Shown here in pieces: positions 1 to 64,000 of a DNA stretch of 64,000 bases. The first letter of the stretch is position 1. Each line of letters opens with the position of its first letter. Under the pieces are notes generated by a model that was given only the letters and a program-made list of their open reading frames with translations, did no database searches and was not told the origin of the DNA. The stretch covers positions 1-64,000 of the forward strand of contig CALMLW010000045.1 in the NCBI GenBank assembly GCA_937868015.1, read 5' to 3'. This stretch comes from an uncultured Synergistaceae bacterium. Its GTDB lineage: Bacteria > Synergistota > Synergistia > Synergistales > Aminiphilaceae. The translations under genes and the position numbers were made by a program.

Positions 1-73
1 GAATAGCTCAGTTGGCTAGAGCGATGGCCTTCCAAGCCGTAGGTCGCGGGTTCGAGTCCCGTTTCCCGCTCCA
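1..73 (+). tRNA. tRNA-Gly (TCC), 5' truncated by window edge
   Basis: The cloverleaf ends in an encoded CCA at 71-73. The anticodon loop carries TCC. The 3' acceptor strand (63-69) calls for seven 5' bases, of which only the last three are inside the window, so four bases are missing. This is the first of seven tRNA genes on the same strand. Confidence 0.93.
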
Positions 74-88
74 TAGATTGTTCCTTGT

Positions 89-165
<77 letters not shown>

Positions 166-202
166 CATTGCGAAAGCGGTCGGTGAAATGTGAGGCAGTT
201 AT

Positions 203-280
203 GGTGAGCGTAGCTCAATTGGTTAGAGCGCTGGACTGTGGCTCCAGAGGCTGGGGGTTCAAGTCCCCTCGTTCACCCCA
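203..280 (+). tRNA. tRNA-His (GTG)
   Basis: The anticodon loop holds GTG. An extra G at 203 can pair with discriminator C at 277, the G-1:C73 pair that marks tRNA-His. The acceptor stem is 204-210 with 270-276, including one G:U pair, and CCA is encoded at 278-280. Confidence 0.95.
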
Positions 281-290
281 TTACAATTGA

Positions 291-366
291 GCGCCCGTAG
301 CTCAGTGGACAGAGCGTCGGACTTCGGATCCGTTCGTCGCGGGTTCAAATCCTGCCGGGCGCGCCA
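291..366 (+). tRNA. tRNA-Arg (TCG)
   Basis: The acceptor stem is 291-297 with 356-362, the anticodon is TCG and CCA is encoded at 364-366. It is the second arginine tRNA of the cluster and reads CGN codons, which suits a GC-rich genome. Confidence 0.94.
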
Positions 367-380
367 GCAAGGGAACGCGT

Positions 381-456
381 GGATCGTTAGCTCAATAGGC
401 AGAGCACCTGACTCTTAATCAGGGGGTTATAGGTTCGATTCCTATACGATCCACCA
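381..456 (+). tRNA. tRNA-Lys (CTT), copy 1
   Basis: The acceptor stem is 381-387 with 446-452, the anticodon loop carries CTT and CCA is encoded at 454-456. The gene is base-for-base identical to the copy at 502-577, and short flanks on each side also match. Confidence 0.95.
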
Positions 457-501
457 TTTTTTTTGTTTTCCCCACAGCCAAATAGGAAAGCGCGAGCGCG
501 T

Positions 502-577
502 GGATCGTTAGCTCAATAGGCAGAGCACCTGACTCTTAATCAGGGGGTTATAGGTTCGATTCCTATACGATCCACCA
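502..577 (+). tRNA. tRNA-Lys (CTT), copy 2
   Basis: Identical in all 76 bases to the tRNA at 381-456 and offset by 121 bases. The match continues a few bases upstream (CGCGT) and into the T-rich stretch after CCA, which points to a recent tandem duplication. Confidence 0.95.
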
Positions 578-595
578 TTTTTTGTTTCGCGGTGC

Positions 596-678
596 GCGAG
601 AGTGGTGGAATTGGTAGACACGTAAGACTTAGGATCTTATGCCTCGGCGTGGGGGTTCGAGTCCCCCCTCTCGCACCA
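596..678 (+). tRNA. tRNA-Leu (TAG)
   Basis: A class II tRNA of 83 bases with a long variable arm. The acceptor stem is 596-602 with 668-674, the anticodon is TAG, and CCA is encoded at 676-678. It is the last tRNA before the terminator at 730-769. Confidence 0.94.
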
Positions 679-729
679 GGCGACCAAACGCCCCGAAGGG
701 GTGCGGCGTGTGAAAGATGGTAGGTGATG

Positions 730-769
730 GGCTGTCACTCAAGAAGGGGTGACGGCCTTTCTTTTTTTT
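730..769 (+). terminator. rho-independent terminator of the tRNA cluster
   Basis: An 11-bp stem (730-740 with 747-757, two G:U pairs) and a 6-base loop are followed by a T-rich tract at 758-769. It closes the tRNA cluster before the fusion gene at 892. Confidence 0.85.
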
Positions 770-891
770 CGAGAAAATATTAAAATTTGCTGGATAACAA
801 GCGAGGGGTTTGACGTCGCGTTGTCGCGGCGGTTCTTCGTTTTCCGTGGCGATTTTTCGGGAGCCATTCCTCGGACAGGAGGCGCGATAAA

Positions 892-2754
892 ATGTCGGTG
901 CAGGATCAAAGTTGTCCCTTTCTTCTCGAAGGACAATTACCCGCAAGGTGGCGACGGGAAGTTGACGGAGCTCTCCGGGCCGCGTGCTGGGCGGGGGCCT
1001 TGTTGCGCGAAGAGGCGGATCGTCCCGGGGGGCCCCGGGGCAGTGGGGGCCACGCGGAGATCGATGAAGAGGTGGAGTGGGGAATCCATGATTTCATCGC
1101 GGAGAACTTCCCCGAGGATGGGTGGCTGGGAGAGGAGACGGGAGTCCGGATACGCCCCGGAACCTCCGGGCGCGTCTGGGTGGTGGATCCGAACGACGGC
1201 ACCCGGGAGTTTCTTCAGGGCTTTCGGGGGCCAGCGGTCTCCGTGGCCCTGGTAGCGGAGGGGATTCCCGTCCTGGGGGTGGTCTATGCCTATAACCACC
1301 CCGACGACCGGGGGGATCTGATCGTGGGCGTGGTGGAAGGGGGGTTCGTCTTCCGAAACGGTGTCCGAGTGGAACGTCTGTGGCGCGAAATTCCTTCCGA
1401 CGAGGCCCTGGTCATTGTCGCCCCCGGAGGAGAGAAGAACCCCGTGGCAAATTTGCAGTGCGCCCACCCTCTGCGCTTTCGCGTCATGCCCAGCATCGCC
1501 TACCGTCTGGCCTTGGCGGCGGTGGATGAGGGTGACGTGGGGTTTGCGCTGATGGGTCCCGTGTCCTGGGATGTGGCGGGGGGGCACGCCATTTTGCTGG
1601 CCGCCGGCGGTGATCTCTACGGGGTCTCCGGCACTCCCCTGCGCTACGACCGCCGGGGGGAGTTTCCAGGCCAGAGCCTTTTGCTCGGGGGGCCCCGGGG
1701 GCTGGTGGAGCATCTTCGGTCGAAGGACTGGTCCCGTGTGACATATCCCAAAAGTGATGGGAGTCCGTCGGCCCTCTGTCGTCCTCTGCGGAGCAGGGAA
1801 GCTCTGGATCCCCATGTTCTCGCCCGGGCCCAGGGGTGCCTGCTGGGGCAGTTGGCGGGAGATGCCCTGGGCAGCCTGGTGGAGTTTGAATCTCCGGAAG
1901 ATATCCGTCGCCTCCATCCCGGAGGCGTGCGAGACCTCGTCGGTGGGGGCCCCTGGGGAACCATCGCGGGGCAACCCACCGACGACTCGGAAATGGCTCT
2001 GGCTCTGGCCCGCACCCTGGTGGCCGACGGGAGTTTTCGGGTCGATCACGTGGCCCAGGCCTATCGCGCCTGGCTTGCTTCGGATCCCTTCGACGTGGGA
2101 CATACCACCCGTCAGGCCCTCCTGGGGGAGCCCCAACCCGACAGCCAGGCCAACGGCGCCCTCATGCGCATAAGTCCCCTGGGGATCTTCGGTGCCTTTT
2201 GTTCGCCGGAGGACGTGGCGTTCTGGGCGGCGCAGGATGCGGTCCTCACCCATATTCATCCCATTTGTTCCCAGGCGAGCGCCCTTTTTGCCCGTGCCGT
2301 GGCCCACGCCATTCGGAACGGGGGAAGCGGCGAAGGGCTCTTTGACCACATGGCCCGCTGGGCGGAGGAGGGGGAGCTCGACCCGGCGATCCGCCAGCTC
2401 TTTCCCCGGATCGCCCGGAGAGAGCGTCCCGTCGAGACCGTTCATGCCGGATGGGTGCTCGTGGCCCTGCAGAACGCCCTGTGGCATCTGCGCCATTCCT
2501 CCTCTCTGGAAGAAGCTCTGGAAGACACCGTCATGCGGGGCGGCGACGCCGACACCAACGCCGCCATCTGCGGAGCGCTGCTCGGGGCGGTCTTTGGCCG
2601 GGACGGGGTACCCCAACGCTGGCAGAAGCGTCTTTTCTCCTGTCGCCCTGCGGCGGGGGTGCGGGGAGTTCTCCATCCCCGCCCGGACTGCTACTGGTCC
2701 GTCGATGCGTTGATGCTGGCGGAGCGGTTGCTGCGGGCGGGGATGGGGCGGTAA
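892..2754 (+). CDS. inositol monophosphatase-family / ADP-ribosylglycohydrolase fusion protein
   Basis: A 620-residue protein made of two enzyme domains. Residues about 20-270 form an inositol monophosphatase/CysQ-type phosphatase: GEETG (80-84) and WVVDPNDGT (96-104) supply the metal-binding Glu and Asp residues, and SWDVAGG (225-231) is the C-terminal family motif. Residues about 305-620 form an ADP-ribosylglycohydrolase (DraG/ARH family), with LAGDALG (321-327), TDDSEM (363-368), THIHP (453-457) and GGDADTN near 547, which together build the di-magnesium site. The ATG at 892 follows an AGGAGG. The families imply one subunit that both removes a phosphate and hydrolyses an ADP-ribosyl bond; the substrate is not evident. 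It stands alone between two terminators. Confidence 0.88.
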   Translation: MSVQDQSCPFLLEGQLPARWRREVDGALRAACWAGALLREEADRPGGPRGSGGHAEIDEEVEWGIHDFIAENFPEDGWLGEETGVRIRPGTSGRVWVVDPNDGTREFLQGFRGPAVSVALVAEGIPVLGVVYAYNHPDDRGDLIVGVVEGGFVFRNGVRVERLWREIPSDEALVIVAPGGEKNPVANLQCAHPLRFRVMPSIAYRLALAAVDEGDVGFALMGPVSWDVAGGHAILLAAGGDLYGVSGTPLRYDRRGEFPGQSLLLGGPRGLVEHLRSKDWSRVTYPKSDGSPSALCRPLRSREALDPHVLARAQGCLLGQLAGDALGSLVEFESPEDIRRLHPGGVRDLVGGGPWGTIAGQPTDDSEMALALARTLVADGSFRVDHVAQAYRAWLASDPFDVGHTTRQALLGEPQPDSQANGALMRISPLGIFGAFCSPEDVAFWAAQDAVLTHIHPICSQASALFARAVAHAIRNGGSGEGLFDHMARWAEEGELDPAIRQLFPRIARRERPVETVHAGWVLVALQNALWHLRHSSSLEEALEDTVMRGGDADTNAAICGALLGAVFGRDGVPQRWQKRLFSCRPAAGVRGVLHPRPDCYWSVDALMLAERLLRAGMGR

Positions 2755-2832
2755 GGCCCGACGTCACGAGGTCCTGCGGGGTGTTGTGGGTCTTCCATGG
2801 CCCCGGAGGGGAGCACCGCGTCGAAAAAATTG

Positions 2833-2870
2833 GCCGTTTCCCGAAAAACGGGGGCGGCTTTTGTTTTTTT
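2833..2870 (+). terminator. rho-independent terminator
   Basis: GCCG (2833-2836) and CCCG (2840-2843) pair with CGGG (2849-2852) and CGGC (2855-2858) around an AAAAA loop and a small internal loop. A T-rich run follows. It ends the fusion-gene transcript. Confidence 0.75.
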
Positions 2871-2935
2871 CTCCAAAAACGATATGCTTCCTCTTAGAGG
2901 CATGTCTCGGTACGAAGTGAGGAAGGTGGGGATGT

Positions 2936-3436
2936 TTGTTGAACGTTCAGCAGGGTTTGGTGGCGTTGGCGGTGCTGGGGGGCGGCGTGGGGGGAAACGC
3001 CTTGGGCGTTCCTGCGGGGTATCTTGTGGGGGGCTTTGTGGGGGGGCTTCTGGCCAAGGGGGCCACGGGGCTTGACCTTCTTCCCGGAGGGGAGGCGGTG
3101 ACCGTGGTGGGGCAGGTGCTGGTGGCCTACGCCATGGTCTGCTCGGCGGATCTCTCGGCGTGGCGGGCCTTTCCTCGTCTGTTGCCTGTGGCGGTGCTTT
3201 CCGCTGCGGTGCTCACGGCGGCGAGTCTGGTGTTGGCCAAGGTGCTGGAAAAAGTTTGTCATCTGGACCCCATGACGGCGCTCTTTTCCACGCCCCCCGG
3301 AGGGCTCACCGGTCTGGCCGTGGCGGGGGCTTCCATGGGGAGCGATAGCCCCATTTCCCTGCTCTTTCAGATGGTGCGCCTCATCTTCGTCCTTTTGGTG
3401 ATTCCCTTTGTGGCTTCGTGGTGGACGCGATGGTAA
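2936..3436 (+). CDS. AbrB-family (PF05145-like) membrane protein, single-repeat length
   Basis: A 166-residue, almost wholly hydrophobic protein with about five membrane segments. The stretch PGGLTGLAVAGASMGSDSP (about 120-138) and the following Q-M-V-R-L segment match the conserved C-terminal part of the AbrB duplication family, once annotated as putative ammonia monooxygenase. Members are usually about 350 residues with two repeats; this protein is one repeat long and no second half lies next to it, so it may act as a dimer. The TTG start at 2936 is chosen because a GGAAGGTGGGG lies just upstream. Its stop overlaps the start of the EamA gene. Transport function is inferred only. Confidence 0.68.
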   Translation: MLNVQQGLVALAVLGGGVGGNALGVPAGYLVGGFVGGLLAKGATGLDLLPGGEAVTVVGQVLVAYAMVCSADLSAWRAFPRLLPVAVLSAAVLTAASLVLAKVLEKVCHLDPMTALFSTPPGGLTGLAVAGASMGSDSPISLLFQMVRLIFVLLVIPFVASWWTRW

Positions 3437-4335
3437 CGCCCCAGGACGCTTCGGCGGCGAAATCTTCCGAAAGGGGTGACAGGTTGCTGTGGGGGGCTTT
3501 GACTTTCATGCTCTTTACCTGGTCTTCGGCCTTTCCCGCCATCCGCATCGGCCTATCGGGGTTTTCCCCCACCCACCTGGCTCTGTTTCGCTTCCTGGTG
3601 GCATCGGGGGCGTTGATCCTCTACGCCCTGGCGGTGCGCATGCCCCTACCGGAGATGCGAGATGTGCCGAAATTGGCGGGGTTGGGGTGCCTTGCCATCA
3701 CCCTTTATCACATCCCTCTGAACTTGGGAGAGATGACCATTTCGGCGGGGGCCGCCAGTCTATTGATGAGCACGGCGCCGGTCTGCACCGCCCTTCTGGC
3801 GGCGGCGATCCTGGGAAACCCCTTTTCCCGAGGAGGATGGATCGGCCTGGGGGTGAGCTTCCTCGGGGCGGGGCTCATTGCCCTAAGCGAGGGGGGATTG
3901 GGGGGCTTTTCCGTGGGAGCCCTGTGGGTCTTGCTGTCGGTGGTCTCAGAGAGCCTGGCCTTTGTCCTCCAGGGGGGGATGCTGAAAAAGTATGGCCCCC
4001 TGAAGACGGGGACCTATCTCATGTGGACGGGGACCGCGTTCATGCTGCCCTTCGGAGGGGGGCTTTTCGATGCCATCGCCAAGGCCCCTTGGGAAGCCAC
4101 GGCGGTGACGATCTATCTTGGCCTTTTCCCTGCGGCGTTGGCCTATCTGTGCTGGTCCCTGGTGCTGGTCCGACTCAAGCCCGCCCACGCCACGGCCACG
4201 TTTTATGCCATAGGACCCTTGGCGCTTTTGATCTCTTGGCTGTGGATCGGGGAAAGGCCCCTTCCTCTGGCCATCGGCGGAGGGGCCTTGGCCCTCTTGG
4301 GGGTGTGGATAGTGGAACGGAGTCGCCGGACTTGA
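3430..4335 (+). CDS. EamA/DMT-family transporter
   Basis: About 301 residues with ten predicted membrane segments and the duplicated EamA architecture (drug/metabolite transporter superfamily); the FxWSSAFPAIRIGL segment near residues 29-42 is typical of the N-terminal repeat. These proteins export amino acids or other metabolites across the inner membrane. The ATG at 3430 overlaps the stop of the preceding gene (ATGGTAA), which suggests translational coupling; a GTG at 3418 would add four residues. The substrate cannot be told from sequence. A second, distinct EamA protein is encoded at 23161. Confidence 0.82.
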   Translation: MVTPQDASAAKSSERGDRLLWGALTFMLFTWSSAFPAIRIGLSGFSPTHLALFRFLVASGALILYALAVRMPLPEMRDVPKLAGLGCLAITLYHIPLNLGEMTISAGAASLLMSTAPVCTALLAAAILGNPFSRGGWIGLGVSFLGAGLIALSEGGLGGFSVGALWVLLSVVSESLAFVLQGGMLKKYGPLKTGTYLMWTGTAFMLPFGGGLFDAIAKAPWEATAVTIYLGLFPAALAYLCWSLVLVRLKPAHATATFYAIGPLALLISWLWIGERPLPLAIGGGALALLGVWIVERSRRT

Positions 4336-4439
4336 CCTTTCTGACGGTGCAGGCCCTACTTTTTGTCGTGCTGATGGTGGCTCCGGCGGGAGCGGCCCTG
4401 GTGCTCTTGAAAAGACGTTCCCGCCGGCGAAGCCTTTGA
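4332..4439 (+). CDS. possible 35-residue single-pass membrane microprotein
   Basis: A TTG at 4332 overlaps the TGA of the EamA gene (TTGA) and opens a 35-codon frame. The product would have a hydrophobic first two-thirds, consistent with one membrane helix, and a very basic tail (KRRSRRRSL). The TTGA overlap resembles other coupled starts in this window, such as 57225. No strong ribosome-binding site precedes it and I do not recognise a family, so it may be chance. Confidence 0.3.
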   Translation: MTFLTVQALLFVVLMVAPAGAALVLLKRRSRRRSL

Positions 4440-4553
4440 ATCCTTGGGGCCCCCGGAGGGCCTCGGGATCTCCGGAGGACGACGATCCGGCCCACAGGGC
4501 TTGGCTTTGCGCGGAGCACCTTTCCTCCTTTCGGTGATTTGCGAGGCTTGTTC

Positions 4554-4587
4554 CGGGCGATTTTTCGCCCGACGAGACGGTTTTTTT
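4554..4587 (+). terminator. possible terminator after the EamA operon
   Basis: A 7-bp GC-rich hairpin (4554-4560 with 4565-4571) is followed, after nine bases, by seven T (4581-4587). The gap to the T-run makes it weaker than the other terminators in the window. Confidence 0.4.
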
Positions 4588-4618
4588 GTTATTTGTCGAC
4601 GGCGGAAGGCGTTAGGGG

Positions 4619-4647
4619 TATACAAAAGGGCGAAAGGAGTGTATATT
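4619..4647 (+). promoter_or_regulatory. sigma-70-type promoter for the 4654-4826 transcript
   Basis: TATACA (4619-4624), a 17-base spacer and TATATT (4642-4647) give a plausible -35/-10 pair with the expected start near 4654. The next strong element downstream is a terminator at 4782-4826, so the transcript would be about 170 bases. Confidence 0.45.
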
Positions 4648-4653
4648 ACCGGG

Positions 4654-4826
4654 GTAGATGGAAAACTTCGGGACCCTTTGCCCCGGAGTTCATATCGCCC
4701 ATACGAACCTTCGACCCGGTTTGCCTCTTGTAGGGGAGCCGGGCAATGGGTGGGAGGAGCGATCCTTTCGCCTGCCGCGTTTGCGAAGAAGGGAGACCCC
4801 AGGGGGTCTCCCTTCGCGTATTTTTT
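4654..4826 (+). ncRNA. candidate structured small RNA or terminated leader
   Basis: Between the promoter at 4619-4647 and the terminator at 4782-4826 there is no convincing ORF, but there are several complementary segments. CCGGGG near 4649 pairs with CCCCGG near 4680. CCCGG and CCGGG close a hairpin at about 4714-4743, itself enclosed by CCCAT with ATGGG. Size and rod-like folding are compatible with a 6S-like RNA or another small RNA, but I cannot assign a family. It could also be a leader for the aldehyde oxidoreductase gene 290 bases further on. Confidence 0.3.
4782..4826 (+). terminator. strong rho-independent terminator
   Basis: A near-perfect inverted repeat has GGGAGAC (4791-4797) pairing with GTCTCCC (4806-4812), flanked by GCGAA/TTCGC extensions. 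A run of six T follows at about 4821-4826. Confidence 0.78.
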
Positions 4827-5116
4827 GGGGGCAGGTCGGCGCGGCCTGTCGGAGGGTGCGGATTTTGCGGCGGTGTGGGGTTGGGGGGCGTTCCACGTCC
4901 TTGCCTTGGGCCGCTGGCGGAGGGTTTGCCCGACGGTTTCGCCGGGGGGACCCTCGGCCTGCGGGGGATCTTTGAGAGATGGGCCCATCGTGATCCATCT
5001 CGGAAGTGAGGGGGTGCGATGTCGAAGCCTAATCACGGAAGCGCTGTTTTATCCCCCTGTCCTGGGGGGGCTGCCCGGACGGATATACCAAAACAAAAAA
5101 AGGAGGCACAAAGACC
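4827..5116 (+). other. 290-base leader region upstream of the aldehyde oxidoreductase gene
   Basis: No gene is recognised here. The stretch is G-rich and contains small inverted repeats (for example near 4935-4965 and 5056-5080), then an AAAAAAAGGAGG ribosome-binding site directly before 5117. I looked for a molybdenum/tungsten-cofactor riboswitch and could not recognise its conserved core. Confidence 0.35.
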
Positions 5117-6913
5117 ATGGGAAAGTTCGGTGACATCCTGCGCATTGATCTGGCGAAAAAGAGCGTTACCCGGGAAGACGTAGACGAAAATCAGCTTCGG
5201 GACTACATCGGCGGTCGGGGTTACGCCACGAAGATGGTCTATGACGAGGTTCCCAAGGGCACCGACCCCCTTTCGCCGCAGAACAAGCTCATCTTTGCCT
5301 GCGGCCCCCTTACCGGTACGAGCTCGCCTGCGAGCGGGAGATACATGGTGGTCACCAAGAGCCCCCTCACGGGGTATATCGCCAGCAGCAACTCCGGGGG
5401 GTTTTGGGGGGCGGAGCTGGCCAAGGCGGGGATCTTTGCCCTTGTCCTCGAAGGCAAGGCTGACGCCCCCACCTATCTCTGGATAAAAGATGGGAAAGTG
5501 GAGCTCCGCGACGCGAGCAAGGTGTGGGGCAAAGACGGGCATGAGACCACCGACATGCTGCTTGCCGAGGTCGGCGACGACAAGGCCCGGGTGGCCTGTA
5601 TCGGCCCGGCGGGGGAAAAGCTTTCACTCCTGGCGGCGATCATGAACGATAAGGATCGGGCGGCGGGACGGAGCGGTGTGGGGGCCGTCATGGGTTCGAA
5701 AAATCTCAAGGCCGTGGTGGTGCGCGGCACGGGCATGCCTTACATGCACGACGTTAATGCCCTCCGCGACGCCCTCCGCGATGGTGTTCACAAGCTAAAG
5801 GAGAATGGCGTCACCGGCAAGGGGCTCCCGGCCTACGGCACGGCGGTGCTTGTCAACATCATCAACCAGACCGGGGGATATCCCTATCGCAACTGGCAGG
5901 ATGCCTACATGGAAAAGGCCGATTCCCAGTCGGGAGAGACGCTGGCCGATAAGTATCTCAAGAAAAACTCCGCCTGTTTCGGTTGCCCCATCGGCTGCGG
6001 CCGCGTCACCGAAGTGGATGGCAAAAAGGGCGAAGGCCCCGAATACGAGAGCATCTGGGCCTTTGGCAGCTGTTGCGGCGTCGAGGACCTCGAGCCCATA
6101 TTGCGCGCCAACGTGGTCTGCAACGAGCTGGGGATCGACACCATCGGCGCCGGAGTCACCGTGGCGGCGGCCATGGAGCTGTACGAAAAGGGCTTTATCC
6201 CCGACGGAGACCTCGGAGGCGGCCCGAAACCCCTCTTCGGAGACGGGGATGCCATGGTGCATTGGGTCACCATGATGGGTAAGGGAGAGACCCCTCTGGG
6301 CAAGAGGCTCGCCCTGGGATCCTATCGTCTCTGTGAAGCCTACGGTCATCCCGAGTTCTCCATGAGCGTCAAGAAGCAGGAAATGCCCGCCTATGATGGC
6401 CGGGCGATTCAGGGAATTGGCCTCACCTATGCGGTTTCTAATCGGGGGGGGTGCCACGTGCGGGGCTATCTCATATCTCCCGAGGTGCTGGGGATACCGG
6501 ATAAGCTCGACCCCGAAGATATCGGCGCCAAGCCACAGTGGGCGAAGATCTTCCACGACCTGTCGGCGGCCATTGATTCGGCGGGACTCTGCCTTTTCAC
6601 CTCCTTCGCCCTGGGGGCCGAGGACTACGCAGGTTATCTGAGGGCCGCCACCGGCTTTGACTACACCGCCGACGAAGTCATGACCTGCGGCGACCGGATA
6701 TGGACCCTGGAGCGTCTCTTTAACCTGCGGGAGGGGCTCACCGCCGCCGAAGATACGCTGCCCTCCCGCCTGCGAGAAGAGCCCATCCCCTCGGGCCCCA
6801 TGAAGGGCAAAACGAGCCGGGTCGCGGAGATGGTGCCGGAGTACTACCGGCTGCGGGGCTGGGATGAAAAGGGTGTGCCCACGCCGGAAAAACTGAGGTC
6901 CCTCGGCATATAG
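5117..6913 (+). CDS. aldehyde ferredoxin oxidoreductase family (tungsten-pterin enzyme)
   Basis: A 598-residue cytoplasmic enzyme of the AOR family, which oxidises aldehydes to carboxylic acids with ferredoxin as acceptor, using a tungsten (or molybdenum) bis-pterin cofactor and one [4Fe-4S] cluster. The cluster ligands are visible as C287-x2-C290-x3-C294 plus C492. GGRGY near residue 32 belongs to the N-terminal fold, and the DRAAGRSGVGAVMGSKNLKA segment (180-199) is strongly conserved in the family. The length is normal. An excellent ribosome-binding site precedes the ATG. A MoaD-like gene follows. In amino-acid fermenters such enzymes typically handle aldehydes derived from 2-oxo acids; the substrate here is inferred only. 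Confidence 0.95.
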   Translation: MGKFGDILRIDLAKKSVTREDVDENQLRDYIGGRGYATKMVYDEVPKGTDPLSPQNKLIFACGPLTGTSSPASGRYMVVTKSPLTGYIASSNSGGFWGAELAKAGIFALVLEGKADAPTYLWIKDGKVELRDASKVWGKDGHETTDMLLAEVGDDKARVACIGPAGEKLSLLAAIMNDKDRAAGRSGVGAVMGSKNLKAVVVRGTGMPYMHDVNALRDALRDGVHKLKENGVTGKGLPAYGTAVLVNIINQTGGYPYRNWQDAYMEKADSQSGETLADKYLKKNSACFGCPIGCGRVTEVDGKKGEGPEYESIWAFGSCCGVEDLEPILRANVVCNELGIDTIGAGVTVAAAMELYEKGFIPDGDLGGGPKPLFGDGDAMVHWVTMMGKGETPLGKRLALGSYRLCEAYGHPEFSMSVKKQEMPAYDGRAIQGIGLTYAVSNRGGCHVRGYLISPEVLGIPDKLDPEDIGAKPQWAKIFHDLSAAIDSAGLCLFTSFALGAEDYAGYLRAATGFDYTADEVMTCGDRIWTLERLFNLREGLTAAEDTLPSRLREEPIPSGPMKGKTSRVAEMVPEYYRLRGWDEKGVPTPEKLRSLGI

Positions 6914-7024
6914 CGGAAATGATGCCCTCCGGTGAGGGGTAACTCCAGGGGCTTGGAAGGCGAAGCCCGCCCCGGGCGGGGATGGCCCGGGGCGGGACAC
7001 GTTTCCCGAGGGGGTGGGGCCGCT

Positions 7025-7294
7025 GTGAAGGTGCTGTTTTTTGGATTTGTCAGGGATATGACGGGCGAGAAGGAAACCGCCGTGGAGGGCGCGGCGACGA
7101 TTATATCCCTTTTTGAAGCACTGGCCACGCGCTACGGGGAGCGCTTTCGTACCGAAGCGCTTCCCGAAGGGGAGCTGTCGAGCGAGCTCATCGTCCTGGT
7201 GAACGGTCGCCACATAGCCCATTCCGGCGGCGCGGCGACGCCGCTGCGGGAGGAAGACACCGTGGCGATTTTCCCGCTCGTGGGGGGAGGATAA
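7025..7294 (+). CDS. moaD: MoaD/ThiS-family sulfur carrier protein
   Basis: An 89-residue ubiquitin-fold protein ending in the Gly-Gly tail that is adenylated and thiocarboxylated to donate sulfur during molybdopterin synthesis. The start is most likely the GTG at 7025, because GAGGGGGTGGGG lies just upstream and the protein then begins VKVLFFGF, as MoaD proteins do. It follows the aldehyde oxidoreductase gene by 111 bases and fits a role in supplying its pterin cofactor. Its stop codon lies inside the terminator hairpin at 7283-7311. Confidence 0.85.
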   Translation: MKVLFFGFVRDMTGEKETAVEGAATIISLFEALATRYGERFRTEALPEGELSSELIVLVNGRHIAHSGGAATPLREEDTVAIFPLVGGG

Positions 7295-7311
7295 AAGCCT
7301 CCCCCTTTTTT
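7283..7311 (+). terminator. rho-independent terminator overlapping the moaD stop
   Basis: GGGGGAGG (7283-7290) pairs with CCTCCCCC (7298-7305) around a 7-base loop that includes the moaD TAA codon. Six T follow. It separates the oxidoreductase unit from the symporter operon. Confidence 0.85.
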
Positions 7312-7439
7312 CATGGGTAGAATGCCGGGGAAGTTTACCGTTGTTCTCCAGGACACCTTGAAAAAACGATCACCATGATGTATCCCTCTTTCAGGAGGTG
7401 GGGTGGCGGCAGACCTTTTCAGGAAAGAGGGGATAACCC

Positions 7440-7673
7440 GTGAGAAACGATACCGGAAGGCGGAGCCCGTCCCATCTAAGCATCGTCGCAGGCCCCGGGG
7501 GAGGGTCTGGTCCGATGGAATTCCCCGCCGCCGAGCTTCCAGGGAGAGAGATAAAAGGCGTTCTTTTAGAAAAACTGGCCGAGGCCCCGGAGCGAGCCTT
7601 GGCCTTTGTCGTGCCAATGGTTGTTCCGGCGGAGGCGATGCGGGAGCCTTTGGGAGGGCGTCATCATCCATGA
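7440..7673 (+). CDS. small hypothetical protein coupled to the symporter gene
   Basis: A 77-residue frame opens with GTG at 7440 after AGGAAAGAGGGG, and its TGA overlaps the symporter ATG (ATGA at 7670-7673). The product is not hydrophobic; it has a Gly/Pro-rich N-terminal third and a helical-looking middle (EKLAEAPERALAF). I recognise no family. Support comes from the ribosome-binding site and the ATGA coupling, the junction type used by the next operon genes. It could instead be only a translated leader. Confidence 0.42.
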   Translation: MRNDTGRRSPSHLSIVAGPGGGSGPMEFPAAELPGREIKGVLLEKLAEAPERALAFVVPMVVPAEAMREPLGGRHHP

Positions 7674-9064
7674 AGCTCTTGGGCCTTTTAGCTCCTTTAG
7701 GGGTCTTTGGGGCTTATACGCTGGCGGTGATCCTGCTTACCGGCCCCGGCTTTGTCTGGAATGAGAACCGCCGTCGTTTTTATCTGGCGGGGCGAGGGGC
7801 GGGGCTCTGGGCCTCTGTGGCCACTTTTGGCGCCACGTGGATGAGCGCGGCGTCTCTGCTGGGTTATCCGGAATCTTTCTTCTGGGATGGCATGGTGGCC
7901 TTTGGAGGGGCGGTGAATGGCTGGCTTCTGGGGCTTTTGCCCTTGCCGTGGATCGTGGCGGTGTTACGCCGATCCCGGGCCCTTTCTCTGCCGGAGTGGA
8001 TCGGGAAGACCTTCGACGATCCTCGGCTCCGTCGTTTGACGGCGGCGGCGCTTCTGTTGGCTTATGTTCTGTATATTCTCATCCAGTTTCGATCCTTCGG
8101 AGGGGCGGTGTCCCATCTGCTGGGCATTCGTTACGCCGTGGGGGCCTCCGCCCTGGTCTATCTTTTTGTGCTCTACACGACCTTCGGGGGCATGCCTTCG
8201 GTGATTCGCAGCGATGTGCTGAATTTCTGGCTCATCGTCGTGGGAGTGACGGTGGCAGCGGTGGTGGCCGTGGGTCGCGTGGGCGGCGTGGAGGTCCTGG
8301 TCCGACGCTTGGCGACGGAGGCCCCAGAGCTTTTGAATCCCGCCGCGCCGTGGGAAGTGCTAGGGGGTATGGCGGCCATGACGCTCGGATGGGGGCTGGG
8401 AGTGGCGGCAAATCCTCAGTACGCCGTGCGGATCCTCTCCGCCCGCTCTCCTCGGGTGGCCCTGGGGATGCTGGCCATCGTGCCCTTTTTTCTCGGGGTG
8501 ATCTATCTGGGACTTACGGCCTTTGCGGCGACGGGGCGACTGGTGGCGGCCCCGGTGCTTCGTCAGGGAGGAGAGGCGGCCTTTCTCCACATGGTGAGCA
8601 TGGTGTTGCCCCCTGCCCCTGCGTCGCTCTTTTTGGTGGCCCTCATCGCCGCAGCGGTGAGCACGGCGAATTCTCAGCTGCTGTTGGCGGCCTCGTCTTT
8701 TTGTTATGATCTGATGGACCGATGGAGAACTACGCTGCCGGAGGACATCTTCCTGTTCCGCAACCGTCTGGCGGTGACGGTCATCGCCACTTTGGCGCTG
8801 GGAGGAAGTCTGTTGCCGTTTCCAGACATCCTCACTGTGGGGCGCTTCAGCTGGACCGTGGTGGCGCTTTGCTTTTTTCTTCCCCTCTTTTGGCCCCTTT
8901 CCGGGCGTCGCCAGGGGCTTTTCGAGGCCATGGGGCTTTCTCTCGTGCTCCACGGAGTGTTGGTCTTCGGGTTGCACCTACCGCCCGAGGGATCCCTGTT
9001 GCCTTCGCTCTTGCTGGAACGTCTGTCGTGGCGGTGGTTTTCTCGGAAGGGGGAGGAGGCCTGA
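7670..9064 (+). CDS. sodium:solute symporter family protein
   Basis: A 464-residue integral membrane protein with about 12-13 helices and the layout of the SSS family (PutP/PanF/SglT type), which import amino acids, sugars or carboxylates with sodium. The segment beginning GRGAGLWASVATFGATWMSA near residues 41-60 is the characteristic first-helix region of the family. The ATG at 7670 lies in an ATGA overlap with the small upstream frame. The next gene, a histidine kinase, starts one base after the stop, so the symporter is in the operon of the kinase, activator and RpoN genes and its substrate may be what that system senses. Confidence 0.88.
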   Translation: MKLLGLLAPLGVFGAYTLAVILLTGPGFVWNENRRRFYLAGRGAGLWASVATFGATWMSAASLLGYPESFFWDGMVAFGGAVNGWLLGLLPLPWIVAVLRRSRALSLPEWIGKTFDDPRLRRLTAAALLLAYVLYILIQFRSFGGAVSHLLGIRYAVGASALVYLFVLYTTFGGMPSVIRSDVLNFWLIVVGVTVAAVVAVGRVGGVEVLVRRLATEAPELLNPAAPWEVLGGMAAMTLGWGLGVAANPQYAVRILSARSPRVALGMLAIVPFFLGVIYLGLTAFAATGRLVAAPVLRQGGEAAFLHMVSMVLPPAPASLFLVALIAAAVSTANSQLLLAASSFCYDLMDRWRTTLPEDIFLFRNRLAVTVIATLALGGSLLPFPDILTVGRFSWTVVALCFFLPLFWPLSGRRQGLFEAMGLSLVLHGVLVFGLHLPPEGSLLPSLLLERLSWRWFSRKGEEA

Positions 9065-9065
9065 C

Positions 9066-10346
9066 ATGGGGCGGCCGCGACACATGGAAAGCCAGATAAA
9101 GGCTTTGGTGGTGGCGGGAGTGCTTTTGCTCACGGCGGTCACGCTGGCGGTGTCGATTGGCCAGGGATTTGCCCTTAGGTGGGAGGAGAACCGGAGATGG
9201 CTATATACGGTACGATCGGTCCTAGAGGCATTGGATCGCCCCCAAGCGGAAATAGTGGTGGCCATGCTCCGACCGGCATGGAGGGTTTTTCCGGGAACGG
9301 CGGGGAGATCGGGGGGAGAGATCTTGCGCTCCCGGGATGGGGAGATGTGGGCGGCGTTCCCTAACGACGAAGTCCTGTGGGAGGAGTTGTTGGAGAGCAA
9401 TCGACCCCTTCTGGTGGTGGCGCTGGTGACGCTGTTGCTCGTGTTGGAGATATCGATTTTTTGGGCGTACGCCATCGTGCGACCCCTGCGGCGCCTGGCA
9501 TGGGCCTGTCGTGATATGGGATCGGGCCGGTGGCCCGACCTGGGGCCGGAGGGGGCGTCGGGGACGTATGAGATCGCCACGCTCCACGAGGCCTTTCGTC
9601 ATATGGTGGACCGCCTCCAGCAGTGGCAACGGGTGGAGCGACAGGTGGGACGCATGGAGCGACTCGCTGCGCTGGGTCAGGTGGTGGCAGGGGTGGCCCA
9701 CGAAGTACGGAATCCTCTGGCGTCCCTTCGCATTCACCTTGATCTATTGGAGGTAGACGTGCTCCCGGCGGGACAACCCTCGCTACGCGTTCTTGGCGAT
9801 GAAGTGGATCGATTAAACCAGATCGTGTCTCAACTTTTGGCCTTTTCCCGCCCCCGCCCCCCCATAGGAGGACCGGTGGACCTGGGAGAGGTGGTGTCCT
9901 GGTGCCACCAGATGGTGCGAGATCGCATGTCGCGGCAGGGGGTTTCTTGGCGAGAGACGGGCTTCGACGGGGCAAGACCAGTGCCAGGAGATGCGGCTCA
10001 GTTGAGGCAGATGCTTTTGAATCTGGTGCTCAATGCCCTGGATGCCATGCCTCGGGGCGGAGAGCTCCATGTGGGGACGCGCTACGGAGAAGACGATGGG
10101 CCGGGGGGGGTGCGCCGAGCGGCGCTGTTTTTGAGCGTGGAGGATTCCGGGGAGGGTATAGCTTCGGAGCTCCTGCCCAGACTTTTTGATCCTTTTTTTA
10201 CGACCCGCCCCGAGGGTACTGGGTTGGGATTGGCGTTGGTGCACCGCATCGCCGAGCTCCACGGTGGAGCGGTGGATGTGGTTTCATCTCCGGGGCGGAC
10301 AATTTTCACCGTCACGTTGCCCGAGAGAGAAGGAGACGCCCCATGA
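9066..10346 (+). CDS. membrane sensor histidine kinase (NtrB-like pairing)
   Basis: 426 residues: membrane helix about 11-33, a periplasmic domain of about 80 residues, membrane helix about 114-136, a HAMP-like linker, then a HisKA domain with phospho-acceptor His212 in AHEVRNPLAS and a HATPase_c domain (N-box NLVLNALDAM, G1 EDSGEGI, G2 GTGLGLALV). It should autophosphorylate and pass phosphate to the NtrC-type regulator encoded immediately downstream, whose ATG overlaps this stop (ATGA). The signal sensed by the periplasmic domain is unknown; the upstream symporter suggests an organic substrate. Confidence 0.93.
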   Translation: MGRPRHMESQIKALVVAGVLLLTAVTLAVSIGQGFALRWEENRRWLYTVRSVLEALDRPQAEIVVAMLRPAWRVFPGTAGRSGGEILRSRDGEMWAAFPNDEVLWEELLESNRPLLVVALVTLLLVLEISIFWAYAIVRPLRRLAWACRDMGSGRWPDLGPEGASGTYEIATLHEAFRHMVDRLQQWQRVERQVGRMERLAALGQVVAGVAHEVRNPLASLRIHLDLLEVDVLPAGQPSLRVLGDEVDRLNQIVSQLLAFSRPRPPIGGPVDLGEVVSWCHQMVRDRMSRQGVSWRETGFDGARPVPGDAAQLRQMLLNLVLNALDAMPRGGELHVGTRYGEDDGPGGVRRAALFLSVEDSGEGIASELLPRLFDPFFTTRPEGTGLGLALVHRIAELHGGAVDVVSSPGRTIFTVTLPEREGDAP

Positions 10347-11686
10347 TGCGCATGTGGATTGTGGAGGATGAGGCGGGGCTTTCCCAGGGACTCGCCCGGG
10401 CCTTTGAGCGCGACGGGTACGCGGTGCGGGTGCTGGACCGTCTGGGGGAGGTGCGCGGCGCCTTGGCCCAGGAACGGCCGGATGTGGTGCTCTTGGACAT
10501 TCGGCTTCCGGACGGAGATGGGTTGGCCGCCCTGCCCCATCTGCTCCGGGAGGCCCCGGAGGCGCGGGTGGTGGTGATGACCGCCTTTGGAGATTCGTCC
10601 CTGGTGGTGCGCGCCATCCGGGAGGGGGCGTGGAATTATCTGGACAAACCCTTTCCTCTGGAGGCGGCCCGCAACATGGTTTCCCGGGCGGTGGAGTCCC
10701 TGGAGCTTTCCCGGCGGGTGGCCCGTCTTCGGGGGGAGTCCCTTCCGCTGGTGGGGAGTTCCGCTGCCATGGAGAGGGTCCGGGCCTTTGTGGCCAAGGT
10801 GGCCCCTTTTCGGGATCTGAACGTGCTTCTCATAGGGGAAAGTGGTGTGGGGAAGGAAGTGGTGGCGCGGATGTTGCACGCTGCTTCGGGGGCTCGGGGG
10901 GATTTCGTGGCCCTGAACTGCGCGGCGGTGCCCGAGGCGTTGCTGGAGTCCGAGCTTTTCGGGTACCGCCGGGGGGCCTATACCGGGGCCGGGCAGGACA
11001 AAGAGGGGCTGGCGGAGACCGCAGCGCAGGGGACTTTGTTTTTGGATGAGATCGGCGACATGCCTCTGGTACTGCAGGGGAAGATGTTGCGCTTCCTGGA
11101 AACGCGTACCCTGCGCCCCTTGGGATCCACGAAGGAGATCCGTCTGTCGCTACAGGTTATGGCGGCCACTTGCGTGGATCTAGAGCGCCGAGTGGCCGAT
11201 GGAACGTTTCGGCGGGATTTGTATTTTCGAATCGCCATGCTACCGCTGGTGATTCCTCCGCTACGGGACCGAGAAGGGGATGTGAGGGAACTTCTGGAGT
11301 CGTTTTTGAAGGAGTTCGCCCTGAAACTTAATCGACCTTGCCTCCAGGTCACTCCAGAGGTGGAAGAGGCCCTACGGCACTACGCCTGGCCGGGGAACGT
11401 CCGGGAGCTTCGAAACCTGGTGGAGCGGCTCTATATCCTTAGGGATAGAGAAGATGGGTTGGTGCGTCTCGGGGATTTGCCGGAGGAGATGTTGGAGCCC
11501 CTTCCCCAGGAGTGCCTTGAGGGGATCCGCGAAGGGGGACTGGTCCAGCGGCTCGACGACTACGAGCGCCGCCTCTTGCGGGAAGCGTTGGAGGAGGCGG
11601 GGGGCAATCGCACCCGGGCGGCCTCCGCGCTGGGAATATCTCGATTCGCCCTGTTGCGTCGCCTCCAGCGCCATGCCCTCGAATAG
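10343..11686 (+). CDS. sigma-54-dependent NtrC-family response regulator
   Basis: 447 residues in three parts: a receiver domain with phospho-acceptor Asp52, an AAA+ domain with Walker A GESGVGK (165-171) and the sigma-54 contact loop GAYTGA (211-216, a variant of GAFTGA), and a C-terminal Fis-type helix-turn-helix (about 420-447). It should bind upstream activating sequences and open sigma-54 promoters. It overlaps the kinase gene by four bases and the rpoN gene by 14 bases. The candidate -24/-12 promoter at 13033-13048 makes the downstream NRAMP and 5-oxoprolinase genes likely targets. Confidence 0.95.
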   Translation: MMRMWIVEDEAGLSQGLARAFERDGYAVRVLDRLGEVRGALAQERPDVVLLDIRLPDGDGLAALPHLLREAPEARVVVMTAFGDSSLVVRAIREGAWNYLDKPFPLEAARNMVSRAVESLELSRRVARLRGESLPLVGSSAAMERVRAFVAKVAPFRDLNVLLIGESGVGKEVVARMLHAASGARGDFVALNCAAVPEALLESELFGYRRGAYTGAGQDKEGLAETAAQGTLFLDEIGDMPLVLQGKMLRFLETRTLRPLGSTKEIRLSLQVMAATCVDLERRVADGTFRRDLYFRIAMLPLVIPPLRDREGDVRELLESFLKEFALKLNRPCLQVTPEVEEALRHYAWPGNVRELRNLVERLYILRDREDGLVRLGDLPEEMLEPLPQECLEGIREGGLVQRLDDYERRLLREALEEAGGNRTRAASALGISRFALLRRLQRHALE

Positions 11687-12887
11687 GCCTTCGCTTCTCC
11701 AGGGTCCCCGGCTGACGACGGCCCTGCTGCCCCTGCCTCTCCTTTTGCCCCGTATAGCCCTGGCTTCCTCTCCGCTGGAAGGGCTCACCCGGGATCTAGA
11801 AGACTTGCTGGCTTCTAACCCTCTGGTGAGAGTGATCCCCCCCGGGGGCGAGATGGGAGACTCCTCGGAGAGCGAAGAGAACGATGAGGAGAGGATCCCG
11901 GAAGATCTTCTTTCGCTGGACGACCACTTGCGTAGGCAACTCGCCGAGGATCCCCTAGATGGTTTTGATTTCGACTCATCCCAGCTGGGGGAGACCCTAG
12001 ACCCCCGGGGATATCTCAACGTGCCCCTGGTGCCCTGGGGGGTTCATCTCGGCCTTTCGCCGGAGGAAGCCCCCCGGGCTCTGGCGGCGTTGCAGGAGTG
12101 GGCGGACCCTCCGGGGCTTTTTGCGCGAGACTTGACGGAGTGCCTGCTGATTCAGCTTCGCCGGAAGCTTGGTGAGGAGGGAGATGGGGGGCGTATCCTA
12201 CGGGAGGGTCGAGAGGACCTGGTACGGGGAGACCAGCACACCCTGGCGCGCCGTTTAGAATGGCCTTCGGAGCGCCTTCAACGGGCGTTGAAAGAGCTCC
12301 AGGCCTTGGATCCCCATCCGGGGTACGCTTTTCGCAAGACGGTGATGGTACGGCCGGAGCTCTTTTTCCGCCCTTTAGGCCCGGGGAAGGAGCTTTCCGT
12401 CCATCTGGCGGAAGAAAACCTGCCTCGGCTGGCGCTGGAGGCAAAGGGTCGCTCCCCAGGGGAGAGCGGCTACGATCACGCCGCTTGGCACGAGGCTCGC
12501 GCCGTTTTAGGGGCCCTGGCTCAGCGCTACCGGGGAAGGGTGGAGGTGGGAAGGTTTCTGGCGAAACGACAACGGGCGTACCTCATGGGAGATCTTCCCG
12601 CGCCGGAGCCCCTGGTGTTGGCCGATCTTCACCGAGAGATGGGTTATCATCCGAGCACGCTCTCCCGGGTGCTACGCTCCACCTGGGCCGTCACGCCCCG
12701 GGGGACGGTGCTTTTGGGGCACCTTCTCTCCCGGCCGCTCCAAGGGCGCCCGGATCTTTCTGTGGCGGCGTTGCGGCACCTTCTTCGGCAAGCCCGGCAC
12801 GAAGGACGCTCCTGGGCGGAGGTGGCCCGGGAGCTGGCCCTTTCTCCCCGGACGGTGGCCTGGCACGGCCTCCGGTGCGGGGGGTAG
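11673..12887 (+). CDS. rpoN: RNA polymerase sigma-54 factor, short form
   Basis: The ATG at 11673 lies inside the end of the activator gene and gives a 404-residue protein, shorter than the usual 430-500. The N-terminal 50 residues correspond to region I but lack its usual glutamine richness. The core-binding region follows, and the C-terminal helix-turn-helix and RpoN-box region are present but atypical: the box is usually ARRTVAKYRE, while here the end reads LSPRTVAWHGLRCGG. A sigma-54 gene overlapping its own activator is unusual. No other sigma-54 gene lies in the window. A terminator follows at 12910. Confidence 0.85.
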   Translation: MPSNRPSLLQGPRLTTALLPLPLLLPRIALASSPLEGLTRDLEDLLASNPLVRVIPPGGEMGDSSESEENDEERIPEDLLSLDDHLRRQLAEDPLDGFDFDSSQLGETLDPRGYLNVPLVPWGVHLGLSPEEAPRALAALQEWADPPGLFARDLTECLLIQLRRKLGEEGDGGRILREGREDLVRGDQHTLARRLEWPSERLQRALKELQALDPHPGYAFRKTVMVRPELFFRPLGPGKELSVHLAEENLPRLALEAKGRSPGESGYDHAAWHEARAVLGALAQRYRGRVEVGRFLAKRQRAYLMGDLPAPEPLVLADLHREMGYHPSTLSRVLRSTWAVTPRGTVLLGHLLSRPLQGRPDLSVAALRHLLRQARHEGRSWAEVARELALSPRTVAWHGLRCGG

Positions 12888-12909
12888 GGGTGCGGTTTTG
12901 ATACGTCCC

Positions 12910-12934
12910 CCGTGCGGAAAGCGCACGGTTTTTT
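12910..12934 (+). terminator. rho-independent terminator after rpoN, possibly also an enhancer palindrome
   Basis: CCGTGCG (12910-12916) pairs with CGCACGG (12922-12928) around a 5-base loop, followed by six T. The 7-N5-7 geometry resembles an activator-binding palindrome, and its centre lies about 140 bases upstream of the predicted start of the sigma-54 promoter at 13033. Confidence 0.8.
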
Positions 12935-12961
12935 GGGACTCTGGGGAGAAAGGGAAGATGC

Positions 12962-12985
12962 CTCGAAAGCGGCGGGGCTTTCGGG
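12962..12985. promoter_or_regulatory. inverted repeat, possible activator site
   Basis: CGAAAGC (12964-12970) and GCTTTCG (12977-12983) form an inverted repeat with a 6-base spacer, extended by further pairs at 12962/12985 and 12963/12984. It lies about 85 bases upstream of the predicted sigma-54 transcription start. No T-run follows, so it is not a terminator. Confidence 0.4.
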
Positions 12986-13032
12986 CAAGGGAAAGGAGGA
13001 CGGGGCGGAAAAATATCCGGGGTGCTCTGCGG

Positions 13033-13048
13033 CGGCAACTTTTTTGCA
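13033..13048 (+). promoter_or_regulatory. candidate sigma-54 (-24/-12) promoter
   Basis: The 16-base element CGGCAACTTTTTTGCA aligns with the RpoN consensus (TGGCACG-N4-TTGCW), keeping the invariant GG and GC with exactly ten bases between them and the full TTGCA block. The start of transcription is expected near 13059, about 30 bases before the NRAMP-family gene ATG. Confidence 0.65.
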
Positions 13049-13090
13049 TATACAAGGGTAGGCAGTCATCCTTGTGTGGAGGTGTACGGC

Positions 13091-14326
13091 ATGGCGGAGG
13101 AAAAGGGTACGGCGGGGGCTCCTCTGGGGGCGGCGGAAGATCGGAAGGGGACGCTGGCGATTCTCTTGGGGGCGGCGTTTCTCATGGCGACGTCGGCCAT
13201 CGGGCCGGGGTTTCTCACCCAGACGGCGGTATTTACGGAAAAGCTAAAGGGAGCTTTTGCCTTTGCCATTCTGGCGTCGATTCTGATTGACGTGGTGGTG
13301 CAGCTCAATATCTGGCGCATCCTGGCGGTTTCTGGCCTTCGGGCCCAGGATCTGGCGAACAAGGTGCTCCCCGGGCTGGGATATTTCTTGGCCTTCGCCG
13401 TGTCGTTGGGGGGGCTGGTTTTCAACATCGGCAACGTGGCGGGGGCGGCCATGGGGCTCAACGTTTTGGCGGGGGTGCCTCTGATTCCCGGGGCGCTCCT
13501 CTCGGCGGGGCTGGCGGTGGTGCTCTTTTTGAGCAAGGAAATGGGACGGGCCATGGACCGTTTTGCCCAGGTCCTCGGGTTTGTCATGATCGCCATGGTG
13601 TGCTACATGGTCTTTCGCACCAATCCTCCCGTGGGAACCGCGCTCAAGGAAATGGTGCTGCCTTCCACGGTGGATTGGATGATCGTCCTGACGTTGGTGG
13701 GGGGCACGGTGGGGGGGTATATTTCTTTTGCGGGGGCCCATCGCATCATCGACGCAGGGATCACCGGCCCCCGGGCCCTGGGGGACATCAGCCGAGGGGC
13801 GGTGAATGCCATCGGCATCACGGGGCTCATGCGCTTTCTCCTCTTTTTGGCCATCCTGGGCGTGGTGGTCATGGGGACTCCTCTGGATGCGGCCAATCCT
13901 CCGGCTTCGGCGTTCCGCATCGGCGCCGGAGAGCTGGGATATCGAATCTTTGGCGTCATCCTGTGGGCGGCGGCCATCACGTCGGTGGTAGGGGCTTCCT
14001 ACACGTCCGTCTCGTTCTTGAGAACGCTTGCCGCTCCCATCGAGAGCTATCATCGCTGGTGGATCATCGGGTTCATCGCGGTCTCCACGGCGATCTTTGT
14101 CACGGTGGGAAGGCCGGTGACCCTGCTTATCTTCGCTGGCGCCATCAATGGACTCATTCTGCCCCTGGCCCTCATTTCGGTCCTGTTGGGGGCCCACCGT
14201 AAAAACATCGTGGGAGATTACAAACACCCGATGTGGATGTCCGTGGCGGGGTACGTCATGGCGGCCTTCACGCTCTGGATGGGGTTCACTTCCCTGGGCC
14301 CTATCTTCACCATGTTCCAAAAGTAG
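13091..14326 (+). CDS. NRAMP-family transporter (YcsG-like)
   Basis: 411 residues with about 11 membrane helices. The DMATSAIGPGFLTQ-like start (ATSAIGPGFLTQ, about 35-46) matches helix 1 of NRAMP proteins, which usually carry the metal-binding Asp-Pro-Gly; here the Asp is absent (IGPG), as in the non-metal YcsG-like branch. The ATG follows GGAGGTG. In Bacillus subtilis, ycsG sits with ycsF, ycsI, kipI and kipA, the same partners as here, which suggests transport of 5-oxoproline or a related compound rather than a metal. That role is inferred. A terminator separates it from pxpB, so full read-through would be partial. Confidence 0.83.
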   Translation: MAEEKGTAGAPLGAAEDRKGTLAILLGAAFLMATSAIGPGFLTQTAVFTEKLKGAFAFAILASILIDVVVQLNIWRILAVSGLRAQDLANKVLPGLGYFLAFAVSLGGLVFNIGNVAGAAMGLNVLAGVPLIPGALLSAGLAVVLFLSKEMGRAMDRFAQVLGFVMIAMVCYMVFRTNPPVGTALKEMVLPSTVDWMIVLTLVGGTVGGYISFAGAHRIIDAGITGPRALGDISRGAVNAIGITGLMRFLLFLAILGVVVMGTPLDAANPPASAFRIGAGELGYRIFGVILWAAAITSVVGASYTSVSFLRTLAAPIESYHRWWIIGFIAVSTAIFVTVGRPVTLLIFAGAINGLILPLALISVLLGAHRKNIVGDYKHPMWMSVAGYVMAAFTLWMGFTSLGPIFTMFQK

Positions 14327-14345
14327 TTCGGAGGGTATACCATGG

Positions 14346-14382
14346 GGAACGGGAGACGCGAACCTCCCGTTCCATTCTTTTT
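14346..14382 (+). terminator. terminator between the NRAMP-family gene and pxpB
   Basis: A perfect 10-bp stem (14346-14355 with 14364-14373) with an 8-base loop is followed by a T-rich tract. No promoter is obvious between it and pxpB at 14398, so it may set a lower level of expression for the enzyme genes. Confidence 0.82.
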
Positions 14383-14397
14383 GAAGGGGGAAGGACT

Positions 14398-15144
14398 GTG
14401 GACGGTCCGACGAAACCCCGGGTGCTTTTTGCCGGAGATCGATGCGTGGTGGTGGAGTTCGGCACGGCCATCGATCGCGCCGTGAATGCCCGGGTGCAGC
14501 AGTTACGGCGAGATCTAGAGGCGAGACCCCTGGGGGGGATCACCGAGCTGGTCCCCACCTATCGATCGCTGGCGGTGTACTTTGATCCCCGCCGGGTGGG
14601 GGAAGGGCTGCCGGAACTCCTGGCAAGCCGAGCGGCGAGCCTGGAGGGTAGTGCAGAAACGGGGGGGCGGTGTGTGGTGATCCCCGTGGGATATGGGGGA
14701 GAGCGGGGCCCCGATCTGCCCGAGGTGGCACGCCACGCGGGGCTTTCGGAAAGTGAAGTGGTCTCCCGCCACACGGGGCGCGATTATTACTGTTACATGC
14801 TGGGGTTCACTCCGGGGTTTGCCTACCTGGGAGGCATGGATGAAACGCTGGCGACGCCCCGACTGGCCAACCCCCGCACGAAGATCCCTGCGGGAAGCGT
14901 TGGGATCGCCGGGGCCCAGACGGGCATTTATCCCATCGACAGCCCCGGCGGGTGGCGGCTCATCGGCCGGACGCCCCTACGGCTCTTCGATCCCGACAGG
15001 ACTCCTCCCACGCTGCTGGATGCGGGGCTCTGGGTGCGCTTTGTGGCGGTGGATGAGGGGGAGTACGCCGCCGTGACCGACCAGGTGCGCCGAGGGGCCT
15101 ACGTTCCCGAGGTCCGAGACAGGGAGGGAAACCATGAGGCTTGA
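14398..15144 (+). CDS. pxpB: 5-oxoprolinase subunit PxpB
   Basis: 248 residues of the KipI/PxpB family (carboxyltransferase domain subdomain C/D type). With PxpC and PxpA it hydrolyses 5-oxo-L-proline to L-glutamate using ATP. Conserved features include GFTPGFAYLGGM (about 138-149) and the GGWRLIGRTP segment near 188. The GTG at 14398 is chosen because GGGGGAAGG precedes it and the family starts at this point; longer frames would run into the terminator. It overlaps pxpC by 11 bases. Confidence 0.92.
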   Translation: MDGPTKPRVLFAGDRCVVVEFGTAIDRAVNARVQQLRRDLEARPLGGITELVPTYRSLAVYFDPRRVGEGLPELLASRAASLEGSAETGGRCVVIPVGYGGERGPDLPEVARHAGLSESEVVSRHTGRDYYCYMLGFTPGFAYLGGMDETLATPRLANPRTKIPAGSVGIAGAQTGIYPIDSPGGWRLIGRTPLRLFDPDRTPPTLLDAGLWVRFVAVDEGEYAAVTDQVRRGAYVPEVRDREGNHEA

Positions 15145-16192
15145 GGTGCGGCGTCCGGGGTTGCTCTCCACGGTGCAGGACGGGGGGCGTTGGGGGTACC
15201 AGGGAAAGGGCGTTCCCGTGGCGGGGGCCATGGATCTACCCGCCTTCAGGCGAGGAAACCTCGTGGCGGGAAACGAGCCGGAAGAGGCGGCACTGGAGAT
15301 CACCGTCCTGGGGCCCACCCTCGGCGTCCTTGAAGGAGAAGGGATCGTGGCGGCGGCGGGGGCCGACCTGGGCTTTGCCCTAAACGGGGCTCCGGCGCCG
15401 CTTTTGACGGCGGTGCGGGTGCGCTCCGGGGACGAGATATCCTTTGCGGGGCCCCGGGGAGGGGGATGCCGGGGGTATCTCTGCTTCGCCGGAGGAGTGG
15501 CGGTGCCTCCGGTGATGGGGAGTCGCTCCACCTTTCTTCGAGGAGCCCTGGGGGGCTTTCATGGACGGGCGTTGCGCGCGGGCGACGTGCTGGAGACCGG
15601 CGACCTCCCCCCCCTCGCCTTCGCGGGGGAGGGTTTTTCCTGCCCCCCCGATCTGGATCTCGACCGGTCGGCGGATCGCCCCCTGCGGGTGGTGCCGGGC
15701 CCCCAGGATGATGCCTTCACCGCCGAGGGGCGGGAAATTTTCTTTTCTTCCGCCTATCGGGTCACCGACGAGGCGGACCGCATGGGGTATCGGTTGGAGG
15801 GGCCTCCGGTGGCCCATTCTCGAGGGGCGGACATCGTTTCCGATGCCGTGCCCCTGGGGGCCATCCAGATTCCGGGGCACGGGCGCCCCATCTGCATGCT
15901 GGCGGATCGTCAGACCACGGGGGGCTATCCGAAAATTGCCGTGATCTGTTCCGACGACGTGGGGGTCCTGGCCCAAAGGATGGCGGGCGATACGGTACGC
16001 TTCGTGGCGGTGACCTTTGCCGAGGCCCTGCGATGGGCCAAGGAAGAGGGCGATGCCTTGGAAAATCTGCGACGGGCCCGGAGTACTTGGCGATCGAGGC
16101 CCCGATTCCCGGCGGGATGGGATGCTTCGGGAAGATGGACCCTTACGGTGGGGGAAAGGGCCTACGCGGTGACGTGGAGGGCCCGGAGTTGA
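15134..16192 (+). CDS. pxpC: 5-oxoprolinase subunit PxpC (biotin-dependent carboxyltransferase family)
   Basis: 352 residues of the KipA/PxpC family. The N-terminus (EVRRPGLLSTVQDGGRWGYQ) is the family signature, and the later DRMGYRLEG (about 215-223) and LADRQTTGGYPKIA (about 257-270) are also conserved. No biotin-attachment site is expected in this family. It is translated from an ATG overlapping the end of pxpB, which fits a stoichiometric complex. The last 40 residues are richer in Arg and Trp than the rest. Confidence 0.92.
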   Translation: MRLEVRRPGLLSTVQDGGRWGYQGKGVPVAGAMDLPAFRRGNLVAGNEPEEAALEITVLGPTLGVLEGEGIVAAAGADLGFALNGAPAPLLTAVRVRSGDEISFAGPRGGGCRGYLCFAGGVAVPPVMGSRSTFLRGALGGFHGRALRAGDVLETGDLPPLAFAGEGFSCPPDLDLDRSADRPLRVVPGPQDDAFTAEGREIFFSSAYRVTDEADRMGYRLEGPPVAHSRGADIVSDAVPLGAIQIPGHGRPICMLADRQTTGGYPKIAVICSDDVGVLAQRMAGDTVRFVAVTFAEALRWAKEEGDALENLRRARSTWRSRPRFPAGWDASGRWTLTVGERAYAVTWRARS

Positions 16193-16221
16193 CGAAGGGG
16201 GTGGGGGAAGCCGTGGCGGTG

Positions 16222-16983
16222 ATGATGATGGATCTCAATAGCGACCTGGGAGAGAGCTTTGGCGCCTGGACCATGGGGGACGACGAGGCGGTGCTAGCTT
16301 CGGTGAGCTCGGCCAACGTGGCCTGCGGTTACCATGCGGGGGATCCCGAGGTCATGCTGAAGACCGTGCGGGCCGCCGCCCGGCGGAGCGTGGGGGTGGG
16401 GGCCCATCCGGGGTACCCCGATTTGGTGGGCTTCGGTCGGCGGAACATGGCTTGCTCTCCGGACGAGGTGTACGCCTTTACGCTTTACCAGATCGGGGCT
16501 CTGACGGCGGTCTGCCGGGCCTCCGGGGTGTCTCTGCGGCATGTGAAGCCCCACGGGGCCCTTTACAACCAGGCGGCCAAGGACCCACGATTGGCGGAGG
16601 CCATCGCCCGGGCGGTGAAGGACGGAGGCGAGGGGCTGATGCTGTTGGGGCTGGCTAATTCGGCCTTTGGGGGAGCGGCGGCGACGGTGGGGGTTCCCTT
16701 CGCGGCGGAGGCCTTCGCCGACCGGGCGTACCGGGCCGACGGCACCCTGGTGCCCCGGGGGGAGCCGGGGGCGGTGATCCACGACGAGTCCGTGGCGGCG
16801 GCTCGGGTGGTGCGCATGGCCACCGAAGGGGTAGTGGAGGCCATCGACGGCACCCTTGTTTCCCTGCGCCCCCATTCCGTGTGCCTCCACGGCGACACAA
16901 AGGAAGCGGTGACCATGGCACGGGAGGTTCGCCGGGCGTTGGAAGGCGCGGGCGTGGAGATTAGGGCTCTGGAGGTGCGGTGA
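16222..16983 (+). CDS. pxpA: 5-oxoprolinase subunit PxpA (LamB/YcsF family)
   Basis: 253 residues. The start [13 protein letters not shown], then [12 protein letters not shown] (about 34-45), [11 protein letters not shown] and [10 protein letters not shown] are the hallmark blocks of the LamB/YcsF family, whose His and Asp residues build the active site. PxpA is the hydrolytic partner of PxpBC. ATG at 16222 is preferred because GGGGGAAG lies nine to twelve bases upstream. Its TGA overlaps the ATG of the DUF1445 gene. Confidence 0.93.
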
Positions 16984-17783
16984 TGAAAAGCTTTTCCGAT
17001 ATGCAAGGCCTTTCTCCTAGGGAGATCCGGGAGATCATCCGTCGGGGGGAGTGGGACGCCCCCACGCCGGGGCTGGCTCCGGGGCATGTTCAGGCGAATC
17101 TGGTGATCCTCCCCCGGGAGTGGGCCTATGATTTTCTCGTCTTCGCGATGCGTAATCCCAAGCCCTGTCCCGTACTGGACGTGACGGAGCCCGGAGATCC
17201 CGAACCCCGGAAAATGGCCCCCGGAGGGGATCTGCGCACCGATCTGCCCCGATATCGAGTGTGGGAACAGGGCCAGTGTGTGGCGGAGCCCCGGGAGATC
17301 GGGGAGTATTGGCGGGACGATCTCGTGGGCTTTCTCCTGGGGTGCTCCTTCAGTTTCGAGGGAGCCTTGACGGAGGCCCGGGTGCCGGTGCGCCACATCG
17401 AGTGCGGATGCAACGTGCCCATGTACATCACCAACGTCCCCTGCGCCCCGGCGGGAAGGCTCTCCGGCCCTATGGTGGTGAGCATGCGTCCCATCCCCGC
17501 CTCCCTGGTACCCCGGGCGGTGCTGGCCACGGGGCGCTTTCCGGCGGTGCACGGAGCCCCCGTTCACGTGGGGGATCCCGGGGCCATCGGAATCGGCGAT
17601 GTGCAACGCCCGGACTTCGGCGATCCGGTGCCGATCCGGGAGGGGGAAGTACCGGTCTTCTGGGCCTGCGGCGTGACGCCCCAGGCGGCGCTCATGGCGT
17701 CTCGCCCCCCCTTCGCCATCACCCACGCCCCGGGGCATATGTTCCTCTGTGACCCCCGGGACTCGGATTTGGCGGTCTTCTAG
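16983..17783 (+). CDS. DUF1445 protein (YcsI / D-glutamate cyclase-like)
   Basis: 266 residues of the DUF1445 family, annotated as putative hydro-lyase. Visible family blocks are the early [28 protein letters not shown] (about 117-129) and NVPMY (about 142-146). The same domain forms the C-terminal part of mitochondrial D-glutamate cyclase, which converts D-glutamate to 5-oxo-D-proline. Position directly after PxpA, as in the B. subtilis ycs/kip locus, supports a step in glutamate/oxoproline interconversion. The ATG at 16983 follows GGAGGTG; a GTG at 16980 would add one residue. Confidence 0.85.
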
Positions 17784-17837
17784 CTTCTTACGGAAAGGAG
17801 CGCCGTGGCGATTCCCCTTTACCCCGGCGAGGAGTGA

Positions 17838-18410
17838 TCACGACGGGGGGATCGGGCCCAGGCGGGCCCGCAGGGCGGGCCAGTGGGGGTCGGGGAGCGC
17901 CAGGGGAGTCACGGTCCAGGCGGGATCTTCGAGGAAGGCGGAGGCGTGCTCGCTGTTGTAGTACACGATCTCCGCCCCGTGGGGGGCGTAACGAAGGCGC
18001 ACTTCCCGAAGAAAGCCCCCCAGGGTGGAGGCGTCGAAGGGGTTAAAAAGGTAAAAGAGCGTGGGGACAGGGGGGAGATTGGAGACCAGCCGCACTGCGT
18101 CCCCGGAGAGGACTCGCACCTGGGGGCTGGAGCGGAAGCGGCGGCGGGTCCAGGCGGCGATCCCCCGGTTTACCTCGATGCCCGTGAGGTTTTTGTCCGC
18201 GAAACCATGCTGGAGCCACCACGCCAGCACCCGCCCCGATCCGCACCCCACGTCCACCAGGGCGGAATAGGGGGTCTCGGGATCGGGGAAGAGGAGTCCC
18301 AGGGCCCCCTCTTCCGTGGGGCAGGGGCCGTGCCCTCCGGGGTGAAAACTGGTGTAACAGGGGCAGAGGACGTGGCAGAGGAGAAATTCGCGAAGCGACG
18401 TCATCGACAC
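17838..18410 (-). CDS. SAM-dependent methyltransferase-like protein
   Basis: 190 residues with a Rossmann-type motif I, VDVGCGSGRVLAWW (about 50-63), and an acidic residue at the end of the next strand (TGIEVN), the usual S-adenosylmethionine site. There are several Cys near the N-terminus (LLCHVLCPC). The substrate is unknown. GTG at 18410 is preferred because AAAGGAGG lies nine bases upstream on the minus strand. Convergent with the DUF1445 gene and with its own promoter at 18444-18472. Confidence 0.72.
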   Translation of the reverse strand: MSMTSLREFLLCHVLCPCYTSFHPGGHGPCPTEEGALGLLFPDPETPYSALVDVGCGSGRVLAWWLQHGFADKNLTGIEVNRGIAAWTRRRFRSSPQVRVLSGDAVRLVSNLPPVPTLFYLFNPFDASTLGGFLREVRLRYAPHGAEIVYYNSEHASAFLEDPAWTVTPLALPDPHWPALRARLGPIPPS

Positions 18411-18443
18411 GGCGTGGATCCTCCTTTCGTGACCTTGAGGGCT

Positions 18444-18472
18444 ATCATAAGTTTTCGGAGAGAAAAAGTCCA
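18444..18472 (-). promoter_or_regulatory. sigma-70-type promoter for the methyltransferase gene
   Basis: On the minus strand, TGGACT (18472-18467), a 17-base spacer and TATGAT (18449-18444) form a good -35/-10 pair about 35 bases before the start codon. Confidence 0.6.
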
Positions 18473-18601
18473 CTAACCTGAAGCCCCCCGCGAACCCCTC
18501 TTTCGGAGGGGTATAGGCGGGAGAATAAAGGGGCCGTTGCCTAGCCAGAGGCCGGGACGCCCCAAGGGACTGGGGCGCCCCAGGCGGAGGGCTTTCCGGT
18601 C

Positions 18602-20098
18602 TCAGGACCCTTCGTGGCGGCGCAGGGGGAGGATGGGGGCCAGCTCCACCTCGGGGAAGTCGTCCAGCTCCACCCCGGCGGCGGCCTGGAGAAAGGTGCC
18701 CACCCACCAGAACACGTCCTGGCGCTGGATGCGCCTCCTTAGGGAGACCATGCGTCGGCGCTGCTCCTTCTCGGACATTTCGAAGGCCTTCCAGATGGCC
18801 TCCGCCGTACCCTCGGTGTCGTAGGGGTTTATGAGGATGGTGTCGGAGAGTTGGGCGGCGGCCCCGGCGAACTCGCTCAGGATAAGCACCCCTCGCCGAT
18901 CCACATGAGAGGCGCAATACTCCTTGCAGACCAGGTTCATGCCGTCCTTTAGGGGCGTCACCAGGGCCATGTCCGCCGCGAGATAGTGGGCGACGAGCTG
19001 GGATCGATCCATGGATTGGTAGAGATAGACCACGGGGATCCATCCGTCTTTGGTGTACTTTCCGTTGATGCCGCTGACGAGGAGCTCTATGCGCTCCTTG
19101 AGGTCGCGGTAGGCCTTGACCGTCTCTCGGCTGGGCACCACCACCTGGACGAGGGATAGGCGTCCCCGGAGCTCGGGGTGCCGTTCTAGGGCGCTTTGGA
19201 AGGCCATGAGGCGCTCTAGGATGCCCTTGGTGTAATCCAGGCGATCCACTCCCAGGGCCAGCTTTTCCATGCGGTATTGCTCCCGGAGGAGGGCGGCCTG
19301 GCGTTTCACCGGGGCGCTGCGGGCCGTGCGGTCAAAGTCGTCGTAGTCGATACTGATGGGGATGGCGGCGGCGGAAAAAGATCGCCCTTCCACCGTGGAG
19401 GTCATGACGGGGCCCCGTCCGTGGACGGTGGCCGAGGGGAAAAAGGCCCGAAGACAGGTGAGGAAGTTTCTCCGGTCCCGGGCGGTCTGGAAGGCCACCA
19501 GGTCGTAGGCGGTGAGAGCCCGCAGGAGGGACATGCGCCAGGGAAGCTTGGCGAAGATATCCAGGGGAGGAAAGGGGATGTGGAGGAAAAAGACGCATCG
19601 CCGAGACACGTCCTGGCGAGATAGCATTTCCGCCACGTGGATCAGATGATAGTCGTGGATCCAGATCAAGTTGCGGGGGGTTGTGTGCCGGGCCACGGCG
19701 GAGGCAAAGAGCTCGTTGACTCGGAGGTAGGCCTGCCAATGGTCCGGGAGGAACTCGCACTTTCCCTGGAGATCGTGAAAGAGGGGCCAGATGATGCCAT
19801 TGGAAAAGCCCTGGTAAAAGCTTTCCACCTCTTCCGGCGAGAGAAAAACGGGAAAGAGACGATAGCCGCTGCTCTCGGAGGCGGGGCCTAGGATGTTTCG
19901 TACTTCCCGGATTCCGATGGTCTCAGAGGTGCCGGGCCAGCCGATCCAGACCCCTCCTCGGTCTCGAAGTACGGGGCCGAGGGCGCTGACGAGGCCCCCC
20001 GATCCTCCCTTGATCTGCCACGAGTCCTCCTGACGATGGAGCACCACGGGGAGACGGTTCGATACCACCACTAGGCGTTCATAACGATTTTCTGTCAT
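18602..20098 (-). CDS. otsA: trehalose-6-phosphate synthase (GT20 family)
   Basis: 498 residues. RLVVVSNRLPVVL at the N-terminus, the GGLVSAL loop, WIHDYHLI and the GVDRLDYTKGI block are diagnostic of GT20 enzymes, which transfer glucose from UDP- or GDP-glucose to glucose 6-phosphate. The DGMNLVCKEY motif near the C-terminus binds the sugar nucleotide. The ATG at 20098 follows GGAGAGG. It is the last gene of a minus-strand operon DUF5752-treT-otsB-otsA. Glucosylglycerol-phosphate synthase is a related alternative, but the otsB and treT neighbours favour trehalose. Confidence 0.92.
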   Translation of the reverse strand: MTENRYERLVVVSNRLPVVLHRQEDSWQIKGGSGGLVSALGPVLRDRGGVWIGWPGTSETIGIREVRNILGPASESSGYRLFPVFLSPEEVESFYQGFSNGIIWPLFHDLQGKCEFLPDHWQAYLRVNELFASAVARHTTPRNLIWIHDYHLIHVAEMLSRQDVSRRCVFFLHIPFPPLDIFAKLPWRMSLLRALTAYDLVAFQTARDRRNFLTCLRAFFPSATVHGRGPVMTSTVEGRSFSAAAIPISIDYDDFDRTARSAPVKRQAALLREQYRMEKLALGVDRLDYTKGILERLMAFQSALERHPELRGRLSLVQVVVPSRETVKAYRDLKERIELLVSGINGKYTKDGWIPVVYLYQSMDRSQLVAHYLAADMALVTPLKDGMNLVCKEYCASHVDRRGVLILSEFAGAAAQLSDTILINPYDTEGTAEAIWKAFEMSEKEQRRRMVSLRRRIQRQDVFWWVGTFLQAAAGVELDDFPEVELAPILPLRRHEGS

Positions 20099-20118
20099 TA
20101 GACCTCTCCTTTTTTGAA

Positions 20119-20910
20119 TTATTTCTCCCACAGAGAAAGAAATTGAAGGACCTCTTCCGGGGGCACGCACCACGCCGAGGCCTGGGTGGGACGCCACCGG
20201 GATCGCACTAGGATTCCCAGACCCCGGCGGGCCAGGAAGGCGAAGGCGTCTTCGTCGGTGAGATCATCCCCCAGATAGGCCACGAAGTCGGAAGGGGGCT
20301 CGGGGGGGGGCAAGGAGGCGAGGTATCGCTCCAGGGCCTTGCCCTTATTGAAGGCTCTGTGACGCAGCTCCCATCCCCCGTCGAAGGGCAGGATCTGTAA
20401 TCCCGTCTCCCGAGCCACCGAGGCCCAGATCTCCACGGAAAAATCCTGTTCTGGCAGTCGATAATTCCTCGTGTGAAGCGCCAAGGTCCCATGCTTGCGC
20501 TCCAGGGGACAGGGAAGGGTGAACCCTTTATGCTTCCACCGTTCCCGAAACATGGCTTCGGCAACGGCCAACCCCTCCTGGGTTTGTTCTGGCAGGGGGA
20601 GCAAAAAGGGCTCCTCTCCGGGCCACCCCTCCTCTCCGCCGTGGCATCCGAATATGGGGCACCGATCTCCCAAGGGCTTCAGAAGATGGCGCACCTCCGC
20701 CACGGGGCGGCCGGAGAAAAAGGCCAAAAGGTCCCCCTGGGCGTGGATTTTTTCCAGCATGGGGACGACGCCGGGGTAGGGGGTTACCTCCATGCGGCGA
20801 GGGCGAAAAGGGGCCAAGGTTCCGTCGAAATCCAGTCCCAGTACCCTCCGGGAAGCCCGAAGTAGGCTCGCCCGGAGGGCCCCGGCGACGGAGAGCGCGG
20901 CGGAGATCAT
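20119..20910 (-). CDS. otsB: trehalose-6-phosphate phosphatase (HAD family)
   Basis: 263 residues of the HAD superfamily. Motif I is GLDFDGTLAPF with nucleophile Asp27 and Asp29, motif II is FFSGRP, and GDDLTDEDAF near the C-terminus supplies the metal-binding acidic residues. It removes phosphate from trehalose 6-phosphate. The ATG directly follows the TAG of treT, and the stop lies 20 bases before otsA, consistent with one transcript. Confidence 0.92.
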   Translation of the reverse strand: MISAALSVAGALRASLLRASRRVLGLDFDGTLAPFRPRRMEVTPYPGVVPMLEKIHAQGDLLAFFSGRPVAEVRHLLKPLGDRCPIFGCHGGEEGWPGEEPFLLPLPEQTQEGLAVAEAMFRERWKHKGFTLPCPLERKHGTLALHTRNYRLPEQDFSVEIWASVARETGLQILPFDGGWELRHRAFNKGKALERYLASLPPPEPPSDFVAYLGDDLTDEDAFAFLARRGLGILVRSRWRPTQASAWCVPPEEVLQFLSLWEK

Positions 20911-22152
20911 CTAGACGGTGACCTCCAGTCGATGGGGGGTTTCCTGGAGTAGGAGCAGCATGATAGCCAGCTCGTTCCTCACGAGGCGGGGCAAAAGGAA
21001 GTTTTCCAGGGCGTACTCCCTCCCTTTTTTCCCCATGACCTGGCCCTCCTCGGGGCGCTGTAGGAGGTGGCGTAAGCGGAAGGCGAGCCCCTCCGGGGTG
21101 TGAACCCGATAGCCCGTTTGCCCCTGGATGATCTGGAGCCGGATGCCCCCCACGTTCCCTCCGATGACGGGCTTGCCCTTCCACATGGCCTCGGTTACCG
21201 TGAGGCCGAAGCCCTCTTTTATGGATTTTTGCACTATCACGGCGGCGGCTCGCTGCAAGGCGTTGATGGTGCGATGGGCGTCCGAGGGAAGGACCAGGAT
21301 GTGGACGTGGGGTATGCCTTCGGCGGCGCGGCGCACCTCTTGGAGGACCGCCTCTCCCTCCGGATCGTCCGAGGCCCCTCCTCCGGCGAGGACGAGTTGC
21401 ATGGGGGCGGTCTTCATGACAATGCGGCAGGCCTCGATCACTCCCAGGGGGTCTTTGAAGTGATCGAAGCGCGAGACCTGTAGGACCAAGGGAAGGGCCC
21501 TATCCAGCCCGAAGCGGTCGAACACCGAAAGGACCTCCTCCTCGGGGAGAAGGATGTTTTTATCGCTTAAGGGGTCGATGCACGGGGGAATGAGAAAGAC
21601 CGGGTGAGGCAGGGGTTGGGCGAAGTCTGGTAGCGAGAAGATGCTGGCATCGTAGGAGGCCACCCAGGGTTGCAGGTAACGCCACACCGTCCTGCTGGGG
21701 GAGCTGAGATCGATGTGGCACCGCCATATCCAGCACCCCCGGCGATCGGAGCAGTGTTGGATGAGGGGAGCGGGCTGGGGGTCGTGGATGAAGACGAAAT
21801 CCGCCCCTTCGAGGATATTTTTTAGCTTTTCGCTGTTGCGGAGCCCGGCGCCTTCGAAGGCGTCTCGGTACCTCGCGGCCAGGTTCCCCTTGGCGCCCTG
21901 CAACGTGTTGTGGATAGTTTTAGTGGCCTGAAAGAATTCCGGGGGGCCGTCCACGGTCTCCCATCGGGCCTCCAACCCCAGTTCCTGCTGAAGCGGGATG
22001 AGACGCTGCAATATTTCAGCCACGCCGCCCCCCTCGCGAGTGGAGTTCACGTGCACCACTCGGCGGCCCTGGAGGCGCGAAGCCAGTTGTTCCAATACGG
22101 CGATCTCTTCCGATCCCACCACTTCCCGATACGATGCCAGGAGAGTTTTCAT
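20911..22152 (-). CDS. treT: GT4-family trehalose synthase (TreT-like)
   Basis: 413 residues of glycosyltransferase family 4. VVHVNSTREGGGVAEILQRL near the start is the TreT-type acceptor loop, and VIVQKSIKEGFGLTVTEAMW holds the family E-x7-E motif. TreT joins NDP-glucose and glucose directly to trehalose. Its ATG overlaps the TGA of the DUF5752 gene. Presence of both TreT and OtsAB in one operon gives two routes to the same solute, or one enzyme may use a different acceptor. Confidence 0.88.
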   Translation of the reverse strand: MKTLLASYREVVGSEEIAVLEQLASRLQGRRVVHVNSTREGGGVAEILQRLIPLQQELGLEARWETVDGPPEFFQATKTIHNTLQGAKGNLAARYRDAFEGAGLRNSEKLKNILEGADFVFIHDPQPAPLIQHCSDRRGCWIWRCHIDLSSPSRTVWRYLQPWVASYDASIFSLPDFAQPLPHPVFLIPPCIDPLSDKNILLPEEEVLSVFDRFGLDRALPLVLQVSRFDHFKDPLGVIEACRIVMKTAPMQLVLAGGGASDDPEGEAVLQEVRRAAEGIPHVHILVLPSDAHRTINALQRAAAVIVQKSIKEGFGLTVTEAMWKGKPVIGGNVGGIRLQIIQGQTGYRVHTPEGLAFRLRHLLQRPEEGQVMGKKGREYALENFLLPRLVRNELAIMLLLLQETPHRLEVTV

Positions 22153-22817
22153 GCCGGGGCCTCCTCTTCGCCTATTCTCAGGGCTGCTCCCACGCGCTGA
22201 CGGAGCTCGGTGACCCTCAGGAGAAAGGGATCCAGGGCTCTCAGAGCCCTGATACGAGGGCTATCTTCGGGGTCTTCACAGGCGTGGACGAGCCAGGAGG
22301 AAAAGTCGTCGTGGTGGTCCGGCGTGCGCCGCCGGGCGTCAACAAAGTGAAAAAATAGCGACCCCTGGCTGGCGTTTTCCACCAGGGAGGCCAGCTCTGC
22401 GGGGGAGTGGGCCCGGAGCTCCGTGTCGAAGACGATCATGGCGGCGTCGGTGAAGAAAAAATCCCGATCGGCTCGGGCCCAGGAGAGGAAGTCCTCTCGG
22501 GATAGACGATCGTCGAGGATGTCGAGGATATCTCGTCGCAGGTCTTCGAATGAGGGGACATGGGAAGGATTGAGGATATTCAGGCGCTCGGCCGTGGCGG
22601 GATCCCCCACAGGGCCCGCCACCCAGGCGGCAAAGTCGTTGGCGAAATCCGCCTCGCCGAATTGGGGACGTAGTAGACGGCCCCAGAAGTGGTAGTGCAA
22701 GCACTGGTCGCTCGCCAAAGACACGCCCTGGCGCAGCTCCTTCAGGCTTTGGGCCCGCAATCCGGTACTCATGGTCACCAGGGCACAGCCCTGCTGGATG
22801 AAAGGGTGTGGGGTCAT
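22149..22817 (-). CDS. DUF5752 family protein
   Basis: 222 residues, soluble, Asp- and Arg-rich, with a predicted mainly helical fold. Segments such as LHYHFWGRLLRPQF (about 41-54) and ANDFAAWVAG are typical of the DUF5752 family, which recurs beside trehalose synthase genes. Its role is not established; a regulatory or assembly role for the glycosyltransferases is only inference. The ATG at 22817 follows AAGGAGGGCGTC and it is the first gene of the minus-strand trehalose operon. Confidence 0.75.
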   Translation of the reverse strand: MTPHPFIQQGCALVTMSTGLRAQSLKELRQGVSLASDQCLHYHFWGRLLRPQFGEADFANDFAAWVAGPVGDPATAERLNILNPSHVPSFEDLRRDILDILDDRLSREDFLSWARADRDFFFTDAAMIVFDTELRAHSPAELASLVENASQGSLFFHFVDARRRTPDHHDDFSSWLVHACEDPEDSPRIRALRALDPFLLRVTELRQRVGAALRIGEEEAPA

Positions 22818-23160
22818 GACGCCCTCCTTTCTTTTTTGGCCCCGCAAGGGTCGGGGGCGGGATGGATATTCCCTCCTCTCTCGAAGAATTTTTCCACGCA
22901 TCAAGAAGTTCCGCCGTTGCCCCGGAGCCCTCCCCGGCGCTTAGGAGGAGGTTCCTCTCCGATCGCGCCCTTTTTGGAAAACGAAAGGTCTTGCCTCCGG
23001 AGGGCTTTTTGGTAAAGTGGTAGAGGCAGGCGATCATAATCCATTATTCTACCATGGGGGAGTTTTTTGCAGAAAGGGCCATAAGGGGGAGGACATTTTT
23101 TCTTTTGTCTGCTATAATAAACTTTTTGGCTTAAACGATATAACAGGAGGAATTGGGGAG
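22818..23160. other. divergent intergenic region between the trehalose operon and an EamA gene
   Basis: The 343-base gap holds the leader of the minus-strand trehalose operon and, on the plus strand, an extended -10 promoter near 23110. Its AT-rich part (23030-23140) contrasts with the surrounding DNA. I see no ORF worth reporting and no clear minus-strand promoter. Confidence 0.5.
23110..23118 (+). promoter_or_regulatory. extended -10 promoter for the EamA gene
   Basis: TGCTATAAT is a perfect -10 box with the TG extension. The -35 region 17 bases upstream is weak (AGGACA), which is usual for extended -10 promoters. Transcription should begin near 23125, before the AGGAGG of the gene at 23161. 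Confidence 0.65.
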
Positions 23161-24072
23161 ATGGCGATGGGGGGAGTGCTGGCGGTGCTCTGTTGTACCT
23201 TCATATGGGGCGTCATGGGGCCCATCATGCGCCAGGGAGCCTCTTACGGATTGACGTCTTTTGACATCTCTCTGGTGAGGGCCACGGGAGCGGCGTTGCT
23301 GCTCGGGGGGATAGGCTTCCTTAGGGGGAAGTCGTTGCGCTGCCCGCGCCCGTTGATCCTTTACCGTGCCGTAAATGGCCTTTTCGGAGTGGTGGGACTT
23401 TACGTCTTGAGCAATTATGCCCTGATCACCATCCCGGTGGGGTTGGCCACCGTCCTGTTTTATACCGCCCCCCTGTGGGTGGTGGTGTTGGCCCATGTCC
23501 TTGGCAAGGAACCCCTGACGCCCCTGCGCATCGTGTCGGTGGGGATGGCCCTGGGGGGAGTGTGGTGGTCCGCAGGGGAGATCCACTTTCTCGGGTACGG
23601 CCTGTGGGGGCCTGTGGCCATGCTGGTGGCGGGATTTTCCTATGCGGTCTTTTTGCTGAATGGACGCTATGCCCCCGGGGCCGACGATACCTTCGGGACC
23701 TACTTTCACACCTACGTGGCGGGGACGGCGGTGATGTGGGGCTTGGCCTGCTTCACGTCGACCCTCTCTCATCTCCGGGCCCTGCCTTGGGAAGGGTGGG
23801 CCCTGCTGGCCTACCTGGTGCTGATCCCCACGCTGGGGGCCTACGGTCTGGTAATGTGGGCGCTCCGGCGCGTTCCCAGCGCGGTGGTGTCGTTGCTCTC
23901 CATGACGGAGATGCTCTTTGCCATCTTTTGGGGGTGGTGGCTCCTCGGCGAAATCCCCACGCCCGCTACCCTAGGAGGAGCGGCCTTCATAGGCACGGCG
24001 GTGGTGCTAGTTACCCTGGAGGGATGGGTGGCTTGGGGGAAAACTCCCCTGGTGGAAGACCCCAAACCATGA
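23161..24072 (+). CDS. EamA/DMT-family transporter
   Basis: 303 residues with ten membrane helices and two EamA repeats; CTFIWGVMGPIMRQ near the start and the FWGWWLLGEIPTPATLGGA segment near the end are typical. It likely exports a small metabolite. AGGAGG at 23145-23150 and the ATG at 23161 fix the start, while an in-frame upstream extension lacks a site of its own. It is monocistronic, with its own promoter and the terminator-bearing region before tig downstream. Confidence 0.82.
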   Translation: MAMGGVLAVLCCTFIWGVMGPIMRQGASYGLTSFDISLVRATGAALLLGGIGFLRGKSLRCPRPLILYRAVNGLFGVVGLYVLSNYALITIPVGLATVLFYTAPLWVVVLAHVLGKEPLTPLRIVSVGMALGGVWWSAGEIHFLGYGLWGPVAMLVAGFSYAVFLLNGRYAPGADDTFGTYFHTYVAGTAVMWGLACFTSTLSHLRALPWEGWALLAYLVLIPTLGAYGLVMWALRRVPSAVVSLLSMTEMLFAIFWGWWLLGEIPTPATLGGAAFIGTAVVLVTLEGWVAWGKTPLVEDPKP

Positions 24073-24139
24073 TTTACCGGGGGACCTGGGCGGCGAAAAA
24101 ACGCCCCCATGTCACTGACGAGCCAAGATTGGGGGGCGA

Positions 24140-24168
24140 TTGACGATTGAGACTCCCCATGCTAGGAT
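24140..24168 (+). promoter_or_regulatory. sigma-70-type promoter upstream of tig
   Basis: TTGACG (24140-24145), a 17-base spacer and TAGGAT (24163-24168) with a TG extension. The predicted transcript begins near 24175 and meets a terminator at 24242-24271 before reaching tig. Confidence 0.62.
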
Positions 24169-24178
24169 GCAAAAGGAG

Positions 24179-24277
24179 ATGAAGAGGACCGTGACCTTTC
24201 GTCGTTTTCTGGCTCGGATTGCAGAAAAAAGGGAGAGCGTGCCTCGATGGGCTCACCATCGGGGTTTTTTTGTGTGA
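24179..24277 (+). CDS. possible 32-residue leader peptide upstream of tig
   Basis: An ATG at 24179 opens a 32-codon frame ending in TGA at 24275. The product would be basic (many Arg and Lys) and ends GFFV. Its last ten codons lie inside the terminator at 24242-24271, the geometry of a translated attenuator leader. The AAAAGGAG is directly against the ATG, which is closer than normal, so translation from the later GTG at 24191 is an alternative. It may be untranslated. Confidence 0.25.
   Translation: MKRTVTFRRFLARIAEKRESVPRWAHHRGFFV
24242..24271 (+). terminator. rho-independent terminator 51 bases upstream of tig
   Basis: A 9-bp stem (24242-24250 with 24256-24264, one T:G pair) with a GCTCA loop is followed by seven T. 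It lies after a good promoter and ahead of the trigger-factor gene, so it acts either on a short RNA or as an attenuator. Confidence 0.8.
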
Positions 24278-24321
24278 GTAAGGCAAACCACTTGGCAATT
24301 TAAGAAAGGGGCGCTACGACG

Positions 24322-25686
24322 GTGCGTTCGGAAATCGTGTCTCAGGAAAATACCACAGTGGTCCTGCATGTGGAGGTAGAGCAGGAGCGGTTTGATGGAG
24401 CGGTGCGCGATGCCGTGCGCGAGATGTCAAGGAACGTGGAGTTGAAGGGGTTTCGCAAGGGGCACGTGCCACGACGGGCCCTGGATATGTACTTCGGTTC
24501 TCGAGCCATCGTGAACGAGGCTTTGGAAGAACTCATGCCCCGCGTGGTGAACGAGCTCGCGGAGGAGTATGACCTGGCGCCGATCGAAAGCCCTTCTTTT
24601 AACTTTATCTCGGCGGAAGAGGGAAAGCCCCTCGTGGTGGACATCACCCTGGAGGTGCGCCCGGAAGTAACCCTGCCTCCCCTGGAAGAGATTGAGGTGG
24701 ATAAACCACTGATCGATGTGGCCGAGGATGACGTCGAGAAAGCCATGGACGAGTTCCGTCGGGTTAGGGCCACCATGGCTTCGGTGGAAGGGCGTCCGGC
24801 GGGAGAGGGCGACACGGTGATGGTGTCATACACCGCCACAGTGGAAGGAGAAGAAGATCCAGTGGAGACGAACACCTCTCCCATCGCCCTAGGAGCTCCC
24901 CAGTTGCGGAAGGAGATCCGCGACGTCCTTATGGGCCGTGAGAAGGGAGACGAGGTCGACGTGATGGTGTCCATGGAAGAGGACGCCAATCCCCGCTATG
25001 CGGGGAGAAACGTCCGGTACCACTTCGTGGTGACCGACATCCAGGAGGAAATCCTCCCCGAGCTCACCGACGAGACCGTGCCTCAGCTCACTTCTGGAGC
25101 GGCGAAGACTGTGGAAGAGCTCCGCCGTCGCATGCGCCGCCGTCTCGAGTCGGAGGTGCAGTCCCGGGTCGATATGATGGTCCGAAACGAGGCCTTCGAC
25201 CAACTCGTGGCGAAGGCTTCCGTGGCCTCTTTGCCGGAGAAATCGGTGTTGCGGCACATGAACCAGCTCCGCCAGGACGATCTGGAAGAGCTCCGTCGCC
25301 AGGGCAAGGAAGACCTGGAAGAGGTCCTGAGGGCCCAGGGCAAGGACTTGGCGGCCTACGATCAGGGGCTGCGGGAGCGGGGCGAGGCGCTGACCAGAAA
25401 CGGCTTCGTGATCGATGTTTTGGCGGACCAGAACCAGATCGAGGTTTCCCAGGAAGACCTGGAGATGGAGTTTCGAAGGGTCGCGCTCCGCACCGGTACG
25501 CCGCTCAAGAAGGTGTACGAGCAGTACACCCAGCGCAGGGACCTCCTGGGAGAGCTCATGGCGGCCCTGCGCACCAGAAAGACCCTGGACCACTTGGTGT
25601 CCAAGGTGGCGGTGCGGGAGATGCCTATGGAGGAGTATCGGGGCAAGCACGGCGGCTTCGATGCCTCGGGGGAAGGGAACGCCTGA
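24322..25686 (+). CDS. tig: trigger factor (ribosome-associated chaperone, prolyl isomerase)
   Basis: 454 residues. The N-terminal ribosome-binding domain has the signature GFRKGHVPR (residues about 45-53, usually GFRxGKxP). A FKBP-type prolyl isomerase domain follows (about 160-245) and then a long helical C-terminal chaperone domain. It binds nascent chains at the ribosome exit tunnel. GTG at 24322 is used, with AAAGGGG upstream. The stop overlaps the clpP start (TGATG), giving the common tig-clpP-clpX-lon order. Confidence 0.96.
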
Positions 25687-26267
25687 TGCCGCTTATCCCC
25701 TATGTCATAGAGCAAACCGGGAGAGGTGAGCGCTCCTACGACATATACAGTCGCTTGCTGAAAGACCGTATCGTCTTCCTCGGCGACGGCATTGATGACC
25801 ACGTGGCAAACCTGGTGGTGGCCCAGCTTCTCTTTCTGGAAAGCGAAGATCCCGACAAAGACATTTCACTTTATATCAATAGCCCCGGGGGAGTCATCTC
25901 CTCGGGGATGGCCATCTACGACACCATGCAGTACGTCAAGTGCCCCGTGTCCACCATCTGTGTGGGGCAGGCGGCGAGCATGGCGGCGGTCCTCTTGGCG
26001 GCGGGGGCTCCGGGGAAGCGCTTTGCCCTTCCCTACGCCCGGATCATGATCCACCAGCCCTCGGGGGGATCCCAGGGACAGGCGGTGGACATCGAAATCC
26101 AGGCAAAAGAGATCCTACGCCTGAAAGACATCCTTAACCGGATCCTGGTCCAGCACACGGGACAGCCTATGAAACGTGTCGCCGCTGATACCGACCGAGA
26201 CTTCTTCATGTCGGCGGAGGAAGCGGTTCGGTATGGCATGGTGGACCGGGTGATAGACCGGCGGTAG
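25686..26267 (+). CDS. clpP: ATP-dependent Clp protease proteolytic subunit
   Basis: 193 residues, the normal length. The catalytic triad is visible as Ser98 (VGQAASMAA), His123 (MIHQPSGG) and Asp172. It forms the tetradecameric protease chamber fed by ClpX, encoded downstream after a terminator and a promoter. The ATG overlaps the tig stop codon by one base. Confidence 0.98.
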
Positions 26268-26284
26268 GGAGAAGGGCGTGCGCG

Positions 26285-26328
26285 AGACAAACGGAGGAGC
26301 CCGGGGGCTTCTCCGTTTGTCTTTCTTT
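26285..26328 (+). terminator. rho-independent terminator after clpP
   Basis: A perfect 12-bp stem (26285-26296 with 26311-26322) with a 14-base loop, followed by TTTCTTT. It uncouples clpX-lon from tig-clpP. Confidence 0.85.
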
Positions 26329-26345
26329 GAAGATTGGAGTAATAT
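26317..26345 (+). promoter_or_regulatory. candidate clpX promoter
   Basis: TTGTCT (26317-26322), a 17-base spacer and TAATAT (26340-26345) match the sigma-70 consensus at four of six bases in each box. The -35 box overlaps the clpP terminator and the -10 box lies between the arms of the inverted repeat 26327-26355. Confidence 0.45.
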
Positions 26346-26355
26346 CAGTCTTCAA
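26327..26355. promoter_or_regulatory. inverted repeat covering the clpX promoter, possible operator
   Basis: TTGAAGATTG (26327-26336) and CAGTCTTCAA (26346-26355) form a 10-base inverted repeat with a 9-base spacer; one position is a T/G mismatch. The 10-N9-10 layout resembles the HrcA (CIRCE) operator in geometry but not in sequence. Confidence 0.5.
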
Positions 26356-26396
26356 TGGGGTGGGTATGGGGGCGGCCCTTTTCTGTGACCTCGCGG

Positions 26397-26468
26397 GCCC
26401 CCCGGAGATTTGCGTCATCATCGGTCTTCCCGGGTGAAACGGTCCGCAGACCGAGAGGGGCTTTTTTT
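26397..26468 (+). terminator. terminator-like hairpin just upstream of the clpX ribosome-binding site
   Basis: GCCCC (26397-26401) can pair with GGGGC (26457-26461), enclosing a TCGGTCT/AGACCGA helix (26421-26427 with 26448-26454). Seven T follow (26462-26468), only 21 bases before the ATG. An alternative smaller hairpin CGGTC/GACCG is possible. It may be an attenuator; the stem is discontinuous, so this is uncertain. Confidence 0.38.
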
Positions 26469-26489
26469 AGGAACTTGGGGAGGTCAGGC

Positions 26490-27773
26490 ATGTTTAAGTA
26501 CGAAGGCGACAACAAAGACGGCAAGCGGCGTGGTCCCCACTGCTCCTTTTGTGGCAAGGGGCAGAAGGAAGTACAGCGGATCATAGCGGGCTCTAACGTG
26601 TACATCTGCAACGAGTGCGTCAGTCTTTGTAATCTAATTTTGAGTAGCGGCGACGGCGCCGAAGGTGGGGGGATGGAGGGGGCTTCCCGCACCCGGGAGA
26701 TGCTCAAGCCCGTGGAGCTGAAGGAGTTCCTGGACCAGTACGTCATCGGCCAGGACCTCGCCAAAAAGGTGCTCTCGGTGGCGGTTTACAACCACTATAA
26801 GCGCATCGCCTCCGCCGGAGAGCTCGACCAGGACGTGGAACTCCAAAAGAGCAATGTGCTCCTCATCGGCCCCACCGGGTCAGGGAAGACCCTTCTGGCC
26901 CAAAGCCTGGCCCGCAAGCTTGACGTGCCCTTTGCCATGGCCGACGCCACCACGCTCACCGAAGCGGGGTACGTGGGGGAGGACGTGGAAAACATCCTGG
27001 TGCGCCTGTTGCAGGCGGCGGATTACGACATCCAGGCCGCCGAGAAGGGGATCATCTACCTGGATGAAGTGGATAAAATAGGAAGAAAGTCCGAATCCCC
27101 CTCCATCACCCGGGACGTCTCCGGCGAAGGGGTCCAACAGGCCCTGCTGCGAATCCTGGAGGGTACCGTGGCCAACGTGCCCCCCAAGGGAGGCCGCAAA
27201 CACCCTCATCAAGAGTTCATTCAAATTAACACGTCCAATATCCTCTTCGTCTGCGGGGGCGCCTTCGCGGGGTTAGAGGACATCGTGGCCCGCAGGATGA
27301 ACCGCAAACTCATCGGCTTCGGCGGGGATATAGTGGGGAGCGGCAAGACGGAGACCTACCAGCTTCTCCGGGAAACTCTCCCGGAGGACCTGGTGTCCTA
27401 CGGCTTTATTCCGGAATTCGTGGGGCGCCTGCCCGTGCTGGCGGCCCTGGAACCCCTTTCGGAGGAGGCGCTGGTGCGGATTTTGGTGGAGCCCCGCAAC
27501 GCCCTCGTCAGGCAGTATCGCAAGGTCTTCGAGATGGAGGGCATCGACCTGGAGTTCACCCCGGAAGCCCTGCGGTCCATCTCGGCCCAGGCGTTCAAGC
27601 GTAACACCGGGGCCCGGGGGCTCCGCACCATCATGGAGTCCTTGATGCTGGATCTCATGTATACCATCCCCTCCTCCAAAGAGGGCATTTCCCGCATCGT
27701 GATCAACGATCGTACTGTGGAAGAAAAGGACCACCCGGCGCTCTTTTCCGGTGACGGCAAGGAGGTTGCCTGA
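26490..27773 (+). CDS. clpX: ATP-dependent Clp protease ATP-binding subunit ClpX
   Basis: 427 residues. The zinc-binding domain has Cys18, Cys21, Cys40 and Cys43. The AAA+ domain has Walker A GPTGSGKT (127-134), Walker B ([10 protein letters not shown]) and sensor residues. It unfolds tagged substrates for ClpP. The ATG at 26490 follows GGGGAGGTC and begins at the zinc domain as usual. The stop overlaps the lon ATG (TGATG). Confidence 0.98.
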
Positions 27774-30112
27774 TGGGCGATAGGGCGACGCTCCGGGTTC
27801 CCGTGTTGCCCGTGCGTGACATCGTGCTCTTTCCCGGCATCATCGTCCCCCTGTTCGTAGGGCGTCCCCGGTCGCTAAAGGCGCTGGAGGACGCCATGCT
27901 CAAAGAGCGCAAGGTCTTGGTCTTGGCCCAGCGCGAGATGATAACGGACGACCCTAGGGAAGAAGACCTTTTTCGCATCGGCACCTTGTGCCAAGTGTTG
28001 CAGATGGTCCGAGTGCCCGATGGTACCACTAAGGCCCTGGTGGAGGGGATGGAGCGGGCGGCGGTAGAGTCGTTCTCCACGGAGAAGGACTACTTCGAAG
28101 CCTTTTTGTCGCCGGTGCTCGAATCCTCTGGAGACCTTGAGAGAATCGAGGCCCTGCGGCGTGGCGTCATGGAGCATTTCGAGCGCTATGTGGCGTTGCA
28201 TCCCAAGATCCCCAACGAAGTGGCCATGTCCGTCTTTTCGGTGGAAGACCCGGGGCAATTCGCCGATCTGGTGGCATCCCACCTGCTTATCAAGGTCCCT
28301 CAAAAGCAGAGCGTCCTGGAAGTCCTCTGCGAAGAGGATCGTCTGGCTCTTTTGCTCAAAATATTGCTGGAAGAGATCGAAATTCTGGAGTTGGAGCACG
28401 ATATCCACGACCGGGTGCGCCAGGAAATGGAGCGGAGCCACCGGGAGTATTACCTGCGGGAGCAACTCCGGGTCATTCAGGACGAGCTGGGCCACGGCGA
28501 GGGGATGTCGGAGGTCGAGGAGTACCGGCAGACGATCCTGGGGGCTCAGATGCCCCCCGATGTGGAAAAGCGCGCCTTGAAGGAGCTGGACCGCTTCGCG
28601 AAGATGCCCCCCATGTCCGCCGAGGCCACGGTGGTGCGAACCTATATCGACTGGATGGCGGCCATGCCCTGGTCCCATGAATCCCGGGATCGGCTGGACA
28701 TCGGCGTGGCCAAACAGGTGCTGGAAGAAGACCACTACGGCCTGGAGGAAGTTAAAGAACGCATCCTGGAGTTTTTGGCGGTGCGAAAGCGCGCCCGGTC
28801 TCGGATCAAGGGGCAGGTGCTCTGCTTCGTGGGCCCCCCGGGGGTGGGAAAGACCTCCCTGGGGCGCTCGGTGGCCCGGGCGATGAATCGAAAATTCGTT
28901 AACATATCCCTGGGGGGAATTCGGGACGAGGCGGAGATCCGGGGGCATCGCCGGACCTATATCGGAGCCCTGCCGGGACGGATTCTCCAGAAACTCCGAT
29001 CTTGCGGCACCAAAAACCCCGTGTTGCTTTTGGACGAAATCGACAAGATCGGGGCCGATTTCCGGGGCGATCCGGCGGCGGCCCTTTTGGAGGTTTTGGA
29101 TCCGGAACAAAATGCCACCTTCTCCGACCACTTTCTGGAGGTCCCCTTCGACCTGAGCAAAGTCTTATTCCTCACCACCGCCAACGTGGCGCACACCATC
29201 CCGCGCCCCCTGTTGGACCGCATGGAAGTGATCCAGATTCCGGGCTACGTGGCCGAAGAAAAGCACCACATCGCCCGGAGACACCTCTGGCCCAAGGTCC
29301 TGGAAGAGCACGGCCTGAAGGAATCCGACGTGCGCCTCCCGGATCGGATCATCCAGACGGTGGTCTCGGATTACACCCGGGAGGCGGGGGTGCGCCACCT
29401 GGAGCGTCAGCTCGCCAAGGTGGCCCGTAAGGCCACTCGCCTTTTGGTGGAAGCCAAGGAGAAAAAAGAAAAAATCTCCTCTCCCCTTCAGGTGACGAAG
29501 GGGGTTCTCCGGCAGTTTTTAGGAGCTCCCCTGGCGCGGGACACGCGCCTCCCCGACGAGGACTCGGAAGGGGCGGCGGTGGGGCTCGCCTGGACGGAGA
29601 CGGGGGGCGACGTCTTGATCATCGAGGCGGTGATCATGAAGGGCAAGGGCGCGGTGACTTTTACGGGAAATCTGGGAAGCATCATGCAGGAATCGGCCCA
29701 GACGGCCCTGGGGTACCTGCGCTCCGGGGCTTCCCAATATGGGCTGGAAAAGGTCTCCTGGGACAAGACCGATGTCCATGTCCATGTACCGGAGGGGGCC
29801 ATCCCCAAGGACGGTCCTTCGGCGGGGATCACCTTGGCGGTGGCCATGTTGTCCGCCCTGGGGCGCCGGAAGGTGCGCCATGACGTGGCCATGACGGGGG
29901 AGATCACCCTCCGGGGGAACGTGATCCCCGTGGGGGGCATCCGGGAAAAGGTCCTGGCGGCGAAACGACAGGGGATTTTCGACATCATCCTTCCCGCCGC
30001 CAACCTGGCGGACGTGGAGCAGCTTCCGGCCTGGATACGAAAGGGCCTCACCTTGCGCTACGTGCACCATCTGTCCGAGGTGGTGGCCGTGGCCCTCGGG
30101 CAGAGCGCCTAG
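27773..30112 (+). CDS. lon: endopeptidase La (Lon protease)
   Basis: 779 residues with the LonA layout: N-terminal substrate-binding domain, AAA+ module with Walker A GPPGVGKT (354-361), and a C-terminal serine protease domain with the Ser683 (KDGPSAG) and Lys726 dyad. It degrades misfolded and regulatory proteins. It is translationally coupled to clpX and followed two bases later by engB. Confidence 0.98.
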
Positions 30113-30114
30113 CC

Positions 30115-30756
30115 ATGGGGCACTGGCACGTTTCTCTGGGGCATACCTGCTTTACCCCGGACCAGATACCGCCGCCATCGCTGCCGGAAATTGCCGTGGC
30201 GGGGCGATCCAACGTGGGAAAATCCACGCTGATCAACGCCCTTTTAGGCACCAAGCTGGCGCACGTGAGCTCGGCCCCGGGGAAGACCAGGAGCATCAAC
30301 TTTTTTCGCATCAGGGTGGCCCGCACCGATCTGTCCTTCTACTTGGTGGACCTTCCAGGGTACGGTTACGCGAAAAGGGGTCACGAGGAGCGGCGCCACT
30401 GGGGGCGCCTCATTGAGGAGTACGTCCGAGATCGAAGCCCCCTCTGCCTGGTGCTCCAGCTCGTGGATTTCCGCCACGGGTTCCTCGAAAACGACCTCAT
30501 GATGCAGGGTTGGATGAGAGATCTGGCGCTACCGGGGCAGGTGGTCTTCACCAAAGCGGATAAGATTGCCCGGGCGCACCATGGAGGGCTTTGTCGGCGG
30601 TACGCCTACCCGGGCATGGTGTCGATCTACCCCCCTTTGGTGACCGGGGCGGCGAAACGCCAGGGCGTGGCGGAGCTGGGGAGCTTTTTAGAGGGCGTGG
30701 TGCTCGCCAGAAGTCCCCGGGCCCCGGAGGGTGGGGCGGCGGGTGAAGGGGCCTGA
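30115..30756 (+). CDS. engB: ribosome-biogenesis GTPase EngB/YsxC
   Basis: 213 residues of the TRAFAC GTPase family. G1 is GRSNVGKS (30-37), G3 is DLPGYG and G4 is TKADK. It is needed for assembly of the large ribosomal subunit. Its place after lon is common in bacteria. The C-terminal 15 residues are Gly/Ala/Glu-rich and look like an unstructured tail. Confidence 0.95.
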   Translation: MGHWHVSLGHTCFTPDQIPPPSLPEIAVAGRSNVGKSTLINALLGTKLAHVSSAPGKTRSINFFRIRVARTDLSFYLVDLPGYGYAKRGHEERRHWGRLIEEYVRDRSPLCLVLQLVDFRHGFLENDLMMQGWMRDLALPGQVVFTKADKIARAHHGGLCRRYAYPGMVSIYPPLVTGAAKRQGVAELGSFLEGVVLARSPRAPEGGAAGEGA

Positions 30757-30898
30757 CCGGGGGCTTGAGCCCTCCGGGGCCTTTTGGGGCGCCGAGTTCG
30801 GAAGAGCCCTGGTGATCGTCCCGGTGGTCGAAGAATTTACGAGGCGTGGCCCATCACCCCGGTGAGGGGATGGGAGAATCGAGGAGGAAAAAACTACT

Positions 30899-33550
30899 AT
30901 GGATCCGCGTGGCGAGATAGGCAAGGCGTACGACCCAAAACCCATTGAAGACCGCCGATATGCGGCGTGGATGGCCGAGGACCTCTTCCGGGCAGATCCC
31001 CACGAAGAAGGGAAAAAACCCTTTTGCATCGTCATTCCCCCCCCGAACGTCACGGGATCCCTCCACCTGGGACACGCGCTGGATAACACGCTGCAAGACA
31101 TCGTGTGTCGCTGGCATCGCATGCGCGGCGACAACGTCCTGTGGCTTCCCGGCACGGACCACGCGGGCATCGCCACCCAGAACGTGGTGGAGCGCCAGCT
31201 GGCCTCGGAGGGGACATCCCGCCGAGACCTGGGGCGCGAGGCCTTCGTGGAGCGCGTCTGGGCCTGGAAAGAGCAGTACGGAAGCCGCATCATCAGCCAG
31301 CTGAAGAAATTGGGCGCCTCGTGTGACTGGAGCCGGGAGCGTTTTACCATGGACGAGGGGCTCTCTCGGGCGGTGCGAGAGGTCTTCGTCCGGCTGTACA
31401 AGAAGGACCTGATTTACAAGGGTAAATACATCATCAACTGGTGCCCCCGATGCCATACCGCCCTGTCGGACCTGGAAGTGGATCACGACGACACGGCGGG
31501 AAAGCTCTACTTCGTGGCCTATCCCTTCGAGGAGGGTGACGGAGCCCTGACGGTGGCCACCACCCGCCCCGAGACGATCCTGGGAGACGTGGCCGTGGCG
31601 GTGCATCCCCGGGACGACCGGAATCGATCCTTCGTGGGGCGTCGGGTGCGGGTTCCTCTGACGGGACGCCTAGTTCCCGTCATCGAGGACAACATGGTCG
31701 ATCCTGAGTTCGGCACGGGGTGCGTGAAAATCACCCCTGCCCACGACCCCAACGACTTTTTGGTGGGGCAGCGCCACGGTCTGGAGCAAATCCAGGTCAT
31801 CGACGGCGAAGGCATCATGAACGAAGCTGCAGGAATCTACGCGGGCAAGGATCGTTTCGAGGCTCGGAAGCTGGTGGTGGAGGCCCTTGGGCGAGAAGGG
31901 CTCCTTCTCAAGGCCGAAGAACACCAGCACGCCGTGGGGCACTGCTACCGATGCAAGAGCGTGGTGGAGCCCTTCTTGTCGGAGCAGTGGTTTGTGCGGA
32001 CTAAGCCGCTGGCGGACCGGGGGGTTCAGGCGGTGCGGGAGGGACGCATTCGTTTCGTCCCCGAGCAATGGACCCACACCTACTACCAGTGGATGGAAAA
32101 CGTCCGAGACTGGTGCATCAGCCGTCAGCTCTGGTGGGGCCATCGCATCCCCGCCTGGACCTGCGCCGCGTGCGGTCACATCACCGTGGCCAGCGAGGAC
32201 CCCTCGGCCTGTGAGCGTTGCGGCGCCTCGACGTTGGCCCAGGACGAGGATGTGCTGGACACTTGGTTCAGCAGTGCCCTCTGGCCCTTCTCCACGCTGG
32301 GGTGGCCCGATAAAACCCCGGATCTGGCCACGTACTACCCCACGAGCCTTTTGGTCACGGGGTTCGACATCATCTTCTTCTGGGTGGCCCGCATGATCAT
32401 GATGGGGTTGGAGTTCATGGACGATGTTCCTTTCCGGGAGGTTTACATCCACGCCCTCATCCGAGACGAACGGGGCCAGAAGATGAGCAAATCCAAGGGG
32501 AACGTGGTGGACCCCTTAGACATCATCGATGAGTTCGGTGCCGACGCCCTGCGCTTTACCCTGGCGGCCCTCACGGGGCAGGGGCGGGACATCTTGCTGG
32601 GGCGGAGCCGCATCGAGACATATAGATTTTTCATGAATAAACTCTGGAACGCCAGCCGCTTTGCCCTGATGAACTTGGAGGGAGCTCCCGAAGGTTCCCT
32701 GGATCCCGAGGACCCCTTGCGGCTCCCCGATCGTTGGATCTTGCGCCGTAGCCGAGAGGTGGCGAAGGAGACCACGGCCCACCTTTCGGGGTATTTCTAC
32801 GCGGAGGCGGCCCGGGGGCTCTACGATTTCGTCTGGTCCGAGCTCTGCGACTGGTATCTTGAAATGGCCAAGCCCGCCCTGCGGGGAGAAGAGGGAGAAG
32901 GGCGCCGCCGGGCCACCCAGAAGGTCCTCCGCCAGGTTTTTCGCACCACGTTGCTTTTGCTCCACCCCTTTATCCCCTTCGTGACGGAAGAGTTGTGGGA
33001 AGCCTTCGGCTTCGGGGCCCGCCCCATGGACCAGGAGAGATGGCCCGAAGACCCCGTGAACGGCGACGAAGAATCAGGGCCGGAGATGGGTCTGCTCCAG
33101 GAAGTGGTGCGCACGCTGAGAAACCTGCGCTCCGAGGCCCGCATCGCCCCCTCTCAGACCGTGCCCTCGGCCCAAGTGGTGATCCCCGGGGAGGGGAGGC
33201 GCCAGGTGGTGGAAGATCACAAGGACCTGGCGTGTCTTCTGGCCAAGGTAGACCATCTGGTGGTGCTTCCGAGGGGAGACAAGCCCGCCCGATCCCTGGT
33301 GACCATCGCCCCGGATTTTGCGGCCTATCTGGAAGTGGGATCGCTCCTGGACGTCGAAGCGGAGCTCCGGCGCCTGGAGGGAGAGCGGGCCAAATTGGCC
33401 AAAGACGTGGAACTCTGCGAGGCCAAGCTAAGGGACGAGAAGTTTCTCTCCCGGGCCCCGGAAGAGGTGGTCTGCAAGGAGCGAGACCGCATGCGAGACG
33501 GCAAGCTTCGAATGGCGCGCATCGCGGAGAACCTGGAGAGCCTGAGGTAG
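30899..33550 (+). CDS. valS: valyl-tRNA synthetase
   Basis: 883 residues, class I synthetase. HLGH (56-59) and KMSKS (528-532) form the ATP site; the editing domain is inserted between them and there is a C-terminal coiled coil (about 815-880) rich in Glu, Arg and Lys, as in ValS. GAGGAGGAAA precedes the ATG. The 142-base gap after engB holds no recognisable T-box. Confidence 0.98.
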   Translation: MDPRGEIGKAYDPKPIEDRRYAAWMAEDLFRADPHEEGKKPFCIVIPPPNVTGSLHLGHALDNTLQDIVCRWHRMRGDNVLWLPGTDHAGIATQNVVERQLASEGTSRRDLGREAFVERVWAWKEQYGSRIISQLKKLGASCDWSRERFTMDEGLSRAVREVFVRLYKKDLIYKGKYIINWCPRCHTALSDLEVDHDDTAGKLYFVAYPFEEGDGALTVATTRPETILGDVAVAVHPRDDRNRSFVGRRVRVPLTGRLVPVIEDNMVDPEFGTGCVKITPAHDPNDFLVGQRHGLEQIQVIDGEGIMNEAAGIYAGKDRFEARKLVVEALGREGLLLKAEEHQHAVGHCYRCKSVVEPFLSEQWFVRTKPLADRGVQAVREGRIRFVPEQWTHTYYQWMENVRDWCISRQLWWGHRIPAWTCAACGHITVASEDPSACERCGASTLAQDEDVLDTWFSSALWPFSTLGWPDKTPDLATYYPTSLLVTGFDIIFFWVARMIMMGLEFMDDVPFREVYIHALIRDERGQKMSKSKGNVVDPLDIIDEFGADALRFTLAALTGQGRDILLGRSRIETYRFFMNKLWNASRFALMNLEGAPEGSLDPEDPLRLPDRWILRRSREVAKETTAHLSGYFYAEAARGLYDFVWSELCDWYLEMAKPALRGEEGEGRRRATQKVLRQVFRTTLLLLHPFIPFVTEELWEAFGFGARPMDQERWPEDPVNGDEESGPEMGLLQEVVRTLRNLRSEARIAPSQTVPSAQVVIPGEGRRQVVEDHKDLACLLAKVDHLVVLPRGDKPARSLVTIAPDFAAYLEVGSLLDVEAELRRLEGERAKLAKDVELCEAKLRDEKFLSRAPEEVVCKERDRMRDGKLRMARIAENLESLR

Positions 33551-33556
33551 GCCTTC

Positions 33557-34873
33557 ATGGGGGCGGAAAATCCCTGGGATTTCCTGGAAGATCGACTGAC
33601 GAAGGCGGCCAGCCCGGGAATTCGTCCCGGGCTGGCGAGGATATCTCGGCTCTTGGGGCTCTTGGGACACCCCGAGCGCGCGGTGCCCGCCCTGCACGTG
33701 GTGGGCACCAACGGCAAGGGGTCGACCTGTGCCTTTTTGGACTCCATCCTCCGGGCCCAGGGGTACCGCACGGCGCTCTACACCAGCCCCCACCTGGAAT
33801 CCCCCGGGCAACGACTGACCCTGGAGGGAAATCCCCTCTCGCCCCAGGAGTGGGAAGGGGCGGCGGAGGAGATCTGGGGGGCCCTGGACCGAGACCGGGA
33901 GCTCCGGGCTAATCCTCCGACTTTTTTCGAGTTGGTGACCGCCGTGACCTTTTGCCTCCTCCGCACCCAGGCTCCCGATGTGGTCGTGCTGGAGGCGGGA
34001 CTGGGGGGACGCTTGGACGCCACCAACATGGCGTCCCGGGTGCTCCTTTCCGTGGTGACCCCCATCGCCAAGGACCATGAGGAGTTTTTGGGGTCTACGC
34101 TGGAGGCCATCGCGGCGGAGAAGTTTGCCGTGATTCGCCCCGGAGGAAGGGCCATCTTCGCGGGAGAGCCCCCCGAATTGGAAGGGGCCTTTCGGGAGCG
34201 CGCTCTCCGGGGAGGGATCGAAGGGCGGGTGCTCTCCTCGGAGTGGCGCCTCCGGGAGGAAGCCCTTTCTCCCGCCGGAGGGCGTTTTTCCCTTTACGGG
34301 AGGTCCAGGGGGTGGGAAGGGCTTGAAATATCCCTCCTGGGGCCCCATCAGCTCCGCAACGCCGCCTTGGCCGTGGCGGGGTTGGACCTCATCGGAGACC
34401 TTCTCCCCGTGACCGAAGGGGCCCTCCGCAAGGGATTATCCCTTGCCCGATGGCCCGGAAGGGGAGAGCTTTTCCCCGGAGATCCGCCGGTCTTGCTGGA
34501 CGGGGCCCACAACCCCCACGGCGTCGCCGCCCTGACGAAGACCCTGGGGCGCCTCTGGGGGCCCCGCGCTCCCCGCACCATCGTCTTCGCTTCCATGAAA
34601 GACAAGGACTATCAAGGGGCCCTGAGCCAGCTCCTCGCCGTGGGATCGGAGCTGATCTGCACCCGGGTGACGGGAAATGCCAGGAGCGCCGCCCCCGACG
34701 ATCTGGTATGCCAAGCCCGGCACGCGGGGTGGCGCGACGTGTCATCGGTGGAGGCTCCGGAAGAGGCCCTGGCCCGGGCGCGGGCAAAGGGACGTCTCGT
34801 GGTGGTCTGTGGGAGCCTTTATCTGATCGGAATCTTGCGCCCTTTGTTGACCGAAGGGGGAGGTGAGCCATGA
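33557..34873 (+). CDS. folC: bifunctional folylpolyglutamate/dihydrofolate synthase
   Basis: 438 residues of the Mur ligase-like family. The P-loop is GTNGKGST (50-57) and the YTSPHL block follows; LEAGLGGRLDATN (about 143-155) is the FolC signature. It adds glutamate to folates. It starts six bases after valS and overlaps the next gene by four bases (ATGA). Confidence 0.95.
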   Translation: MGAENPWDFLEDRLTKAASPGIRPGLARISRLLGLLGHPERAVPALHVVGTNGKGSTCAFLDSILRAQGYRTALYTSPHLESPGQRLTLEGNPLSPQEWEGAAEEIWGALDRDRELRANPPTFFELVTAVTFCLLRTQAPDVVVLEAGLGGRLDATNMASRVLLSVVTPIAKDHEEFLGSTLEAIAAEKFAVIRPGGRAIFAGEPPELEGAFRERALRGGIEGRVLSSEWRLREEALSPAGGRFSLYGRSRGWEGLEISLLGPHQLRNAALAVAGLDLIGDLLPVTEGALRKGLSLARWPGRGELFPGDPPVLLDGAHNPHGVAALTKTLGRLWGPRAPRTIVFASMKDKDYQGALSQLLAVGSELICTRVTGNARSAAPDDLVCQARHAGWRDVSSVEAPEEALARARAKGRLVVVCGSLYLIGILRPLLTEGGGEP

Positions 34874-35667
34874 GGCTCCTTCCCGAGGCGACGCTCTGGC
34901 CTCCCCGGATCTCCGGGGCCTCCCCGGCGGAGGTGCGCTACCACCTGAAGGGCGTCGATGACCCCGTGGCGATCCTCATGGGGCGCTCCGACGCCGCAGA
35001 AAGAGCGAAGGGGGATCCCGAGGCGCACTGGAGGGCCCTGGGGTACGACCTGCGCCGAGATCCCCTGGTGGCTCCTCGGCAGGTCCATGGCGTGGCGGTG
35101 GTCTCTGGCCGAAGGATCTGGGCCCTCCCCCAGCGCCCCCAGGCCGATGGCGTGGAGCTCGACGTCGCGGGGGTGTGGGGGAGCCTGCGTTTCGCCGACT
35201 GCTGGCCCGTGATTTTGGCCGGGACCTTTCCGACTCCTTGGGTGATGTTGCTCCATGCGGGGTTTCGAGGGGCCGTGGCGGGGGTGTTGGCCCAGAACCT
35301 CCGGCGCCTCCTGGATCGCCGGGGCCCCCGGGCCCGGGAGGGCCTTTGCGTCTGGATGGGGCCGGGAATTGGCCCCTGCTGCTACCCCCGGTCCCGGGAA
35401 GATCCCTGGGTGAAGCGGGGGTACGCCCTCTTCCCCGAGGCCTTTGCTCCCCTATCGGAGGAACTTGTGACGGTGGACATCGGCCGTATCCTTTGTCAGC
35501 AATGCGACGACCTGGGGGTGCCCCGGGAGTCCTTGTGCCGGTCCCCCTGGTGTACGGCCTGTGCCTCGGATTATTTCTACTCCTATCGTCGGAAAGACCT
35601 CGAGGCTCGCAATTTTCTCGTGGCCCCTGGTCCACAAAAGGGATTTTGGTGGGATAACATTCTGTAG
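34870..35667 (+). CDS. pgeF: multicopper polyphenol oxidase / purine nucleoside phosphorylase-type (YfiH family)
   Basis: 265 residues of the YfiH/DUF152 (laccase domain) family. The conserved metal-binding triad is seen as His73 (RQVHG), Cys111 (FADCWPV) and His129 (LLHAGFRG). Members act on purine nucleosides or in peptidoglycan editing. It is coupled to folC by an ATGA overlap. Several additional Cys occur near the C-terminus (CQQCDD, CRSPWCTAC), also common in the family. Confidence 0.9.
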   Translation: MRLLPEATLWPPRISGASPAEVRYHLKGVDDPVAILMGRSDAAERAKGDPEAHWRALGYDLRRDPLVAPRQVHGVAVVSGRRIWALPQRPQADGVELDVAGVWGSLRFADCWPVILAGTFPTPWVMLLHAGFRGAVAGVLAQNLRRLLDRRGPRAREGLCVWMGPGIGPCCYPRSREDPWVKRGYALFPEAFAPLSEELVTVDIGRILCQQCDDLGVPRESLCRSPWCTACASDYFYSYRRKDLEARNFLVAPGPQKGFWWDNIL

Positions 35668-35709
35668 GAACCGGTAGAAGTCCCCAATCGGAGACGGAGT
35701 GTGATCGTC

Positions 35710-36672
35710 ATGATAAGGGTCGGAGTCATCGGTGTGGGGCATTTGGGATATCACCACGCTCGGGTTTACACGGAGATCTTGGGGGCCCATCTGGTGGGCG
35801 TGGTGGACATCAACGAAGACCGCGCCATGGGCACGGGGGAGTCCCTTCGGGTGCCTTTTTACGGAGATCTGGACACCTTTCTCGATCGAGAGAAGCCCGA
35901 TGCGGTGAGCGTGGTGGTTCCCACCTGCGCGCATTACGAGGTGACGCGATCCCTTCTCCTGCGGGGAGTTCACGTGTTGGTGGAAAAGCCCGTGACCTCC
36001 CGGGTGGACGAGGCGGAGGACCTGCTACGGCTGGCGGCCCAGAAAAACCTCCTTCTTCAGGTGGGGCACATCGAGAGGTTCAACAGCGCCACCCAGTACG
36101 TTTCAAATATTGTTAATGAACCATTGGTGCTCCAGTCTCGGCGTCTGGGACCCTTTTCCCCTCGCATCAGCGATGTGGGGGTGGTGCTGGATCTCATGGT
36201 GCACGACATCGACATCATCTTGTCCCTGGTGCATTCGGAGATCGTCCATATCGCCGCCATGGGGCGTTCGGTGCGGTCGGACCACGAAGACATCGCTTCG
36301 GCCCAGATTCAGTTTGCCAACGGCGCCATGGCGGACATCCTGGTCAGCCGGGTTTCCGAGCGGCGGTTGCGCCAGCTGGAGATCATGGAGCCCGCCCGGT
36401 ACATCAACGTGAACTACGAGACCCAGGACGTGTCCATCCACCGCTGCGTGCGAGACAACGGCACCAGCCTCATGGAAGTGGTGGAGCAGCCCATCTTCCC
36501 CAAGAGAGAGCCCCTAAAGCTGGAGTTACAGCACTTTGTCTCCTGCGTACAGGACGGTCGCCAGCCCCTGGTGGGCATCGGCGACGGTAAGAGGGTGTTG
36601 GAGGTGGCCGTGGCGGTGCTTAGGCAGATCGCCGAAGGAAATGAGGGGGCCCGGCTGAGACAGATCGGATGA
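35710..36672 (+). CDS. Gfo/Idh/MocA-family NAD-dependent oxidoreductase
   Basis: 320 residues. A Rossmann motif GVIGVGHLG opens the protein, EKPVTSR (about 95-101) is the catalytic-lysine block of the family, and HDIDIIL (about 174-180) holds the conserved DxxxH-type region. The overall sequence, including VGHIERFNSA, resembles UDP-GlcNAc 3-dehydrogenase (GnnA), which prepares 2,3-diamino lipid A in some diderms; that is tentative. The ATG at 35710 is used, and a GTG at 35701 would add three residues. Confidence 0.8.
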   Translation: MIRVGVIGVGHLGYHHARVYTEILGAHLVGVVDINEDRAMGTGESLRVPFYGDLDTFLDREKPDAVSVVVPTCAHYEVTRSLLLRGVHVLVEKPVTSRVDEAEDLLRLAAQKNLLLQVGHIERFNSATQYVSNIVNEPLVLQSRRLGPFSPRISDVGVVLDLMVHDIDIILSLVHSEIVHIAAMGRSVRSDHEDIASAQIQFANGAMADILVSRVSERRLRQLEIMEPARYINVNYETQDVSIHRCVRDNGTSLMEVVEQPIFPKREPLKLELQHFVSCVQDGRQPLVGIGDGKRVLEVAVAVLRQIAEGNEGARLRQIG

Positions 36673-36701
36673 TGAAGGCCTTCCAAGCATATTTTTTCCT
36701 G

Positions 36702-36727
36702 AGGGGAGAGTTCTCCCCTTTTTTTTG
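36702..36727 (+). terminator. rho-independent terminator after the oxidoreductase gene
   Basis: AGGGGAG (36702-36708) pairs with CTCCCCT (36713-36719) around an AGTT loop, followed by seven or more T. Confidence 0.85.
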
Positions 36728-36824
36728 TGCCAATTTCGGGTATGCTTACGAGGAGGGCGCTTTGCCCCTTCGAGGGGCCCGGGGAAGAAAGTTGAGCCCC
36801 CGATGACGGAAGGAGGGTCGCCCC

Positions 36825-37037
36825 GTGTCGGACATAAACATTCAGGCGTTGGCGGCGCTTTTTTCGTTCCTAGTAGCCCTGGGGCTGGCCCGATTGGTGG
36901 CGTTGGTTCACCGAGGCGCGCTACCCGGCGGGGCCCCCTGGGTGGCTTATCTCCGGGGACTGGTGGGCTTTTTTTTCACGGGAGCCCTCGTCCTGGGTTT
37001 TTACTCGTTGGCGGGGGTTTCGCTGTGGCGTTCATGA
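36825..37037 (+). CDS. small two-helix membrane protein, unknown
   Basis: 70 residues with two predicted membrane helices (about 6-26 and 45-65) joined by a short basic loop. The GTG at 36825 follows GGAAGGAGGG. The TGA overlaps the ATG of the next gene (ATGA), so both are translated together. I recognise no family. Confidence 0.65.
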   Translation: MSDINIQALAALFSFLVALGLARLVALVHRGALPGGAPWVAYLRGLVGFFFTGALVLGFYSLAGVSLWRS

Positions 37038-38893
37038 GATCTTCGTGCCTGCGAGGGGGGATCGCGGGACTGATGTTACTAGTTCTCGGAGGGGTCTCGT
37101 GGGGAGAGGGGCTCCCGGAGGCCCAACGAGGGGAGGCGGAACGATATTTGTTCCTCGCTTACGACCTCCTGGTGCGCCAGAGGTACTGGGAGTCCCTGGA
37201 TGCCCTGGAGCAGGCGTTGGCGAGAAACACCTACTTGGTGGACTACTACCTCCTTCGGGGTTTGGTGTTACGCCGCCTGGGTTTTTTGGCCGAAGCCACG
37301 GCGGCGGTGGAGCACTACCTTGAGGTGCGCCCGCGAGAGGAGATCCCCCGGAGGATCGGCGCCTCCCTGCGGGAGGAGAGGGACTCCGTCCGAGACCTTC
37401 TTCGGGGTCCTATCGGAGCGCCGAGTTTTCAGTTCCAGAGGTCTCCGGTGGAGGTTTTTTTTCGTTTGCCCCTGACGATGCCCTGGAACGCCCGGGGGAT
37501 CGCCAAGGCGCGCATGGTGGGACCGGCCCAAGTGGTGGCGGACGAGCTGGGAAACTCCCTGACGCAATTTTTCCCCGGGGCGTCTCCCTCCATGAGGAGG
37601 ATTTCCACCGATGCCCCGGTGGCGGTGTGCCCGATGGATTTAAAAAAGTTTTTGGTTATTTCCCGTTCCGGAGGGGTGTGGGAAGGGAGCCTGGATTCTT
37701 CGGACCTGGAGCCCCGGGGAACCCTTTCGGCGATCCCCGCCGACGGGGAGTGCGTGGCGAGCGGCCTGCTGGGGGTGGCGGACTGGGGGCGACGGCGGGT
37801 GGTCTTTTTCGACGGACCTTCGTTTCGAGAGGACTGGAGCTGGGATCCCCAGAGAGCGGATCCTCATCACCCCTTCGAGCCCGTGGCGGTGTCGTCTTTG
37901 GGCCCCCTGATGGCGGTGGCGGACCGGGGGGGAAATCGAGTATACGTCTTGGATACCCAGAAGCGCCAGCTGGAGAAAGAGCTTTCGGTGCCTTCCCCCA
38001 GGGACGTGCTGTGGAGCCGAAGCAATGCCCTGATGATCTTGTCCGAGGAAGGCAAGCTCTATCTCTGGACCGAAGGAGAACCATCGCTGCTCCTTGAGGG
38101 ACTGAAGGACGCCTGGGCCCTTTCGGAATCTCCCCAGGGGGTAATAATCTGGGACGTGGCGGGAAACGCCCTCTGGAGCGGCGTGGAGTATCCCCCCGTG
38201 GCGGGGATGGCTACCATGATGTGCCTTGCGGCCCCGGGGAGCGTGGGGGGAGAAAACCCCCAGGCCGTGCTTCGGGCCTACGTGGGAGAGCCTGCTCGCC
38301 CACTCTTTCCCCGGGGGAGGAGCTTCGTTTCGGCGGTGTGGATGGGACGCAAGATGGAGGGGACCATCGTCCCCCGAGCCTCCGGTGAGGACCGGGGAGT
38401 GCTCCTGCTGGGAGGAGCGGGAAGGGCGGAAGAGACGAAAGATCTGTCCGTCGCCGTGCTTCAAGACGGGTCGATGCTCCTCTCGGCTCTGCGTCAGGCG
38501 TGCAAGGACACGGGAACTCTCCCTTCCTGTCTGGTGGTGGATGCGGCCATTCCCTTCTCGCCGGAGGATCTGGAGCGGCTCTTCAGCATGGCCCTCAACA
38601 ATGGCATAAGGGTTTACGCCCTGGCGACCCAGATTCCCTCGGCGCCCTTGGCCCGTCTGGTGCGAATGACCGGAGGACGGGTGATGCCCACGGAGCGCCT
38701 GGACGCCCTCCCCTCTGCCCCCAGGGCTTCGTGGGAGATCCGGGTTCCCCTGCCGGTGGATGCCCTGCCTTCGGGGTACCCCAGCGAGGCGATGCTTTCG
38801 ATCTACGTGGATGCGGGGAGCCTGACCTTGCGGGACTGGATTCCCTACTGGCCCGTGGGATTTGACATGGGGGCCCAGCCCTTGGCCCCTTGA
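37034..38893 (+). CDS. large exported hypothetical protein with TPR-like N-terminus and beta-propeller-like middle
   Basis: 619 residues. A signal peptide (residues 1 to about 22, MRSSCLRGG... with a hydrophobic core) suggests export. Residues about 30-110 look like one or two TPR helical hairpins. The middle (about 190-400) has short beta-rich repeats with WxxxxLDxxDL and DRGGNRVYVLD-type strands, as in NHL or similar propellers. Residues about 440-560 (LLLGGAGR through ALNNGIRVYALA) resemble a von Willebrand A-like fold without a clear MIDAS. I do not recognise the family. It is coupled to the 70-residue membrane protein and lies 19 bases before meaB. Confidence 0.7.
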   Translation: MRSSCLRGGIAGLMLLVLGGVSWGEGLPEAQRGEAERYLFLAYDLLVRQRYWESLDALEQALARNTYLVDYYLLRGLVLRRLGFLAEATAAVEHYLEVRPREEIPRRIGASLREERDSVRDLLRGPIGAPSFQFQRSPVEVFFRLPLTMPWNARGIAKARMVGPAQVVADELGNSLTQFFPGASPSMRRISTDAPVAVCPMDLKKFLVISRSGGVWEGSLDSSDLEPRGTLSAIPADGECVASGLLGVADWGRRRVVFFDGPSFREDWSWDPQRADPHHPFEPVAVSSLGPLMAVADRGGNRVYVLDTQKRQLEKELSVPSPRDVLWSRSNALMILSEEGKLYLWTEGEPSLLLEGLKDAWALSESPQGVIIWDVAGNALWSGVEYPPVAGMATMMCLAAPGSVGGENPQAVLRAYVGEPARPLFPRGRSFVSAVWMGRKMEGTIVPRASGEDRGVLLLGGAGRAEETKDLSVAVLQDGSMLLSALRQACKDTGTLPSCLVVDAAIPFSPEDLERLFSMALNNGIRVYALATQIPSAPLARLVRMTGGRVMPTERLDALPSAPRASWEIRVPLPVDALPSGYPSEAMLSIYVDAGSLTLRDWIPYWPVGFDMGAQPLAP

Positions 38894-38912
38894 AAAAAGG
38901 AGCGAAGCGGAT

Positions 38913-39845
38913 ATGAGCGGAACGGTGGAGCGAGCCCTGGCGGGCGATTTGCGGGCCATGGCTCGGCTTATCACGCTGGTGGAAAGCGAGTCCTCTGCGG
39001 CCGACGGCATCATGCGCGCCATCTATCCCCACACGGGGCGGGCCCACATCGTGGGCATCACCGGGAGCCCTGGGGCGGGGAAAAGCACCTTCTCGGACAA
39101 GCTGATCATGAGCCTCAAGGAGCAAGGGGCTTCCGTGGGAGTGGTGGCGGTGGACCCTTCTAGTCCCTTCACGGGGGGGGCCATCCTGGGCGACCGGCTC
39201 CGCATGCAGCGCCACGCCCTGGATCCTTCGGTCTTCATCCGGAGCATGGGAAGCCGGGGGTCTTTGGGGGGGCTGGGTAAGGCCACCTACGAGGCCGCCC
39301 TGATCCTCGATGCCTGCGGCAAGGACGTGGTGCTCATCGAGACGGTGGGGGTGGGACAATCCGAGATAGACATCATGAAGATTGCCGATACGGTATGCCT
39401 TCTGCTGGTCCCCGGCATGGGGGACGACATCCAGATCATGAAGGCGGGTATCATGGAAATAGCCGACATCTTCGTGGTCAACAAGGCCGATCGCGATGGA
39501 GCCGATCGCATCGTCAACGAAGTGAATATTATGCTGGATCTTCTGGGAGAGCGTCCCTGGCGTCCGCCGGTTCTAAAGACGGTGGCGGAAACGGGGGAAG
39601 GGGTGGGGGCCATGGGCGGGGCCCTTAAGGGCCACCGGGATTTCCTCCTCCGCAGCGAGGCGGGACGTCGGCGCCGTTGGCAGCGCCTGGCCAAAGAAGT
39701 GGAAGACATCTTGCGAAGGGAGATCGCCCGGGTGGCGGAGCACGCCTGGGATGAGATCCGCACCCCCGAGCTCCTCATGGATCTGGAAGAGCGGCGTCGC
39801 GACCCCTACGATGTGGCGGAAAATATCTTAAAAGACCTTCTCTAG
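38913..39845 (+). CDS. meaB: MeaB/ArgK-family GTPase (methylmalonyl-CoA mutase chaperone)
   Basis: 310 residues of the SIMIBI G3E family. Walker A is GSPGAGKST (51-59), then VDPSSPF, ETVGVGQSE and NKADR follow, the usual MeaB set. It protects or reloads adenosylcobalamin in acyl-CoA mutases. The mutase itself is not in this window. The ATG at 38913 follows AAAAAAGGAG. Its start lies 19 bases after the exported-protein gene. Confidence 0.92.
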   Translation: MSGTVERALAGDLRAMARLITLVESESSAADGIMRAIYPHTGRAHIVGITGSPGAGKSTFSDKLIMSLKEQGASVGVVAVDPSSPFTGGAILGDRLRMQRHALDPSVFIRSMGSRGSLGGLGKATYEAALILDACGKDVVLIETVGVGQSEIDIMKIADTVCLLLVPGMGDDIQIMKAGIMEIADIFVVNKADRDGADRIVNEVNIMLDLLGERPWRPPVLKTVAETGEGVGAMGGALKGHRDFLLRSEAGRRRRWQRLAKEVEDILRREIARVAEHAWDEIRTPELLMDLEERRRDPYDVAENILKDLL

Positions 39846-40006
39846 ACGGGAGGTAAACCCCGGGTTCCTCCTGGGCGCGTGAAATGGGGTTAAGGGATAG
39901 GGGTGGTGGCCGAAGCCTTGGCTAAGGGGAGGGGAAGGCCGCCTCCCTTGGGCCGGGGAGCTCGTCTTCGCGGGACAAGGCCCACGAGGGGGTTTTCTGT
40001 GGATAA

Positions 40007-41128
<1,122 letters not shown>

Positions 41129-41137
41129 GATCACCAC

Positions 41138-42052
41138 ATGTGGAGGGTGGTCTTTGCGGCTCTGTCCGGCCTGCTGTGGGGGCTTTGTATCACGCCCCTC
41201 ACCATGAGATTGGCGGTGCACTACCGGGTGGTGGACCATCCCGGGGGGCGTAAGCGCCATTCGCAGGTCATGCCCCGGGGAGGGGGGCTGGCGCTCTGGT
41301 CCGGGTGCGTCCTTTGGTCCCTGTTCGCCCAGACCGGAGACCGGGATTTGCCTCTTCTCCTCACGGGGGCCACCATCGTCTTTCTGGTGGGCTACGTGGA
41401 CGACATGCGTCCCCTCTCCCCGGCGTTGCGCCTCGTGTTTCACCTGATCGCCGCAGGGCTTGCGGTGCTACCTTTGGATGGGCCCTGGGAGTTGCGGGCC
41501 CTATTTCTCCTTTGGATTGCGGGATGTACCAGCGCCTTTAACAACATCGATGGGCTTAACGGCCTATGCCTTTCCCTGGCGGGGTGTTGTTTCGCCGTTC
41601 CGCTGATCTTAGGGGGGCGGGGCATGTGGGCGGCCCTCTGGGGCCTCTGCGCGGGGGTGTTGTGGTGGAACTTTCCTCGGGCGCGTACCTTCCTCGGCGA
41701 TGGAGGGAGTAACCTGCTGGGATTCCTGTGGGGGGCCCTGTGGGTCCAGTTCCGGGGGGATTTTATGGCCCAGCGCCCCCTTTTATCTCTCATGGCGGTC
41801 TTGTTCCTTTTGGGAGGTGTCCCTATACTGGACACGGCCTACGCCATCCTGAGACGCTCCCTAAAGGGGAAATCTCCCTTTGCGCCGGACCGGGGGCATT
41901 TGCACTATCGCCTGCTCGACGGAGGGGTCCCCATGGGAGGGGTGGTCCTGTTGCTTTGTGCGCTCCACGTGGCTCTTTTGGGGGGAGGCATCTACCTTTT
42001 GTACGGCACGCTGCGCCTTTCCATGCTCGCCCCCTTTCCGGGGGGAATATAG
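41138..42052 (+). CDS. WecA/MraY-family undecaprenyl-phosphate glycosyl-1-phosphate transferase
   Basis: 304 residues with about ten membrane helices. VGYVDDM (about 87-93), NNIDGLNGL (about 130-138), FLGDGGSNLLGF (about 187-198) and DRGHLHYRLL (about 249-258) are the conserved cytoplasmic loops of the family. The HLH motif and wecB next door favour a WecA-like GlcNAc-1-phosphate transferase starting an O-antigen or wall polymer over MraY. It starts ten bases after the RpiB-Upp fusion. Confidence 0.88.
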   Translation: MWRVVFAALSGLLWGLCITPLTMRLAVHYRVVDHPGGRKRHSQVMPRGGGLALWSGCVLWSLFAQTGDRDLPLLLTGATIVFLVGYVDDMRPLSPALRLVFHLIAAGLAVLPLDGPWELRALFLLWIAGCTSAFNNIDGLNGLCLSLAGCCFAVPLILGGRGMWAALWGLCAGVLWWNFPRARTFLGDGGSNLLGFLWGALWVQFRGDFMAQRPLLSLMAVLFLLGGVPILDTAYAILRRSLKGKSPFAPDRGHLHYRLLDGGVPMGGVVLLLCALHVALLGGGIYLLYGTLRLSMLAPFPGGI

Positions 42053-42090
42053 AGGCGTGGGACAGATCGAATAAAACAGGAGTGAGACCC

Positions 42091-43239
42091 TTGAGTACAG
42101 AGCCTCGCACCGTGATTCTTGTGGTGGGGACCCGGCCGGAAGCGATCAAGATGGCGCCGGTCTTTCGCGCCTTGAAGAAACGATCGGAGGTGCGCCCCTA
42201 TCTTCTGGCCACGGGGCAGCACGCGGAAATGCTCCTCGAACCCCTTTCGTACTTCGGCCTTGTGCCGGATGAGAACCTGGGGATTATGCGCGAGCGCCAG
42301 ACCTTGGATCATGTGACGAGTGCCGTGCTGGGCCTTTCCGGTCAAGTCTTCGATCGGGAGCGTCCCGCCTTGGTCTTGGTGCACGGGGACACCTCCACCA
42401 CGTTGGCGGCGGCCCTGGCCGCCTTTTACCGCAAAATTCCCGTGGGGCACGTGGAGGCGGGGTTGAGGAGCGGAGACATGGCACACCCCTTCCCCGAGGA
42501 GATGAACCGGGTGGTGACGGATCGGCTGGCCTCCTGGTGGTTTGCCCCCACGATGGGGGCCGCAGAGAACCTAAGGCGTGAGGGATGCCGCCCCGACCGA
42601 GTGGTGGTAACGGGGAACACGGTGATCGACGCCCTCCTGTGGACGATGAGTAGGGCGGGCCGCCCTTCCACCCCGGCGCTCCTGGATCTACCGCCGGAGG
42701 CCCGGGTTCTGTTGCTCACGGCTCACCGCCGGGAGTCTTGGGGGGCGGGGCTGGAGAGCATCTGTCGGGCCATGGGGCGTATCCTGGATCGGGTCCCGGA
42801 CGTATGGGGCGTGGTCCCCATGCATCGAAACCCGGCGGTGCGGGAAACGTTTCAAAATTTCCTGGGGCACCACCCCCGAGTGCGGCTCTGTGACCCCTTG
42901 CCCTATCCGGACTTCATCTGGGCCATGGGGCGTAGCACCCTGATCTTGAGCGACAGCGGAGGCGTCCAAGAAGAGGCTCCGGTTTTGGAGAAGCCGGTGT
43001 TGGTCTTGCGGAGCGTGACGGAACGCCCCGAGGCCTTGACGGAGGGGACGGCGGTGCTGGTGGGCACCGACGAGGAACGCATCTTCTCCACGGCGTACCG
43101 TTTGTTGACCGACCCAGAGGCCTACGGAGCCTTGGCTCGAAAGGGGATGAACCCCTTCGGGAAGGGGGACGCAGCAGAAAAAATTTGTGAGGCGCTCTTG
43201 TCGCCCATGGGCGGCCTCACGGCAGGAGGTTCACGGTGA
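42091..43239 (+). CDS. wecB: UDP-N-acetylglucosamine 2-epimerase (non-hydrolysing)
   Basis: 382 residues. GTRPEAIKMAPV (about 13-24), the HVEAGLRSGD block (about 112-121) and SDSGGVQEEAP (about 288-298) are diagnostic. It interconverts UDP-GlcNAc and UDP-ManNAc for surface polysaccharide. TTG at 42091 is preferred because ACAGGAGTG lies just upstream; the long upstream frame has no such site and overlaps the transferase gene. Confidence 0.95.
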   Translation: MSTEPRTVILVVGTRPEAIKMAPVFRALKKRSEVRPYLLATGQHAEMLLEPLSYFGLVPDENLGIMRERQTLDHVTSAVLGLSGQVFDRERPALVLVHGDTSTTLAAALAAFYRKIPVGHVEAGLRSGDMAHPFPEEMNRVVTDRLASWWFAPTMGAAENLRREGCRPDRVVVTGNTVIDALLWTMSRAGRPSTPALLDLPPEARVLLLTAHRRESWGAGLESICRAMGRILDRVPDVWGVVPMHRNPAVRETFQNFLGHHPRVRLCDPLPYPDFIWAMGRSTLILSDSGGVQEEAPVLEKPVLVLRSVTERPEALTEGTAVLVGTDEERIFSTAYRLLTDPEAYGALARKGMNPFGKGDAAEKICEALLSPMGGLTAGGSR

Positions 43240-44519
43240 AAGAAGGGCAGAAAATAGTGATTCAGGGGGGGAAAGCCCTTCGAGGATCGGTGCGGGCCCA
43301 GGGAGCAAAGAATGCGGCCCTTCCCATCCTGGCATCGGCGCTGTTGCTTTCCGAGGGGACCCTTCAGCTTGAAAGGGTGCCGGATCTTGAGGACACGCGT
43401 ACCATGGTGCAGATCTTACAGCATCTGGGGGCGGAGGCGCAGTTCGAAAACGGGGCGGTGCGAGTTCACACTCCAGCGGAAATCGCCTGGGAGACCCCCC
43501 CCCAACTGGTGCGTCGCATGCGAGCCTCTTCGTTGGTGCTGGGTCCCCTGCTTGCCCGGTGCGGCCGGGCATCCTTGCCCTTGCCGGGGGGGTGCTCCAT
43601 CGGAGGGCGCCCCATAGACTTTCACCTCAAGGGTCTGGCCAAGATGGGGGCGGAAATAGAGCTGGTGCACGGCACTGTCCAGGCGCGGGCCAAAGGGTTA
43701 CGGGGGTGTCGCCTCTATATGGACTTCCCTTCGGTGGGGGCCACGGAAAATCTGATGATGGCGGCGGTCTGTGCCCGGGGGGAAACGGTGATTGAAAATG
43801 CCGCCCGAGAACCGGAAATTACCAACCTGGCCCAGGCCTTGCGCTCCATGGGGGCCATCATCTCCGGGGAAGGGACGGGAACGATCCACGTAAAAGGAGA
43901 CACCGCCCTGCACGGCGCCACCGTGCGGACCATTGCGGATCGCATCGAGGCGTGTACCTATCTGCTGGCGGGCATTATCACCGGAGGAGAAGTTGTCGTG
44001 GAAGACGTTGCCCCGGAGCATCTGGAGGCCTTTTTTGCCAAGCTGGAAGAGGCGGGGGCGGAGGCCTGGGCCTCGGGGGGTGATGCCAGAGCCCGGCGGA
44101 GCGCCAGGCTATCTTCCCTATCGCTGAAAGCCCTCCCCTACCCGGGATTTCCCACGGACTTACAGCCCCAGATGATGGCGGTGTTGGCTTTGGCCGACGG
44201 CACGAGCATCGTACAGGACGGAGTCTTTGAGTCGCGCTTCCTCCACGTGAACGAGCTCCAAAAAATGGGGGCTCGCATCGACGTCCAGGGGGGGACCGCC
44301 GTGATCACCGGAGTTCCCCACCTTCGAGGGGCGGATGTTCGGGCGACGGACCTGCGTGCAGGGGCGGCGCTCATCTTGGCGGGCCTGGCGGCGTCCGAGG
44401 AGACGGCGGTCTTTCAGATCCAACATATCAATCGTGGGTACGAAAACATCGTGACGAAGCTCCGTTCCCTGGGGGCTGCCATAAACCTGGACTCCTCGGA
44501 AGAGGAAGACTTGGCCTGA
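43236..44519 (+). CDS. murA: UDP-N-acetylglucosamine 1-carboxyvinyltransferase
   Basis: 427 residues of the EPSP synthase-like family. Cys120 in PLPGGCSIGGRP is the catalytic cysteine (Cys115 in E. coli), and AKNAALP (about 24-30) carries the substrate-binding Lys and Asn. It performs the first committed step of peptidoglycan synthesis. GTG at 43236 overlaps the wecB stop (GTGA). The enzyme should be fosfomycin-sensitive in principle because the cysteine is present. Confidence 0.97.
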   Translation: MKEGQKIVIQGGKALRGSVRAQGAKNAALPILASALLLSEGTLQLERVPDLEDTRTMVQILQHLGAEAQFENGAVRVHTPAEIAWETPPQLVRRMRASSLVLGPLLARCGRASLPLPGGCSIGGRPIDFHLKGLAKMGAEIELVHGTVQARAKGLRGCRLYMDFPSVGATENLMMAAVCARGETVIENAAREPEITNLAQALRSMGAIISGEGTGTIHVKGDTALHGATVRTIADRIEACTYLLAGIITGGEVVVEDVAPEHLEAFFAKLEEAGAEAWASGGDARARRSARLSSLSLKALPYPGFPTDLQPQMMAVLALADGTSIVQDGVFESRFLHVNELQKMGARIDVQGGTAVITGVPHLRGADVRATDLRAGAALILAGLAASEETAVFQIQHINRGYENIVTKLRSLGAAINLDSSEEEDLA

Positions 44520-44711
44520 TTTTTTTGCGTTTTATGGCGATCGGTCCCTGCAAAAAAGCTCCCTCACCGCCCTTTGATCGGGGAATCGTGGGAGGGATCG
44601 GAAGAGGACCCGCCTCGGCGAAGAGCCTTCGGTGGGCTCCGTCGCCCTGCAGGGCGGGGCCGACGAAAAAGGACGGGTACGGTCTCGCAGTTGAAAGGAG
44701 GAGCGCGGAAG

Positions 44712-45827
44712 ATGTCATGGCTTGAGCGTTTGGGTCGCAAGGCCCTGATGGGAATCGAACCCTACCGGCCCGGAAAGCCGATTAGCGACGTGCAGCGAGA
44801 TCTGGGGTTGAAGCAGGTAATCCGGCTCAGCTCCAACGAAAACCCCTGGCCCCTGCCAGAACGGTTGTCCCAGGTCATCTCGACCGCCGCGCAGGACGTG
44901 AGGCGTTACCCCGACCCGGGGGCCTACAACCTGCGCCGGGCTCTGGCCAAAAAGTGGGGCGTATCCCCCTCGGAGGTGGTGGTGGGGGCGGGGACGGAAG
45001 GGGTGCTCTTTTCCCTCTTTCAAGCTACCCTGGACGAGGGTGACGAGGTGGTCTACTGCACGCCCACGTACCCGCTCTACCGCCTCGCGGCCTGTGCCGC
45101 CGGGGCGCGTTGCGTCGAGGTGCCCCTGGGAGATGCCCTGGCTCCGGGGGCGGACCAGTTGCTCAGCGCCTGTACGCCCAAGTCCAAAGTGGTGGTGCTC
45201 TGCAACCCCAATAACCCCACGGGGGCCCTCATTTCTCGCAACGAACTACTTGCCCTGGCGGGGGCGCTGGAGGGGCGGGAGACCCTTCTGGTGGTGGACG
45301 AGGCCTACGCTGAATACGTGGTGGACCCCCGGTACGTCTCGGGGGTAGAGCTCTTTCGTCAGTTGGGGAACGTGGCTATTCTCCGCACGTTTTCAAAGAT
45401 TTATGGCTTGGCATCCCTTCGGGTGGGGTACGCCATAGTCCCTAAACTTGTGGGGGAGTCCTACGCCAAGGTGCGGCGAGTCTTTGACGTTAACCGTGTG
45501 GGGCAAGAGGCGGCGGTGGCGGCCCTGGAAGAAGAGATTTTCGTGGAAGAGACCCGGACCAAGACCATCGCCGAGCGAGAGCGGATGGCCACCGAGCTCA
45601 CCACGTTGGGGGTGAAGGTGATCCCCACTCACACGAACTTCCTCCTGGTTTTTCTGGCCGACGCCGATCGAGTGGCGGACGACCTTCTCCATGACGGCAT
45701 CATTGTCCGTCCGGGGAGCGACCTGGGCATGGCGGGGGCCCTGCGCGTTTCCATGGGATTACCCGAAGAGAACGATCGCTTTGTGGCATCTCTTCGAAAA
45801 CAATTAAAGCGGCCAGAAAAACGCTGA
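44712..45827 (+). CDS. hisC: histidinol-phosphate aminotransferase
   Basis: 371 residues, fold-type I aminotransferase. SSNENPW (40-46), NPNNPTG (165-171), VDEAYAEY (195-202) and the PLP lysine K229 in RTFSKIYGL are as in HisC. ATG at 44712 follows AAAGGAGG. No other his genes are in the window, so it may also serve other aromatic or histidinol substrates. The 192 bases upstream hold no recognised feature. Confidence 0.9.
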   Translation: MSWLERLGRKALMGIEPYRPGKPISDVQRDLGLKQVIRLSSNENPWPLPERLSQVISTAAQDVRRYPDPGAYNLRRALAKKWGVSPSEVVVGAGTEGVLFSLFQATLDEGDEVVYCTPTYPLYRLAACAAGARCVEVPLGDALAPGADQLLSACTPKSKVVVLCNPNNPTGALISRNELLALAGALEGRETLLVVDEAYAEYVVDPRYVSGVELFRQLGNVAILRTFSKIYGLASLRVGYAIVPKLVGESYAKVRRVFDVNRVGQEAAVAALEEEIFVEETRTKTIAERERMATELTTLGVKVIPTHTNFLLVFLADADRVADDLLHDGIIVRPGSDLGMAGALRVSMGLPEENDRFVASLRKQLKRPEKR

Positions 45828-45830
45828 CCC

Positions 45831-46658
45831 ATGCCGGAAGATTTGCTGGACGGGGTGGAAGTTCTCGCCTTTGTGGGGCCCGCTGGGACCGGGAAGAGCC
45901 AGCGGGCCCAGCTTGTGGCAGGGGAACATGATACGGACTTCCTCATCGATGATGGTCTTTTAATCCATCGAGGGCAGATTGTCTGCGGCCGGAGCGCCAA
46001 GACGGAGCGCAACCAGATCTGTGCCATTCGCCGAGCCCTCTTCCAGTTTCCCGCGCATCGCCTCCAAGTGCGCCGGGCCCTGGCGGCATCGGCTCCTTGT
46101 CGGGTCATGCTAGTGGCCACATCGGAAGAGATGGCCCGCCGCATCTCCCGGCGCCTGGGAATCCCCCCGCCTCGCGCCTTCGTTCATATTCGAGACGTGG
46201 CGTCCCCCGAGGAGATTGCCCGGGCCCGGAATGAGCGCATTCACAAGAAGCAACATGTCATCCCCGTGTCTTCTCTCCAGGTACGGAAGAACTTTGCTGG
46301 CAAGATGGTGGGAAGGCTTCGCATCTTGTGGAGCGGAGAGGAGCCCCAAGGGGAAAAGACCATTGTCCGGCCCCCCTTCACGTTTCTCGGGAACTTGGCC
46401 ATCGAGCCGGAGGCCCTGGCCCAAATCATCCGGGAGATTTCCCAGAGAACGCCCCAGGTGGCCTCCGTGAAAGAAGTCCGCGTGGATTCCCAGGGGGATC
46501 GGCTTCGTTTTTCCATTACCATCGCGGTATCTGTGGGAGAGATGACCATGCTGGACTTGGCCCTGTTTTTGCAGAAGCGTCTCTCTTCCAGCGTGGCGTA
46601 TTTTACGGGACTCGAGGTGGGGAAGGTGGACGTCGTGGTGAGCGAGGTCGTATTGTGA
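45831..46658 (+). CDS. P-loop NTPase fused to an Asp23/Gls24-like domain
   Basis: 275 residues. Walker A is GPAGTGKS (16-23). After it, the region with LIDDGLLIHRGQIVCGRSAK and the basic block through residue about 165 is not a family I know well. The C-terminal 90 residues (PFTFLGNLAIEPEALAQI to the end) look like the Asp23/Gls24 alkaline-shock fold, judged from the FLGNLAI and VGEMTMLDLALFLQKRL segments. The gene sits between hisC and the uracil-DNA glycosylase gene with a three-base gap and a one-base overlap. Its function is unknown; both parts are inferred from short motifs. Confidence 0.7.
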   Translation: MPEDLLDGVEVLAFVGPAGTGKSQRAQLVAGEHDTDFLIDDGLLIHRGQIVCGRSAKTERNQICAIRRALFQFPAHRLQVRRALAASAPCRVMLVATSEEMARRISRRLGIPPPRAFVHIRDVASPEEIARARNERIHKKQHVIPVSSLQVRKNFAGKMVGRLRILWSGEEPQGEKTIVRPPFTFLGNLAIEPEALAQIIREISQRTPQVASVKEVRVDSQGDRLRFSITIAVSVGEMTMLDLALFLQKRLSSSVAYFTGLEVGKVDVVVSEVVL

Positions 46659-47317
46659 TGGACCTTCTTTACGATCCCGAAGGACTGGAAGTGGCAAAAG
46701 AGCGGGGCCGCATGTGGGAAGCCCTGGAACGGGAGGCCGAATCCTGTGCCCGGTGTCCCTTGGGAGCGGGGAGGCATCGGGTGGTCTTGGGCGATGGGAA
46801 TCGCCGGTCGTCTTTGCTCTTGGTGGGCGAAGGACCGGGGGCGGAAGAGGATGCCCAAGGGATCCCCTTTGTGGGGGCTGCGGGGCAGCTGCTCACCAAG
46901 ATCTTGGAGGCGGCGGGCATCGGGCGCCAGGAAGTATATATCACGAACATTGTAAAGTGCCGCCCCCCGAATAACCGGGCCCCCCAGATGGAAGAAATGC
47001 TGGCCTGCGACCGCTTTCTCCAGGCTCAGATCCTTCTCCTAAACCCCCGTATCCTCGTGTGCCTCGGCAGTACCCCGGCGAAGTGGATCCTCAAGACATC
47101 GGAGGGCATATCCAAGATTCGGGGGAAATGGTTTTCCTGGAGGGGCATTGACGTCATGCCCATGTTTCACCCCAGCTATCTCTTGAGGAACCAATCCTCC
47201 ACGGTGGGTAGCCCGAAGCACCAAACCTGGTTGGACATTCAGGAAGTCCGCAAGCGATGGGACGCGTGGGGACCTCGGGGGAGCCTTTCGGAGATCCCCA
47301 AAGGAGGGATGTCGTAG
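46658..47317 (+). CDS. type 4 (iron-sulfur) uracil-DNA glycosylase
   Basis: 219 residues of the family 4 UDG. Cys30, Cys33, Cys101 and Cys117 are spaced as the [4Fe-4S] ligands. GEGPGAEEDAQGIPFVG (about 57-73) is motif 1 and HPSYLLR the uracil-binding motif 2. It removes uracil from DNA, which matters for heat- and deamination-exposed genomes. The stop overlaps the uppS GTG by one base. Confidence 0.95.
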   Translation: MDLLYDPEGLEVAKERGRMWEALEREAESCARCPLGAGRHRVVLGDGNRRSSLLLVGEGPGAEEDAQGIPFVGAAGQLLTKILEAAGIGRQEVYITNIVKCRPPNNRAPQMEEMLACDRFLQAQILLLNPRILVCLGSTPAKWILKTSEGISKIRGKWFSWRGIDVMPMFHPSYLLRNQSSTVGSPKHQTWLDIQEVRKRWDAWGPRGSLSEIPKGGMS

Positions 47318-48042
47318 TGTGGCAAGAAGAGAGCGCCGCAGGGGGGGCGCGCCACGTGGCCATCATCATGGATGGCAACGGACGATGGGCCAAGGCGCGA
47401 CACTTGCCCCGCATCATGGGCCACCACGCCGGAGTGCAAGCGGTGGAGCGCACGGTCCGGGCCGCCAAGGATTTGCGCGTTCCCGTGATATCACTCTACG
47501 CCTTTTCTACGGAAAACTGGAAGCGCCCTAAGGCGGAGGTCCTGGGGCTCATGGGTCTTTTCCGGTACTACGTGGCGATGAAGGTGAAGGCCCTGTGCGA
47601 AGAGGGGGCCCGGTTGCGCTTCGCCGGGAGCCGGGAAGGACTTCCCGAAGATGTCATACGGACGCTTGAAGACGCCGAAAATGCCACGGCGTCCTGCCGG
47701 GCCATCGACGTGGTGGTGTGCCTCAACTACGGGGGGCGTCGGGAGATCCTCGACGCAGTCAATGCCCTTTTGGCCTCCGGGCACTCGGGGTCCGTGACGG
47801 AAGAACTCCTCCGGTCCCAGTTCTACATCCCCGACCTCCCCGATCCCGACTTAGTCATACGCACCAGCGGAGAACATCGCATGAGCAATTTCTGGCTCTG
47901 GGAAGGAGCCTACAGCGAACTTTACTTCACGGACACTCTCTGGCCCGACTTTGGCCGAGAGGAGCTCGAAAAAGCCCTGAAAATCTTCTCCGGCAGGGAA
48001 CGTCGCTATGGCGGAGTCGGAGGATCCGAAAAAAATGGATAG
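47317..48042 (+). CDS. uppS: isoprenyl transferase (undecaprenyl diphosphate synthase)
   Basis: 241 residues of the cis-prenyltransferase family. IIMDGNGRWA (17-26) has the catalytic Asp, then SFSTENWKRP-like FSTENWKR (about 67-74) and RTSGEHRMSNF (about 186-196) are the family blocks. It makes the lipid carrier used by MraY/WecA enzymes. GTG at 47317 follows AAAGGAGGG. Confidence 0.95.
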   Translation: MWQEESAAGGARHVAIIMDGNGRWAKARHLPRIMGHHAGVQAVERTVRAAKDLRVPVISLYAFSTENWKRPKAEVLGLMGLFRYYVAMKVKALCEEGARLRFAGSREGLPEDVIRTLEDAENATASCRAIDVVVCLNYGGRREILDAVNALLASGHSGSVTEELLRSQFYIPDLPDPDLVIRTSGEHRMSNFWLWEGAYSELYFTDTLWPDFGREELEKALKIFSGRERRYGGVGGSEKNG

Positions 48043-48988
48043 AGATCCCATGATCAGCGAAGAAAAAGAAGCCCCTTCCGTCGAAACTCGAGCCTCCCAG
48101 GACGATTCCCGGGACCCGGGGATCTCGGCGGGGACGAAAAAACTTCCGAGGTCTCCTCTGCCATCTCCCAAGCGCGGGGTGGGGGGACGGGTCCTCCTGG
48201 TCCGGGCCCTTTCCGGGGGTCTCGTGGTGGGAGCGGTGGTGGGGGGACTCTTGACGGGGGGGTATGGGTGGATCGCCGTGGTATCCCTCCTGGCCCTGAT
48301 ATCCCTGGGGGAATTTTACGGCATCTTGCGGCGCCGCTTTCATGTCTCCTCAGGTATCGGGTTGCTCGGAGGCTTGGGAATCCTGGCGGCGTCGGTTTTT
48401 GAGGTGCCCGAGAGGGTGGACCTGTTGATTTTGACCCTGGTGGCCCTGGGGACCCTGGGAATAGAGGTCTTTCGAAGACAACTCACGGGAACGAGCCAGG
48501 CCATCTTTAACATGGGGGGAACGGTGGGAGGGGTGATCTATGTCGCCCTGCCTTGGAGCTTCCTCTTGGATATGCGTACGGAACCCTGGGGACAGATGGT
48601 CCTGTTTTCGCTTTTTCTATGCACGTGGAGCTGCGATGTCTTGGCCTATCTGGTGGGCCTTGTCTGGGGTCGAACGCCTCTTTGCCCCGATATAAGCCCT
48701 AAAAAGACCTGGGAAGGAGCCCTGGGAGGCCTTTTAGGAGCTCTGGGGGCCAGCGGGGTGGTGGCCTATGCCCTGGCGGCGCCCCCCATGCCCCTTCTGA
48801 TCATCGGCCTCATCTGCGGTACCTGGGGACAGGTGGGAGACCTGGCGGAATCGGCGCTCAAGCGAGAAGCTCTGGTCAAAGATAGCGGCAAAATCCTGCC
48901 GGGGCACGGGGGGCTTCTCGATCGCTTCGATAGCCTCTTATTCAGCGTGTCGGCAGTTTATCTTCTTTTCGGGGTGATATGGTCATGA
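48035..48988 (+). CDS. cdsA: phosphatidate cytidylyltransferase
   Basis: About 317 residues with an acidic, unstructured N-terminus of about 40 residues followed by roughly eight membrane helices. The signature ESALKREALVKDSGKILPGHGG, read across residues about 275-296, contains the S-x8-KD-x-G-x3-PGHGG pattern of CTP:phosphatidate transferases, which make CDP-diacylglycerol. ATG at 48035 is chosen because GGAGGATCC precedes it; an ATG at 48008 would give nine more residues and a 35-base overlap with uppS. Confidence 0.92.
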   Translation: MDRDPMISEEKEAPSVETRASQDDSRDPGISAGTKKLPRSPLPSPKRGVGGRVLLVRALSGGLVVGAVVGGLLTGGYGWIAVVSLLALISLGEFYGILRRRFHVSSGIGLLGGLGILAASVFEVPERVDLLILTLVALGTLGIEVFRRQLTGTSQAIFNMGGTVGGVIYVALPWSFLLDMRTEPWGQMVLFSLFLCTWSCDVLAYLVGLVWGRTPLCPDISPKKTWEGALGGLLGALGASGVVAYALAAPPMPLLIIGLICGTWGQVGDLAESALKREALVKDSGKILPGHGGLLDRFDSLLFSVSAVYLLFGVIWS

Positions 48989-50163
48989 CGCGAACGCCCA
49001 AAGACGTGGGCATCATCGGCGCCACCGGTAGCGTGGGGGGGGCGGCTCTGTGGATTTGCGAAAAATTCCCCGATAGATTCCGGGTTCGGGCCCTGGCGGC
49101 CCAGAGAAACGTCGCCGCCATGGAATCTCTGGTACGCCGTTTCAATCCCGAAGTGGTGGTCCTGGCGGAAGAGGGGGCGGCGGCGGAGCTGGCGTCTCGC
49201 CTCGGCGGGGAAGGGCGGGTCTTCGGCGGAGCAGGGGCCCTGGATAGGATGGTGGCCGAGCTCCCCGGGGTACACTGGGTCTTCGCGTCCTCCGGAACGG
49301 GGGCTCTGGGGGCTTTGGAAAGGGCCCTGGTCCAGGGGGACGACGTGTCCTTGGCCAACAAAGAGAGCGTGGTGGTGGCGGGGCCGTGGATTTTGCCCTT
49401 GGTTTCCCGGAAGGATCAACTGAGGCCGGTGGACAGCGAACACAACGCGATTTGGCAGGGCCTTTTCGGGGAAAAGGAGGAGGATGTGGACCGGATCTGG
49501 CTCACCGCCTCCGGGGGGCCCTTTCGGAATTTTTCTCGGGAGGAAATGGCCCGAGCGACTCCAGAGCAGGCCCTCCGTCACCCCACGTGGGCCATGGGCG
49601 CCAAGATCACGGTGGACAGCGCAACCTTAATGAACAAGGGGATCGAGGTCCTGGAGGCGATGCAGCTTTTTAATCTTCCCGTGCATCGGGTTCACGCCCT
49701 GGTCCACCCCGGATCCCTGGTTCACGGGGTGGTGCGTTTCCGAGATGGATGCAGCAAGATGGTACTGTCCACTCCGGACATGCGCATCCCTGCGGGGGTG
49801 GCCATGGCCTTCCCCGAGCGGTTGCCGATCATGGAGACCGAGCTGGCCCCCCCTCCCCCCACTCCCATGAATCTGGCCCTGGACGCCCCGGACGAGGGGC
49901 GCTTCCCCTGCTTTTCCCTGGCCCTCGAGGCGGGGCGCCGGGGAGGGGCCTACCCCGCGCTCTTGGTGGGAGCGGACGAGGCGGCGGTGCGGGCCTTTCT
50001 CGAGGGGCGCATAGGGTTTTTGGACGTGGCCTCGGTGGTGGAAGAGACCCTGGAGGGATGGAAGGGCGCGGCGCCCGCTTCCCTAGGAGACGCCCTGGAG
50101 GCGGTGGAAGAGGGGCAGAGACGCGCTGAGGCGATGATGGGGGAAGGACGGTTTCGTCGATGA
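48985..50163 (+). CDS. dxr: 1-deoxy-D-xylulose-5-phosphate reductoisomerase
   Basis: 392 residues. GATGSVG near the start is the NADPH site, ANKES and SEHNAIWQ are the catalytic and metal-binding blocks, and MNKGIEVLEA is conserved. It makes methylerythritol phosphate, the committed step of the MEP isoprenoid pathway; ispG lies two genes on. ATG at 48985 sits in an ATGA overlap with cdsA; an ATG at 48979 is also possible. Confidence 0.95.
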   Translation: MTRTPKDVGIIGATGSVGGAALWICEKFPDRFRVRALAAQRNVAAMESLVRRFNPEVVVLAEEGAAAELASRLGGEGRVFGGAGALDRMVAELPGVHWVFASSGTGALGALERALVQGDDVSLANKESVVVAGPWILPLVSRKDQLRPVDSEHNAIWQGLFGEKEEDVDRIWLTASGGPFRNFSREEMARATPEQALRHPTWAMGAKITVDSATLMNKGIEVLEAMQLFNLPVHRVHALVHPGSLVHGVVRFRDGCSKMVLSTPDMRIPAGVAMAFPERLPIMETELAPPPPTPMNLALDAPDEGRFPCFSLALEAGRRGGAYPALLVGADEAAVRAFLEGRIGFLDVASVVEETLEGWKGAAPASLGDALEAVEEGQRRAEAMMGEGRFRR

Positions 50164-51188
50164 CTTTTTTGGCCTTTTTCCTCGTCATCGCCGTGTGTGT
50201 GCTGATCCACGAATTTGGGCACTTCGCCAGTGCTCGCCTCATCGGGGTCCGGGTGCATGAGTTCGCCTTCGGCATGGGCCCCATCCTCCTGTCCCGGGAG
50301 CGAGGGTGCACGCGGTGGTCCTTCCGGGCCTTTCCCGTGGGGGGCTTCGTCCGGTTGGCGGGCATGGGCGAGGAGCAAGAGGGAGAGTCCTGTGCCGACG
50401 AAGAATCCTTCGGTCACAAGCGCCCCTGGGAGCGGTGCGTCATCCTGGCGAGCGGCGCGGGGCTCAACATCCTGCTGGCGGTGGGGCTCACGGCGGCCCT
50501 CCTCATGGGACACGGCGTCTTAGATCTGGAGAGCACCGTGGTGGGGGAAGTCATGGCGGGATACCCGGCGGATCAGTGGGGCGTGGTCTCGGGGGACCGA
50601 ATCTTGTCGGTGAACGGCGAGGCGGTGACGACGTGGGATGACATGTCTCGGCGCCTCCGGGAAAAGGGAGCCCAGGGCGCCGTGATGCTGGAGGTGGAGC
50701 ACCGGGGGGCGGTGAGGGTCTTTTCCGGCGAACTGAGCCGAGACGCCCGGCAGGGGACGCCCCTTTTCGGCGTGCGCCCCCGATGGGTCACCTATGGCTT
50801 CGCGGCGGCCCTGGGGCATTCTTTCAGCTATACCTGGCAGATGAGCCGGGAGATCCTGTCGGGGATGGTGGCTTGGATTTTCGCTCGCCGAGACATCGAC
50901 GTCACGGGTCCCGTGGGCATTGCCAACCTGGCGGGGGAGGCGGCTCGCCAGGGGATGTGGTCCTTTTTGTCGTTTTTAGCGGTGATAAACCTCCATCTGG
51001 GGCTTTTGAACCTTTTCCCCTTTCCGGCCCTCGACGGAGGAAGGCTCTTTTTTGTCTTCGGCGAGATGATCACCGGGCGACGGTTACCCGAAAGGTGGGA
51101 GCAGTACATCCACCTGGGGGGATTCGCGGTGCTCATGGCGCTTATCCTGGTGATCACGTGGCAGGACCTCGTCAAACTCTTGGGGTAG
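50160..51188 (+). CDS. rseP: RseP-family site-2 zinc metalloprotease
   Basis: 342 residues, M50 family. HEFGH (17-21) in the first membrane helix and LDGG near residue 288 are the zinc ligands and third ligand motif. One PDZ domain (about 115-195) is visible. It cleaves membrane-anchored anti-sigma factors or signal peptides inside the membrane. It overlaps dxr by four bases (ATGA), as in many diderm and monoderm genomes. Confidence 0.94.
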   Translation: MTFLAFFLVIAVCVLIHEFGHFASARLIGVRVHEFAFGMGPILLSRERGCTRWSFRAFPVGGFVRLAGMGEEQEGESCADEESFGHKRPWERCVILASGAGLNILLAVGLTAALLMGHGVLDLESTVVGEVMAGYPADQWGVVSGDRILSVNGEAVTTWDDMSRRLREKGAQGAVMLEVEHRGAVRVFSGELSRDARQGTPLFGVRPRWVTYGFAAALGHSFSYTWQMSREILSGMVAWIFARRDIDVTGPVGIANLAGEAARQGMWSFLSFLAVINLHLGLLNLFPFPALDGGRLFFVFGEMITGRRLPERWEQYIHLGGFAVLMALILVITWQDLVKLLG

Positions 51189-51256
51189 AGCGGGGTTCGG
51201 GCCCCGAGAGGGACCCCGGAAGAAAGTCCTAGGCCGCAGTAAAGGTGGCGATGGGT

Positions 51257-52357
51257 ATGGCCTGTGCGCGGGCGGTGTGTGTGGGGGCTTTGGGCATTGG
51301 AGGGGATAACCCCGTCAGAGTGGAAAGCATGCTCAAAACCCCCTTGGAAGACCTCGCGGGGTGCGAAGGGGAGCTTCGAAGCTTGGATCGGGCCCGATGC
51401 GAGCTGGTGCGGGTGGCCTTTCCCCGTCGAGAGCTGGCGGGAGCCCTGGGTGAGCTCTGTCGCAAGAGCCCCATGCCTCTCATGGCGGATATCCATTTTG
51501 ATCCGGCCCTGGCGGTGGAGGCCCTGAGGCAGGGGTGCCCCGCCGTGCGACTGAACCCGGGGAACATGTCTCAGCGCGACCTTCGCGAGGTGGTGGTGGC
51601 GGCGGAAGATCGGGGGGCCGCGCTGCGCATTGGCGCCAACGGAGGATCGCTCAGCAACGACCAGATGGCCCGGGCGGAGGGAGACCGAGCCTTGGCCCTG
51701 CTTCACGCTGCGGAAGATCAGCTGGCGGCGCTGGAACGAGAGGGATTTTCTCGCATCATCCTTTCGGCCAAGGCCACGTCGGTGCCGGAGACCGTACGGG
51801 CCAACGTCCTTTTGGGGCAGCGTCACCCGGACTATCCGCTGCACGTGGGCATCACCGAAGCGGGGGGCGACGTGGAGGGGATCGTGCGGGGAGCCTGTGG
51901 TATTGGCCTCCTCCTGGCTCAGGGGTTGGGAGACACGCTGCGGGTGAGCCTCACGGGGCCCTCGCCCGACGAAATCCGCGTGGGATACGCCCTTTTGCGT
52001 GCCCTAGAGCTCCGGGCTCTGGGGGCCCAGCTCCTGTCTTGTCCCACCTGCGGCCGCCGAAGGGCCGATGTGAGCGCCATCGCCGCCGCCCTTCGCCCCC
52101 ACCTGGACTCCTTTCCCGACGGAGTGACCATCGCTGTTATGGGGTGCGAAGTTAATGGGCCCCGGGAAGCCCGGGAGGCGGATGTGGGGGTGGCCGGATC
52201 TCCCGGAGGAGTGATCCTCTTTCGCCGGGGAGAGTTTCTGGGCGAGCTGCCCCGGGAAAATCCGGAGGACGTGGTGGAGGCCCTGCGCCGAGCTCTGGCG
52301 GATCCTTCGAGAGACAGCACCCCGGAGGAGGGCGGAGCCCCCGGAGATGGAGCGTAG
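51257..52357 (+). CDS. ispG: 4-hydroxy-3-methylbut-2-enyl diphosphate synthase (flavodoxin/ferredoxin)
   Basis: 366 residues, the two-domain bacterial form. The TIM-barrel part begins GALGIGGDNPVRVESM (about 10-25), and the [4Fe-4S] ligands are in CPTCGR and GCEVNGPREA (about 260-310). It converts methylerythritol cyclodiphosphate to HMBPP. The start could also be the ATG at 51251 or the GTG at 51245; AAAGGTGG at 51241 best fits 51257. Confidence 0.93.
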   Translation: MACARAVCVGALGIGGDNPVRVESMLKTPLEDLAGCEGELRSLDRARCELVRVAFPRRELAGALGELCRKSPMPLMADIHFDPALAVEALRQGCPAVRLNPGNMSQRDLREVVVAAEDRGAALRIGANGGSLSNDQMARAEGDRALALLHAAEDQLAALEREGFSRIILSAKATSVPETVRANVLLGQRHPDYPLHVGITEAGGDVEGIVRGACGIGLLLAQGLGDTLRVSLTGPSPDEIRVGYALLRALELRALGAQLLSCPTCGRRRADVSAIAAALRPHLDSFPDGVTIAVMGCEVNGPREAREADVGVAGSPGGVILFRRGEFLGELPRENPEDVVEALRRALADPSRDSTPEEGGAPGDGA

Positions 52358-52391
52358 GCGCCGCAGATCTGAAAGAGGGAGAGGAACCCCC

Positions 52392-52925
52392 ATGGATTCA
52401 GAGAAAAGCCAGACTTTCCCCTCCAAGACTCCTGATCTCGAAGGGGTGGCTTCGGAGGAAACGGGCCTCCGGAGGCCTTGGTTTGTCTTGGTCACGGGGA
52501 AAGACCTTGAGGCCTTTCCTGAGGCCCCTCGTTACGATGGATTTGCCGTGCGAGAGGCCCTTTTGCCCGCCGGAGCATCGACCCTGGAAGGAATGGCATG
52601 GACCGAAGGGCCGCCTCCCGTTCAGAGCCTCGCCGCCGCCATCGTTGCCCCCCCTCTCTCGGAGTCGGTGGTAGGGGCGGCGGTGGGGGTGCTGTGCCTG
52701 GCGGATGGTTCCCGTCGGGCGGCGGTGGTGACTTGTCTCGGAGGGGCCGAGGAGGCGCTGATGCGGGTGGAAGAGATCCTTTTCCGGGAAGTCGACGAAA
52801 AAGACGACCTCGCCGTGGAGACCTTGTACCTGGCGGGAGAGGAGGCCGAGGCCCGGGAAGAAGAGGCCGCTACGGTGGGGGCGGCATGCTTCTTCGGTGG
52901 GTTAGGGAACGAAGGAGCCTCTTAA
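52392..52925 (+). CDS. hypothetical protein
   Basis: 177 residues, soluble, strongly acidic in its last third (GEEAEAREEEAATVG). There is a central Val/Ala-rich region that may form a small alpha/beta fold. GGGAGAGG precedes the ATG at 52392. I recognise no family. It lies 34 bases after ispG and is probably in its transcript. Confidence 0.6.
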   Translation: MDSEKSQTFPSKTPDLEGVASEETGLRRPWFVLVTGKDLEAFPEAPRYDGFAVREALLPAGASTLEGMAWTEGPPPVQSLAAAIVAPPLSESVVGAAVGVLCLADGSRRAAVVTCLGGAEEALMRVEEILFREVDEKDDLAVETLYLAGEEAEAREEEAATVGAACFFGGLGNEGAS

Positions 52926-53036
52926 GGCGCGATCTCCGATGATCCCAGGAACTTTACGAAAAAGCGGGCCACCGCGACGGAAGGACGGAGGCGAAGGGGA
53001 GATGGATCGAGGACGCGGGAGAAGGGAGTGCTTTCG

Positions 53037-53885
53037 ATGCAGGTGATGGAGCGCAAGACGAACGACCTGTGGTTTACGGAAGAACAGACCCCTGACATGA
53101 GGATGGGGTTGCGCATCAAGCAAGTACTGCGACACGAAGAGACCCCATACCAGCGACTGTTGGTGGTGGAGACGGAAGAGTGGGGCCGGGCGTTGGTGCT
53201 GGACGGGGCCATCCAGATCACCGAAAAAGACGAGTTCACCTACCATGAGATGATGGCCCACGTGCCTCTTTGCGCCCACCCTGCCCCGTGCCGAGTGCTG
53301 GTGGTGGGGGGGGGTGACGGAGGCGTCGTGCGGGAGGTGGCCAGGCACGGGGCCGTGTCCCAGATCTTTCTGGTAGACATCGACGCCGAAGTGACCAGGG
53401 CTTCCCGGGAGTTCTTCCCCTCGGTGAGCTGCGCGCTGGATGATCCCCGGGTCACCGTACTCCACGAGGACGCCTTGGTGTTTGTGAAAGACCATCAGGC
53501 GAGCTTTGACGTGATCATCGTGGATAGCACGGATCCCGTGGACTTCGCGGCGGGCCTTTTTTGCGCCCCCTTCTACCGGGACGTGTACCAGGCTCTGAAA
53601 GAAGATGGGATGTTGATGGCCCAGACCGAATCTCCCTTTGCAGAACCCCGCATGGTCACCCCCACCTTTCAGCAGATGCGTAGCGTCTTCCCCTTGGTCC
53701 ATCTCTGCTGGGGCTCCATGCCCACCTATCCTACGGGGACCTGGACCTACATGGTGGGAAGCCGTCGCCACGACCCTCGCATCCTCCGAAGCCCCGTGCC
53801 CCAGGGAACAAGGTACTACTCCGAGGCCATTCACGGCGCCTCTTTTGTGCTTCCCCCCTACATGCAGGAACAGATCGGCGAGTAG
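53037..53885 (+). CDS. speE: polyamine aminopropyltransferase (spermidine synthase)
   Basis: 282 residues. LVLDGAIQITEKDEFTYHEM, VVGGGDGGVVREV and VDSTDP are the blocks that bind putrescine and decarboxylated SAM. It makes spermidine. GTG at 53028 is a possible earlier start, but ATG 53037 has GGGAGAAGGGAG at better spacing. No speD is seen here. Confidence 0.93.
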   Translation: MQVMERKTNDLWFTEEQTPDMRMGLRIKQVLRHEETPYQRLLVVETEEWGRALVLDGAIQITEKDEFTYHEMMAHVPLCAHPAPCRVLVVGGGDGGVVREVARHGAVSQIFLVDIDAEVTRASREFFPSVSCALDDPRVTVLHEDALVFVKDHQASFDVIIVDSTDPVDFAAGLFCAPFYRDVYQALKEDGMLMAQTESPFAEPRMVTPTFQQMRSVFPLVHLCWGSMPTYPTGTWTYMVGSRRHDPRILRSPVPQGTRYYSEAIHGASFVLPPYMQEQIGE

Positions 53886-53947
53886 GCGACGGGGGCGGCG
53901 GCCCGGGGTCGGAGGGGAGGGCCACGAAAAGGGTAAAGGGATGACCC

Positions 53948-53976
53948 TTGCCAGGATGGAAGGGCTATGATATAAC
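53948..53976 (+). promoter_or_regulatory. strong promoter for arcA
   Basis: TTGCCA (53948-53953), a 17-base spacer and TATAAC (53971-53976) with a TG extension each match five of six consensus bases. Transcription should start near 53983, about 50 bases before the arcA ATG. Confidence 0.72.
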
Positions 53977-54034
53977 TGAAAGAGTAAACCGGCTTGCTTT
54001 TTTGGTTCATTTCTTCCCGAAGAGGAGTGGGGTC

Positions 54035-55273
54035 ATGACAAGCGATAGCCGAGGTTTTTCCGTGGGTTCCGAGGTGGGGCGCCTGAGGCGAGTGATGCTC
54101 CACCGGCCAGGACTGGAACTGGACCGCCTCACCATTCACAACAAGGATGAGCTTCTTTTTGACGACATCCTGTGGCTCGAAGAGGCCCAGAGGGAGCACG
54201 ACGCCTTCGCCGACCTGCTCCGGGACAATGGCGTGGAAGTGGTTTATTTCCGCAATTGTCTGGCCCACATCCTCCGGGAGGAACCCCTGCGCGACGAGCT
54301 CCTGGACGACGCGTTGGCCCTGGAGGCCCTGGACATTCCCCTGGCGGGGGCTCTAAAAAAAGAGCTCATGGGCATGAACCCCGCAGACCTGGCCGAGGTG
54401 CTCATCTCGGGTCTCACGAAGAAAGAGACGGAAGCCATCGTGGGGGACATCCGGAGCCTGGCGATCCGCTTCCCGGATGTCAACGATTTTCTCATCCGCC
54501 CCCTTCCCAACCTGTACTTCCAGAGAGACCCCTTCGCCTTCGTGAAAAATGGAGTCATTGTAAGCTGCATGAACTTTGATGCCCGGCGGCGGGAGCCCCT
54601 CTACGCCCACGCCATTTTCCGCCACCACCCCTATTTTGCCGATGTCCAGATCATCTTTGGGGACGACCCCCGGGATTGCGCTCCCTACACCATCGAGGGG
54701 GGCGACGTGCTGGTGCTCTCCGAGGACACGGTGGCCATCGGGGTGAGTCAGCGCACCCGGGCGGGCACCGTCCAGATCGTGGGGCGGAGGATGGCCCAGA
54801 AACTGGGCATCCGCACCGTTTTGGCGGTGGATATCCCGAAAATCCGGGCCTCCATGCACCTGGACACCGTGTTCACCATGGTGGATCGGGACGCTTTCAC
54901 CATCTATCCGGGACTGGAAGAGCACTTGCACATCGCCGAGCTGCGCTATGACGCCGACGGCGCCCTGGAGGGCATTGTGGACCATCACAGTCTGTCGGAT
55001 TGCCTCCGGCGTACGTTGCACATGGACCACCCCCGCTTCATTGAGACGGGGGGAGGGGATCCCATCGCGGCGGCCCGGGAGCAGTGGAACGACGGCACCA
55101 ACACGTTGGCCATCGCGCCGGGAGTGGTGGTGACCTATCGCCAGAACGTGGTGTCGAATCAGGTGCTGCGGGAAAACGGAGTGAAGGTTTTCGAAATCCG
55201 CGGAGCCGAACTGGGCCGGGGGCGCGGGGGGCCCCGTTGTATGACCCACCCCCTGATGAGAGAACAGTTGTAA
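54035..55273 (+). CDS. arcA: arginine deiminase
   Basis: 412 residues. The catalytic Cys402 is in GGPRCMTHPL, and FQRDPF (about 164-169), the IEGGD block (about 221-225) and the DHHSLSD segment (about 314-320) hold the other active-site residues. It hydrolyses arginine to citrulline and ammonia, the first step of the ATP-yielding deiminase pathway. AGAGGAGTGG precedes the ATG. argF lies 100 bases downstream; carbamate kinase is not in the window. Confidence 0.96.
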   Translation: MTSDSRGFSVGSEVGRLRRVMLHRPGLELDRLTIHNKDELLFDDILWLEEAQREHDAFADLLRDNGVEVVYFRNCLAHILREEPLRDELLDDALALEALDIPLAGALKKELMGMNPADLAEVLISGLTKKETEAIVGDIRSLAIRFPDVNDFLIRPLPNLYFQRDPFAFVKNGVIVSCMNFDARRREPLYAHAIFRHHPYFADVQIIFGDDPRDCAPYTIEGGDVLVLSEDTVAIGVSQRTRAGTVQIVGRRMAQKLGIRTVLAVDIPKIRASMHLDTVFTMVDRDAFTIYPGLEEHLHIAELRYDADGALEGIVDHHSLSDCLRRTLHMDHPRFIETGGGDPIAAAREQWNDGTNTLAIAPGVVVTYRQNVVSNQVLRENGVKVFEIRGAELGRGRGGPRCMTHPLMREQL

Positions 55274-55373
55274 TCGCCGTCTTTTTTTTCGTCCCCGTTC
55301 GAGGAATCGTCCGGGCCGTGGGGAGCAGTAGACGAAGCCAGGGCTTCGTGATGTCAAAGGAGGAGAGAGTATC

Positions 55374-56369
55374 ATGCCGGTTAACCTGAAGGGACGTAGT
55401 TTTTTGACTCTGATGGATTTCACCCCCGAAGAGGTTCGATACATGTTGGACCTGAGCCACGACCTCAAGGCAAAGAAGCGTACGGGGGTGCGGGAGCCGC
55501 TGTTGGCGGGGAGAAACATTGTCTTGCTTTTCGAGAAAACTTCCACTCGGACGCGTTGCGCCTTCGAAGTGGCGGCGATGGACGAAGGGGCCCACGTGAC
55601 GTTTTTGGATTCCAGCAGCTCCCAGATGGGAAAAAAGGAATCCCTGGAGGACACGGCTAAGGTACTGGGGCGCTTTTACGACGGCATTGAGTACCGGGGC
55701 TACCAGCAGGAAGTGGTGGAGCTCCTCGCCAAGTATGCAGGAGTGCCGGTGTGGAACGGCCTCACCGACATAGACCACCCGACTCAGATCCTGGCGGACT
55801 TCATGACCATTGAAGAGCACGTGGCCAAACCCCTAAACAAAGTAAAGTTGGTCTTTGCCGGAGACACCAGGAACAACATGGCCTACGCCCTCATGTACGG
55901 CGCCGCCAAGACGGGGATGCACTTCGTGGGATTGGGCCCCAAGGAGCTGAGCCCCAACGCCGAGATCCTCGCCAAGGTGCGAGAAGAGGCCAAGATCACC
56001 GGGGCGGTCATCGAGGTCAGCGACAGCTTGGAATCCGTCAAGGGCGCCGACGTCATATACACCGACGTGTGGGCCTCCATGGGAGAAGAGGACAAAATCC
56101 CCGAAAGGGTGAAGTTGCTGACGGATTACAAGGTCACCATGGAAATGATGGAAAAAACGGGCAACCCGGATGTGATCTTCCTGCACTGCCTCCCGGCGTT
56201 CCACAACTTCGAGACGAAGCTGGCCAAGGACATGAAAGAAAAGGGGTACGACATCCGAGAAGTGACGGATGAGGTTTTCCGGAGCCGTCACTCGGTGGTC
56301 TTCGACGAGGCCGAAAACCGCATGCACACCATCAAGGCCGTGATGGTGGCCACCATAGGCCGCAACTAA
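55374..56369 (+). CDS. argF: ornithine carbamoyltransferase
   Basis: 331 residues. STRTR (57-61) is the carbamoyl phosphate site and HCLP (271-274) the ornithine-site cysteine motif. Next to arginine deiminase, it probably runs catabolically, splitting citrulline to ornithine and carbamoyl phosphate (the ArcB role); sequence alone does not separate ArcB from ArgF. A terminator ends the unit at 56401-56433. Confidence 0.94.
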
Positions 56370-56400
56370 CCCTCCGTTATCCCCCTTCCTTCGGTGTTTT

Positions 56401-56433
56401 ATCCCCCAGGGCCTGGGCCCTGGGGGATTTTTT
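56401..56433 (+). terminator. rho-independent terminator after argF
   Basis: A perfect 12-bp stem (56401-56412 with 56417-56428) with a CTGG loop, then TTTTT. It is one of the strongest terminators in the window. Confidence 0.92.
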
Positions 56434-56598
56434 GTCCCGGGGAGGTGAAGGTCCCAGGGTGCGCCTTTTGACCTATGGACGGAGAGCCTCCCCTTGCGAG
56501 AGAATGGGGCGAGGTGGCATCGATTCCCTTTTTCGTGCTTTCGGACAAGGGGTGTCGTGCCCGGGCCTTCGGGCCGATACCACGAAGGAGGTAAGCCC

Positions 56599-57228
56599 AT
56601 GATCAGGGTGTTTCTTGCCGACGACCACCCCCTGACCCGATCGGGGATCGCGGCGTACCTGGAGCAGGAAAAGGACATGGAATTGGTGGGAGAGGCCTCC
56701 GACGGGGAGGAGGCCCTGGAGCGCATTCGGGCCCTGGCCCCCGACGTGGCGCTCATGGATATCCGCATGCCCAAGGGCGACGGAGTCTCCGTGGTGCGGC
56801 GCATGAAAGAAGAAGGGCTGCGCACGGCGGCCCTCATGCTGACTTCCTACGACGCTCAGCAATATGTGGTGGCCTCCTTGCGCAACGGGGCCAAGGGGTA
56901 TGTGCTCAAGACGGCCACCCCGGAAGAGCTGGCGTCCGCCATCCGGGTCGTCTCCGTCGGGGGAGTCTATCTGGACCGGGAGGTTTCCCGAAACATCGAG
57001 GGGGACTTTTCCCCCGAGGAGCTCTCTGTGCGAGAGCGGGAGGTGCTCCTTTTGGCCGCCAAGGGACTTTCTAGCAAGGAGGCCGCCAGGGAGCTCTTTA
57101 TCAGCGACCGCACGGTGCAGACCCACCTCGCCTCGATTTACGATAAATTGGGGGCCAAAAACAAGACCGAGGCCATGCTCTTGGCCCTTAAGTACGGCAT
57201 CGTCACGTTGGAGGACTTGCTGGATTGA
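56599..57228 (+). CDS. NarL/LuxR-family response regulator
   Basis: 209 residues: receiver domain with phospho-acceptor Asp54 and conserved Asp8/Asp9, Thr and Lys, then a C-terminal LuxR-type helix-turn-helix (about 143-200, LSVREREVLLLAAKGLSSKEAA). AAGGAGG precedes the ATG. Its stop overlaps the TTG start of the partner kinase (TTGA). Its targets are unknown. Confidence 0.93.
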   Translation: MIRVFLADDHPLTRSGIAAYLEQEKDMELVGEASDGEEALERIRALAPDVALMDIRMPKGDGVSVVRRMKEEGLRTAALMLTSYDAQQYVVASLRNGAKGYVLKTATPEELASAIRVVSVGGVYLDREVSRNIEGDFSPEELSVREREVLLLAAKGLSSKEAARELFISDRTVQTHLASIYDKLGAKNKTEAMLLALKYGIVTLEDLLD

Positions 57229-58625
57229 GAAGGCATCTCCTCCTGGCCCTCACCGTGGCGATCCTCCTGCCGTCGTTGGCCATCTTGGTGGCCTCCGGGG
57301 TTAGCCTCATCGAGCACGAGCGCGCCATCCGGGTGGTGGCCCGCTCCTACGTTCAGGATCTGGCGGAGATGGTGGCCTCTCGCCTGGACCTGCGCTGGGG
57401 GCGTTTTGGCCTTCCTGGGCAGGAATACCCGGACCGCCGGACCCTGGATTCCTCGCGGGAGTTCCTCTTTCGCTTCTTCTCCTGGCGTCTTTCCATGCCG
57501 GGATGGGTGGCGGTCATTGACGAGGGGGGACAGATCATGACCGCCTCTCCGGGGGCCGAATCGCTGGCCCAGATTGCCCCCGGGGGGGTGCCTGTGGGGC
57601 ATGTCCTGGACATCAAAGACATCCACGGGAAGAAGTACACCATCGCGGCGTACCCCGTGCGCGATACCCGGTGGTTTGTGGTGGCGGCGGTGTCGTGGGA
57701 GGCCTTATTGGGGCCCATGGTGCGCTATGGGAGCCTCTGGGCCCTGGTGATCAGCGGCTTTGCCCTGGCGGGGCTCGCGGCGGTGTGGGCCCTGTGGCGC
57801 TGGCTCATCGCTCCCCTGAGGGCCCTGGAAAATGAGGTATCCCGGCTGCGATGGGGGGAGGAGACCCCCGCAGCCAAGGGGGCCCCAGCGGTGTTCGAGC
57901 TCCAGCGCCTGCGGGGAGTCTTGCGCCATCTCGCCCAGACCGCCATCGAAAAATCCCGGCTCATGCGCCGTTCCGTGACGGACCTGGTGCGGGTCCAGGA
58001 GCAAGAACGCACTCGATTGGCGCGGGAGATCCACGACGGCCCCCTACAGAGCATCACGGCGTTGATCCAGCAGCTCCGCCTCGCCGACCTGGCGCCATCA
58101 ATCGAAGACCGGAGCAGGAGGATGACCATGGCGGAAGAGGGGGCCCATCTGGCGGTCCGGGAGCTCCGGGGGCTCTGCGACGAACTCTCCCCTCCTTGGC
58201 TTGATCTGGGCCTTTCCCAGGCGGTGACGGAGTTGGCGGAGCGCCTTTCGGCCCACCTCGACGTGGCGATTTCTGTGGAGTGCGAATCTGCTGCGGACGA
58301 CCTATCTTCCGAAGCGGTGCTGTCCCTTTTTCGGGTGGCGCAGGAGGCGATCCATAACGCCGTGCGCCACGGTAGGGCCCGTCGGGTGGAGCTCCGGGGA
58401 ACCAGGGAAGGGAATTTCTTCGCCTTGGAGATAGAGGACGACGGCGAGGGGTTCTCCCCGGGGGAAGATTTTAACGCCCTGCGGGTTCGGGGGCATCGGG
58501 GACTGGCCAACATGCAGGAGCGCATGGCCCTTGTGGGGGGCACGCTGGAGCTGCGCTCTTCCCCCGGAAAGGGAACCCTGGTGCGGTGTATCGTGCCCCT
58601 GGGGGCGGAGGGGGAGGCGGACTAG
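57225..58625 (+). CDS. membrane sensor histidine kinase (HisKA_3 / NarX-type)
   Basis: 466 residues. Membrane helix about 5-25, an extracytoplasmic sensor domain of about 140 residues (Cache-like in size), helix about 168-190, HAMP-like linker, HisKA_3 with His270 in REIHDGPLQ, and HATPase_c (about 362-460). It should phosphorylate the regulator encoded just upstream. TTG at 57225 overlaps that stop codon. Confidence 0.92.
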   Translation: MRRHLLLALTVAILLPSLAILVASGVSLIEHERAIRVVARSYVQDLAEMVASRLDLRWGRFGLPGQEYPDRRTLDSSREFLFRFFSWRLSMPGWVAVIDEGGQIMTASPGAESLAQIAPGGVPVGHVLDIKDIHGKKYTIAAYPVRDTRWFVVAAVSWEALLGPMVRYGSLWALVISGFALAGLAAVWALWRWLIAPLRALENEVSRLRWGEETPAAKGAPAVFELQRLRGVLRHLAQTAIEKSRLMRRSVTDLVRVQEQERTRLAREIHDGPLQSITALIQQLRLADLAPSIEDRSRRMTMAEEGAHLAVRELRGLCDELSPPWLDLGLSQAVTELAERLSAHLDVAISVECESAADDLSSEAVLSLFRVAQEAIHNAVRHGRARRVELRGTREGNFFALEIEDDGEGFSPGEDFNALRVRGHRGLANMQERMALVGGTLELRSSPGKGTLVRCIVPLGAEGEAD

Positions 58626-58646
58626 ATCAGGCCCTCTCCTGAAAGC

Positions 58647-59816
58647 TCAGACGGGGGAAGGCTCCCGGGAGAGGACGGCCAGGGCCTCCAGGCATCGGTC
58701 CACCTCGTCCTCCGTGGTGAAGTACCCCGGGGAAAGGCGCAGGGCCCCCTGGGGAAAGCTCCCCAGGGTGCGGTGGGCCCAGGGGGCGCAGTGGAGCCCC
58801 GGGCGGCCCTCGAGACCAAATCGTTCCGATAGTTCGAAGGCCAGCGTACCGTTGTCCCACCCCTCCACGTTCAGGGGGAATACGGGGAGGCGCCCTTCCA
58901 TGGAGGCCATGCCGTAAAGTGTCGCCCGGGGAATGGCCCGGAGCCCTTTAAGGAGCCGCTCCCCCAGGAGGTGTTCTCGCCGGGCGATGGCCTCCCTCCC
59001 CTGGGATTCGATCCAAGCCAGGGCGCCCTCCAGCCCCGCTATGCCGGGCAGATTGGGGGTCCCCGCCTCGAATTTGTCGGGCAACACGGAGGGCTGCCGT
59101 TCCTCGTGGGAAAAACTTCCCGTGCCCCCCTCCACCAAGGGACGGGTCCGGTGCGCGAACTCCGGGTGCCAGACGATGCCCCCGATCCCCTGGGGTCCCA
59201 GGAGCCCCTTGTGCCCGGTGAAACACACGGCGGCGGCGTGCCATCGTTCGGCGGACACGGGGAGGACCCCCGCCGTCTGGGCCACGTCTACCACCAGGGG
59301 AACCCGGCGCTGGTGGCAGACGGAGGCGATGGCGTCCATGTCCTGGATGGTGCCGCAGACGTTGCTCGCGTGGGAGAGGGCCACGAGGTCTCCCCCGGAG
59401 GCCAGGGCGGCCTCCAGGTCCCCGGGGTCGAGGTGCCCCCGGGGGTCGCAGGGTAAGATCACCACCTCGATGCCCACCGATTCCTCCAGGGAGCGGAGGG
59501 GACGGACCACGGCGTTGTGTTCCATGGACGTGGTGAGGACCCGCATGCCCGGCCGGAGAAATCCCTTGAAGACCACGTTCAGCGATGCGGTGACGTTGTC
59601 GGTGAAGGTGACGTACCGGGGGTCGCGCCCTTCGTGTCCTTCCAGCATGGTCGCAAGGCGCTCTCGACATGTGGAGACCAGATCCAGGGTGGCCCTATCG
59701 CGAGAGGAAATGCTTCCTCGGCCGAGATTGGCCCCCCCCCGGGTCAAAAAATCCCTCATCTTTTCAGCCACGGCGGGAGGTTTGGGCCACGTGGTGGCGG
59801 CGTTGTTGAAGTACAC
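58647..59816 (-). CDS. cysteine desulfurase-family PLP enzyme
   Basis: 389 residues, aminotransferase class V. The PLP lysine is K203 (TGHKGLLGPQG), and Cys343 in GLHCAPWAH is the candidate persulfide/selenide residue. It belongs to the branch that often lies beside YedF and selenium genes. The GTG start gives MYFNNAATTWPKP, the family N-terminus. It follows yedF by 11 bases on the minus strand, so both are one operon. Confidence 0.9.
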   Translation of the reverse strand: MYFNNAATTWPKPPAVAEKMRDFLTRGGANLGRGSISSRDRATLDLVSTCRERLATMLEGHEGRDPRYVTFTDNVTASLNVVFKGFLRPGMRVLTTSMEHNAVVRPLRSLEESVGIEVVILPCDPRGHLDPGDLEAALASGGDLVALSHASNVCGTIQDMDAIASVCHQRRVPLVVDVAQTAGVLPVSAERWHAAAVCFTGHKGLLGPQGIGGIVWHPEFAHRTRPLVEGGTGSFSHEERQPSVLPDKFEAGTPNLPGIAGLEGALAWIESQGREAIARREHLLGERLLKGLRAIPRATLYGMASMEGRLPVFPLNVEGWDNGTLAFELSERFGLEGRPGLHCAPWAHRTLGSFPQGALRLSPGYFTTEDEVDRCLEALAVLSREPSPV

Positions 59817-59827
59817 GGGGAGCTCCC

Positions 59828-60433
59828 CTAACCTAAGACGAGGGTCTTACGGGCTCGGAGCATCGCGTCGGTGATCTCGAACATGTTCGATAGGGTCCCC
59901 GCTGCCAATCGATCGGCGACGCCGAAGTGCGTCACGCAGGTGCCGCAGACCAGGACGCGACACCCCCGGGATTCCATCTCCCGCAGGACCTCCGAAGTGG
60001 AACTCTCCTCCAGCGCCAAAAAAATCCCCCCGTTCATGAGGGCCACTGTGGCGGGTGGGGGGGAAGAGGCCGCCAAGGTGCCGAGAAAGGCCTTGATAAG
60101 GGCCTCCCCCAGCTCGGGACTCTCCTGCCCCAGGGTGCGCCCCAGAAAAAGCACCCCGATTCCTTCCGGAGAGCGGGAGACGGGGATCGGGACCTCGGGG
60201 GCCCTTTGGCTCCCGGTGGAGCCTCCTTCCCGGTGACCCGAGACCACGATATCGGTCGCCGCGCCGGAGCGATACGAGGTAAACCCCTGGCTTCCGAGGA
60301 ATCGGAGGACGTTCTGGGCCGAGATGTCGTTATCCACGTGCACCTCAATCTCCAAGGCCCCTTGGTCCACGGCGGCCTTGGCCATCATCACCGGTTGAGG
60401 GCAGGGTTTTCCCCGAGCATCTATGAGGATCAT
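59828..60433 (-). CDS. yedF: selenium-metabolism protein YedF (TusA + DsrE-like)
   Basis: 201 residues. The N-terminal TusA/SirA domain has the GKPCPQPVM motif with Cys11. The C-terminal domain resembles DsrE, with VCGTCVTHF (two Cys) near residue 157. This two-domain form is linked to labile selenium delivery. The ATG at 60433 follows a GGAGG-type site on the minus strand. No selD or selenocysteine tRNA gene is in the window. Confidence 0.88.
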   Translation of the reverse strand: MILIDARGKPCPQPVMMAKAAVDQGALEIEVHVDNDISAQNVLRFLGSQGFTSYRSGAATDIVVSGHREGGSTGSQRAPEVPIPVSRSPEGIGVLFLGRTLGQESPELGEALIKAFLGTLAASSPPPATVALMNGGIFLALEESSTSEVLREMESRGCRVLVCGTCVTHFGVADRLAAGTLSNMFEITDAMLRARKTLVLG

Positions 60434-60490
60434 GAAAACACTCCCTTTCTGGAGGATCTTTTCCTGGAGGGTCTAGATTTTATGCCGTAA

Positions 60491-60521
60491 AGTATAGTAT
60501 CAGAAGGCCCCGCCAGGTCAA
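60491..60521 (-). promoter_or_regulatory. promoter of the yedF operon
   Basis: On the minus strand, TTGACC (60521-60516) is followed after 16 bases by TACTAT and after 19 bases by TATACT (60496-60491). Either can serve as the -10 box. The start codon lies about 55 bases further on. Confidence 0.55.
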
Positions 60522-60617
60522 GGGAGAAATGGCGCTCCCCCGGATCGGTTATCTAGGGGGCTAAAAGAAGGTCCCCCGCCAGCTCTTGGGGCGGTGGGGC
60601 GAAGGGGAGGGGTGTGG

Positions 60618-62462
60618 ATGGCCAGCAAAGCGAAGGACGGGCAAGAGGGGACCCCGGGGGCCTTCGAGGGCGCCGAAGGCTCCGTGACGATCCCCGCAGG
60701 GTACGAGGGACACACGGTGTGGCATGCCCTGCGGTCCCTGGGGGTCGCCTTCGAAGCTCCCTGCGGAGGCCAGGGGAGATGCGGGGGATGCCGGGTGCGC
60801 CTGTCCGGAGGGGTGTCCCCGCCGGAGGAGGGGGAAAAAGAGCTCCTCGGAGAGGAGGGAAGGAGCCAGGGATATCGTCTGGCGTGCCGAGCCCGTCTTA
60901 CCGGGGGGGCCCGGGTGAATCTTACGGTGGGTCCGGGAAAATCGGGGGGCGAAAAAGGATCGAGCGGGGGGCAAAGGACTCACTGGAGGGCTCCGGAGCT
61001 ACTCATTCCCTGGGACGAGCTCGGGGAAGCGGGAAGCCTTTCCGAGGCGCTGGTCCGGGCGCTGGCCCATCAAGGGGAGGAGGTCGGTCATGTTTCCCGG
61101 GCCGCGCTGCTCCAGGCCTCCCGGCGGTGGCGCCCCGGGGAGCCTGGAGCCTTTATTCTCCCGGTGCGAGATGGCGTCCTCCGGGGGTGCCTGTCCCCGG
61201 GGCGGACTCCTCTGGGAGTCGCCTGCGACCTGGGAACCACCACGGTGGCGGTCTACCTGGCCGATCTCCTCACGGGAAGAGTATTGTGGTCCGGCGCCTC
61301 TTCAAATCCCCAGGCGCCTTTCGGTGCCGACGTGGTTTCCCGGATGGGGGCGGCGTTGGAGGGTTTGGGCCCCTTCGACGAGCTTTGCGTCGCGTTGCGC
61401 CGGGCGGTGGAATCGCTGGTGAAAGAGGGGCTAGCCTCCATCGGGGGAGACGGCGAGGAAGTGCTGGAGATGGTAGTGGTGGGAAACCCTCCCATGGAGC
61501 ACTTCTTTTTGGGCTACCTCCCCGGAACGATGGCCCGGGAGCCCTTTGTCTGCGTGGATCCCTTGCCCGAGGCCCTTTCGGCGGGATGTTTGGGGATGGA
61601 GTTTATCCGGGACGCGACGGTGCGCCCCCTTCCTCCGGTGGGGGCCTTTGTGGGGGCCGACCTGGTGGGGGTCTTGTTGGCCGTAGAAACCTTGCCTCCG
61701 AAGAGAACTCGCCTGGTGGTGGACTTTGGCACCAACGGAGAGATCGCCTTGGTTTCAGAGGAGGACCTTTGGGTTACCTCGGCGGCGGCGGGGCCTGCCT
61801 TTGAAGGGGGGCACATATACCAGGGCATGTCCGCCCGCCCCGGGGCGGTACGACGCGTGCGACTCCACGACGGAGATCTAAGGGCGGAGACGGTGGATTC
61901 CGCCCCTCCCCGGGGGATCTGCGGCTCGGGCCTGATCGATGCGGTGGCAGCCCTCCGCCGGGCGGGAGTTTTAGACGACGGCGGTCGCCTTCGGGGTGAC
62001 CCCTTTCCAGGAGACGGGGGGGACCGGCGGAGAATGCGGGGGGAGGAGAGGGGGATAATGTTGGCCTCCGGCGATGAAGGAGAGGTGACGATCTGGCAGC
62101 GCGATATCCGAGAGGTGCAGTTGGCCAAAGCGGCCCTTCAAGTGGGCATCTGTCGCCTGTTGGCCGAAGGAGGAGTGAAGGCGGAGGCGGTGGAGGAGTG
62201 TGTCTTTGCGGGGGCCTTCGGAGCGGAGCTAGACCCGGAGGCGGTGCGAGAGTTGGGGGTCGTGCCGCCGGGGTTTGATGGATCCTTTGTGGCGCTGGAA
62301 GACGCGGCGGGGGGAGGGGCCCTGCGCGTCCTCCTGGAGGGAGCTCCGGCGGAGCGCCGGGCCCGGGATGTGGCCTTCAGGGCTAAAGTGGTGTCCCTGG
62401 CAGAGACCCCAGAGTTCCAGTCCCTCTTTTTAGGCGCCATGGCCTTTCCTCGGAGGGAATAA
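60618..62462 (+). CDS. RACo-like corrinoid reductive activator ([2Fe-2S] and ASKHA domains)
   Basis: 614 residues. Cys49, Cys55, Cys58 and Cys90 have the spacing of a plant-type [2Fe-2S] ferredoxin domain. The remainder (about 190-610) is a DUF4445/ASKHA ATPase-type domain, with DLGTTTVAVYLADL (about 204-217) and DFGTNGEIAL (about 371-380). Such proteins use ATP to drive the low-potential reduction of cob(II)alamin to cob(I)alamin in corrinoid methyltransfer systems. ATG at 60618 follows AAGGGGAGGGG. The next gene is a MetH-activation-like protein. Confidence 0.87.
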   Translation: MASKAKDGQEGTPGAFEGAEGSVTIPAGYEGHTVWHALRSLGVAFEAPCGGQGRCGGCRVRLSGGVSPPEEGEKELLGEEGRSQGYRLACRARLTGGARVNLTVGPGKSGGEKGSSGGQRTHWRAPELLIPWDELGEAGSLSEALVRALAHQGEEVGHVSRAALLQASRRWRPGEPGAFILPVRDGVLRGCLSPGRTPLGVACDLGTTTVAVYLADLLTGRVLWSGASSNPQAPFGADVVSRMGAALEGLGPFDELCVALRRAVESLVKEGLASIGGDGEEVLEMVVVGNPPMEHFFLGYLPGTMAREPFVCVDPLPEALSAGCLGMEFIRDATVRPLPPVGAFVGADLVGVLLAVETLPPKRTRLVVDFGTNGEIALVSEEDLWVTSAAAGPAFEGGHIYQGMSARPGAVRRVRLHDGDLRAETVDSAPPRGICGSGLIDAVAALRRAGVLDDGGRLRGDPFPGDGGDRRRMRGEERGIMLASGDEGEVTIWQRDIREVQLAKAALQVGICRLLAEGGVKAEAVEECVFAGAFGAELDPEAVRELGVVPPGFDGSFVALEDAAGGGALRVLLEGAPAERRARDVAFRAKVVSLAETPEFQSLFLGAMAFPRRE

Positions 62463-62466
62463 GACC

Positions 62467-63177
62467 TTGGGGGATTTTTTCTGGGAGCATCATAAAGAAC
62501 TTATCCCTCTGATGGCGGACGAAGGGATCCCGGAGGATGGGTGGGGCCCCGATCTCCATCGGGAGCCCTTTGTCTCCGCGATGGAATGGGCGAGGCAATG
62601 GATTGGGCGTAGCGCCCGCCCCCGGGCCCTGTGGCGTCGCTGCCCCCTGGGGCGCGAGGGAGAGGGGTGGGTGGCGATGAGGTCTCCAGGGGAACCCATA
62701 CCCCTTCACATCGTGGGGGAGCCCGAGGGTTGGGAAGGAGGGGAGTCGGCCATATTCTTGGCCCTCACCCTGGGGGCCTTGGAAGGCGTCGACGGCGGGG
62801 CTCCGGAGGGAGACCTCCTGCGGCGCTACGCCCTGGCCGTGGTGGGGGGGCGATGGCTGGAGGCTGCGGGGCGTAGGGCTTGGGAAAGGATAGGGGCCGA
62901 CCTTCGAGCTCAAGGGGAGACCCTGACTCTCCCCCTAAGTCCCGGAGAAGGCCCCTCCTGGCCCCTGGAGGGGCAGCGAGCCCTGGGGGATCTGTTGGAC
63001 CTCGGATCCGTGGGGATGGGGTTGAACGGGCACCAAGTTCTCTTCCCCTTGATGTCCCTCACCGCCGCCGCCGTGGTGATCCCCGGGGAGGGGACGAAGG
63101 AGGGGAGCGAAGGGCGATGGGATAAGTGCCTCCGCTGCGCCCTAAAGGGACGCTGCGAGTGGAGGAGCGGGAAATGA
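62467..63177 (+). CDS. MetH-activation-domain-like protein (vitamin B12-dependent)
   Basis: 236 residues starting at TTG 62467, five bases after the preceding stop. The C-terminal half, LSPGEGPSWPLEGQRALGDL then VGMGLNGHQVLFPLMS and a KCLRCALKGRCEW cysteine tail, resembles the activation region of cobalamin-dependent methionine synthase and its stand-alone relatives. It probably binds SAM and works with the adjacent RACo-like protein to repair a corrinoid protein that is not in the window. The assignment rests on short conserved blocks. Confidence 0.72.
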   Translation: MGDFFWEHHKELIPLMADEGIPEDGWGPDLHREPFVSAMEWARQWIGRSARPRALWRRCPLGREGEGWVAMRSPGEPIPLHIVGEPEGWEGGESAIFLALTLGALEGVDGGAPEGDLLRRYALAVVGGRWLEAAGRRAWERIGADLRAQGETLTLPLSPGEGPSWPLEGQRALGDLLDLGSVGMGLNGHQVLFPLMSLTAAAVVIPGEGTKEGSEGRWDKCLRCALKGRCEWRSGK

Positions 63178-63251
63178 CACTGAGCGGGGCCGCCGAAGTC
63201 GTGTCGCCTCACCCTTCGAGATCGTCGTTCCCCTTCGGATTGCAGGGGCCC

Positions 63252-64000
63252 CTAAGGGGATTCTTGTGTCACCGCTTCCATCTCCGCCATGAGCTCCTCC
63301 CAGCGGGGCATGAGATTGTTGAGCTCTTTTTCGATGGTCCCCAGCCTCTGTAGGGCCTCCTGCACCGCGCCGGAATTCCCCAGCGTGGCGGGGTCGCAGA
63401 GGGAGCGCTCCAGAGATTTTTTCTCTCCCTCCAGGGCGGCGATCCTTTTTTCCACGGGATCCAGGGCTTGGATCACGGCGCGCCGCAGGACGGAGAGACG
63501 GGCCCGATATGCGGCGTCCTCTCGCTTTTGCTCCCGGCTCTTTCGTCCGGAGAAGTCCTTCTCCGGCGAAGCGATGGGGAAGGAGGGGGGATCCTCGGAT
63601 CCCTCCGCCCCTTCGGCAAGAAGGTTCTCGGCCCGTTTCTCCAGGAAAAAAGAATAGTTTCCTCGATACTCAAAGAGTTTCCCGTCGCGGATTTCCACCA
63701 CGCGATGGACCAGGTCGTCGAGGAACGCCCGGTCGTGGGACACCAGGAGCAAGGTGCCGCCGTAGGATAGGAGGGCCTGCTGGAACATGTCCTTGGTGGC
63801 CATGTCCAGGTGATTGGTGGGCTCGTCCAAGATGAGGAAGTTCGTGTCCTCCAGCAGAAGCTTCAAAAGTCCCAGGCGCGCCTTTTCCCCGCCGGACAGC
63901 ACGGCGACGGGCTTGTGGATGTCGTCTCCGGAGAACAAAAAAGCCCCCAGGAGGTTTCGCTTGGCCAGGTCGTCATGCCGGGTACCCAGACCTTGGACCT
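63252..64000 (-). CDS. ABC-F family ATPase, C-terminal part (cut by window edge)
   Basis: About 249 codons are inside the window and the frame runs on past base 64000. The second ATPase domain has the signature LSGGEKARL and Walker B FLILDEPTNHLD, followed by SHDRAFL. A long charged coiled-coil C-terminal extension (about 110 residues) with many Glu, Arg and Lys follows. ABC-F proteins act on the ribosome; this one would be of the Uup or YdiF type. TAG at 63252 is the stop. It converges on the MetH-activation-like gene. Confidence 0.93.
   Translation of the reverse strand, partial: VQGLGTRHDDLAKRNLLGAFLFSGDDIHKPVAVLSGGEKARLGLLKLLLEDTNFLILDEPTNHLDMATKDMFQQALLSYGGTLLLVSHDRAFLDDLVHRVVEIRDGKLFEYRGNYSFFLEKRAENLLAEGAEGSEDPPSFPIASPEKDFSGRKSREQKREDAAYRARLSVLRRAVIQALDPVEKRIAALEGEKKSLERSLCDPATLGNSGAVQEALQRLGTIEKELNNLMPRWEELMAEMEAVTQESP

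Follow-up and report, generated by a model that had tools for sequence, protein, structure and literature searches.

The element at positions 13033–13048 of the DNA analysed (the window, 64,000 nt of a contig from an uncultured Synergistaceae bacterium) is, judging from its sequence and conservation, very probably a real sigma-54-type promoter. It is highly likely, on the same grounds, that it serves the operon at 13091–17783 within a self-contained module for 5-oxoproline use, which comprises the following features.

7682–9064, + strand: SSS-family sodium/solute symporter, the first cassette gene (Pfam SSS, 5.3e-39; position conserved)
9066–10346, + strand: membrane histidine kinase (Pfam HAMP, HisKA and HATPase; nearest NCBIfam models AtoS/ZraS, below their cut-offs)
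10343–11686, + strand: NtrC-type response regulator and sigma-54 activator with a GAYTGA loop (Pfam Response_reg, Sigma54_activat and HTH_8)
11673–12887, + strand: diverged sigma-54 (RpoN), 404 aa, RpoN box SPRTVAWHG (Pfam CBD 1.2e-28, DBD 2.7e-11)
12912–12926, no strand assigned: palindrome GTGCGGAAAGCGCAC, a probable enhancer (UAS); GTGCG-N5-CGCAC is perfect in most cassette genomes
13033–13048, + strand: -24/-12 (sigma-54) promoter element CGGCAACTTTTTTGCA (sequence; matrix score 29.28/29.92; 33/33 against 0/14 genomes)
13059, + strand: predicted transcription start (from spacing)
13078–13084, + strand: ribosome-binding site GGAGGTG (sequence)
13091–14326, + strand: NRAMP-related transporter of the PxpT/YcsG type, probable 5-oxoproline uptake (Pfam Nramp 4.5e-20; operon context; PMC13274462)
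14398–15144, + strand: pxpB, 5-oxoprolinase subunit (TIGR00370, above cut-off)
15134–16192, + strand: pxpC, 5-oxoprolinase subunit with carboxyltransferase A/B domain (TIGR00724 above cut-off; NF045499 below)
16228–16983, + strand: pxpA, 5-oxoprolinase subunit, LamB/YcsF (NF003814, above cut-off)
16980–17783, + strand: D-glutamate cyclase family protein (Pfam D-Glu_cyclase 6.5e-67; NF003969 above cut-off)

Direct reading of the plus strand confirmed the layout described in the original prediction. The GG (13034–13035) and GC (13046–13047) of the element lie ten bases apart, the spacing of a -24/-12 promoter, and the TTGCA block is complete. The operon ATG at 13091, expected some 43 bases downstream, lies 42 bases past the end of the element, with the anticipated room for a ribosome-binding site occupied by GGAGGTG, and the rpoN stop codon ends 145 bases upstream, at 12887, as stated. 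If the C of the GC is taken as -12, the spacing would place the transcription start 12 bases downstream of it, at about 13059. The tetranucleotide TRTA, just past the -12 element (13049–13052), is conserved in relatives though the sigma-54 consensus does not demand it. The predicted leader contains an inverted repeat, TATACAAGG...CCTTGTGTG (13049–13078); the 5′ leader hairpin folded no better than shuffled sequences (z -1.0).

The pattern YGGCA-N6-TTGCA was found once in the window, against 0.17 expected. The textbook consensus TGGCACG-N4-TTGCW fits the element with three mismatches, a level reached by 85 sites in the window where 73 were expected, so that by this consensus alone the element is unremarkable and scores at chance level. 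Agreement with the textbook consensus is a scoring criterion, not an absolute requirement for a sigma-54 promoter; since it was uninformative, evidence was sought from relatives. With a comparative matrix made from 32 orthologous promoters of the other 14 genera, the own genome being left out, the element scored 29.28 of 29.92 bits. The second-best site in the window, a likely terminator at 44549 on the minus strand, reached 17.14 bits, and the score of the element was not equalled anywhere in 25.6 Mb of Markov random sequence. The expectation that the element would outscore random sequence was thus borne out with the comparative matrix; it failed with the textbook consensus.

The genes for PxpA, PxpB and PxpC are all present in the window, as expected of a 5-oxoprolinase PxpABC. 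The gene next to the promoter had been called NRAMP-family. It is indeed NRAMP-related, but this does not imply metal transport: the protein resembles the PxpT/YcsG type, scores far under the cut-offs for MntH-type metal transporters (40.5 bits where 430 are required, and 24.4 where 50 are) and, as judged by eye, has GPGFLTQTAVFTEK in place of the DPGN metal motif. No convincing sigma-54 promoter was found ahead of the SSS-kinase-activator-rpoN genes. Elsewhere in the window, positions 1–675 hold seven tRNA genes in a row.

Eighty-one genomes of the order were searched with the NRAMP protein and for sigma-54. Only 28 of them contain rpoN, which nearly always adjoins the pxp operon. An RpoN profile run across the phylum was positive in 44 of 188 genomes and provided seven held-out genomes. 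The promoter precedes the NRAMP-like/pxp operon in all 33 Synergistota genomes whose cassette is intact (15 genera, six families), and in 7/7 of the held-out genomes, while it was found in none of the 14 genomes that have the operon without rpoN (33/33 against 0/14, Fisher p = 3e-12, a value that counts genomes, which are not phylogenetically independent). This distribution supports the prediction of a sigma-54 promoter and is in favour of its dependence on rpoN. Ahead of the operon, all genomes with an intact cassette have [AG]GCA[AG]-N5-[CT]TGC, mostly as exactly GGCAACTTTTTTGC; the conserved block, GGCAACTTTTTTGCWTRTA, has sharp borders and is flanked by unconserved DNA. The GC is invariant in the 33 sites, and the upstream dinucleotide is GG in 26 and AG in seven.

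The order of nine genes (SSS transporter, kinase, activator, RpoN, transporter, pxpB, pxpC, pxpA, cyclase) is conserved across families, and the conserved unit also includes, between the RpoN and transporter genes, the palindrome GTGCG-N5-CGCAC followed by the promoter. Outside Synergistota, the RpoN scan returned no cassette-type RpoN apart from that of a short MAG contig labelled Clostridia (L230); the remaining matches outside the phylum were weaker, and to proteobacterial RpoN.

Several relatives depart from this arrangement. One genome (G016, L161) has an intact operon and a broken cassette, with RpoN, activator and SSS genes in pieces, and has lost the element; a member of the same genus (G038) has both cassette and element. 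In G002 and G062 (L149, L155) there is no NRAMP gene, and the space between rpoN and pxpB holds transporter genes of the TRAP type, as read by eye from the translation; promoter and palindrome are retained ahead of the TRAP genes. In four further genomes (G023, G015, G064 and G043) additional genes lie between rpoN and the operon, and promoter and palindrome remain with the latter. G008 is an exception to the pattern: its rpoN adjoins pxpB, with neither the NRAMP gene nor the promoter there.

The protein encoded at 10343–11686 combines a receiver domain, an AAA+ domain with a GAYTGA loop and an HTH, as in a bEBP, and is the only strong PF00158 match in its genome. The functional link between promoter and rpoN, proposed on the basis of their proximity, was understated, because the cassette also holds this sole strong activator and a likely enhancer. 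Among the rpoN genomes of the 81, each has one strong Sigma54_activat match (>190 bits) per sigma-54, with the exception of G016. Nine mid-scoring PF00158 proteins were considered as extra activators and set aside. Seven lack a GAFTGA-type loop, the other two (G048, G043) have GAYSGM/GSYTGM loops, and none has an evident receiver domain by eye; since most lack the loop and similar proteins also occur in rpoN-less genomes, a role as sigma-54 activators is unlikely for them. Sigma54_activat-like AAA proteins of ∼340–540 aa, mostly without GAFTGA, were also noted at L327-L332, L334 and L335, and in an rpoN-less genome.

Genome-wide scans were done as pattern searches. Within its own genome the element has no second exact copy. 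Of the near matches examined there (two mismatches), one falls in a likely terminator and the others in long ORFs. An exact match to RGCAACTTTTTTGCW was found 22 times across 35 genomes (about 85 Mb), each time at the pxp operon. The motif was learned from operon sites, and the informative part is therefore that the exact motif is carried nowhere else. Canonical YGGCAY-N5-TTGCW sites in the cassette genomes numbered 204, as did those of the reversed-pattern control (summed by hand). The idea that the operon site is one among many sigma-54 sites was rejected for this lack of excess. The window genome is 83.8% complete and split into 354 contigs, and further targets may therefore have escaped the scans.

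These scans bear on the alternative that the promoter is genuine but that RpoN serves a wider regulon through looser promoters, as in most bacteria. Loose sites may exist, and G008 carries, before an amino-acid-permease-like ORF (C30, 84–99; L158), a near-perfect copy of the motif with one mismatch, on a contig that also carries the activator; this may be a second target. Such a regulon is nevertheless rather unlikely, given one strong activator per RpoN, canonical sites that do not exceed the control, own-genome near matches that fall in ORFs or a likely terminator, and the co-occurrence of rpoN with the cassette and operon locus.

The palindrome, centred ∼115 bases upstream of the promoter GG, is probably the enhancer bound by the activator, as its sequence and position suggest. 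Most cassette genomes have perfect copies at ∼70–170 bases, the rest (about nine) have half-sites, and some genomes have two copies. The sequence also folds as a terminator-like hairpin for rpoN (-20.5 kcal/mol, z -3.15), and six T follow it, so a dual role as enhancer and rpoN terminator is possible. That it is the terminator only, with the activator binding elsewhere, would agree with the good folding and the six T in the window, but seems improbable: where rpoN and the operon are set apart by other genes, the palindrome adjoins the operon promoter, and a second copy is found in some genomes. Two related searches were abandoned. One concerned another perfect palindrome of the own genome (C6:15711), which proved to be within a long ORF; the other used a combined palindrome-plus-GGCA pattern, which was too loose to help.

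The element might instead be an operator for a repressor or activator, in the form of a GCAA-N5-TTGC inverted repeat, with a nearby sigma-70 promoter in use. The invariant core GCA...TGC is symmetric, and the G ahead of it varies, being A in 7/33. Yet the middle, ACTTTTTT, is asymmetric and conserved all the same, the presence of the element tracks rpoN and its activator, the -24/-12 spacing fits, and the distance to the ribosome-binding site is near-constant in most genomes; we give an operator very little credence. Least credible of all is an extended -10 sigma-70 promoter (TGC-TTATAT or TGC-ATATAT) within the block, with an incidental GG...GC resemblance: the TRTA after the GC is conserved and some genomes have TGCTTATAT, but there is no conserved -35, conservation is equally strong 10–13 bases upstream of the TGC, and the motif is absent where rpoN is absent.

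The sigma-54 that would recognise this promoter is strongly diverged. RpoN passes the Pfam cut-offs (PF04963, 100.5 bits; PF04552, 43.9 bits) and falls below that of the NCBIfam equivalog TIGR02395 (134.7 against 277.35 bits; 391.5 for the canonical RpoN of G074). Its RpoN box, SPRTVAWHG, departs from the canonical ARRTVAKYR, five residues are missing ahead of the box, and the box of its relatives reads RT[VAIL]x[WYH]H. The RpoN profile matches the sigma-54 chains of solved polymerase complexes along its full length. When the predicted structure (pLDDT 81) was compared with the PDB, all 29 matches at E <= 0.001 proved to be sigma-54 chains, in agreement with a sigma-54 fold; the TM-score of the predicted structure is low (∼0.45), probably owing to flexible domain placement in the model. 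In 23 genomes RpoN is the least conserved cassette protein, with a median identity of 34%, against 40% for the kinase, 56% for the activator and 72% for the transporter.

A non-arginine residue follows the WH of the RpoN box in five of the seven genomes with AG promoters and in about four of the other 26, a comparison that ignores kinship. The first G of the -24 element and this residue of the box may thus co-vary, as far as these sequences indicate. Two genomes, G074 and G159, carry both a cassette-type and a canonical RpoN. The second, canonical RpoN of G159 is at C1 near 2052481; that of G074 (C6, L163) has a separate activator and genes of sugar-acid catabolism nearby, and canonical TGGCAC sites cluster near it. 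In G074 there thus seem to be two coexisting sigma-54 modules, with an activator and a promoter style apiece. We hold the chances to be even that the cassette RpoN represents a sigma-54 subfamily confined to Synergistota (as searched) and private to one operon, which, released from the demands of many promoters, would have become the fastest-diverging protein of its locus, and whose RpoN box and -24 element (GGCAAC/AGCAAC) would have drifted jointly, with a specificity that can coexist with canonical sigma-54, as in G074 and G159.

Given the sequence, conservation, co-occurrence, motif uniqueness and domain content observed for the module, we infer its binding, phosphorylation, activation, transcription start and signal as follows. 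Polymerase with the RpoN encoded upstream would bind 13033–13048, forming a closed complex that stays silent. On receiving a signal, perhaps sensed with the help of the SSS symporter, the histidine kinase encoded nearby would phosphorylate the adjacent NtrC-type activator. The latter would bind GTGCG-N5-CGCAC ∼115 bases upstream and open the complex through its GAYTGA loop, RNA starting at about 13059. Together, kinase, activator, sigma factor, enhancer and promoter would form one inherited unit, with the pxp operon as its main, and probably only, target.

Sigma-54 normally serves many promoters: in most cases it acts globally, works with several activators and has a DNA-binding region that is strongly conserved. 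In Synergistota, by contrast, a fast-evolving sigma-54 encoded beside the promoter described here appears, from the comparison of genomes, to have that promoter as its main target. Searches of the open-access literature gave no description of sigma-54 in this phylum, and what is new is the self-contained, perhaps single-operon, sigma-54 module. A unit of one sigma factor, one activator and one operon, with its promoter known in 33 species, would make it possible to study how sigma factor and promoter co-evolve under little other constraint, and could serve as a compact sigma-54 switch that may be orthogonal. The module would also assign a candidate regulator to 5-oxoproline (pyroglutamate) use in Synergistota.

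Parts of the module have counterparts in known systems. Pseudomonas CbrAB couples a kinase and a sigma-54 activator to an SSS-type transporter module; the SSS domain of CbrA is fused to the kinase, whereas the Synergistota cassette has separate SSS and kinase genes. As to the target, the NRAMP-related transporter and PxpABC correspond to the pathway genes of Bacillus subtilis ycsG and Corynebacterium glutamicum pxpTABC. In C. glutamicum, PxpT, an NRAMP-related YcsG homologue, is required for growth on 5-oxoproline, and TRAP systems are an alternative uptake route (PMC13274462), which the TRAP swap in G002 and G062 matches. The pxp operon of C. glutamicum is controlled by the GntR-type repressor PxpR (PMC13274462), whereas in Synergistota this control would fall to the sigma-54 cassette.

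Chlamydia trachomatis and Lactobacillus plantarum have small sigma-54 systems in which each genome encodes a single activator (PMC3162934), the mannose PTS being the known target in the latter (Stevens et al. 2010, as cited in PMC3162934). Those of Synergistota are alike in this respect but differ in that kinase, activator, sigma factor, enhancer and promoter lie in one conserved locus, in that the target is an amino-acid-derivative operon, and in that the sigma factor is strongly diverged. The DNA-binding sequence of sigma-54 is described as strongly conserved and its LPS-transport gene context as conserved in diderms (PMC3162934); neither holds for the cassette RpoN. Cereibacter sphaeroides has RpoN1, RpoN2 and RpoN3, each with a cognate activator and with promoter specificities that partly differ, at position -11 (PMC11999139). 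These are likewise specialised sigma-54 copies matched to particular activators, but they are paralogues in one genome that serve sets of genes, whereas the Synergistota genomes with the cassette usually have one diverged sigma-54 and one operon each.
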